Assembly (NCBI GenBank): GCA_000372785.1
Contig: KB889780.1
Span: forward strand, 1-38,684
Length of the DNA: 38,684 nt
Direction of reading: 5' to 3'
Origin: a gamma proteobacterium SCGC AB-629-P17
GTDB taxonomy: Bacteria; Pseudomonadota; Gammaproteobacteria; PS1; Pseudothioglobaceae
Position numbers and translations under genes: made by a program. Below, piece by piece: positions 1-38,684 of this stretch (its first letter is position 1; every line of letters starts with the position of its first letter). The notes beneath the pieces are model-generated. The model ran no database searches, was not told where the DNA came from, and saw only the letters and a list, made by a program, of their open reading frames with translations.

Positions 1-933
1 CTGCTAAAAGATGCATTTAGACCAAACCTAGTGCAGACTTTAGAGGGCAACCCTGCACTAATTCATGGCGGTCCTTTTGCCAATATCGCGCACGGTTGCA
101 ACTCGGTGATTGCAACTAAGACAGCACTTAAGTTGTCAGACTATGTTGTTACAGAGGCAGGTTTTGGTGCAGATTTGGGTGCTGAAAAATTCTTTGACAT
201 TAAATGTCGTAAGGCAGGACTAGCTCCTGATGCAGTTGTATTAGTTGCAACCATTAGAGCTCTTAAGCATCAAGGTGGGGTTGCGAAGGACGACTTAAAT
301 ACCGAAAATACTGAAGCTCTTTATAAAGGCTGTACAAATTTGGGTAGACATATTCGCAACTTAAGTCAATTCGGCGTACCACTAGTTATTGGAATTAACA
401 AATTTGTTTCTGATACTGAAGCCGAATTTCAAGTAATCAGAGATTATTGTGAGCAATTTAATGTTGATGTAAGTGTCACTAGTCACTGGGAGCATGGTGG
501 AGATGGTTCGATTGATTTAGCAGAAAAAGTTCTTAAGTTAGCAGATTCAGGTGCCTCTCAATTCAAGACGTTGTACGATGACGAGATGCCACTTTTGGAG
601 AAAGTGGAAACGATAGCTAAAACTCTTTACCGTGCAGATGAAGTTTTAGCCGATAAGACGGTTAGAGATAAACTGAACTGGTTCCAAGATAATGGTTTTG
701 GACATTTACCAGTTTGTATAGCCAAAACGCAATATAGCTTTTCTACGGATCCACAGTTATTGGGTGCACCTACTGGCCATTCAATGTCAATTCGTGAGGT
801 AAGACTCTCAGCTGGTGCTGAATTTGTTGTGGTTGTTTGTGGGGCCATTATGACTATGCCTGGATTACCCAGGGTTCCGGCTGCCGATAAAATTAAATTG
901 GACGACAACGGATTAGTGCAAGGTCTGTTTTAA
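1..933 (+). CDS. fhs: Formate-tetrahydrofolate ligase (10-formyl-THF synthetase), 3' part only
   Basis: The frame is open from base 1, so the gene begins upstream of the window and only its last 310 residues are here (the family is usually about 555). It interconverts formate, ATP and tetrahydrofolate with 10-formyl-THF in the cytoplasm. Diagnostic family stretches are visible: [12 protein letters not shown] followed by [14 protein letters not shown] near the start of the fragment, then [13 protein letters not shown], and the C-terminal [12 protein letters not shown] ending in GLVQGLF. The first ATG-like start inside the window is GTG at base 31, which is internal to a conserved block and is not the true start. 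fdhD follows 3 bases after the stop, and formate dehydrogenase genes come next. This context suggests the enzyme works with formate oxidation in one-carbon metabolism (inference). Confidence 0.96.
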
Positions 934-936
934 AAG

Positions 937-1791
937 ATGAACGTTAGCGATACACTAGACTACGATATTCATAGGGTTGAGGATTCAATCCTTAAAGATT
1001 CGAGTGATTGTATAGCCATCGAAGAGCCGCTTGAGATAGCTGTTCGTTACTTCAAAAATGACGAATGGATAGTTGAACCATTAATGGTTACCATGAGAAC
1101 GCCTGGTGACGACGAATCTCTGGTAAGCGGGCTGCTTTTTTCTGAAGGTATTATTCAGGACAAAGCTGCAATTGATAAGATTGTTCCAAATGGAGAAAAT
1201 GAAGGTAAGTACGATATTGACAATTCACTGATTGTTACTTTAACGAAAGGCAATCAGCTAGATTTAAAGAATTTGCAACGTCATTTTATGGTTAACTCTA
1301 GTTGTGGTGTTTGTGGCAAGGGCACTCTAAATGCGATAGAGATTGCTTATGAGCCAGAGATCGATAAAAAAGGCCCGATAGTGAGTGTTGATCTGATTAC
1401 AAAATTGCCTGATATATTAAAGGAGAGGCAAGAGCAGTTTGTCAATACCGGAGGTGTTCATGCCAGTGCTTTATTGAGTGAGGGAGGTGAGATCCTTCAT
1501 TTGGCTGAAGATGTTGGAAGACATAATGCGTTAGATAAACTGATTGGTTATATTAGGTGTAACGATATGTTGCGCCCTCTTGAGCAGTTTGTAATGTGTT
1601 CGGGTCGTTTGGGATTCGATATCATTCAAAAAGCATTGATGTCTGATATTGGAATGATTGTAGGTATTGGGGCTCCAACCTCATTAGCCCTAGATTTAGC
1701 AGGGAAATTTGATATTACTTTAGTTGGTTTTATCAAAAAAAAGAAATATAATATCTACACTGGTGCATGGCGCATCGCAGAAAGGTTTTAG
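937..1791 (+). CDS. fdhD: FdhD, formate dehydrogenase sulfurtransferase/accessory protein
   Basis: The 284-residue protein matches the FdhD family in length and motifs. FdhD carries sulfur from the IscS desulfurase to the molybdenum cofactor and is required for active formate dehydrogenase. The two conserved cysteines lie in the SSCGVCGKGT motif (CxxC, about residue 125). The TGGVHASALL and EDVGRHNALDKLIGY blocks are also present, and the C-terminal NIYTGAWRI resembles the usual family ending. It starts 3 bases after the fhs stop and ends 8 bases before the fdsB start. It is therefore almost certainly co-transcribed with the enzyme it matures. No strong Shine-Dalgarno is visible before the ATG, so translation may be coupled to fhs. 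Confidence 0.95.
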   Translation: MNVSDTLDYDIHRVEDSILKDSSDCIAIEEPLEIAVRYFKNDEWIVEPLMVTMRTPGDDESLVSGLLFSEGIIQDKAAIDKIVPNGENEGKYDIDNSLIVTLTKGNQLDLKNLQRHFMVNSSCGVCGKGTLNAIEIAYEPEIDKKGPIVSVDLITKLPDILKERQEQFVNTGGVHASALLSEGGEILHLAEDVGRHNALDKLIGYIRCNDMLRPLEQFVMCSGRLGFDIIQKALMSDIGMIVGIGAPTSLALDLAGKFDITLVGFIKKKKYNIYTGAWRIAERF

Positions 1792-1799
1792 GAGAATCA

Positions 1800-3440
1800 A
1801 TGTCTAGAAATATCAGTTTATTGTCAGGCAAAAAAGACGACAAAAACAATTTGTTTGCCAAGATTACTGCGAGCCCATCTGATAGCAGTGACAGCCAACT
1901 TGCCAGTGAATACAATATGGGTATTTCAACCATTCATAGTACGAAGAGTTTTTATGATTTTTTAGGTGAAGATTTTAAAAGTAAGAAAGCTTTTGTTTGT
2001 CAAGGAAGTGCTTGTCTTTGTCGAGGTACCCAAGACGCGGTCATTGATAAATTAAGTGACAAGTTTGGTGCAGAGAATATTGGCGAGATGATTTGCCTAG
2101 GTAGATGTTATGAAAATAGTGCCTTTTACTATGATGGTCAAAATTATTCAGGCAATGACATCAATAAACTAGATCAAATTGTTGCAGGTAAGCATACGAG
2201 CACTAAGTATGAAATGAAGTCATACGCAGATGTTTCATTCTTGGTTGAAGACGAAGTCTTCTCTAGTTATGACGATTTTAAGGATCTACTACAAACGTCT
2301 TTTGCCTCTGATAAGGCTGATTTAATTGCCATACTGAAAGAATCAGGCCTTCGTGGACGTGGGGGTGCGGGCTTCCCAACAGGCATGAAGTGGGAATTTT
2401 GCCAGGCCCAAGAAGCGAGTGCGAAATATGTTGTTTGTAATGCTGACGAGGGAGATCCTGGTGCATTTTCTGATAGATATATACTTGAGGAGCAAACTCT
2501 AAAGCTACTCTTTGGTATGGTTATTTGTGGCTATATTATTGGTTCAAAGCAGGGTTTTTTATATATTCGTGGTGAGTATCCTGAATCCATTAAGGCGAAC
2601 AATGATGCCTTAGCAAAGCTTCGTGAATTGGGACTGTTAGGTGAAAACATTCTTGGCAGCGGTTTTGACTTTGACATGAGTGTTGTTGAAGGTCAAGGTG
2701 CATACATTTGTGGTGAAGAGACTGCACTGATAGCTTCTATTGAGGGTCGTCGCGCTGAAGTGGATGTACGTCCTCCTTTTCCAACAGTCGAAGGTTTGTA
2801 CAAAAAACCAACAGTTGTTAATAATGTCGAAAGTTTAGCGGCTGTTCCTGTTATTTTTAAACTAGGTGGTGAATCCTTTAAGAAAATCGGTAATGGCAAA
2901 TCAACAGGAACAAAACTCATTTCTCTGGATGGCTACTTTAACAATCCAGGCCTTTATGAGGTCGATATGGCAGCTCCTATGGGTTTCATTATTGATGAAG
3001 TTGGTGGTGGATTTAATGAAGATATTAAAGCTATACAGATCGGGGGCCCGCTCGGTGGAGTGGTACCAGTCGATATTCTCAGGACTCTTACACTAGATTT
3101 CGAATCTTTTGATGAAGGTGGTTTTCTGCTCGGTCATGCAAGTTTTGTGTGTATACCTCGATCCTTTTCTGCGGTGGAGTATGCAAAACACTTGTTCGCA
3201 TTTACAGCTCACGAGTCTTGTGGCAAGTGCTTTCCATGCCGATTAGGTGCAACTCGTGGTAAAGAAATGTTAGAATCAGCATTAGAAAAAGATCAAAAAT
3301 TCTCAGAAGAATTGATTAATGATTTATTAGAAACAATGGAAGTAGGTTCGCTATGTGCCCTAGGCGGTGGTCTACCACTAGCAATCAAAAATTTACTCGA
3401 GCACTGTGCTGACGAGTTTAAGCCTTTAATGGAGAAGTAG
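1800..3440 (+). CDS. fdsB: NAD-dependent formate dehydrogenase beta (diaphorase) subunit with fused NuoE-like ferredoxin head
   Basis: The subunit passes electrons from formate oxidation to NAD+. The longest frame begins at 1767 inside fdhD. I chose ATG 1800 because AGGAGA (1790-1795) lies just before it, giving 546 residues. Residues about 60-110 form a NuoE-like thioredoxin-fold [2Fe-2S] domain with C67-x4-C72 and C99-x3-C103. The NuoF part follows: the NADH-binding GLRGRGGAGFPTG (about 183-195), the FMN-binding CNADEGDPGAFSDR, GAYICGEETAL, and the [4Fe-4S] site SCGKCFPC plus a later Cys in LCALGG. In characterised Fds enzymes a separate gamma subunit (FdsG) carries the 2Fe-2S domain; no such gene is present here. 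The gene sits directly upstream of fdsA (1 base between stop and start). A NuoF of complex I or a hydrogenase diaphorase is unlikely given fdsA next door. Confidence 0.93.
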   Translation: MSRNISLLSGKKDDKNNLFAKITASPSDSSDSQLASEYNMGISTIHSTKSFYDFLGEDFKSKKAFVCQGSACLCRGTQDAVIDKLSDKFGAENIGEMICLGRCYENSAFYYDGQNYSGNDINKLDQIVAGKHTSTKYEMKSYADVSFLVEDEVFSSYDDFKDLLQTSFASDKADLIAILKESGLRGRGGAGFPTGMKWEFCQAQEASAKYVVCNADEGDPGAFSDRYILEEQTLKLLFGMVICGYIIGSKQGFLYIRGEYPESIKANNDALAKLRELGLLGENILGSGFDFDMSVVEGQGAYICGEETALIASIEGRRAEVDVRPPFPTVEGLYKKPTVVNNVESLAAVPVIFKLGGESFKKIGNGKSTGTKLISLDGYFNNPGLYEVDMAAPMGFIIDEVGGGFNEDIKAIQIGGPLGGVVPVDILRTLTLDFESFDEGGFLLGHASFVCIPRSFSAVEYAKHLFAFTAHESCGKCFPCRLGATRGKEMLESALEKDQKFSEELINDLLETMEVGSLCALGGGLPLAIKNLLEHCADEFKPLMEK

Positions 3441-3441
3441 T

Positions 3442-6156
3442 ATGTCAGATAATCCACAAGGTGTATTCATTGATGATGTTGAGTTTCCATTTGACGACTC
3501 AACATCTATCTTAGAATTTAGTAACAAATCCTTGGGTGAAAAAATTATCCCAACGCTTTGTGATGACGTCAATCTAAAACCTTATGGAGCTTGCCGTGTT
3601 TGTTCAGTTGAAGTTCAACACGCAGAAGATGGGCCAAAGAGAACTGTTGCCTCTTGCCATACACCGATTAATCCTGGTATGCGAATTTATACCAATTCTG
3701 ATAGTATTAAAACGCTTCGTAGAAACATCGTTGAGTTGGTTTTGAGTGACCATCCGCCAGAGTGTTTAACTTGTGAAGTAAATGGTAACTGTGAGTTGCA
3801 AGATGTTGCTGCAAGTGTTGGTGTTAGGCAAATTCGTTACGCAAAGGGAGAGAATCACCTTGACCGTGAAAAAGATTTGTCGCATGCCTATATGCGTATG
3901 GATCTTTCTAAGTGTATTAACTGTTCTCGGTGCGTGCGTGCCTGTGATGAAGTTCAGGGCCAGTTCACACTGACGATGACAGGTCGTGGTTTTGAATCAC
4001 GAATTACAACTGATAACGATATGCTGTTCGGTGATTCTTCTTGTGTTTCGTGTGGTGCTTGTGCGCAAACTTGTCCAACATCGGCGATTTCAGATGTTTT
4101 CCAGTCAAAATCAGTCGAAGCTGATAAGACGGTTCGCACAACCTGTTCATATTGTGGTGTAGGCTGTAACCTAGAAGTGGCAGTAAAGAATGATGAAGTG
4201 TTGTCAATAAGAGCACCTCAAGATGCAGTCAATGCTGGACATACTTGTCTGAAAGGTCGCTATGCCTTTAAATTCTATAACCATGAAGACAGACTAACAT
4301 CACCACTCATTAGAAAAAACGGGGAACTGGTTCCTTGCTCATGGGATGAAGCTTTAGACTTTATCAAAGACAAATTTGAATCAATCAGAGCTGAACATGG
4401 TCCGGATGCGATCGCTGGGATTTCATCGGCGCGTTGCACTAACGAAGAAAACTATATGTTCCAAAAAATGATTCGTCAATTAGTGGGTACTAACAATATT
4501 GACTGTTGTGCTCGAGTTTGTCACTCACCAACTGCTTGGGGGATGCAGCAATCTTTTGGTACTGGAGCTGGAACAAACTCAGCTTATGATATCCCTTTAG
4601 CCGATTTAATGATAGTTATTGGCGCCAACCCGACAGCTGCTCACCCTGTCACAGGGGCAAAAATTAAACAGCAAGCGATGGCTGGTGCAACACTTATTGT
4701 GATTGATCCAGTGAAGACTGAATTGGCTCGTATGGCTGACTACCATTTACAACTTAAGCCGGGCACAAATGTTGCCGTACTTAACATGATGCAGTACTTT
4801 ATTGTTGAAGCTGACCTTGTCGACCATGAGTTTATTAAAGAGCGTTGTGAAGGTGGTGAAGAGGTCCTTGAAAAAATCAAAGAGATTGATGTTGATGCAA
4901 TGGCTGAGGTTAGTGGTTTAGACAAAGAAGAAGTTAAAGCAGTAGCTCTTGCTTATGCAACTGCTAACAATGCAATGGAGTTCCATGGTCTAGGTGTCAC
5001 TGAACACTCCCAGGGGTCTCAAACAGTGATGCTGATTTCTAACTTGGCTATGATGACAAATAACATTGGTCGGCCGGGTGTTGGTGTGAACCCGCTACGT
5101 GGCCAGAATAATGTGCAAGGTGCTGCAGATATGGGATGTCAACCACACCATGGTCCAGGTTACTTATGGATGGACCAAAAGGAAGTACAAGATTTTTATG
5201 AAGACAGATTAGGACTGCCAACACCTACAACGCCTGGTAAAAAGATTCCTGAAATGTTTGATGGAGCCATAGATGGTTCCTTGAAGGCTTTGTGGATTTT
5301 TGCTGAGGATGTTGTGCAAACAGACCCGAACACTCACCACGTTGTCAAGGCTATGAATTCACTAGACTTGCTTGTTGTTCAGGAAATATTTATGAGTGAA
5401 ACAGCAAGAATGGCAGATGTTGTTCTGCCTGGTACAACCTTCCTAGAAAAGAGTGGAACATTTACTAATACTGAACGTCGAGTTCAACAGGTTAATGCAG
5501 CTGTTAAGCCACTTTCTGGCACTAAAACAGATGGTCAAATCATTGTTGAAATGATGCGTAAGTTAGGTTTTGACCAACCTGATTATGATGCTGCTGAAGT
5601 GCTCAAAGAGGTTGCCAGTGTTGTTTCTTTTTTCGAGGGTATTACTTGGGAAGGTTTAGGTGCAAGCCCTACTGGACTGCAGTGGCCTGTTAACAAGAAG
5701 GGTGAAGATACGCAGATACTGCATATTGGAGAATTCAAGCGTGGTAAGGGTAAGTTCCATTACTATGATTGGAGAGAGAGCGAAGAGCTTGTTAAACACA
5801 AAAATGAGTATCCATTCATTTTAACTACAAGTCGTGAACTTCAACACTACAACTGTGCGACGATGACTAGAAGAACTTCGAATGTTGAGATTCTTCCGAA
5901 AGACGTTATCATGCTCAATCCTAGGGATGCAAAAGCAAAAGAGCTTGTAACTGGTGATCGTGCAACATTGAAGTCTGACCGCGGCGAAATCACTCTTGAC
6001 GTTGAAGTGACTGACCGCGTTAAGAAGGGTGTTGTAAGGACAACCTTCCACTTTCCTGAGGTGTTAATTAACGAGGTGACAAGTGCTGTTACGGACGAAG
6101 AAACGAAATGTCCTGAATACAAGGTCGTTGCGGTTGACGTCTTAAAGGCTTCCTAA
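3442..6156 (+). CDS. fdsA: Molybdenum formate dehydrogenase catalytic alpha subunit
   Basis: This 904-residue protein oxidises formate to CO2 at a bis-MGD molybdenum (or tungsten) centre in the cytoplasm. Cluster ligands are visible in order. A [2Fe-2S] plant-type site has C40, C51, C54 and C72. A His-Cys3 [4Fe-4S] site (H104, C108, C111, C117) follows. Two ferredoxin-type sites come next: C158/161/164/168 and C201/204/207/211. The active-site-proximal [4Fe-4S] is TTCSYCGVGC plus C269. The catalytic motif DCCARVCHSPT has Cys360 where E. coli FdhF has selenocysteine, followed by His361, so no SECIS is needed. The C-terminal 110 residues are the molybdopterin-dinucleotide-binding domain. GGAG inside the end of fdsB serves as ribosome-binding site. 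Small FdsC and FdsD subunits, usual in Fds operons, are absent downstream. Confidence 0.95.
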   Translation: MSDNPQGVFIDDVEFPFDDSTSILEFSNKSLGEKIIPTLCDDVNLKPYGACRVCSVEVQHAEDGPKRTVASCHTPINPGMRIYTNSDSIKTLRRNIVELVLSDHPPECLTCEVNGNCELQDVAASVGVRQIRYAKGENHLDREKDLSHAYMRMDLSKCINCSRCVRACDEVQGQFTLTMTGRGFESRITTDNDMLFGDSSCVSCGACAQTCPTSAISDVFQSKSVEADKTVRTTCSYCGVGCNLEVAVKNDEVLSIRAPQDAVNAGHTCLKGRYAFKFYNHEDRLTSPLIRKNGELVPCSWDEALDFIKDKFESIRAEHGPDAIAGISSARCTNEENYMFQKMIRQLVGTNNIDCCARVCHSPTAWGMQQSFGTGAGTNSAYDIPLADLMIVIGANPTAAHPVTGAKIKQQAMAGATLIVIDPVKTELARMADYHLQLKPGTNVAVLNMMQYFIVEADLVDHEFIKERCEGGEEVLEKIKEIDVDAMAEVSGLDKEEVKAVALAYATANNAMEFHGLGVTEHSQGSQTVMLISNLAMMTNNIGRPGVGVNPLRGQNNVQGAADMGCQPHHGPGYLWMDQKEVQDFYEDRLGLPTPTTPGKKIPEMFDGAIDGSLKALWIFAEDVVQTDPNTHHVVKAMNSLDLLVVQEIFMSETARMADVVLPGTTFLEKSGTFTNTERRVQQVNAAVKPLSGTKTDGQIIVEMMRKLGFDQPDYDAAEVLKEVASVVSFFEGITWEGLGASPTGLQWPVNKKGEDTQILHIGEFKRGKGKFHYYDWRESEELVKHKNEYPFILTTSRELQHYNCATMTRRTSNVEILPKDVIMLNPRDAKAKELVTGDRATLKSDRGEITLDVEVTDRVKKGVVRTTFHFPEVLINEVTSAVTDEETKCPEYKVVAVDVLKAS

Positions 6157-6170
6157 ACCTACCATCGAAA

Positions 6171-6187
6171 TGAGTCGGTATGACTCA
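6171..6187. terminator. Small hairpin between convergent fdsA and ppsR
   Basis: TGAGTC (6171-6176) pairs with GACTCA (6182-6187) around a 5-base loop, in the 34 bases between the two convergent stop codons. There is no proper T-tract on either side, so it is a weak terminator candidate at best. Confidence 0.3.
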
Positions 6188-6190
6188 CTT

Positions 6191-7003
6191 CTAATAGCGT
6201 CTTTTTACAGCGCTTTTGTTTAGGATTCTTCCGGCAATTTCCTCTATTGATGTATGGCTCGTGTCAAGAAATGGTACTTGATTTTGTACAAACATATCTT
6301 CTGCTAGTTTGACTTCTTTACGGCATTGGTCGATTGATGCATAACCACTATTCGAACGTCTTTCATCACGAATATTTTGCAGACGAACAGGATTGATACT
6401 TAGTCCAAATAGCTTATTTTTGTTCTTTTGAAGAATTTTGGGTAGTTTTATTGTTTCTAAGTCTTCATCTATCAGTGGATAGTTTGCTGCGAATATCCCA
6501 TATTGCAAAGCAAGAAACAGACAAGTTGGGGTTTTTCCAGAACGAGAAACGCCTGTTAGGATAATATCAGCTCTGTCATAGTTCTTGATATTGAGGCCAT
6601 CATCACAACTGAGCGCGAAATTAATACTATCAATACGATTTCCATAGTTATTTTCGTCTGTCATGCTATGAAGTAATCCCACAGTCTGAGATGATTTAGT
6701 GCCAAGTGTTTTTTCTAATTTAGAGATAAAAGTTTCAAAAAAATCGAAGAAAATACCACCACTATTAATTAATAATTGTCGATACTCTTTTGAGATTTGA
6801 GTACTAAAAATTAAAGCAGGCTGACCATCAGTCTCAGAAGCTTCCTTAACTTGATTTGCAGCATGTTCTGCCTTCGAGAGTGAGTCAATAAATGCTATGT
6901 TGACACGCATAAATTCTATATCATTGAATTGAGTGAGCAAACTATTTCCCAACGCTTCTGCCGTCATGCCAGTTCTATCTGAAATAAAGAAAACGGTTCT
7001 CAT
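6191..7003 (-). CDS. ppsR: PEP synthase regulatory protein (DUF299 kinase/pyrophosphorylase)
   Basis: The 270-residue protein has the family's normal length (about 275). Family members inactivate PEP synthase by ADP-dependent phosphorylation of an active-site threonine and reactivate it by phosphate-dependent pyrophosphorylysis. The N-terminal start MRTVFFISDRTGMTAEALG and the P-loop GVSRSGKTPTC (about residue 150) are the recognisable signatures, followed by ANYPLIDEDL. It begins 16 bases after the stop of ppsA on the same strand, so enzyme and regulator are probably one transcript. No Shine-Dalgarno is visible before ATG 7003 (the preceding bases are AT-rich). This is one of several starts here lacking one. 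Confidence 0.95.
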   Translation of the reverse strand: MRTVFFISDRTGMTAEALGNSLLTQFNDIEFMRVNIAFIDSLSKAEHAANQVKEASETDGQPALIFSTQISKEYRQLLINSGGIFFDFFETFISKLEKTLGTKSSQTVGLLHSMTDENNYGNRIDSINFALSCDDGLNIKNYDRADIILTGVSRSGKTPTCLFLALQYGIFAANYPLIDEDLETIKLPKILQKNKNKLFGLSINPVRLQNIRDERRSNSGYASIDQCRKEVKLAEDMFVQNQVPFLDTSHTSIEEIAGRILNKSAVKRRY

Positions 7004-7019
7004 AGGATATTAATATAAT

Positions 7020-9395
7020 CTAAACGGCTCCAAGCCGATTCCAAGTTTCAACTACTGTATCAGGATTAAGAGAGATGCTGGTGATTTTTTGTTGTAAAAG
7101 CCATTCTGCAAAATCCGCATGGTCAGAAGGCCCCTGACCACAGATACCAATATACTTTCCTTGACGATGGCATGCCTCAATGGCCATAGCAATCATTTTT
7201 TTTACTGCATCATTTCTTTCATCAAAATCATCTGCAATTAATCCAGAGTCTCTATCCATCCCAAGTGTCAGCTGCGTTAGGTCATTTGAGCCAATGGAGA
7301 AGCCATCAAAGTACTGTAAAAAATCATCTGCTAGAATGGCATTGGATGGTAGTTCGCACATCATGATAATTCGTAATTCATCTTTACCACGTTCTAACCC
7401 ATTTTCTTTTAATAGTTCGATGACATTTGCAGCCTCCTCGGTGGTGCGAACGAATGGAATCATAATCTCTACATTTCGCATATCCATGTCATTTCTAACT
7501 CTTTTAATTGCTTGACATTCTAATTCAAAACATTCTCTGAATTCAGTTGAAATATAGCGTGACGCACCTCTAAAGCCAATCATTGGATTCTCTTCATGGG
7601 GCTCGTAAAGATCTCCTGCAAAGAGGTTAGCATATTCATTAGATTTAAAATCAGACATGCGGATGATAACGGGTGAATGGGAAAAGCTTGCGGCGATTGT
7701 AGCAATTCCTTCCGTAAGCTTTTCGACATAAAAATCAACAGGGGACTTGTAACAAGCAGTTCTTCGTTCAATCTCAGACTTCAGTTTTCTTGGTAGTTGG
7801 TTAAATTCGAGCAAAGCTTTGGGATGTATTCCAATCGTATTGTTAATAATAAATTCAAGTCTTGCCAGTCCAACTCCGGCATTCGGAATGCTTGCAAAGT
7901 CAAAAGCACGAGAAGGATTGCCAACATTCATCATGATTTTTACGGGTACATCTGGTAAGTCGTTAATTTCAGTATAGGTGTGTTCAAATTTTAAAATCCC
8001 TTGATAAACTTGGCCCGTGTCGCCTTCTGCACAAGAGGCGGTAATTGATTGAGAATCTTCAAGTAATTTGGTTGCGTTGCCAGTGCCGACTATTGCGGGT
8101 ACTCCGAGCTCTCTTGCTATAATAGCCGCGTGGCATGTCCTACCACCTCGATTGGTAATAATTGCTGAAGCTAGCTTCATGACGGGTTCCCAATCGGGGT
8201 CAGTCATATCTGTCACAAGGACATCGCCTTTTTTTACTTGGCTCATCTCGGATAAATCTTGTATGACTCGAGTTTTGCCGGTGCCAATTTTTTGACCTAT
8301 TGCGCGACCTTCAATGATTATATTTGAAGTCTCCTGGAGTTGGTAGCGTTCAATTTTCTGAGCATTATTTTGTCGACTTTTGACGGTCTCAGGTCTTGCT
8401 TGAACGATGTAGAGCTTGCCATCATTGCCGTCAAGAGCCCACTCTATATCCATAGCCCTTCCATAGTGCAATTCAATTGCCATTGCATACTTTGCGAGTT
8501 GCTCTATTTGGACGTCGTCCAAACTAAATTGAAGTCGCTGCCTCTTTTCAACAGAAACAGTTTTTACGGAAATATTCGATTTAGCATCTGCATAAATCAT
8601 TTTGATGGACTTGGAACCCAACTTGCGGGATAAGATTGCGGGACGGTTAGAGCTTAATGTCGGTTTGTGGACATAAAATTCATCAGGGTTAACAGATCCT
8701 TGGACTACCGTTTCGCCCAGCCCATATGCTGAAGTAATAAAGACAACATCATCAAAGCCTGACTCTGTGTCAAGAGTAAACATGACACCACTTGAACCAA
8801 TATCACTTCGAACCATTTGCTGAACTCCGGCAGAAAGTGAAACTATTTTATGTTCAAATCCTTGGTGCACTCTATAGGCAATCGCTCTGTCGTTATATAA
8901 CGAAGCAAAGACCTTTTTAATAGAATGCAGAATATCATCGATGCCACTAACGTTTAGAAAAGTCTCTTGTTGTCCAGCGAACGAAGCTTCAGGTAGATCT
9001 TCAGCTGTTGCAGATGAGCGTACTGCAAACGTTACGTCTGGACCCAACTGATTCGTTAAAGCTTGATAACTGCTAACAATTGATTCGTAAAGCTCTTTCG
9101 GAAAAGGGGCATCTTCAATCCATTGGCGAATAGCTGCACCCGTTTTTGTTAGGTTCTCAATATTGGTAATATCAAGAGATAAAAGTAACTCGTTGATTTG
9201 ATGTCTCAGATTTGAATGGTTCAAAAAAGATTCAAACGCTTCCGCGGTTGTAGCAAAACCACCAGGCACTTGGATACCTCGTGAACTTAGACCACTAATC
9301 ATTTCCCCTAATGAAGCATTTTTCCCGCCAACTTTTTCTACGTCAGACATGCTGACATCATTTAACCAGACTACGTTTTCAGTCATCTCAGTCAT
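7020..9395 (-). CDS. ppsA: Phosphoenolpyruvate synthase
   Basis: PEP synthase converts pyruvate, ATP and water to PEP, AMP and phosphate, the first committed step of gluconeogenesis from C3 compounds. The 791-residue length matches E. coli PpsA. The N-terminal ATP-binding domain begins with [12 protein letters not shown]. The central phosphohistidine domain has the catalytic His422 in [16 protein letters not shown], with the target threonine of PpsR just before it (T420). The C-terminal PEP-binding barrel ends with [17 protein letters not shown]. Alternative in-frame starts exist at 9395 and 9386, and neither has a clear Shine-Dalgarno. It diverges from tkt across a 300-base control region. 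Pyruvate kinase, the opposing reaction, is encoded in the divergent cluster, so their joint control would avoid a futile cycle (inference). Confidence 0.96.
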
Positions 9396-9563
9396 AGAAT
9401 ATTAATCAATCAGCTAACAGTCGTTTTAAGAAAAGATCAATTTTGAATAAAATAATCACAAAAAGACACGTTTTGTAACAGAAGCTTTATATCAAAAAAA
9501 GTATAATTTTAATATACTAAAAATGAAATACATCAAAGAATTCTTCTGATTAGCATTTTTTTT

Positions 9564-9580
9564 TGATAATTGCATTATCA
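9564..9580. promoter_or_regulatory. 17-base perfect palindrome, candidate operator
   Basis: TGATAAT (9564-9570) and ATTATCA (9574-9580) form a perfect 7-3-7 inverted repeat, 115 bases upstream of tkt and 168 bases upstream of ppsA. T-run placement is on the wrong side for a terminator in either direction, so a dimeric regulator site is the more natural reading. The regulator is unknown. Confidence 0.4.
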
Positions 9581-9660
9581 GACTATATTGCAAGTGAAAA
9601 TTGTTATCAGTTTATGCACATATAGTGCCTTTTCCGGCAGAAAAAAGGGCAAAAAAAATG

Positions 9661-9666
9661 TATAAT
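9661..9666 (+). promoter_or_regulatory. Candidate -10 element for the tkt cluster
   Basis: TATAAT matches the sigma-70 consensus exactly. It would start transcription near 9673, leaving a leader of about 23 bases that contains AAGGT (9686-9690). The expected -35 position reads poorly. The longest tkt frame begins at TTG 9675, so this placement supports the downstream ATG. Confidence 0.45.
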
Positions 9667-9695
9667 ATTCGGTTTTGTATAAATCAAGGTCTAAC

Positions 9696-11684
9696 ATGTC
9701 TTCACCTAGAGAATTAGCGAATGCAATTCGTGCTTTGAGTATGGATGCTGTCCAAAAAGCAAAGTCTGGACACCCAGGTGCCCCAATGGGAATGGCTGAT
9801 ATTGCTGAAGTTTTATGGAACAACCATTTAAAGTATAACCCTGCCAATTCAAATTGGGCTGATCGAGATCGCTTTGTATTATCCAACGGCCATGGCTCGA
9901 TGTTAATTTATTCCTTATTGCACCTGACAGGTTTTGATTTAAGTATTGATGAAATAAGAAATTTTCGTCAGTTGCATGCTAAAACTCCAGGGCATCCTGA
10001 ATATGGTTACGCGGATGGAGTAGAGACAACGACTGGACCATTAGGCCAAGGTATTTCAAATGCTGTTGGTATGGCAATTGCCGAAAGAACTCTTGCTGCA
10101 CATTTCAACAAAACCCGGCACTCTATTGTAGACCACTACACCTATGTGTTTATGGGTGATGGTTGTTTGATGGAAGGTTTGTCGCATGAAGCTTGTTCGA
10201 TGGCTGGAACATTAGGTTTGGGTAAATTAATTGCTTTTTGGGATGATAACGATATCTCTATTGATGGCCACATCGGTGACTGGATGGAGAAAGGTGTCCC
10301 GGGAAGATTTAAATCATATAACTGGCATGTAATTGCAGATGTTGATGGGCACGACCCGGTTGCAGTTAACGCCGCTATTGTGGAAGCAAAGTCAATTAAA
10401 GACAGGCCAACTCTTATTTGTACACGTACAGTGATTGGTTTTGGTGCACCCAACTTGGCTGGTACGCACGATTGTCATGGTGCGCCTCTTGGTGATGAAG
10501 AGATTGCTAAAACTCGCGAACAGCTTGGTTGGAATCATGAGCCTTTTATAATTCCAGATGAAATTTATGATGGCTGGAATCATATAGCACAAGGGGCTGA
10601 AGTTGAAGAAGATTGGAACGAGAGATTTAGGGCTTATAGGGCTGAATTTCCAGAAGCAGCAGCCGAGTTTGAACGTCGTATGTCAGGTGCATTGCCTGCT
10701 AATTTTATTGATGAAATGGATAAATACATTGCTAAAACTCAAGAAGAAATGCCCAATATTGCCTCCAGAAAAGCCTCGCAAAATGCGATTGAAGCAATGG
10801 GACCTATTGTTCCTGAATTGTTTGGAGGTTCAGCTGATTTAACTGGTTCTAACTTGACCAATTGGTCTGGTAGTGTTGTTGTTAATGCTGATAATGCGAA
10901 TGGTAATTACATTTCATGGGGTGTTCGTGAGTTTGGTATGGCTGCGATGATGAATGGAATGGTTCTTCATGGTGGACTCAAGGTTTATTGTGCAACATTC
11001 TTGATGTTTATGGAGTATATGCGTAACGCCCTTCGTATGTCAGCAATGATGAAAATCGGTTCTATCTTCGTTTATAGTCATGATTCTATTGGCCTAGGTG
11101 AAGACGGTCCAACGCATCAGGCAGTTGAGCAACTATCTACCATTCGAGTCATTCCAAACTTTCAAACTTGGCGAGCATGTGATGCAATTGAATCAGCGGT
11201 TTCTTGGAAAATGGCAATGCTGAGAGTTGATGCACCGACGGCATTAATTTTCTCGCGCCAAAACTTGACTCCAATGCAGCGTACGGACGACCAAGTCAGA
11301 AATATTGAAAAAGGTGGCTACGTTCTCAAGGACTGCAAAGGTGAAGCTGAAATTATTTTAATTGCCACTGGATCAGAGGTTGGCTTAGCAGTTGAGTCCG
11401 CTGAAGCAATGACTGATAAGAAAGTAAGAGTTGTTTCAATGCCATCTACCAATGTATTTGATGACCAAGGCCAGGATTACAAAGATTCTGTTTTAACACC
11501 GGGAGTTAAACGTGTGGCAATTGAAGCTGGTGTTGCAGAGTCGTGGTATAAATATATTGGTCTTGACGGTGGTGTTGTGGTTATGTCGACATTTGGTGAA
11601 TCTGCACCTGCGGGAGATTTGTTTAAACATTTTGGCTTTACAGTAGAGAACGTAGTTTCAACTGTTGAGTCAGTGTTAGGTTAA
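9696..11684 (+). CDS. tkt: Transketolase
   Basis: Transketolase moves two-carbon ketol units between sugar phosphates with thiamine diphosphate, serving the pentose phosphate and Calvin cycles. The frame opens at TTG 9675, but ATG 9696 is preferred. AAGGT lies 6 bases before it, and the resulting N-terminus [19 protein letters not shown] aligns closely with E. coli TktA. The 662-residue length is standard. Visible motifs are [36 protein letters not shown], the ThDP-binding [20 protein letters not shown], and [14 protein letters not shown] in the pyrimidine domain. It is the first gene of the tkt-gap-pgk-pyk-fba run, with gap 20 bases downstream. This order is that of many cbb/glycolytic clusters, so it could equally be called cbbT. 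Confidence 0.97.
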
Positions 11685-11704
11685 AATACTTAAGGAGTAA
11701 AAAG

Positions 11705-12703
11705 ATGGCAGTTAAAGTTGGTATTAATGGTTTTGGTCGCATTGGTCGGATGATTTTTCGTGCGATTGAGAAAGATTTTGATGGTTTAGAAGTTGTAGGA
11801 ATTAACGACCTACTTGACAACGACTATTTGGCTTACATGCTCAGGTATGATTCAGTCCATGGTCGTTTTGGTAAAGATGTCGCTGTTGAAGGTGATAATT
11901 TCGTTATTAATGGTAAAAAGATTCGTTTAACTGCAGAGCGCAACCCTGCTGATTTAAAGTGGGACGAGATCGGAGCAGACTTAGTGATTGACGCTACGGG
12001 ATTCTTCTTAACAGAAGATAGTTGTCAAGCTCACATTGATGCAGGCGCAAAAAAAGTAATTCAATCAGCCCCTTCCAAAGACGGCACCCCTATGTTTGTT
12101 TATGGTGTTAACCATAATTCATATGATGGTCAAGCGATCATCTCAGCTGCCTCTTGTACAACTAATTGTTTGGCGCCGATTGCCAAAGTACTTCATGATG
12201 AGTGGGGCATTAAGCGTGGCTTAATGACAACTGTACATGCTGCAACAGCAACTCAAAAAGTTGTAGATGGACCTTCCATGAAAGACTGGAGAGGTGGTCG
12301 TGGTATTTTGGAAAATATTATTCCTTCATCAACAGGAGCTGCTAAAGCAGTGGGTGTCGTGTTGCCTGAGTTAAACGGTAAATTAACTGGAATGGCTTTC
12401 CGTATACCAACCTCTGATGTTTCAGTAGTGGATTTAACTGCTGAGTTAAATAATGACTCTGACTATGAATCCATTTGTGCTGCAATGAAATCTGCTTCGG
12501 AAGGCTCTATGAAAGGAGTTTTAGATTACACAGATGAGAAGGTGGTTTCAACTGACTTTATTGGTAGTACTTACGCATCAACTTTTGACGCTGAGGCTGG
12601 TATGGCAATGGATTCAACTTTTGTTAAGCTAGTTTCTTGGTACGACAATGAGTACAGTTATACATGCAACCTACTTCGTTTGGCTGGGCATATCACCGAA
12701 TAA
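11705..12703 (+). CDS. gap: Glyceraldehyde-3-phosphate dehydrogenase, type I
   Basis: The enzyme reversibly converts glyceraldehyde-3-phosphate to 1,3-bisphosphoglycerate. The 332-residue protein opens with the Rossmann motif [11 protein letters not shown]. It carries the catalytic [12 protein letters not shown] with Cys151. An Asp (D35) follows the second beta strand (VGIND), which normally goes with NAD rather than NADP preference. The conserved [17 protein letters not shown]-terminus is intact. AAGGAG lies about 8 bases before the ATG. The gene is 20 bases from tkt and 27 bases from pgk, so it belongs to the same transcript. Confidence 0.97.
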
Positions 12704-12730
12704 ATTATTTGAATTTATGGGGAGTAATTA

Positions 12731-13894
12731 ATGAATGTAATTAAAATGACTGACCTGGATTTATCGGGTAAGCGTGTTTTAATTAGGCAGGATTTAAATG
12801 TCCCAATTAAGGATGGTGAAGTTGCGAGTGATAAACGTATTGTCGCTTCTCTACCCACTATTATTCATGCGATAGAAGCTGGCGCTAAAGTGATGTTAAC
12901 TACACACCTCGGTAGGCCAACTGCTGGTGAGTTTGATGTAAAGTTCTCATTAGAGCCTGTAGCTAAACATCTCACCAGATTACTTGGTCAGCCGGTGAGT
13001 CTTGTATCTAATTGGCTTGATGGTGTAGAGTTGGAAGATGGTGAAGTTGTACTCTGTGAAAATGTACGATTCAACGAAGGTGAAAAAGAGAACAATGAGA
13101 ATTTATCGAAAAAAATGGCGGCCTTGTGTGATATCTGTGTACAAGATGCCTTTGGTACGGCACATAGGGCTCATTCATCGACCTATGGTGTCACACAGTT
13201 TGCACCTATTTCTTGTGCAGGACCACTTCTTGTTGCAGAGCTAGAGGCTCTCGGAAAAGCTCTTGACAACCCAAAGAGACCAATGGTGGCAATTGTTGGT
13301 GGTTCAAAAGTATCAACTAAGTTGACTGTATTAGATGCCCTTTCAAAAATTGTTGATCAACTAGTAGTTGGTGGTGGCATTGCTAATACTTTTATTGCTG
13401 CCCAAGGGCATGTTGTTGGGCAATCTTTGTGTGAACATGATCTCATTCCAACGGCCCAAGCTTTGATGAAGGACTGTCCAATTCCTGTGCCAACTGATGT
13501 AGTTTGTGGTAAGGAGTTTTCTGAGTTTGCGACTGCTGAAATTAAAAGTTCAAGTAATGTTGCTGTAGATGATATGATTTTTGATATTGGGCCTAATTCT
13601 GCCAGTGAATTAGCTGAGATTATGCACAATGCTGGTACGATTGTTTGGAATGGACCTGTTGGCGTGTTTGAGCTTGACCAATTTGCAGGTGGTACTAAAA
13701 GCTTGGCAAATGCGATTGCAGAATCCAAAGCTTTTTCAATTGCAGGTGGTGGTGACACTCTTGCAGCATTAGATAAATTCAATATTGAAGACAGAGTATC
13801 CTATATATCAACTGGTGGTGGCGCCTTCTTAGAGTTTTTAGAGGGTAAGAAATTACCGGTAGTAGAAGTTTTGGAAAAAAGAACAGAGAAATAA
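12731..13894 (+). CDS. pgk: Phosphoglycerate kinase
   Basis: The kinase exchanges phosphate between 1,3-bisphosphoglycerate and ADP. At 387 residues it matches bacterial PGKs. The start [25 protein letters not shown] matches the E. coli family pattern, and GGGGAG lies 7 bases before the ATG. Substrate-binding [19 protein letters not shown] and the hinge [13 protein letters not shown] are present, as are the nucleotide-binding GPVGVFE and the C-terminal [14 protein letters not shown]. The final A of its stop codon is the first base of pyk, a 1-base overlap that implies translational coupling. Confidence 0.97.
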
Positions 13895-15342
13895 TGATTA
13901 AAAGACGGACTAAAATTCTAGCAACACTGGGCCCAGCAACTGATAGGCCGGGAGTATTGAAAGGCATCTTGGACGCTGGTGTAAATGTTGTACGTATCAA
14001 TTTTTCTCATGGATTAGAGGAGGAGCATTTGAGCCGTGTTGTGGCAGTGAGAAATTATGCGAAAGAAAACGATACCTACATCGGTATCTTGATGGACCTT
14101 CAGGGTCCAAAGATTCGTATATCTGCTTTCAAAAATAACAAAGTTGAATTAGAAAATGGATCCAAGTTTACACTTGATGCAAATTTAGATGAAAACAAAG
14201 GTAATCAAAATTCTGTTGGTATTGAATATAAGTCTTTACCCAATGAAGTTAAAGCTGGAGATGTTCTGCTATTAGATGATGGAAAAATAATTCTTGAAGT
14301 GGAACGTAGTGAAGGCTTAAAAATTGTAACCACCGTCATTCAATCAGGTGTTCTATATAGCAATAAAGGTGTCAATTTGCGTGGCGGAGGATTAAGCGCT
14401 CATGCACTAACCGATAAAGATAAGAAAGATATTTTGATTGCAGCAAAGGCTGATGCTGACTATGTTGCCTTATCTTTTCCTGTTAATGCAGATGATGTAC
14501 GTGAAACTAAAAAACTTTTAAAAGAAGCCGGTTCAAAAGCAAGTGTTATCTCGAAAATTGAACGAGCTGAATCATTAGCTTCAGACGTAATTCAAGAGAT
14601 AGTAAATGAGTCAGCGGGAATTATGGTTGCTCGTGGAGACCTGGGAGTTGAAATCGGAGACCCACAATTACCAGCAGTTCAGAAACGGCTTATAAAATTG
14701 GCTCGATCTAGTGACAAAGTTGTGATTACAGCGACACAAATGTTGGAGTCAATGATTGCTAATCCCATTGCCACTCGGGCAGAGGTGTTTGATGTTGCCA
14801 ATGCTGTTCTTGATGGCACAGATGCTGTCATGCTTTCGGCAGAAACTGCCGTCGGTGAATATCCAGTCAATGCCGTTAAAACAATGAGCGATGTTTGTCT
14901 TGAGGCTGAAAAAAGTCGAAGAACGACCTTGTCTCGTCACAGACTTCACTCAAACTTTGAAGAGGTTGATTATTCAATCGCTATGAGTGCCATGTATGCT
15001 GCAAATCATATGGGTGCGAAAGTTGTTGCAGCACTTACTCAAACAGGAAATACTGCTCTGGTGATGTCTAGAATTAGTTCAAATATTTCAATTTTTGCGA
15101 TGTCTGATAGTGAGAAAACATTACAAAAGGTAACTTTGTATAGGGGCGTATACCCTTGTGGCGTGGAAAAAACAAGTGCTGATGATTGGTATGCAATTAA
15201 CAGCCATGTGATAGAAAATCTTCAGGAAAAATCGGCTGTGGATGATGGCGATTTAGTAATCATAACGAAGGGAATGCACAAAGATAAATCAGGCGGAACA
15301 AACATGATAAAGATTGTTCGTGTTGGAGAAGGAAATTATTAA
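13894..15342 (+). CDS. pyk: Pyruvate kinase
   Basis: Pyruvate kinase converts PEP and ADP to pyruvate and ATP. The 482-residue protein is PykA-like. It begins KRRTKILATLGPATDRPG and has NVVRINFSHG, the substrate Lys region VISKIERAESL, the metal-binding MVARGDLGVEI and the ITATQMLESM block. The ATG overlaps the pgk stop by one base. Having pyk inside a cluster that also serves carbon fixation or gluconeogenesis, opposite ppsA, places both directions of the PEP-pyruvate step around one intergenic region. Allosteric control is expected for the family but cannot be read from the sequence. Confidence 0.96.
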   Translation: MIKRRTKILATLGPATDRPGVLKGILDAGVNVVRINFSHGLEEEHLSRVVAVRNYAKENDTYIGILMDLQGPKIRISAFKNNKVELENGSKFTLDANLDENKGNQNSVGIEYKSLPNEVKAGDVLLLDDGKIILEVERSEGLKIVTTVIQSGVLYSNKGVNLRGGGLSAHALTDKDKKDILIAAKADADYVALSFPVNADDVRETKKLLKEAGSKASVISKIERAESLASDVIQEIVNESAGIMVARGDLGVEIGDPQLPAVQKRLIKLARSSDKVVITATQMLESMIANPIATRAEVFDVANAVLDGTDAVMLSAETAVGEYPVNAVKTMSDVCLEAEKSRRTTLSRHRLHSNFEEVDYSIAMSAMYAANHMGAKVVAALTQTGNTALVMSRISSNISIFAMSDSEKTLQKVTLYRGVYPCGVEKTSADDWYAINSHVIENLQEKSAVDDGDLVIITKGMHKDKSGGTNMIKIVRVGEGNY

Positions 15343-15372
15343 ATAGTAAAATAATAGGAAGGATAAAAAATA

Positions 15373-16434
15373 ATGATTAATAAACAAGATGAATTGAGAG
15401 AAACAGCTAATCGCCTAGCAGCAAATGGAAAAGGCTTGCTTGCGGTTGATGAATCTACACCAACGATTGGCAAACGCCTTGCTGGTATCAATATTGAAAA
15501 TACAGAAGAAAACCGTCAGGCTTATCGTGGCATGCTGTTTACTACAGAAGGTCTTGGTGAGTACATAAGTGGTGCTATTCTTTTTGAAGAGACGCTATAT
15601 CAAAATCATTTAGATGGTGAAACCATGGTTTCAAAACTTGATAAGCTGGGAATCGTTCCTGGAATTAAAGTTGACAAAGGTTTGCATCCACTTGCAGGGG
15701 CTCACGAAGTTGAAACTTGGTGTCTGGGTTTAGAAGGCTTAGCTGAGCGAACAGCAGAGTATTATGATCGTGGTGCGCGTTTTGCAAAATGGCGTGCTGT
15801 ATTACAAATTACTGCTGATGGGTGTCCTACTGATCTTGCTATCAAGGAAAATGCTTGGGGATTAGCTCGATACGCTAGAATTTGTCAAGAATCTGGCCTT
15901 GTACCAATTGTTGAGCCTGAGATTCTTATGGATGGTAATCATACTATTGAGCGTACAGCAGAAGTCCAAGAAAGAATTCTGACAGAGGTTTATAGGGCAT
16001 GTGCAGAAAATGGTGTTTTCCTTGAGGGTAGTTTACTAAAGCCTTCAATGACAGTCTCAGGTGCTGATAACGATAATAAAGCAGGTTCTGAAGAAGTTGC
16101 GAAGATGACTGTACGCACAATGGAGCGTTGTGTACCTGCAGCCGTTCCAGGAATCATGTTTCTTTCTGGTGGTTTAACTGAAGAGGATGCTTCTGTCTAT
16201 CTTAATACTATGAATAGTATTGATCGCCCAAGTTCAAGGAGTTTCTCATTTTCTTACGGCAGAGCATTACAGCAATCATGTTTGCAAGCATGGCAGGGTA
16301 ATGATATTGTCGCTGGTCAAAAAGCTTTAATGGCAAGAGCACAAGCAAACTCTGAAGCCTCAAGAGGTGATTATGTTGCAGGTTCTCAGCCTTCTTCTCA
16401 AGATACCTTGTTCGAAGCTGGATATAAATACTAG
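15373..16434 (+). CDS. fba: Class I fructose-bisphosphate aldolase
   Basis: The aldolase cleaves or forms fructose-1,6-bisphosphate through a Schiff base and needs no metal. The 353-residue protein is of the plant/animal class I type, seen in LLAVDESTPTIGKRL, the LFEETLYQ strand, ARFAKWRAVL, and LEGSLLKPSMTVSG with the Schiff-base Lys223. The C-terminus ends in a tyrosine (GYKY), as in eukaryotic-type enzymes where that Tyr helps catalysis. Most gammaproteobacterial cbb clusters instead carry a class II zinc aldolase. AGGAAGG lies about 10 bases before the ATG, 30 bases after pyk. A strong terminator follows 64 bases downstream. Confidence 0.96.
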   Translation: MINKQDELRETANRLAANGKGLLAVDESTPTIGKRLAGINIENTEENRQAYRGMLFTTEGLGEYISGAILFEETLYQNHLDGETMVSKLDKLGIVPGIKVDKGLHPLAGAHEVETWCLGLEGLAERTAEYYDRGARFAKWRAVLQITADGCPTDLAIKENAWGLARYARICQESGLVPIVEPEILMDGNHTIERTAEVQERILTEVYRACAENGVFLEGSLLKPSMTVSGADNDNKAGSEEVAKMTVRTMERCVPAAVPGIMFLSGGLTEEDASVYLNTMNSIDRPSSRSFSFSYGRALQQSCLQAWQGNDIVAGQKALMARAQANSEASRGDYVAGSQPSSQDTLFEAGYKY

Positions 16435-16441
16435 TAAATCT

Positions 16442-16483
16442 TATGTTTTAGGTTGGTTAGACTCGCAGATAAGCTAAAACATA
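16442..16483. repeat. 10-bp perfect inverted repeat with 22-base loop after fba
   Basis: TATGTTTTAG (16442-16451) is exactly complementary to CTAAAACATA (16474-16483). It lies between the fba stop and the terminator at 16499. It has no following T-run. It could be a 3' end RNA structure protecting the fba message or a protein site; its role is unknown. Confidence 0.5.
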
Positions 16484-16498
16484 GAGCGTATAATGAAT

Positions 16499-16522
16499 GG
16501 CCCGTAATATTACGGGCCTTTT
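16499..16522 (+). terminator. Rho-independent terminator of the tkt-fba cluster
   Basis: The 20-base perfect palindrome GGCCCGTAATATTACGGGCC (16499-16518) is followed by TTTT and then GTATT. The GC-rich outer stem plus T-run is a classical terminator. It overlaps an in-frame ATG (16497) that would otherwise extend mnmG, which argues for the downstream mnmG start. A TATAAT at 16489-16494 just before it has no -35 and is probably incidental. Confidence 0.8.
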
Positions 16523-16544
16523 GTATTGGAATAATGAAAAGAAA

Positions 16545-18416
16545 ATGAAGCAAAGTAAATATTTTCCAGTAATTGTTGTTGGAGGTGGGCATGCGGGTGC
16601 AGAAGCCGCGCTTGCTTCAGCACGTATGGGTGTTGATACATTATTAATTACACATAATATTGAAACATTAGGCCAGATGAGCTGTAATCCTGCTATTGGA
16701 GGTATTGGGAAAGGACATCTTGTCAAAGAAATAGATGCTATGGGTGGTGTGATGGCCAAAGCAATAGATAAGGCTGGTATACAATTTAGAACGTTGAATG
16801 CCTCAAAGGGGCCAGCTGTAAGGGCCACCAGAGCGCAAGCAGATAGAGTATTGTATAAAGCAGCAATTAGAAGCAAACTTGAAAATCAAGAAAATTTGAC
16901 TCTATTTCAACAACCAGTTGATGATCTAATTATTGAGAATTATCAGGTAAAAGGTGTGATCACCCAAATGGGTTTAGAATTTTTTGCAGATAAAGTCGTT
17001 CTTACGTCAGGTACTTTTTTAGGAGGCGTGATACACATTGGCAAGCAAAATTACCAAGGAGGTCGTGCGGGTGATGCTCCTGCTAACGTCTTATCACAGA
17101 AATTACGTTCTTATGATTTGGGAGTTGGCAGATTAAAGACAGGGACCCCTCCTCGTTTGGATGGCAGGACTATTAACTTTGATGTTTTGCAAAAACAACA
17201 TGGCGACAACCCTTTGCCAAGTTTTTCATTTATGGGTAACTCAACAGACCACCCTCAACAGATTCCTTGTTTTATTACGCACACTAATTCCAAAACACAT
17301 GAATATATAAGTAATGGCTTGAAAGATTCACCGATGTATAGTGGCAATATTGAAGGCGTAGGGCCACGGTATTGCCCTTCGATTGAAGATAAAGTTGTAC
17401 GATTTTCAGAAAGAGACTCTCATCAGATATTTGTCGAGCCAGAAGGGCTGAACACTCACGAGGTATACCCAAATGGAATTTCCACTTCTTTGCCTTATGA
17501 AGTGCAAGAAGACTTTGTTCACTCAATCAAGGGTTTTGAAAATGCAAAAATTATTCGACCAGGTTATGCTATTGAATACGATTTTTTTGACCCGCGTGGT
17601 TTAAAACAAACGCTTGAAGTTAAAAAGATATCTGGATTGTTTTTTGCTGGTCAAATTAATGGTACAACAGGTTATGAAGAAGCAGCTGCTCAAGGAATCC
17701 TTGCTGGCATTAATGCTGCCATACAGGTGCAAGAAAAATCCCCGTGGGTCCCCAAACGAGATGAGTCGTATATTGGCGTTATGGTTGATGATTTGACAAC
17801 TAAGGGAGCGAGTGAACCATATAGAATGTTTACTTCACGAGCTGAATATCGATTATTGCTACGTGAGGATAATGCTGACGAAAGGCTAACACCTCAGGCA
17901 CGAGAACTAGGCCTTATTAATGATCTTCGCTGGCGTTCTTTTAGTGGTAAGTATGAACAGGTGGCGACAGAAAAGAAGCGCTTAAAGGCTTTTTGGATTC
18001 AGGCAGGTGACCCTGAAGCTGAAGCTGTACTTGGAATAAAACTAGGTCGTGAATATAATTTGGAAGCTTTGCTTAAACGACCCAATATAGATTACAAAAC
18101 GCTTAGTAAAATTGAGAAGGCAAAACCATTTTTGGAGGACGCTATACTCATTGAGCAAGTTGAAAATCAAATTAAATATGAGGGTTATATCAAACGACAG
18201 TTAGATGAGATTGAAAAATATCGTAAAAATGAAGATACTCATTTATCGGCTAATATTGATTACACTAAGATTAAGGCATTATCCAACGAGGTTAGACAAA
18301 AGTTAAACGAACAAAAACCTGAAACAATTGGACAGGCTAGTAGAATTCAAGGTGTAACGCCTGCATCTATCTCTATTCTTCTGGTGTATTTAAAAACCTA
18401 TAAGACTCCCTCGTGA
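16545..18416 (+). CDS. mnmG: tRNA uridine 34 carboxymethylaminomethyl synthesis enzyme MnmG (GidA)
   Basis: MnmG is the FAD-dependent partner of MnmE in placing the cmnm5 group on wobble uridine of certain tRNAs. The open frame extends to 16497, but that ATG lies inside the upstream terminator. ATG 16545 gives 623 residues beginning [20 protein letters not shown], matching the family (E. coli 629). Motifs include the FAD-binding [50 protein letters not shown], the conserved Cys in IPCFITHTN, and [21 protein letters not shown]. No good Shine-Dalgarno is visible. Its stop overlaps the rsmG start by 4 bases, the usual gidA-gidB pairing. Confidence 0.96.
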
Positions 18417-19024
18417 TTGAAAAAAAACGGTTACTCTGTGAAGGCGCAGAGTTGATGAATATCCCGCTTTCAGATCAACAAATCCAGCAATTACTTCATT
18501 ATCTTTCACTCATTCTTAAATGGAATAGGGTCTACAACCTGAGTGCTATTCAGGATCCCATTGAGTCAGTTAAAAAGCATTTGTTAGACAGTTTATCAAT
18601 TATTCATTTTGTACAACCTGGTTTGCTATTAGATGTTGGTTCAGGTGCAGGGTTGCCAGGCATTGTAATTGCAATCATGAAACCTGAAACAGAGGTATTT
18701 GTATTAGATAGTGTAGGTAAAAAGTGCCGATTTATGCAAGTTGTAAAATCCGAATTAGCCCTTGAAAACTTAATCGTAGTAAATAGTAGAGTTGAGTCAT
18801 TTAAACCTAAGAAATCTTTTTCTCAAATTGCTTCAAGAGCTTTTGCAGAAGTAAGTAAAACAATCCAATTAACTAAACACCTTCTCGAAGAAAATGGTCG
18901 ATACTTGTTGATGAAAGGTGGTAATGTTGATGAAGAGGATATCGATAATTTGAATGTAAAGGTACATTCAATGGCGGTACCTTTTGTTTCAGACAAGCGT
19001 TCACTTTTAGAAATTCAGTTATAA
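18413..19024 (+). CDS. rsmG: 16S rRNA (guanine-527-N7) methyltransferase RsmG (GidB)
   Basis: RsmG methylates G527 of 16S rRNA using SAM. The 203-residue protein starts at GTG 18413, overlapping the mnmG stop (GTGA), so translation is probably coupled. The family core is visible: [25 protein letters not shown], the SAM-binding [17 protein letters not shown], the [10 protein letters not shown] block and the ASRAFA motif. The N-terminus is about 10 residues longer than in E. coli RsmG. An ATG at codon 15 (18455) is possible, but the overlap favours the GTG. Confidence 0.93.
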
Positions 19025-19032
19025 TTTTTGCT

Positions 19033-19803
19033 ATGCAAATTGTTGATTCTCATTGCCATATTGACCGTGTTGATTTAGATGCTTTTGGAGGTAGCATTGA
19101 ATCAATGCTGGAACATGCTGAGGGCTTATCAGTATCAAAATTTTTGTGTGTATGCATTAATTTAGAGCAATTTGATGAAGTGCACAACTTGGCATTGGAT
19201 CACCCAAGTATTTTCGCATCGGTCGGAGTTCATCCGACAGAAACAAATTGTATAGATCCAGAAGTCGATGAATTACTGGTTTACGCAAAAAGCGACAAGG
19301 TGATTGCGATTGGTGAGACTGGTCTAGATTACTTTCACATTAAAAAAGACGATGCTGACTGGCAAAGAGAACGTTTTCGTCGCCATATTTCAGCTTCAAA
19401 CAAGTCTCGTAAGCCGATGATTGTGCACATGAGAGATGCACAAAAAGATACCATTAGGATTCTATCGGAGGAAAAAGCTGAGGCAGGAGTTATGCATTGT
19501 TTTACCGCAGATTGGGAGACAGCTAAGGCCGCATTGGATCTTGGAATGTATATTTCTTTTTCTGGAATTTTGACATTCAATAGCGCAGAACCTTTGCGTG
19601 AAGTTGCAAAGAAAATTCCCGCTGATCGTCTTTTAGTTGAAACAGACTGTCCTTATTTGACGCCGATGCCTTTCCGTGGGAAGCCTAATAGTCCAGCTTA
19701 TACTTATTATGTTGTAGAAAAACTCGCTGAAATTCGAAATACCAGTATTGATGAAATGGCAGCGGTCACAACGAAAAATTTTAATCAATTATTTTTTTCG
19801 TGA
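19033..19803 (+). CDS. tatD: TatD-family metal-dependent DNase (YcfH-like)
   Basis: The 256-residue protein is a TatD-family amidohydrolase-fold hydrolase; members show 3'-5' exonuclease or deoxyribonuclease activity. Metal ligands are in the N-terminal DSHCHID, in AIGETGLDYFH (conserved Glu), in KPMIVHMRDA, in GVMHCFTAD and in the LVETDCPYLTP Asp motif near the C-terminus. Its length matches YcfH (265). It begins 8 bases after rsmG and is followed by rluC only 4 bases after its stop, so it is mid-operon. The exact substrate is not deducible. Confidence 0.9.
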   Translation: MQIVDSHCHIDRVDLDAFGGSIESMLEHAEGLSVSKFLCVCINLEQFDEVHNLALDHPSIFASVGVHPTETNCIDPEVDELLVYAKSDKVIAIGETGLDYFHIKKDDADWQRERFRRHISASNKSRKPMIVHMRDAQKDTIRILSEEKAEAGVMHCFTADWETAKAALDLGMYISFSGILTFNSAEPLREVAKKIPADRLLVETDCPYLTPMPFRGKPNSPAYTYYVVEKLAEIRNTSIDEMAAVTTKNFNQLFFS

Positions 19804-19807
19804 CTTT

Positions 19808-20731
19808 ATGACTATCCATGTCACAGCCAGACTTGTAACAGTTGATGAGTTTTCAATAGGCCAGCGGCTAGATAATTATTTGTTGAAGCAACTCAAAGGT
19901 GTTCCTAAATCTCACATTTATCGAATTATTCGTAAGGGTGAAGTGAGGGTCAATAAAGGCCGAAAAAAAGCAGATTACAAGCTGCAATTTGAAGATATTG
20001 TACGCATCCCTCCTATAAAAACTGCTTCTGAAAAAGTCATAAACCCCTCGGATAATTTAATTGATGTACTTAATCAGTCAATTCTATACGAGGACAATGG
20101 TTTGATGGTTCTTAATAAGCATCACGGCATGGCTGTACATGGTGGCAGTAATGTTAGTGTTGGTTTGGTTGAGGCTTTGAAGGCTAAATATAAACAACCA
20201 ATTGAGCTTGTTCATCGGCTTGACAGGTCCACTTCAGGATGTTTGATTTTAGCGAAAAAACGATCGACTTTAAAAGCGTTACATGAGCAACTTGTACAGC
20301 ACCAAATGGAAAAACGTTACATCGCTCTAGTCAAGAATGCTTGGAGTAAAAAACGCCATACTGTTGATGCTCCGATTTATCAAAATTCTAGATATAGTGT
20401 GATTGATGCTAAGGGAAAACAAGCAGTAAGTCATTTTCATCCGTTGAAGAATTTTCAAGAAGAGGACTTCAGCGCCTCCTTAGTTGAAGTTGTAACCGAA
20501 ACTGGTCGTACCCATCAAATTCGTGTGCATTCAAAATATGTAGACCACCCAATTGCGCATGACGATAAGTACGGTGACCACTTGTTTGATAAGGTGATGA
20601 AGGAAAAAGGGTTGAATCGACTATTTTTGCATGCCAAGTCAGTTACTTTTACAAATCCTACGACAAACGAAATTCAAAAAGTAGTTGCACCATTAGCAAT
20701 TGAACTTGAGGATTTTTTAAACAAGTTATGA
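19808..20731 (+). CDS. rluC: 23S rRNA pseudouridine synthase, RluC-like
   Basis: The protein isomerises specific uridines in 23S rRNA. The open frame reaches back to 19748 inside tatD, but ATG 19808, 4 bases after the tatD stop, gives a normal N-terminus (307 residues). An S4 RNA-binding domain spans about residues 18-70 (RLDNYLLKQL to VRIPP). The catalytic motif is HRLDRSTSG with Asp139, and the C-terminal VVTETGRTHQIRVH is the family signature. The S4 domain wording (VRVNKGRKK.DYKL) favours RluC over RluD. The last 4 bases overlap the ubiA start (ATGA). Confidence 0.9.
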   Translation: MTIHVTARLVTVDEFSIGQRLDNYLLKQLKGVPKSHIYRIIRKGEVRVNKGRKKADYKLQFEDIVRIPPIKTASEKVINPSDNLIDVLNQSILYEDNGLMVLNKHHGMAVHGGSNVSVGLVEALKAKYKQPIELVHRLDRSTSGCLILAKKRSTLKALHEQLVQHQMEKRYIALVKNAWSKKRHTVDAPIYQNSRYSVIDAKGKQAVSHFHPLKNFQEEDFSASLVEVVTETGRTHQIRVHSKYVDHPIAHDDKYGDHLFDKVMKEKGLNRLFLHAKSVTFTNPTTNEIQKVVAPLAIELEDFLNKL

Positions 20732-21570
20732 ATGCCTATTTCCGTTTAATGCGTCTTAATAAACCGATTGGTATATATTTACTTTTGTGGCCAACTTATT
20801 GGGCACTATTTTTGAGTGCTGGAGGTTGGCCCGATATTGACTTATTAATCATATTCACTTTTGGTGTAATTATTACACGTAGTGCAGGCTGTGTAATTAA
20901 CGATTATGCTGATCGCGAGATTGATAAACATATTACTCGAACTCGTGATAGACCTATTACTACAGGCGAAATTAGCCCCAAAGCAGCTTTATTATTATTT
21001 TTTGCTTTAGGATTGGCAGCTTTCGCTTTGGTGCTGTTAACCAATACACTAACCGTCAAGATCTCATTTATTGCAATAGCTCTAACTGTTTTATACCCTT
21101 TTACTAAGCGTTGGACAAATCTACCACAGTTCATTTTGGGCTTAGCGTTTGCGATGAGTGTTCCTATGGCTTTTAGCGCTCAAACCGGTACTGTACCAGC
21201 ATCAGCTGGATGGATTTTTCTCGCAACTGTGCTCTGGACGCTGGTTTACGACACCCTTTATGCAATGGCAGATAGAGATGAAGATTTAAAAATTGGAGTT
21301 AAATCAACAGCGATTTTGTTTGCAAAATACGACCAAATATTCATCACTTTACTGCAAATTTTATTAATGATTGTGTTTATAAAAATTGGAAATTTATTCG
21401 ATTTAGGGGCTTTTTATGATATTTCTTTAATAATTATTTTATTTTTTATGATTTATCATCAATTTTTGATCAAGAAGCGTCAAAAAATGGACTATTTCAA
21501 GGCTTTCATAAACAACCATTTCATTGGTATGACAGTATTTTTTGGTATTTTTCTATCTATAGCTATTTAA
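20728..21570 (+). CDS. ubiA: 4-hydroxybenzoate polyprenyltransferase
   Basis: UbiA attaches the polyprenyl chain to 4-hydroxybenzoate in ubiquinone synthesis in the inner membrane. The 280-residue protein is mostly hydrophobic with about 8-9 membrane segments. Both Asp-rich prenyl-diphosphate/Mg2+ motifs are present: NDYADREIDKHITRTRDRPI (about residues 58-77) and DTLYAMADRDEDLKIGVKSTAI (about 172-193). The N-terminus MRLNKPIGIYLLLWPTYWAL is characteristic. It starts by 4-base overlap with rluC and is the last gene of the mnmG-ubiA run. No strong terminator follows in the 85 bases before the next promoter, only a weak 5-bp hairpin near 21580-21600. Confidence 0.94.
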   Translation: MNAYFRLMRLNKPIGIYLLLWPTYWALFLSAGGWPDIDLLIIFTFGVIITRSAGCVINDYADREIDKHITRTRDRPITTGEISPKAALLLFFALGLAAFALVLLTNTLTVKISFIAIALTVLYPFTKRWTNLPQFILGLAFAMSVPMAFSAQTGTVPASAGWIFLATVLWTLVYDTLYAMADRDEDLKIGVKSTAILFAKYDQIFITLLQILLMIVFIKIGNLFDLGAFYDISLIIILFFMIYHQFLIKKRQKMDYFKAFINNHFIGMTVFFGIFLSIAI

Positions 21571-21655
21571 CGATATCTTCTGTTGTTTTTTTGCAACAAT
21601 TACGATTTTTTCTGCAAAATTTCTTCTATTTTTAGTGTTTTTTCCTCAAAAAAAC

Positions 21656-21682
21656 TTGACATGCTGATTTTGGTACTATAAA
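21656..21682 (+). promoter_or_regulatory. Promoter of the first small-protein cassette
   Basis: TTGACA (21656-21661) is a perfect -35. Downstream, TACTATAAAAAGT (21674-21686) offers -10 hexamers: TATAAA (21677-21682) at a 15-base spacing, or TACTAT preceded by TGG as an extended -10. The same arrangement with the same spacing recurs 399 bases later, so it is conserved. Which hexamer is used cannot be settled by eye. Confidence 0.65.
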
Positions 21683-21690
21683 AAGTGCAC

Positions 21691-21712
21691 CAATCAACAA
21701 ATATGTTGGTTG
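21691..21712 (+). promoter_or_regulatory. 5' leader hairpin of small-protein mRNA 1
   Basis: CAATCAACA (21691-21699) pairs with TGTTGGTTG (21704-21712), 9 bp including one G-T wobble, around an AATA loop. It sits at or within a few bases of the predicted transcript start and 16 bases before the Shine-Dalgarno. It should therefore not block ribosome binding. A 5'-terminal stem of this kind can protect a message from RNase E (known for ompA; inference here). Confidence 0.6.
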
Positions 21713-21739
21713 TCTTTTATAACTTAATGGAGAGATGTT

Positions 21740-21961
21740 ATGTTAATGGATAATGTAACTGGATGGATCAGAAAGTTAACTGAAGCGGGTGTAGCTGCGA
21801 TCGCACTTGCAGTAGTTGTACAAGTAATCTTTGGTTCTGGTGCTGCATTCCTTCCTGGGGATGTAATTGCTACCTTAACTGGTATTATTAGTTCGCTTGG
21901 TGGTGCCGGCTTAGTCGGTCTACTTGCAGCGGCCTTGTTATACAAGATCTTTACACGTTAA
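21740..21961 (+). CDS. Small hydrophobic two-helix membrane protein, copy 1 (unknown family)
   Basis: I do not recognise this 73-residue protein. An amphipathic N-terminal stretch (MLMDNVTGWIRKLTEAG) is followed by a hydrophobic segment at about 17-38 (AIALAVVVQVIF), a short FLPGD turn, and a second Gly/Ala-rich hydrophobic segment at about 42-70 with SSLGGAGLVGLLAAALL. It ends YKIFTR. There is no signal-peptide cleavage site, cysteine or histidine. GGAGAG (21729-21734) lies 5 bases before ATG 21740, so that start is preferred to the ATG two codons later. It has its own promoter, leader hairpin and terminator, so it is a monocistronic, probably highly expressed gene. It is 54/73 identical to the neighbouring copy. 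Holin-like, pilin-like, bacteriocin-like and membrane-shaping roles are all open. Confidence 0.85.
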   Translation: MLMDNVTGWIRKLTEAGVAAIALAVVVQVIFGSGAAFLPGDVIATLTGIISSLGGAGLVGLLAAALLYKIFTR

Positions 21962-21987
21962 AAGTAACATATTAACTCAATAAAAGA

Positions 21988-22010
21988 CCCGCCGAAAGGC
22001 GGGTTTTTTT
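21988..22010 (+). terminator. Terminator of small-protein gene 1
   Basis: CCCGCC-GAAA-GGCGGG (21988-22003) followed by seven T is a textbook rho-independent terminator with a GNRA-type loop. It lies 27 bases after the stop codon. Confidence 0.93.
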
Positions 22011-22054
22011 ATGTTTAATTTTAATTTTGTCTATTAATTTTCTTAATAATAAAC

Positions 22055-22081
22055 TTGACACAATGTTTTTGGTACTATAAA
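22055..22081 (+). promoter_or_regulatory. Promoter of the second small-protein cassette
   Basis: TTGACA (22055-22060) and TACTATAAAAAGT (22073-22085) repeat the first cassette's promoter at an exact 399-base offset, including the 12/15-base spacing and the TTTTGG before TACTAT. The intervening bases differ more than the boxes do, which supports the boxes being functional. Confidence 0.65.
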
Positions 22082-22089
22082 AAGTCCAC

Positions 22090-22112
22090 CAATCAACTAA
22101 ATATGTTGGTTG
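22090..22112 (+). promoter_or_regulatory. 5' leader hairpin of small-protein mRNA 2
   Basis: CAATCAAC (22090-22097) pairs with GTTGGTTG (22105-22112), 8 bp with one G-T wobble and a 7-base loop. One A-to-T change relative to copy 1 opens the top pair; the rest of the stem is unchanged. Confidence 0.6.
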
Positions 22113-22138
22113 TCTTTTACCTCTAGAGGAGAGATGTT

Positions 22139-22360
22139 ATGTTAATGGATAATATAATTGGATGGGTCAGAAAGTTAACTGAGGCAGGTGTTGCAGTAAT
22201 TGCTCTTGCAGTAGTTGTACAGATAATCTTTGGGGATGATGCTGCTTTCCTTCCTGGGGACATTCTTGGCAGCCTAATTGAAATAGTCAGTGCACTTGGT
22301 GGTGCCAACTTGGTTGGTTTAGTTGCAGCGGGCTTAATCTACAAGATATTTACACGTTAA
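22139..22360 (+). CDS. Small hydrophobic two-helix membrane protein, copy 2 (unknown family)
   Basis: This 73-residue protein is the paralogue of the gene 399 bases upstream: 54 of 73 residues identical, no gaps, and most changes conservative (V/I, A/G, L/I). Invariant parts are the head MLMDN, RKLTEAGVA, IALAVVVQ, AAFLPGD, LGGA, LVGL and the tail YKIFTR. The main non-conservative changes are SG to DD at 33-34 in the turn, G48 to Glu in the second helix, and G57 to Asn. GGAGAG (22128-22133) lies 5 bases before the ATG. It has its own promoter, leader hairpin and terminator. The pattern of change suggests both copies are under selection to stay functional (inference). Function unknown. Confidence 0.85.
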   Translation: MLMDNIIGWVRKLTEAGVAVIALAVVVQIIFGDDAAFLPGDILGSLIEIVSALGGANLVGLVAAGLIYKIFTR

Positions 22361-22386
22361 AGGTAACATATTAACTCAATAAAAAA

Positions 22387-22407
22387 CCCACCGAAAGGTG
22401 GGTTTTT
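22387..22407. terminator. Terminator of small-protein gene 2, probably bidirectional
   Basis: CCCACC-GAAA-GGTGGG (22387-22402) is flanked by six A on the left and five T on the right, so it can stop transcription from both the small gene and the convergent dapD. Compared with the terminator of copy 1, one G-C pair is replaced by A-T with the pairing kept. Confidence 0.9.
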
Positions 22408-22438
22408 CTTATAAGCTAGAGCAGTAAGTAGAGACTCT

Positions 22439-23251
22439 CTAGATGCCTCTTAATAACTCGTTGATACCAACTTTAGATCTTGTTTTTGCATCAACCTGCT
22501 TGACTATTACTGCGCAGTATAAAGAATAACTACCATCCTTTGATGGTAGGTTGCCTGATACAACCACAGAACCTGCGGGTATTCGCCCAAAAGTAACTTC
22601 ACCAGTTTCACGGTTGAAGATTTTTGTAGATTGTCCAATATAGACACCCATTGAAATGACAGCACCTTCCTCGACGATTACTCCCTCTACTACTTCTGAT
22701 CGTGCTCCAATAAAACAATTATCTTCAATAATCGTAGGATTTGCCTGTAATGGTTCCAGAACACCCCCAATACCAACACCTCCAGAAAGATGAACATTTT
22801 TACCAATCTGAGCACAGGAGCCTACAGTTGCCCAGGTATCGACCATTGCTCCAGAATCTACATATGCGCCAATATTTACATAAGATGGCATTAAAACGGT
22901 ATTTGAGGCAATATAAGACCCACGTCTTGCAGTTGCAGGCGGAACGACTCGAACACCAGCAGCTTGGAACTCTTCATTCGTAGTGTTAGCGAACTTTGAG
23001 GGAACTTTGTCATAATATTGAGTGTAACCAGCTATTGGGATGTTGTCTTCTAGCCTAAAAGAAAGTAAAACAGCCTTTTTTAACCACTCGTTAACCTGCC
23101 AATCTCCTATCCCTTTTTGTTCGGCAACTCTAGCCTTGCCAGTGTCAAGCAAATGAATCGCCTCTTCAACCGCCTGTCTAACTTCTATGTTGGCTGAATC
23201 AGGTGTGATATGGGCACGATCTTCAAAGGCCGCTTCAATAATATCTCTCAT
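22439..23251 (-). CDS. dapD: 2,3,4,5-tetrahydropyridine-2,6-dicarboxylate N-succinyltransferase
   Basis: DapD succinylates tetrahydrodipicolinate in lysine and diaminopimelate synthesis. The 270-residue length matches E. coli (274). The N-terminal helical domain carries [10 protein letters not shown] and [12 protein letters not shown]. The left-handed beta-helix follows, with hexapeptide repeats such as [28 protein letters not shown] and the family block [14 protein letters not shown]. The C-terminus [11 protein letters not shown]...INELLRGI is typical. It lies 58 bases downstream of znuC on the same strand, so they may share a transcript. The bidirectional terminator at 22387-22407 ends it. 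No clear Shine-Dalgarno precedes ATG 23251. Confidence 0.95.
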
Positions 23252-23309
23252 AATTTTGTCAATAAAAAAAAAGGCCTAATTATATCAGTCAGAACAGTTT
23301 GAGTCTTAT

Positions 23310-24029
23310 CTAATGTTCATGGTGGTGGTTATGATGATGCTCATAAGTAGCCATTAGTTCATGTATTTGATCAGCAAATAAATCATTAAATTGTTCATCT
23401 TTTAGAATCGATTCTGGAAGCCCTTCACAACAAATATGGTGATATAGGCATAGAACTTGGGTGGACTCTTTCATTACTCGGTGAAGATCATGAGAAACCA
23501 TTAACACGGCGCATTTTTGTTTTTGATGAATCTCTTGGATCAATTTGTATAATTGCATCTGTCCATCTACATCAAGATTTTGTGCCGGCTCATCCAATAT
23601 AAGTACGTTTGGTTTGTTAAGCAAGGCTCGTGTTAGTAGTACTTTTTGTAATTCACCTCCTGAGAGATTTTTTAAGGGTGAATTTAGTAAATCTTTGATA
23701 CCTGTAAGTTCAGATGTTTGATTGGTAAAGTTTTTATCTGTCTTTTGGTTGAGTGTCAAAAAATCGACAACTGATATTGGAATAAAAGGGTTTGCAGTAA
23801 ATGATTGAGGGGTATAGCCTAAACGAACATTATTACTATGGTTCACTTTGCCACTATCCTGTTTAATAATCCCTAATAGAACTTTAATCAAGGAACTCTT
23901 TCCAGCTCCATTAGGACCAATCAAGGTAATGAACTCTCCAGGATGAAGTTTCAGACTAACATCATCTAAGATATTTTTACCGTTATGATTGAGTGAAATA
24001 TTGTCAGCGGTAATGAGTGCATCAGACAT
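23310..24029 (-). CDS. znuC: Zinc ABC transporter ATP-binding protein
   Basis: This 239-residue ABC ATPase probably powers high-affinity zinc uptake. The Walker A motif is GPNGAGKSS (about residue 38), the signature is LSGGELQK, Walker B is VLILDEPAQNLD, and the switch His is in MVSHDLHRV. The CLYHHICCEG segment and the His-rich tail YEHHHNHHHEH are typical of ZnuC and suggest metal binding. The permease (znuB) and binding protein (znuA) are not adjacent: dapD lies downstream and polA is divergent upstream. They must be elsewhere or replaced. A manganese or other metal ABC system is the main alternative. An imperfect inverted repeat (24064-24093) lies just upstream. Confidence 0.85.
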   Translation of the reverse strand: MSDALITADNISLNHNGKNILDDVSLKLHPGEFITLIGPNGAGKSSLIKVLLGIIKQDSGKVNHSNNVRLGYTPQSFTANPFIPISVVDFLTLNQKTDKNFTNQTSELTGIKDLLNSPLKNLSGGELQKVLLTRALLNKPNVLILDEPAQNLDVDGQMQLYKLIQEIHQKQKCAVLMVSHDLHRVMKESTQVLCLYHHICCEGLPESILKDEQFNDLFADQIHELMATYEHHHNHHHEH

Positions 24030-24063
24030 ACTAATATTTTATCTAACAATCATCAACAAGGCA

Positions 24064-24093
24064 GAATAATATAAGACTAAGCTTATGTTTTTC
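24064..24093. promoter_or_regulatory. Imperfect inverted repeat upstream of znuC, candidate operator
   Basis: GAATAATATAAG (24064-24075) and CTTATGTTTTTC (24082-24093) pair at 10 of 12 positions around a 6-base centre. It is 35 bases upstream of the znuC start and 50 bases upstream of polA. A metal-responsive repressor such as Zur is the obvious guess, but spacing differs from the canonical 23-base Zur box. Confidence 0.35.
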
Positions 24094-24143
24094 AAAAGTC
24101 AGTTTGGCATAAAAAAAGCCGAGATTAGATGTAAAATTCTTGC

Positions 24144-26879
24144 ATGGCTCAGCAACTCATTTTAGTCGACGGTTCGGCATACTTGTTTCGTTCATACTTC
24201 TCGACCCTATCACAAAATTTAAGTAATGATAAAGGCTTTCCAACGGGCGCAATGTTTGGTGTTATTAATGCCATTAAACATTTACAAAGACAATATAAAG
24301 GTGCCAAACTGATTATGGTTTTTGATTCCAAGGGGTCAAATTTTCGTCATCAAATTTATCCACAATATAAAGCCAATAGGAAACCCGCGGATGAGTTGAT
24401 GATTGTTCAAATCGAACCTCTATATCAAATCATTAAAGCTATGGGTTTTCATTTTATTTGTGAAGAAGGGGTTGAAGCAGACGATGTTATAGCAACATTA
24501 GCTAAACTAGCACATGAAAAAAATATTGAAACCATCATAGCGAGTAGTGACAAAGACCTCTTTCAATTAGTAGGTGGTCATATCAAGCAACTTAATATGA
24601 AGGGTAAGCTTTATGACGCAGAAATGGTGAAAGAAAAAATGGGTGTTAGGCCACACCAAGTTCTAGACCTGTTAGCTTTGACGGGCGATGCTTCAGACAA
24701 TATACCTGGCGTACCAAGTGTAGGCCCAAAAACGGCTACGAAATGGTTGCAGCTTTATGGAGATATAGAGGGTGTTAAAGCTAATGCTAACAAAATAGAA
24801 GGCAAGGTTGGTGAAAAGCTAAGAGAGTCATTTGACTTGTTAGATCTTTCTTATCAATTAGCTCAACTTAAGTTTGATGTTGATTTGCCTTTTAATGTCT
24901 TTGATGATGAGCCAGGAGAAAATACTGAAGAATTGATTGAATTGTATAAAGAATACGGTTTTTCTATGTGGCTAAAGCAATTAGCTGATCAAGTAAAAGA
25001 GCCACCAATAACTGAGACAATCGAACCTTTAGTGAGTGAGAGTCAAGATCAAAAGAGTACATTACTTCTTAAGGAGTTTACGCAAACACTAATTCTTGCA
25101 CAAGCTGATTTTGATTCCTTACTGCGACAGTTAACAAATTGTAAATCCTTTGTTTTTGACTTGGAAACCAATAGTCTAGACTATATGAATGCAGAGATTG
25201 TTGGGCTAGTATTTTTACTAGATAAGCAAAGTTACTATGTACCAGTTGCACACGATTACTTAGATGCTCCTGAACAATTGTCTCGACAATCTGTAATGGA
25301 ATCATTAAAGCCTATTCTTGAGAGTCAAGTGATTGGTAAGATTGGTCAAAATTTAAAATATGACGCCCATGTACTAGCAAATATAGGTGTTGATTTGAAC
25401 GGTATTGTTGATGATACTATGATCAAATCATACTGCTTAAATTCGGTGGCGACACGTCACAACATGGATGATTTATCAGAGCACTATCTTGGTCATAAAA
25501 CAATTCATTATGCTGATGTAGCAGGAAGTGGAAAAAAACAATTGACCTTCAATCAGGTAAATATAGATGAAGCATTTCCTTACGCCTGTGAAGATGTTAT
25601 TGTCACTTCTGAGTTAAATAAAATCCTAGAATCCAAGTTACAACAATATCCAAAACTAATGACGCTGTATCGGACCTTAGAGCTTCCTCTAATGGATATT
25701 ATGCTAAAGCTGGAACGAAATGGCGCATTTGTTGATGAGGTTTCACTCTTCGATCAACAGATGCAAATTAAGTCTGAAATGCAGGAGATTCAAAGTCAAG
25801 CTTTCGAAATAGCAGGAGATGAGTTTAATCTTGAATCACCCAAGCAAATCCAACAAATTTTGTTTAGTGAAGAAGGGTTGGGCCTCAAACCGAAGAAGAA
25901 AACAGCTAAGGGTCAACCGTCAACAAATGAGGAGGCGCTAAAACTATTGGAACACCCATTGGTTGATTTAATAATGTCTTATCGGACACTAACTAAACTG
26001 AATTCTACCTATTTAGAAGCTTTGCCAAAGCAAATAAATAGACAAACAGGCCGCTTGCACACTTCGTATCATCAAGCAGTAACTGCAACGGGAAGGCTTT
26101 CTTCTTCAAAACCTAATTTTCAAAATATCCCGATCAGAACGGAACAGGGTGCACAGATCCGATCAGCGTTTGTTTCAGGTGAGGGTAATGTTATTGTGGC
26201 TGCTGACTATTCTCAAATCGAGTTGAGGATTATGGCGCATATTTCTGAAGATAAAAACTTAATTGAGGCTTTTCGTAATAATGTAGATGTGCATCGCTCT
26301 ACTGCTTCCCAGGTATTTGATACTGAGCTTACGAAGGTAACAAAGGAGCAGCGTAGAAAAGCTAAGGCAATTAACTTTGGTCTGATTTACGGAATGAGTG
26401 CATTTGGTTTAGCAAAACAAATTGATGTTTCTCGAACTGAAGCTAAACAATATATTGACGGTTATTTTGAAAACTATCCGGGTGTTTTGAAGTTTATGGA
26501 TGAAACAAAAGAAAAGGCTAAATCACGAGGCTTTGTTGAAACTATCTTGGGCAGACGGTTATATTTACCTCAGATTAATGCTAAAAATAAAATGCTTCAA
26601 CAGCATGCATTAAGAACAGCGATTAATGCACCTATGCAGGGTTCATCTGCCGATATTATAAAAAAAGCAATGTTGGATATTCAAGCCTGGATTGATAGAG
26701 AAGATAATGGTATTAAGATGATTATGCAAGTGCATGATGAGCTTGTCTTTGAAGTTCAAGCTGAAAAATCAAAAGAGTATGCTGAAAATTTAAGATCTTT
26801 GATGGCAGAGGCTTTAAAGTTAAGTATCCCTTTAGTTGTTGATGTAGGAATAGGATCAAATTGGCAAGAAGCTCATTAG
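24144..26879 (+). CDS. polA: DNA polymerase I
   Basis: Pol I fills gaps and removes RNA primers in replication and repair. The 911-residue protein has all three activities. The 5'-nuclease domain (about 1-290) carries LILVDGSAYLFRSYF, EGVEADDVIATL, SSDKDLFQLV and GDASDNIPGVP. The 3'-5' exonuclease domain (about 320-520) keeps the metal ligands FDLETNSLD, KYDAHVLAN and YACEDVIVT, so proofreading should be active. The polymerase domain has ADYSQIELR, RRKAKAINFGLIYGMSAFGLA and QVHDELVFEV. The ATG at 24144 is preceded by TGTAAAATTC with no Shine-Dalgarno. If that is the -10, the leader would be extremely short. The next gene, argS, is 54 bases away. Confidence 0.97.
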   Translation: MAQQLILVDGSAYLFRSYFSTLSQNLSNDKGFPTGAMFGVINAIKHLQRQYKGAKLIMVFDSKGSNFRHQIYPQYKANRKPADELMIVQIEPLYQIIKAMGFHFICEEGVEADDVIATLAKLAHEKNIETIIASSDKDLFQLVGGHIKQLNMKGKLYDAEMVKEKMGVRPHQVLDLLALTGDASDNIPGVPSVGPKTATKWLQLYGDIEGVKANANKIEGKVGEKLRESFDLLDLSYQLAQLKFDVDLPFNVFDDEPGENTEELIELYKEYGFSMWLKQLADQVKEPPITETIEPLVSESQDQKSTLLLKEFTQTLILAQADFDSLLRQLTNCKSFVFDLETNSLDYMNAEIVGLVFLLDKQSYYVPVAHDYLDAPEQLSRQSVMESLKPILESQVIGKIGQNLKYDAHVLANIGVDLNGIVDDTMIKSYCLNSVATRHNMDDLSEHYLGHKTIHYADVAGSGKKQLTFNQVNIDEAFPYACEDVIVTSELNKILESKLQQYPKLMTLYRTLELPLMDIMLKLERNGAFVDEVSLFDQQMQIKSEMQEIQSQAFEIAGDEFNLESPKQIQQILFSEEGLGLKPKKKTAKGQPSTNEEALKLLEHPLVDLIMSYRTLTKLNSTYLEALPKQINRQTGRLHTSYHQAVTATGRLSSSKPNFQNIPIRTEQGAQIRSAFVSGEGNVIVAADYSQIELRIMAHISEDKNLIEAFRNNVDVHRSTASQVFDTELTKVTKEQRRKAKAINFGLIYGMSAFGLAKQIDVSRTEAKQYIDGYFENYPGVLKFMDETKEKAKSRGFVETILGRRLYLPQINAKNKMLQQHALRTAINAPMQGSSADIIKKAMLDIQAWIDREDNGIKMIMQVHDELVFEVQAEKSKEYAENLRSLMAEALKLSIPLVVDVGIGSNWQEAH

Positions 26880-26933
26880 AGTTAAACTAAAATAGCTTCT
26901 AGATCCATAATGTAATGATTTTATTAATAAATA

Positions 26934-28682
26934 ATGAAAGAGCAATTACAAGAACTAATTATTAAAAGCCTTAGTGGACTAATCGATAAGGGTCTGCTCA
27001 GTGAGCTACCTTCAAAGATTCGTCTAGACCATACTAAAGATAAAACTCATGGTGATTATGCAACGAATATTGCATTGGTGTTGGCAAAGCAAACTAAAAG
27101 TGACCCGAAAAAATTAGCGCAGACCATTGTTGATCAATTGGGAGAATCCTCACTCGTTAAAAAAACAGAAATCGCCGGACCGGGATTTATTAATTTTTTC
27201 CTTTCAGATGAATCGAGCATTGCTGTGATTAATGACATTATTGATAGTGGTGACAGTTATGGCATGTCAACTATTGGTTCAGGGAAAAGTGTACTCTTGG
27301 AATTTGTTTCAGCAAATCCGACAGGACCACTTCATGTTGGTCATGGTCGAGGAGCCGCTTACGGAGCTACAATTTCTAATCTCTTAAGGGCTGTTGGTTT
27401 TAAAGTAGACAATGAGTATTATGTCAACGATGCTGGTAGACAGATGGATATTCTGACTGTAAGTATTTTTTTCCGGTATTTGACTTTATCTGACGAAAAA
27501 CTTAGATTTCCTGATAACGGCTATCAGGGTAAATACATCAAAGATATTGCTGAAAGCGTCTTTGAACAATATGGAGATAAGTGGCGACAAAGTTCATCAG
27601 TACTCTATAAAGATGTTTGCAAAGATGGTCAACAGGGCGGTGATAAAGAATCTCATATTGATGAATTGATCGTTAAGTCAAGGCAGCTATTGGGTGAGGG
27701 TTATGAAGCCATCTTTCGTATTGGTATCGATATCATTCTCAGTGGTATTAAAAGAGATTTAGCAGAGTTTGGCGTTAATTTTGAAAAATGGTTTTTAGAA
27801 CAGTCTTTGATTGATAATGGGTTAGCTAAGGTTACAGTTGATAAATTACAGGAGTCTGGTCATATCTATTCAAAGGATGGAGCGCTTTGGTTCAATACAA
27901 CTGAATATGGAGATGAGAAGGACCGTGTCGTTGTTCGCGATAATGGTATCCATACTTATTTTGCTTCAGATATTGCTTATCATCTTGAGAAATTTGAACG
28001 CGGCTATGACAAGGTAATAAATATTTGGGGTGCTGACCATCACGGTTATATCGCTCGAGTTAAGGCCTCCATTGCTGCACTTAATCATGACCCTAATAAA
28101 TTAGAAATTCTACTGGTGCAATTTGCTAACTTATACCGTGGAGGCAAGAAAGTGCAGATGTCAACACGTAGCGGTTCTTTTGTGACTTTAGAAGAACTGC
28201 GTAATGAAGTAGGTAATGACGCTGCTCGTTTTTTCTATATTCTTAGAAAATCAGAACAGCATATGGACTTTGACCTAGATTTAGCCAAATCCAAAACTAA
28301 TGAAAATCCAGTTTTCTATATCCAGTATGCACACGCTCGTATTTGCTCTGTTTTTAGACAAGCTGTCGACAAGGGTATTGAATTTGAAAGTCAAACAGCT
28401 GACCTCTCATTGCTTAAAGAGGATAGTGAAAAGGCACTTTTAAAAGAGCTTAGTCGTTATAAAAGTGTTATTGAATCCTCAGCCTTGCAATATGAGCCGC
28501 ACCAGCTGGCTTATTATTTACGTGAATTAGCAACCCATTTCCATAGCTACTACAACATCTGTCCTTTTTTGGTTGAAGATAAAAAGCTTGCTCAGGCAAG
28601 ACTGTCACTCATTTCTGCAACCAAGCAGGTTTTTGTAAATGGACTAAATATTTTAGGGGTGAGTGCACCAGAGTCAATGTGA
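26934..28682 (+). CDS. argS: Arginyl-tRNA synthetase
   Basis: ArgRS charges tRNA-Arg with arginine. The 582-residue class I synthetase matches the family (E. coli 577). It has the N-terminal Add1 domain with [10 protein letters not shown], the ATP-binding [21 protein letters not shown] (HIGH-type HVGH), [13 protein letters not shown], the [14 protein letters not shown] block, and a MSTRSG loop in place of KMSK, which is normal for many ArgRSs. The C-terminal DALR domain ends [16 protein letters not shown]. No Shine-Dalgarno is seen. The stop TGA lies inside the GTGA that starts the following helicase gene, so the two are translationally coupled. Confidence 0.96.
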
Positions 28683-31600
28683 ATGATCAGTATCAAAGAG
28701 ATCAGGCTTTAGATATAAGCGATTCTTTCATTGTACAAGCGCCAGCGGGTTCTGGCAAAACAGAACTACTCACTCAGCGTTATCTCAAATTACTCAGCAT
28801 TGCTGATGAGCCAGAAACTATATTGGCAATAACTTTTACCAATAAGGCAGTAGATGAACTTAAACAAAGAGTGGTAAGTTCATTGACGCAAGCACAATCA
28901 ACCCCACCCAAAGAAGCCCACAAACTGAAGACCTATAAACTTGCTTATCAGGTTTTGAAGCAATCTCAACTTCGAGAGTGGGATTTGCTCAATAATCCTT
29001 CAAGGATAAAAATTAGCACCATTGATTCTCTTTCAAGTTTGATCGTGTCGAAATATCCATCAATTGAGCAACTAATACCACCCAGAATAATGAGTGATCG
29101 TTATGAGTTCGAACACATGTACCAAATGGCAGCAGAACGGACACTGATGTTGATAGAGGAAGACGAGTACAACGAACCTATTGCCAACGTTTTATTGTAT
29201 TTGGATAACCATGTGGATAAGTTTTATCGACTTTTGGTGCATATGCTATCAAAAAGAGAACAATGGTTACCTAGGCTGTACCTCAAAGGTGTGCTTGATA
29301 TTGATTTTTTGGAGCGAACTGCACAACGAATTATTGTTGAGCATTTACAAGTTCTAAGAGAGATTGCATCGGAGTGCTTGAATGCAGAAATTTTCACTTT
29401 GCTTAAATCTAATACGCGTCCTGAAGTCTCCAAAATTAACAAACTTCCTGGTGACAAGTTAACTGACATGTCTAATTGGCAAATAATTGCCGACCTATTG
29501 CTAGCAAAAAGTAGCGGAGAATGGCGAAAAAAAATAGATAAGTCACTTGGTTTCCCGCCTGAACTCAAAGAACAAAAAAAATCTTTGATGGTAATCTTGA
29601 AAGAACTGGGTTCTGCAGATGTTTTCAAAAAACAACTTCTTGAATTAGATCAATTACCAAATGCTCATCAAAATGAATCCACCATAAACAGTATCAAAGA
29701 TATCAGCCAAGTATTGAAACTAGGCGTTGCTCAATTAAGCTTGACATTTGAAGAACAAGGTGTTCAGGATTTTTCAGAAGTTGGAATGCAAGCAATTAAA
29801 GCGCTTGATAGTCGTGAAATAGTCAGTGATATTGCTTTATTTCTGGATTACCAAATCAAACATCTTTTAATTGACGAGTTTCAGGATACTTCTTATGCAC
29901 AATTAATTCTTATTCAAAAGTTACTCGAGAGCTGGCAAGAGGGTGACGGTAAAACAATATTATTGGTAGGCGATCCAATGCAGTCAATCTATAGATTTCG
30001 TGAATCTAAGGTTGAAATTTTTTTAAAGGTCATGCAAGATGGAATTGCAAATGTAAAGATAAATCCACTATTACTGAACACTAACTTTAGATCAAATATG
30101 AGTATTGTTGAATCAAACAATACTTTTCTTTCTGATATTTTCCCCGATGTGGATAACCTAATACAGGGTGCTATTCATTTTTCTAAGTCCAACTCAGCTT
30201 CCAAAGATATGACTCAGGATGCAGTTAAGTTCTATCCCTTTGGTTATGGCCAAAATAAACAAGAGGCTGAACAAGTGAGTGCCATTATCAGTGAATCACA
30301 ACAACAGGACTCAACTCAAGAGATTGCAGTGTTAGTGAGATCAAGAACTCATTTGCAAGACATCATGGCCTCACTTCAGTCTCATGAAATTAATTTTGAA
30401 GCTGTAAAAACAGAACCCTTAAGGTCTAATCTGTTTACTCGAGATTTAATAAGTCTAACTCGTGCGTTAATAAGTTTAGGAGATAAATTGGCCTGGCTAT
30501 CCATTCTTCGCTCCCCTTGGTGTGGCTTGAAGCTTAATGAATTATTGATTATTAGTCGCTCTGATGAGATGACGATTTTTCACCAACTAAGTGACGATGC
30601 TGTTTTAAAAGAGTTTACTGAAGATGGTATGAAACGAGCAAAATACCTTTATCAAGCGATTTCAGAGGCAGTTTTCAATGAAGGGCGATTCTCTTTTGTT
30701 GAGCGTTTTCTTTATGCTCTAAATCAATTGAATCCAGAGCAAGAAATGAACCAACAGCAGCGAAATATAAAGTCCCAGTTTGTCTCTCTTTTAAATGAAT
30801 GTGAGAGCAATGAAAATCTTGATATTGATACCTTAGAGTCAATGCTTCAGGACTTATATGCACCCTCTCAGCCAGCCTCTGTAAAACTTATGACTATCCA
30901 TCAGGCGAAAGGATTAGAGTTTGATATAGTTATTCTTCCTGGGCTAGGTAAAACTGGGAAAAGCAACACTTCAGCACTGATTCAAATACAAGAATTTTCG
31001 AACCATAATATATTATTAGCGCCTATGAAGTCAGCTTATGATAGAGATGAAAGCAAGACATATCTATATTTGAAATATGTGGAAAAACAACAAAGTCATT
31101 TCGAGATGATGCGCCTATTGTATGTAGCGATGAGTCGTGCAAAAGAAAAACTACATTTACTAGGAAGCGTTAATAAATCAGGCGAAGTGCCAAGTAATAC
31201 ATTGCTTTATCTTTTAAGTCATTTTTATCAAGAATCAATCGACAACTTGGAAAATTTTCCTGAAGAAAATTCCAAACAATTAGTTGCACCTAAAATGATT
31301 CTTTACAAAGAATTCCCGAGCTTTTCTGGAAGGGAAACTCAACATATAAATGAACCAAAAAATTTACCCAGAAATATTGATTTAATTTATCAAAGTGCGT
31401 TAGGGACTATTGTTCATTATTATTTAGAGCATAGCTTGTTTAAACCCTCAGAAAAAAGTGTTGAGATTAAGTTGCTGGAGTTCGGCTTTCCGAAAAAACT
31501 TCTTCATACATACACCAAACAAGTTTGTCAGTTACTTCAGAATACCGAGCAAGATAAAGTGTTTGATTGGTTATTTAAGCACAGAGAGTCTACTCAGACC

Positions 31601-31855
31601 GAAGCTGAATATAGTGGTAACTCAAAAAATGTTATTATTGACAGACTATTTATTGAAGACGGCGTGCTGTGGGTTATTGACTTCAAAACAGCTTCACCAA
31701 CAAAAGACGAATCCATTGATGCATTTATTGAGCGTCAAAAAAATTCTCATCAAGAGCAACTTCTAGAATATCAAACAATTTTACATAACGTCTTCAAATT
31801 GCCTACAAAGCTAGCTTTATACTGTCCATCTATTAGTCAATTGATTTATCTATAA
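28679..31855 (+). CDS. UvrD-family helicase fused to RecB/AddA-type nuclease
   Basis: This 1058-residue protein resembles AddA/RecB, which process double-strand breaks. Superfamily 1 helicase motifs are clear: Walker A APAGSGKT (21-28), [62 protein letters not shown] and [13 protein letters not shown]. The C-terminal 200 residues carry a PD-(D/E)XK nuclease signature: [30 protein letters not shown] and QEQLLEYQ. AddA normally works with AddB, and RecB with RecC and RecD. None is adjacent here (argS is upstream, a cystathionine lyase gene downstream). The GTG start at 28679 overlaps the argS stop by 4 bases. The alternative ATG four bases later is out of frame. Confidence 0.88.
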
Positions 31856-31879
31856 ATTTATTTTAAGTACATAAATTGC

Positions 31880-31908
31880 TGGACAAAATAGAGAATTACA
31901 CCTATGAT
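31880..31908 (+). promoter_or_regulatory. Sigma-70-type promoter of the cystathionine lyase gene
   Basis: TGGACA (31880-31885), 17 bases, TATGAT (31903-31908): both hexamers match 5 of 6 consensus bases at ideal spacing. Transcription would start near 31915, downstream of TTG 31876, the first possible start of the reading frame. This supports ATG 31939 as the real start. Confidence 0.6.
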
Positions 31909-31938
31909 GATTCCCAATTTATTAGAGTATTTATTGAT

Positions 31939-33105
31939 ATGAGTAAGCCCAGTGAACTGATTGGTTGGAATGACTATAGCTATAGTTATGGGGGGCGGGA
32001 GATTAAAACCATTAACCCTTCTATACAAAGTGGTTCTACGGTTTTATTTGAAAGCTATGAGGATATGCAGTTGAACGATAGGGGTCAGTATCCTGGTATC
32101 ACTTACGGGACAGGAGGTTTATCAACTCAGAAGAGCTTTGAAGAAGCTATATGCAGGCTTGAAAATGGTCATATTTCGCATGCATTTCCTTCAGGCATTA
32201 ATGCGATTATATGTACATTAATGGCGTTTACTCAGAGCGGTGACGAGGTTTTAATTACTGACAATGTCTATGGCCCCACTGCGAGATTCTGCCATAAAGT
32301 TCTTGCTAAATACAACATTAAAATTACACATATAGAGTCCAATATCGGTTCTGAAATTAGTCAATATATCAATGACAATACTAAACTAATTTTTTTAGAG
32401 TCCCCGGGTTCCAATACTTTTGAAATTCAAGATATTCCTGCAATAGTAAAAATTGCAAAAAGAGCAGGCATTCCTACAGTCATTGATAATACGTGGGCTA
32501 CGCCATTATTTTTAAAACCTTTAGATCTAGGAGTTGACATCTCGATTCACTCAGCCACGAAATATATTTGTGGCTATTCTGATGTTTTAATAGGTTGCAT
32601 AACCGTAAATAAGAAGTATTCAAAAGAGTTAGATGAATATTTGAATACAGTTGAAAGTTATACGAACTCGCATGACTGTTATCTTGCTTTGAGAGGGTTA
32701 AGAACACTACAAGTTCGTCTCAGTGCTTATCAAAAGTCTGCATTTGAGATTGCGAGATGGCTTGAAACAGAAGATATTGTTGACTGTGTCATTCATCCTG
32801 GACTAGAATCGCATCCTCAGCACAATCTCTGGAAGAGAGATTATTCTGGCGCATCTGGGCTTTTTGCATTTACATTTAAAGAAAAATATTCAGACAATAA
32901 AATTGCGTTATTTATAAATTCACTCGAGATGTTTGGGCTTGGGTATAGCTGGGGTGGGTTTAAAAGCCTTGTAACTGCAAGACAGTACAAACGAGATGGC
33001 AAATGGGTGCATGATGGCAAGCACCTTATTCGTCTGAATATAGGTCTTGAAGATACAAAGGACTTAATTTCAGATATAAAAAGTGGTTTTGGTAAACTAA
33101 ATTAA
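31939..33105 (+). CDS. metC: Cystathionine beta-lyase-like PLP enzyme (Cys/Met metabolism family)
   Basis: Family members cleave cystathionine to homocysteine, pyruvate and ammonia, or act as related C-S lyases. The frame is open from TTG 31876, but a good promoter lies inside that extension, so ATG 31939 is preferred (388 residues). Visible features are the GGREIKTINPSIQSGSTVLF opening, YGTGGLSTQ, the IDNTWATP strand with its cofactor Asp, the PLP-binding Lys in HSATKYICGYSDVLIG, and FGLGYSWGGFKSLV, which is characteristic of MetC rather than MetB. Its stop is one base from the stop of the convergent dioxygenase gene. Other substrates (for example other sulfur amino acids) cannot be excluded. 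Confidence 0.85.
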   Translation: MSKPSELIGWNDYSYSYGGREIKTINPSIQSGSTVLFESYEDMQLNDRGQYPGITYGTGGLSTQKSFEEAICRLENGHISHAFPSGINAIICTLMAFTQSGDEVLITDNVYGPTARFCHKVLAKYNIKITHIESNIGSEISQYINDNTKLIFLESPGSNTFEIQDIPAIVKIAKRAGIPTVIDNTWATPLFLKPLDLGVDISIHSATKYICGYSDVLIGCITVNKKYSKELDEYLNTVESYTNSHDCYLALRGLRTLQVRLSAYQKSAFEIARWLETEDIVDCVIHPGLESHPQHNLWKRDYSGASGLFAFTFKEKYSDNKIALFINSLEMFGLGYSWGGFKSLVTARQYKRDGKWVHDGKHLIRLNIGLEDTKDLISDIKSGFGKLN

Positions 33106-33106
33106 A

Positions 33107-33931
33107 CTATTTAACTCTTTTGTCGTTAAGGACAGTCACACGATGCATATGACGAATCTTAGGCAAATAATCAAGAACAGCGTAGTGTTGTGTAATTCGA
33201 TTGTCCCAGATAGCGATAGAGTTGTTGCGCCAACGAAACCTGACCTGGAACTCGGGTTTGGCAATATGTTGGTACAAGAATTGTAGTATACGGTCACTTT
33301 GACCTTGACTTTCATTAATTATATTGCGTGTAAATGACTGGTTGACATTTAAATATTTCAAGCCAGAAACAGGATGTGTCTCGACAACTTTGTGCACTGC
33401 TGAGCCGACGCTCTTAAGTGCATTGTTGACAGATTCAATACCGCCATCTCTATAAAAATCATTCCTAAACGTTCCCATGTCATTGATAGCTTCCAGATTT
33501 TCCAAGTACTGCTTCCAGCCATCTGTTAAATTATCATAAGCGGCGCTCATGCTCGCCCAAAGAGTGTCGCCACCAATGTCAGGAATTTTTATACCATGCA
33601 AAATACTGGCAAATGGAGGGTTTGATCTGAAGGTAAGGTCCTTGTGCCAATCTGTAGTATTTGGAATATTATTCTTATCATTCTTAAGTAGGACTATATT
33701 TTCATAACCATCGACATGTGGATAGACAGGATGAGGGGGCTCCGGCTCGCCAAAACTTTTTGCTAGTTTCAGATGGCTTTCGGGGGATAAGTCTTGGTCT
33801 CGAAAAAAAACAACTTGGTTTTTAATCAGTGCATTGTAGATCTGATTACATATATCATCGTTTAGGCCCTTATTAAGCGATACTCCAGAAATCTCTGCTC
33901 CGATGGACGGTGTCATTGCTTCAATTTTCAA
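33107..33931 (-). CDS. TauD/TfdA-family alpha-ketoglutarate-dependent dioxygenase
   Basis: The 274-residue protein is an Fe(II)/2-oxoglutarate dioxygenase of the taurine/2,4-D type. The iron facial triad is visible as H96-x-D98 (WHKDLTF) and H249 (DNRITQHYAV), with an Arg about 11-15 residues later for 2-oxoglutarate. The N-terminus MKIEAMTPSIGAEISGV is typical of the family. It starts at TTG 33931, supported by AGGAAG 6 bases upstream; the next ATG is five codons in and lacks an RBS. The gene is downstream of a broken MFS transporter on the same strand and convergent with metC. A sulfonate-sulfur role (taurine) is plausible, but the substrate cannot be assigned from sequence. Confidence 0.85.
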   Translation of the reverse strand: MKIEAMTPSIGAEISGVSLNKGLNDDICNQIYNALIKNQVVFFRDQDLSPESHLKLAKSFGEPEPPHPVYPHVDGYENIVLLKNDKNNIPNTTDWHKDLTFRSNPPFASILHGIKIPDIGGDTLWASMSAAYDNLTDGWKQYLENLEAINDMGTFRNDFYRDGGIESVNNALKSVGSAVHKVVETHPVSGLKYLNVNQSFTRNIINESQGQSDRILQFLYQHIAKPEFQVRFRWRNNSIAIWDNRITQHYAVLDYLPKIRHMHRVTVLNDKRVK

Positions 33932-33947
33932 AATTCACTTCCTAACC

Positions 33948-33996
33948 AAAAAATCATTACTCTATAAGAAAATATATGAAAAAGCAATGATTTTTT
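33948..33996 (-). repeat. 11-bp inverted repeat between MFS gene and dioxygenase
   Basis: AAAAAATCATT (33948-33958) and AATGATTTTTT (33986-33996) are perfect complements around a 27-base AT-rich loop. The MFS stop codon (33995-33997) lies partly inside it. On the - strand it ends in six T, so it may be a weak terminator. Alternatively it brackets a promoter-like TATAGA for the dioxygenase. Confidence 0.4.
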
Positions 33997-35171
33997 ATGA
34001 CTCTTGTTTGTTGTGCTTTAGCCACCACAAAAGAAGCAGCAACTGAAATGCTAATAACGGGATAACAGACAACATCGTTACCTCCCAACTAAAGTTGAAC
34101 ACAAACCAGCCTGCTGAAAGAGCTGCAAAAGCCTGAAAACCAAAAATCAGAAAATCGTTGACTGACTGAACTTTAAACTTTTCATTTTCATTATAAGAGC
34201 GAGGGAGTAAATTAGTACCTCCAATAAACAAAAAATTCCAACCCAGACCGAGGAGCATTAAAGACCACCAGTAGCTATTTAAAGATTGGTCCAAGTATGC
34301 AGTAGTAACAGAGATAATTAAAATAACAACACCAAGAATCATCATTCGTGAAAGCCCCAAATACTTAACAATCATTGCTGTAAATAGAGATGGTAGAAAC
34401 ATTGCAATGACATGACTTTGGATGACAAATTTAGTATGCTCAATTGAAAAGCCGTCCATCACATGCATACTCACTGGGGTTGCTGTCATGACAAAACTCA
34501 TTACAACATAACCTGTAGTTGCAGCACTAGCAGCAATAATGAAAGAGCCTTGCTTAATAATTTCAATCAAGGGACGTCTTGATTTTTCCACTTGTTCATG
34601 AAGTTTTTCAACGGGTTGAAAAAAACAAAGCAACACAAATGCAGGAACAAAGAGTAAGGCAAGTAGAACAAATGAGCCTATAAAATCTATCTCAAACCAA
34701 TTTTTACCTAAGGTAGCAACTTCAGGTCCGAGATAGGCTGATAGCAAACTTCCAAGAAGAACTATAGCTATTGCTGTGGTTCTTTGTTCTTCTTGAACAC
34801 TTTCAATTGCAGCAAATCTAAACTGATACATCGTTGCGGCTGTAGCGCCTAACAAAAAAACTTGACAGACAAAAAAGAGGAAAAGATTCAGTATAAATAG
34901 CATAGATGCCTAAGCCTATTGTGGCAATTGTGTAGAGACATGTACTCAAAAAAACTCTTTTACGACCAAACAAAGACATTAGCCGATTGACCGGCAGAAT
35001 AGCAAGTGCAGTCCCTACTACTATTATCGCAACTGGAAGAGTTGAAAGATCTTTTACGTGAGTAAGTGAGTTACCGATAATTCCGCCAACAAAGACCATG
35101 AATACGGCAACTGACATAAAAAACGCTGAACATGTTGCTAATAGCCAGACATTTTTTGGAATTTGAAGCAT
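33995..35171 (-). pseudogene. MFS transporter disrupted by a one-base frameshift
   Basis: Two overlapping - strand frames (35171 to 34818, and onward to 33995) together encode one 12-helix major facilitator protein. The span is 1177 bases, that is 391 codons plus a stop plus one extra base. The first part reads MLQIPKNVWLLATCSAFF to YAIYTESFPLFCLSSF. The second continues LLGATAATMYQFRFAAIES, a stretch that resembles the normal continuation in this transporter group. The shift most likely lies in the A7 run at 34854-34860 (T7 in the gene), or else in the A6 run at 34871-34876. Removing one base restores a full protein. It could be a true mutation, a homopolymer sequencing error, or slippage during expression. 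Substrate unknown. It lies between glmU and the dioxygenase gene, all on one strand. Confidence 0.85.
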
Positions 35172-35204
35172 GAAATAAGTTTTTCTTCTACTAAGTCGGG
35201 GTTA

Positions 35205-36557
35205 TTACTTTTTCTTTCTTTGCCAATGATCAATCGTTTTTTGCTTTTTCCGGCTTAATGTCAGTTTATCACTTGGGGCGTCTTGGGTGATAGTTGAGCC
35301 GGCACCAATAGTGGCATTTTTACCAACCGTTATGGGAGCAATTAATTGAGTATCAGATCCAATAAATGCACCATCTTCAATGATAGTTTGATTTTTATTT
35401 GCACCATCATAATTACAAGTTATAACACCTGCGCTAATATTAACATCTTGACCTATTGAACTATCTCCAACATAGCTTAGATGGGGTACTTTAGATTTGT
35501 CACCAATTGTGGATTTTTTTACTTCAACAAAGTTACCAATTCTGGCATGATTACCCACCTCAGTTTCGGGGCGAATACGAGCAAAAGGGCCTACAGTTGT
35601 ATGGCTTCCGATTATAGAATTTTCGATAATAGAGTTTGCATTAATTTCTGCATGATTGCCGATTTTAGCGTTTTTTATAATACAATTAGGCGCAATTAGA
35701 ACATTTTCACCTAATTCGTTTTCACCTTCAAAGACGACATTTACATCTACTGAACAGTCCTTACCAAAGATTAAATTACCACGACAGTCGAAACGACTTG
35801 GGTCTTTAATAGTTAAACCCATAGACATCAAATCGTTTGCTTGTTTTTGCTGATAAATTCTTTCCGCTTCAGCCAATTGATTTTTATTGTTTATACCCAT
35901 AACTTCAGATACATTGTCGCACACTAAAGATGAAATAGTAACATTATCTGAGACTGCAATTTCAACAATATCAGTGAGATATAGTTCACCTTGTTTGTTA
36001 TTGGGCTCTAGTTGGCTTATATATTTCTTTAAAAGAGATCCTCGGATGGCCATAATGCCAGTATTGATTTCATTAATTTTTTGTTTGTCGTCATCTGCAT
36101 CTTTATGTTCAATAATAGCCTGGACTCGTTTATTTTTATCACGCACTATTCGTCCATAGCCGCTTGGGTCATCTAGAGTTACGCTTAAAATGGAAAAGCC
36201 TGTTAAATGTGATTGGTCAATCAGTAATTTTATTGTATTTGTTGAAATGAGTGGTACGTCACCATAGAGTATGATGCAAGTCGATTTATTATTGATACCA
36301 GTTTTTACCTGTTGAACTGCATGACCTGTTCCTAATTGTTTTTTTTGTACTACCCAATTAATGGAATGGTTGTTGATTGAATTCTTTACGAGTTCGGCTT
36401 CATTGCCAATCACAATATTGATTGAAGTAGATAAAGGATTAATTGCATCAACAACATGCTGCAATAATGACTTGCCACCAATTTGGTGAAGCACTTTCGC
36501 TTTATTTGATTTCATTCGTGTGCCTTGACCGGCAGCTAAGATGATGGCGTCAATCAT
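35205..36557 (-). CDS. glmU: Bifunctional GlmU (GlcN-1-P acetyltransferase / GlcNAc-1-P uridyltransferase)
   Basis: GlmU makes UDP-GlcNAc for peptidoglycan and LPS in the cytoplasm. The 450-residue protein has the N-terminal uridyltransferase domain with LAAGQGTRMKSNKAKVLH, QLGTGHAVQ and LYGDVPL. The C-terminal left-handed beta-helix acetyltransferase (about 250-450) has hexapeptide repeats and the acceptor-site blocks RIRPETEVGNHARIGNFVEVKKS and SYVGDSSIG, followed by CNYDGANKNQTIIEDG. The tail is basic (HWQRKKK). The ATG at 36557 has no Shine-Dalgarno. A TACTATAAA motif occurs about 15 bases upstream of it on the - strand. The MFS pseudogene follows 33 bases downstream. Confidence 0.96.
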   Translation of the reverse strand: MIDAIILAAGQGTRMKSNKAKVLHQIGGKSLLQHVVDAINPLSTSINIVIGNEAELVKNSINNHSINWVVQKKQLGTGHAVQQVKTGINNKSTCIILYGDVPLISTNTIKLLIDQSHLTGFSILSVTLDDPSGYGRIVRDKNKRVQAIIEHKDADDDKQKINEINTGIMAIRGSLLKKYISQLEPNNKQGELYLTDIVEIAVSDNVTISSLVCDNVSEVMGINNKNQLAEAERIYQQKQANDLMSMGLTIKDPSRFDCRGNLIFGKDCSVDVNVVFEGENELGENVLIAPNCIIKNAKIGNHAEINANSIIENSIIGSHTTVGPFARIRPETEVGNHARIGNFVEVKKSTIGDKSKVPHLSYVGDSSIGQDVNISAGVITCNYDGANKNQTIIEDGAFIGSDTQLIAPITVGKNATIGAGSTITQDAPSDKLTLSRKKQKTIDHWQRKKK

Positions 36558-36731
36558 ATTAATATGGGTTTATAGTACTTTACTAGAATTAATACTTATT
36601 TTAAGCGATAACTAGTTTTTTGTATAATGTTACACTTTTAATAAATGTGTGCTTTTTCAACTTTGATTTATTAATATTTTGATTGTTTAATAGTAAAATC
36701 CGCATTAGATTATAAAAAGTGAATAATAAAT
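36558..36731. promoter_or_regulatory. Divergent control region between glmU and the DUF47 gene
   Basis: This 174-base AT-rich region contains no gene. On the + strand a perfect TATAAT (36623-36628, preceded by TTTTTTG) and a TATAAAAAGTG (36711-36721) are the best -10 candidates for the DUF47-PiT transcript. Neither has a strong -35. I see no clear Pho box, but a degenerate one could be missed by eye. Confidence 0.4.
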
Positions 36732-37412
36732 ATGGCCAGAACCGATAATATTACCAGTCTATTCGGAAAGTCTCCTATAGCTCCGCTTCAAAAGCACATG
36801 AAACAAGCACATTCATGCCTTAAAGATTTTAATGCTTTTGCCAAAGCAGCAAATGCTCAAGATTGGGACAAAGCAGACACTATCCGAATTTCAATTAATA
36901 AGAAAGAGGAAAAAGCAGACAAACTAAAAAAGAAGCTTCGCATGAATTTGCCTAGCACTTTTATGATGCCTTTTTCTCGCCGAGATTTACTAGACGTTCT
37001 TCTAATTCAAGATTCTATAGCTAATATTACAAAGGACCTTGCTGGTTTAATGATGACTCGTCATATGGTTTTCCCCCAAGAGATTGCAGACGACTTTATA
37101 AAGTTGGCTGGGGATTGCATTAAAACCTCAGGCGCTGCCGTAGCTGCAATCAATGAATTGGATGCATTATTAGAAACTGCATTTGGCAGTCGTGAACGTA
37201 AAGTAGTCGATAAAATGATTAAAGAAGTCAATAGACTTGAGCATGAGACTGACGACTCTCAAAATGATATTCGTAAAAAGCTATTCGCCCTTGAGTCTAG
37301 CTTGCCCCCTGTTGATGTGATGTTTTACTATCGAGCCATCGAATGGCTAGGTGAAACAGCTGATGCGGCCCAAAAGGTTGGTTCGCGTTTCGAAGTCATG
37401 TTAACTAAATAG
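36732..37412 (+). CDS. DUF47 / PhoU-like phosphate transport accessory protein
   Basis: The 226-residue protein belongs to the TIGR00153/DUF47 family of PhoU-like helical proteins found beside PiT permeases, thought to modulate phosphate transport. It opens with LFGKSPIAPLQKHMKQAHSC, is strongly helical and charged (for example KKEEKADKLKKKLR), and contains the PFSRRDLLDVLLIQDSI block that marks the family. The repeated helical ERKVVDKMIKEVNRLEHETDD segment resembles the PhoU metal-binding region. It is 16 bases upstream of the PiT gene on the same strand, so the pair is one operon. No Shine-Dalgarno is evident. Confidence 0.92.
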   Translation: MARTDNITSLFGKSPIAPLQKHMKQAHSCLKDFNAFAKAANAQDWDKADTIRISINKKEEKADKLKKKLRMNLPSTFMMPFSRRDLLDVLLIQDSIANITKDLAGLMMTRHMVFPQEIADDFIKLAGDCIKTSGAAVAAINELDALLETAFGSRERKVVDKMIKEVNRLEHETDDSQNDIRKKLFALESSLPPVDVMFYYRAIEWLGETADAAQKVGSRFEVMLTK

Positions 37413-37428
37413 TTAGGGGAAAAATACA

Positions 37429-38684
37429 ATGGAAATCATTATACAAAATAGCGATATTCTTATAATGCTTGGCATTGGTTTTGGATTATTTATGGCCTGG
37501 GGCATTGGTGCAAATGATGTTGCAAATGCTATGGGAACCTCCGTAGGATCAGGAGCTATCACCTTTAGACAGGCAATTATTATTGCAGTTATTTTTGAAT
37601 TTGCTGGAGCTGTGCTTGCTGGAGGTGAGGTTACTGCAACAGTTCGTAAAGGCATTCTTGATGCAGGCGCGTTTATTGACAGTCCACATCTTCTTGTATA
37701 TGGAATGTTGGCTGCACTGTTGGCAGCCGCTAGCTGGTTATTCATAGCCTCTTCATTTGGTTGGCCAGTCTCAACAACGCACTCCATTGTTGGTGCGATT
37801 GTAGGATTTGGTGCAGTAGGAGTTGGGGTGGATGCAGTATCTTGGGGGAAGGTTTATACGATTATAGCAAGCTGGGTAGTTTCACCATTATTGGCAGGTA
37901 CTCTTGCTATTCTAATATTTAAAAGTTTACAAAATTTAGTTATTGATACAGACGAACCATTTAATAATGCTAAAAAATATTTACCTTTTTATGTATTTAT
38001 AGTAGGTTTTGTTATTGCTTTGGTTACAATGATGAAAGGTCTGAAGCACGTTGAGTCTCTCAAACATCTTGGAAAAGATATGCCAACCAGTATGTTGATT
38101 GCTGTTTTAGTTGGCATTGTTGCTTCAGTAATTGCTGTATTTATTATAAGACGCATAAAGGAAATTCCAGAAGATGATGAGGAATTTTCATATGCTAGTA
38201 TGGAGAAATTGTTTGGCGCCTTGATGGTTATAACTGCTTGTTCGATGGCTTTTGCTCATGGCTCTAATGATGTTGCTAATGCAATCGGACCTTTAGCTGC
38301 AGTCTATAGTATTGTTGAATCTGGGGGAGAAATTGTATCCAAAAGTGCCCTGCCATCTTGGATATTGCTAGTTGGTGGTGGTGGTATTGTGTTTGGACTT
38401 GCTACATTTGGTTTTAGAGTAATGAAAACTATAGGCAAGGGCATCACTGAATTAACTCCAAGTCGAGGTTTTTCTGCAGAATTAGCTGCAGCTACAACAG
38501 TAGTACTTGCATCGTATACAGGTTTGCCAGTTTCTACCACCCAAGTTTTGGTAGGTGCAGTTTTAGGTGTAGGTATTGCTAGAGGTTTGGCTTCTCTTAA
38601 TATGCGCGTCATTAATAGAATCTTCCTTTCTTGGATTATTACATTACCTGCTGGTGCTTTAATGTCAATCTTATTTTTCTTCGC
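37429..38684 (+). CDS. pit: PiT-family inorganic phosphate permease, 3' end cut by the window
   Basis: The frame starting at ATG 37429 stays open to the end of the window (418 codons plus 2 bases), so the stop lies beyond it. AGGGGA (37415-37420) lies 8 bases before the start. The protein is an inner-membrane phosphate transporter with about 10 hydrophobic segments. It carries the two PiT signature repeats: GIGANDVANAMGTSVGSGAI near the N-terminus (about 25-44) and FAHGSNDVANAIGP in the second half (about 280). Each repeat is paired with a PVSTTHS or PVSTTQV motif. A central hydrophilic loop (KEIPEDDEEFSYASMEKLF) separates the halves. It is paired with the DUF47 gene upstream. Sodium versus proton coupling cannot be told from the sequence. 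Confidence 0.95.
   Translation, partial: MEIIIQNSDILIMLGIGFGLFMAWGIGANDVANAMGTSVGSGAITFRQAIIIAVIFEFAGAVLAGGEVTATVRKGILDAGAFIDSPHLLVYGMLAALLAAASWLFIASSFGWPVSTTHSIVGAIVGFGAVGVGVDAVSWGKVYTIIASWVVSPLLAGTLAILIFKSLQNLVIDTDEPFNNAKKYLPFYVFIVGFVIALVTMMKGLKHVESLKHLGKDMPTSMLIAVLVGIVASVIAVFIIRRIKEIPEDDEEFSYASMEKLFGALMVITACSMAFAHGSNDVANAIGPLAAVYSIVESGGEIVSKSALPSWILLVGGGGIVFGLATFGFRVMKTIGKGITELTPSRGFSAELAAATTVVLASYTGLPVSTTQVLVGAVLGVGIARGLASLNMRVINRIFLSWIITLPAGALMSILFFF

What the first reader, a model, noticed from the sequence alone, without database searches (positions are those of the whole stretch)
21653..22410. Tandem pair of unrecognised 73-residue two-helix membrane proteins, each in its own complete cassette
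Two cassettes lie between ubiA and dapD at an exact 399-base offset. Each has a TTGACA promoter, leader hairpin, strong Shine-Dalgarno, 73-codon gene and GC-rich terminator. The proteins are 54/73 identical with mostly conservative changes, and the offset holds from -35 to terminator with no net insertion or deletion. Independent signals on both copies imply strong separate expression rather than an operon. I recognise no family: no signal peptide, Cys, His or conserved buried acid, only an amphipathic head, two hydrophobic segments and a fixed FLPGD turn. It could be a major membrane component, a holin-like or membrane-shaping protein, or a leaderless peptide.
Basis: partly seen in the sequence, partly recalled or inferred. 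Interest (0 to 1): 0.75.

Follow-up and report, generated by a model that had tools for sequence, protein, structure and literature searches.

The report
Membrane hairpin shared by bacteria, phages
Two neighbouring small genes in a marine sulfur-oxidising bacterium encode an unnamed family of tiny predicted membrane proteins that uncultured phages also carry, each copy with its own signals, which suggests that cells and their viruses both use it; what it does is not yet known.

Summary
Two 399-bp cassettes between ubiA and dapD each carry TTGACA, a leader hairpin, Shine-Dalgarno, a 73-codon gene and a terminator. No Pfam, NCBIfam, PHROG, PADLOC, PDB or Foldseek match reached significance. The host is SUP05 / Candidatus Thioglobus: 49 of 83 family genomes have the gene, single in other genera, mostly two tandem copies in this one; ubiA precedes it in 42 of 43 named loci. 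The genes are under purifying selection (dN/dS about 0.16) and the leader hairpin covaries.

Main addition: relatives are encoded on 225 IMG/VR viral contigs. In the 80 examined they sit beside 16 upstream and 10 downstream gene families (terminase, tail sheath, translational repressor, Hsp20, nrdA/nrdB), with their own promoter signals (T4-late box in 16 of 43 distinct upstreams) and, in 51 of 80, another covarying hairpin. 32 of 35 distinct viral proteins form one clade among SUP05 sequences (moderate support), suggesting host-to-phage capture. Distant relatives in other proteobacteria are again mostly tandem pairs.

Best reading: an abundant inner-membrane helical hairpin, self-assembling and membrane-modulating, constitutive in cells and late in phages (inferred). 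Holin-like action is the closest analogy; membership of a holin family is not shown.

The parts
21656..21682 (+). promoter of copy 1: TTGACA (21656-21661), 15-nt spacer, TATAAA (21677-21682)
   Evidence: read from sequence; TTGACA in 57 of 57 SUP05-family copies; not reported by a 16-18-nt consensus scan
21691..21712 (+). leader hairpin of copy 1
   Evidence: conserved 7-bp stem with compensatory changes in 19 chosen leaders
21729..21734 (+). Shine-Dalgarno GGAGAG of copy 1
   Evidence: read from sequence; GGAGA invariant in alignment A4
21740..21961 (+). copy 1 gene (type A), 73 aa
   Evidence: homologues; dN/dS of A orthologues 0.157
21982..22009 (+). terminator of copy 1
22055..22081 (+). 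promoter of copy 2: TTGACA (22055-22060), 15-nt spacer, TATAAA
   Evidence: read from sequence; not reported by the consensus scan
22090..22112 (+). leader hairpin of copy 2 (loop one base longer)
   Evidence: alignment A4
22128..22133 (+). Shine-Dalgarno GGAGAG of copy 2
   Evidence: read from sequence
22139..22360 (+). copy 2 gene (type B), 73 aa
   Evidence: B orthologues dN/dS 0.167
22383..22406 (+). terminator of copy 2
   Evidence: read from sequence, not listed by the scan; the 55 bases after the coding part are 89% identical to copy 1

Best explanation
The two genes are tandem paralogues (types A and B) of an unnamed family of about 73-residue inner-membrane proteins that fold as a helical hairpin: an amphipathic head running into a first membrane helix, a periplasmic turn (F..GD), a short helix and a second membrane segment with an LG..GLVGL motif, with both ends in the cytoplasm. 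Each gene is a self-contained high-output unit: promoter, 5' hairpin that probably protects the mRNA, strong ribosome site, terminator. The protein most likely acts without enzymatic chemistry, by packing through its glycine/alanine-rich faces into oligomers that alter or support the inner membrane. SUP05-type cells make it constitutively; phages captured it, mostly from the SUP05 side, and express it as an independent, often late gene, where membrane control (lysis timing or envelope stability) is the most plausible use. Shown by computation: genes, family, locus, cassettes, covarying leaders, phage copies, purifying selection. Inferred: membrane topology, abundance, timing, oligomerisation, membrane effect, direction of capture. 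Within this statement I give about 0.35 to a membrane-integrity or permeability role.
For: Conserved between ubiA and dapD: 49 of 83 SUP05-family genomes have the gene; ubiA is directly upstream in 42 of 43 named family loci, the other is cut at a contig end (flank names). In the window's genus 25 of 29 genomes have it: 20 with two copies, 1 with three, 4 with one. A and B fall in separate clades (83/87 and 82/89, below the tool's starred level). Purifying selection. Leaders and terminators are more alike within a genome than A and B across genomes (0.83 v 0.76; 0.83 v 0.78). Leader stem: 97.7% of cells paired, covariation score 0.301 v 0.220, 0 of 500 shuffles as high. Viral relatives: 225 of 298 pattern-matched IMG/VR stretches; in 80 loci, 16 upstream and 10 downstream gene families, falling into six groups that share no neighbour; exact TATAAATA in 16 of 43 distinct upstreams v 1.7% of 4450 background windows; own covarying hairpin. 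32 of 35 distinct viral proteins in one clade (94/96) among SUP05-type sequences (99/76). Model pLDDT 91.2, helices 2-31, 42-55, 58-72. Turn neutral or acidic in 49 of 49, C-terminus net positive in 45 of 49.
Against: No expression, proteomic or functional data. pTM is only 0.64 and no oligomer was modelled. 34 of 83 family genomes lack a match, and two matches (G065, G069) have an internal stop, so it is dispensable. The tree rests on 73 columns with 24 open forks; neither the viral clade nor the fork that places it among SUP05 rows is starred, and starred branches alone do not fix the direction of transfer. The L118 group lies outside the main viral clade. In the covariation tests two of five measures are not beyond shuffles (pairs with double changes 179 of 500, further pair types 259 of 500 for the host leaders; 323 and 458 of 500 for the viral ones). 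27 of 43 viral upstreams lack an exact late box and 29 of 80 loci lack the viral hairpin motif. Phage hosts are unknown; four of the 15 viral loci scanned carry a tmRNA marked as permuted, a kind reported from a phage of another host, so they need not infect SUP05.
Confidence: 0.45

Rival explanations
1. It is a class II-type holin or antiholin of phages that was domesticated by SUP05 bacteria, or a host protein that phages turned into a holin.
For: Size, two hydrophobic segments, predicted N-in/C-in and glycine-rich second segment fit class II holins (features recalled). In 17 of 80 viral loci it lies just before terminase, and in the two of these read by eye (L161, L156) small membrane-type proteins precede it, a common place for lysis genes (recalled). 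Late box in 16 of 43 viral upstreams.
Against: No holin match in PHROGs or Pfam. No lysis gene was recognised among the neighbours annotated, though lysis genes were not searched for systematically. Cells keep it under purifying selection at a fixed locus. Viral copies appear nested among cellular ones, with moderate support.
Confidence: 0.22
2. Auxiliary-gene reading: it is a physiological membrane component of the host (as high-light-inducible proteins are for cyanobacteria) that phages supply during infection.
For: Shared by cells and phages, tandem copies in cells, stand-alone gene in phages, strong signals.
Against: No functional partner genes seen beside it; rare outside a few lineages (8 of 369 sampled gammaproteobacterial genomes at E 1e-4, two of them of this family); missing from 12 of 12 genus-g5 and 11 of 12 genus-g8 genomes; late boxes rather than early signals.
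Confidence: 0.2
3. Conflict reading: the cellular copies protect against phages (for example as exclusion proteins or small membrane effectors) and the phage copies interfere with them or exclude rivals.
For: Patchy retention; in two gene-lacking genomes (G067, G051) ubiA and dapD are only about 165 and under 10 bases apart, without a remnant; several copies; phage copies probably derived from cellular ones.
Against: No PADLOC match; late boxes are unusual for exclusion genes (recalled); fixed chromosomal locus rather than a variable island. In the other 9 gene-lacking loci with ubiA the junction is not tight or dapD is not within the stretch held.
Confidence: 0.12
4. Leaderless bacteriocin or conjugative (type IV secretion) pilin.
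For: Small, hydrophobic; weak partial Pfam T4SS_pilin matches for two distant members (E 0.0076 and 0.12, below cut-off).
Against: Host neighbours are ubiA and dapD, not export, immunity or conjugation genes; the protein starts directly at the amphipathic head, whereas such pilins have a signal peptide (recalled); phage carriage.
Confidence: 0.03

Closest known systems
Class II holins such as the phage 21 pinholin (recalled)
   Same: about 70 residues, two hydrophobic segments, predicted N-in/C-in, glycine-rich second segment, late box in many phage copies
   Different: no sequence or profile match; conserved chromosomal gene; stand-alone at varied loci; tandem paralogues in cells
Cyanobacterial and cyanophage high-light-inducible proteins (recalled)
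   Same: small membrane proteins shared by phages and hosts, several copies in hosts
   Different: two hydrophobic segments, no such family in the scans, sulfur-oxidising rather than photosynthetic hosts
Phage morons (recalled)
   Same: single gene with its own signals between phage genes
   Different: often with T4-late boxes; also a conserved gene of bacteria; empty sites not examined
T4 Imm superinfection immunity protein (recalled)
   Same: about 80 residues, two membrane segments, phage-encoded
   Different: no PHROG match; Imm is an early gene, this one often has late boxes

Membership tests
Any curated family (Pfam, NCBIfam, PHROGs, PADLOC) | profile match above the curated cut-off or with a clearly significant E-value | tested here: not met
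   best E 0.0013 (L208, matching mainly its long extra tail), next 0.0031 and 0.0037; all Pfam and NCBIfam hits below cut-off. NCBIfam was tried with the two window proteins only, PADLOC with 8 proteins
Known solved or viral predicted fold | sequence-profile or Foldseek match | tested here: not met
Class II holin | two membrane segments, both ends in the cytoplasm | tested here: inconclusive
   AlphaFold2 helices and charge pattern agree; topology not measured
Class II holin | homology to a known holin family | tested here: not met
   no holin PHROG or Pfam match
Class II holin | place in a lysis cassette | tested here: inconclusive
   just before terminase in 17 of 80 viral loci, elsewhere in the rest; lysis genes not searched systematically
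Class II holin | triggers lysis with an endolysin | not testable with these tools
   needs an assay
Phage moron | stand-alone gene with own promoter and terminator at a place where relatives lack it | tested here: inconclusive
   own promoter signals and hairpin in many loci, varied places; viral terminators not counted, empty sites not examined
T4SS pilin (VirB2 type) | cleaved signal peptide and conjugation genes | tested here: not met
   no signal peptide seen in the sequence; neighbours are ubiA and dapD
High-light-inducible protein | match to that family | tested here: not met
   no such family in the Pfam and NCBIfam scans of the window proteins

The most novel reading that the evidence does not exclude
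A new class of membrane effector shared by bacteria and their viruses: a two-subunit (A/B) helical-hairpin system, made in quantity by SUP05-type cells, whose gene was captured by phages, moved between unrelated places in their genomes as a self-contained late gene, and now serves to take over or block the host's own membrane assembly at the end of infection.
Probability: 0.2. Interest if true: 0.85.

Novelty: new variant of a known kind. Interest (0 to 1): 0.6.

Why it matters
SUP05 bacteria and their phages matter for sulfur cycling in low-oxygen seas (recalled; passages of PMC4164917). An uncharacterised small protein kept at one chromosomal locus, and found again on 225 viral contigs with its own expression signals, is probably important to infection or to membrane physiology there. 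It gives a compact, testable target: one 73-residue protein, in two natural forms, that can be expressed in laboratory E. coli.

Tried and rejected
Rejected: (1) artefact or chance ORF: purifying selection, 49 of 83 genomes and covarying leaders speak against it. (2) Known family: no significant match in the scans made. (3) The antisense ORF of 73 codons (21724-21945, minus) as the true gene: the plus-strand frame is the one conserved. (4) Known RNA family: in window 19000-25000 ten hits, all below gathering score; at gathering score nothing at the leaders of 11 relatives (only two tmRNAs).

Led nowhere: tblastn of P0001 and of the L118 protein against INPHARED gave no match, but BLAST's low-complexity filter may mask such sequences; a tblastn-confirmed scan of IMG/VR with P0001 alone found none, the alignment found 225. 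DNA searches with viral loci against INPHARED gave nothing or matches only in flanking genes among the rows listed. Paper searches return capped listings; no listed title concerned this family, and I saw passages only of PMC4164917 and PMC9004378. The library is open-access only, so absence in print is not shown. A phylum sample gave 1 of 398, the own genome.

Limits of counts: only the best 80 of 225 viral relatives were fetched. The tree used distinct proteins of at least 66 aa without X (103 rows). Leader alignments are hand-picked: A4 has 19 of 58 distinct host leaders (the AACCAAC..GTTGGGG type of other genera left out), A5 has 21 leaders (20 distinct) from the 80 viral loci. dN/dS medians use only pairs of equal length with dS between 0.1 and 2. 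A regex scan for the viral motif gave 3 hits and was replaced by the scan; I did not find out why the first missed most.

Full report
What is there. The window holds two 73-codon genes in tandem between ubiA (TIGR01474, above cut-off) and dapD (TIGR00965, above cut-off). At an offset of 399 bases the two units are 78.8% identical over 359 bases, against 33.7% for the next best offset tried. Each has TTGACA, an AT-rich second box at a short 15-base spacing, a hairpin, GGAGAG and a GC-rich hairpin with T run.

Who has it. The window lies in a 1.42-Mb draft genome whose relatives are named Candidatus Thioglobus / SUP05. In the family 49 of 83 genomes have a match. In the window's genus 25 of 29 have it, 20 with two copies, one with three and four with one; in the other genera 24 of 54 have it, with one match each. 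Two of these have an internal stop (G065, G069) and some are cut by contig ends. Fifteen gene-lacking genomes were searched for ubiA: 11 have a clear one, two only a distant prenyltransferase, two none. Of the 11 loci none shows a remnant by tblastn below E 0.9; ubiA and dapD are about 165 and under 10 bases apart in two (L215, L216), roughly 0.5-1.3 kb apart in four (L220, L222, L223, L225), and dapD is not within the stretch held in five. In 42 of 43 named family loci ubiA lies directly upstream of the gene; the last is cut by a contig end.

Selection and history. A and B orthologues have median dN/dS 0.157 (45 pairs) and 0.167 (62 pairs) in 18 two-copy genomes; A against B in the window has dN 0.148 and dS 0.600. 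In the tree A and B are separate clades (83/87, 82/89), which suggests that the duplication is older than the species compared, though neither fork is starred. Leaders and terminators are more alike within a genome (0.83, 0.83) than between A and B of different genomes (0.76, 0.78), while the coding thirds show little of this (0.75, 0.70, 0.65 v 0.73, 0.69, 0.64). This fits conversion or selection that keeps both copies under the same signals.

Leader RNA. In 19 chosen host leaders a 7-bp stem is kept in 97.7% of cells, with 8 double-sided changes at two pairs; the covariation score is 0.301 against 0.220 (sd 0.024) in shuffles, 0 of 500 as high, whereas the number of pairs with double changes (179 of 500) and of pair types (259 of 500) is not beyond shuffles. 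The stem starts shortly after the predicted start of transcription. A 5' hairpin that slows mRNA decay is the simplest reading (inference). No Rfam family reaches its gathering score there.

Phage copies. With the 19-row alignment, 225 of 298 pattern-matched stretches of IMG/VR encode a relative, and 80 were fetched. The contigs read are genuine phage: neighbours annotated include terminase large subunit, tail sheath, a translation repressor (RegA type, name recalled), Hsp20 and HNH endonuclease and class Ia ribonucleotide reductase subunits. Across the 80 loci the gene follows 16 and precedes 10 different gene families, in six groups that share no neighbour (30, 24, 17, 7, 1 and 1 loci); it starts 59-230 bases after the upstream gene in 74 of 77 loci with a usable one. 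Of 43 distinct upstream stretches 16 hold an exact T4-late box TATAAATA (1.7% of 4450 background windows do) and 9 hold a sigma-70-like pair. In 51 of 80 loci a hairpin with a Y-GNRA-N loop followed by AAACTA lies before the gene; in 21 chosen leaders 97.5% of cells pair against 68.9% in shuffles and the covariation score is 0.733 against 0.247, 0 of 500 as high, though pairs with double changes (323 of 500) and pair types (458 of 500) are not beyond shuffles. The motif occurs 7 times elsewhere in the same loci, of which two look like true leaders of other genes (L138:3909, L188:5135), so it is not exclusive to this gene. 32 of 35 distinct viral proteins form a clade (94/96) inside a group of SUP05-family sequences (99/76); the three of the L118 group stand apart (100/91). 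With 73 columns the deep forks are weak, and host-to-phage capture is a suggestion, not a proof.

Wider family. Other relatives are in Opitutales, Oceanospirillaceae and Rhodospirillaceae. A broad profile finds 8 of 369 sampled gammaproteobacterial genomes, two of them of the SUP05 family; five of the other six have two adjacent, dissimilar copies (G113, G184, G300, G363, G420). The Rhodospirillaceae-type loci L105, L106, L108 and L110 have a diverged second copy next to the first (read by eye; three of the four aligned). Pairs are thus a recurrent state, which hints at two cooperating subunits.

Protein. AlphaFold2 gives a confident monomer (pLDDT 91.2, pTM 0.64) with helices 2-31, 42-55 and 58-72; no similar fold was found. 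F37, G54, L58, V59, G60 and L61 are invariant in 49 rows, Q28 (45) and D41 (43) nearly so; the turn is neutral or acidic in 49 of 49 and the C-terminus net positive in 45 of 49, which suggests both ends inside. I see no likely active site.

How it probably works. No evident catalytic residues, a glycine-rich packing surface, two natural subunits, strong expression signals and reuse by phages with late boxes point to a self-assembling inner-membrane protein that changes or supports the membrane. I put this general statement at 0.45. Holin-type action, supply of a host component, and a role in phage-host conflict remain open rivals at 0.22, 0.2 and 0.12.

Novelty. The family has no name in the libraries searched, and no paper on it appeared in the listings of the searches named above. 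Small membrane proteins shared between phages and hosts are a known kind of thing, so I call it a new variant of a known kind, of above-average interest because of its spread, its independent cassettes and its easy testability.

Noticed in passing
L128:6372-6681, L181:6290-6598, L144:6492-6802, L124:4105-4437: Uncultured phage contigs carry a tmRNA marked as permuted (RF04321 in L128 and L181; ARAGORN tags ANANTYSLAA and ANANTYAIAA in four of 15 viral loci scanned) downstream of the 73-aa gene; in L128 this lies between nrdA and nrdB. Permuted phage tmRNA is already reported for Melnitz-like phages (PMC9004378, passages).
   Followed up: partly
L003:3535-3645 (own genome, contig C57): A near copy (90% over 94 bases) of the upstream and promoter region of copy 1 stands before an unrelated 62-residue gene without NCBIfam match; 92-94% identical copies of that stretch are in G022, G016 and G009.
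   Followed up: partly
L138:3909, L188:5135: The phage leader hairpin with AAACTA also precedes other phage genes, so it may be a more general leader of these phages.
   Followed up: no
L113:5329-5886: A phage gene matching the first part of RelA/SpoT lies just upstream of the 73-aa gene.
   Followed up: no
L118:650-4910: The L118 contig group carries genes that look like GTP cyclohydrolase and queuosine-type biosynthesis beside this gene (read by eye).
   Followed up: no
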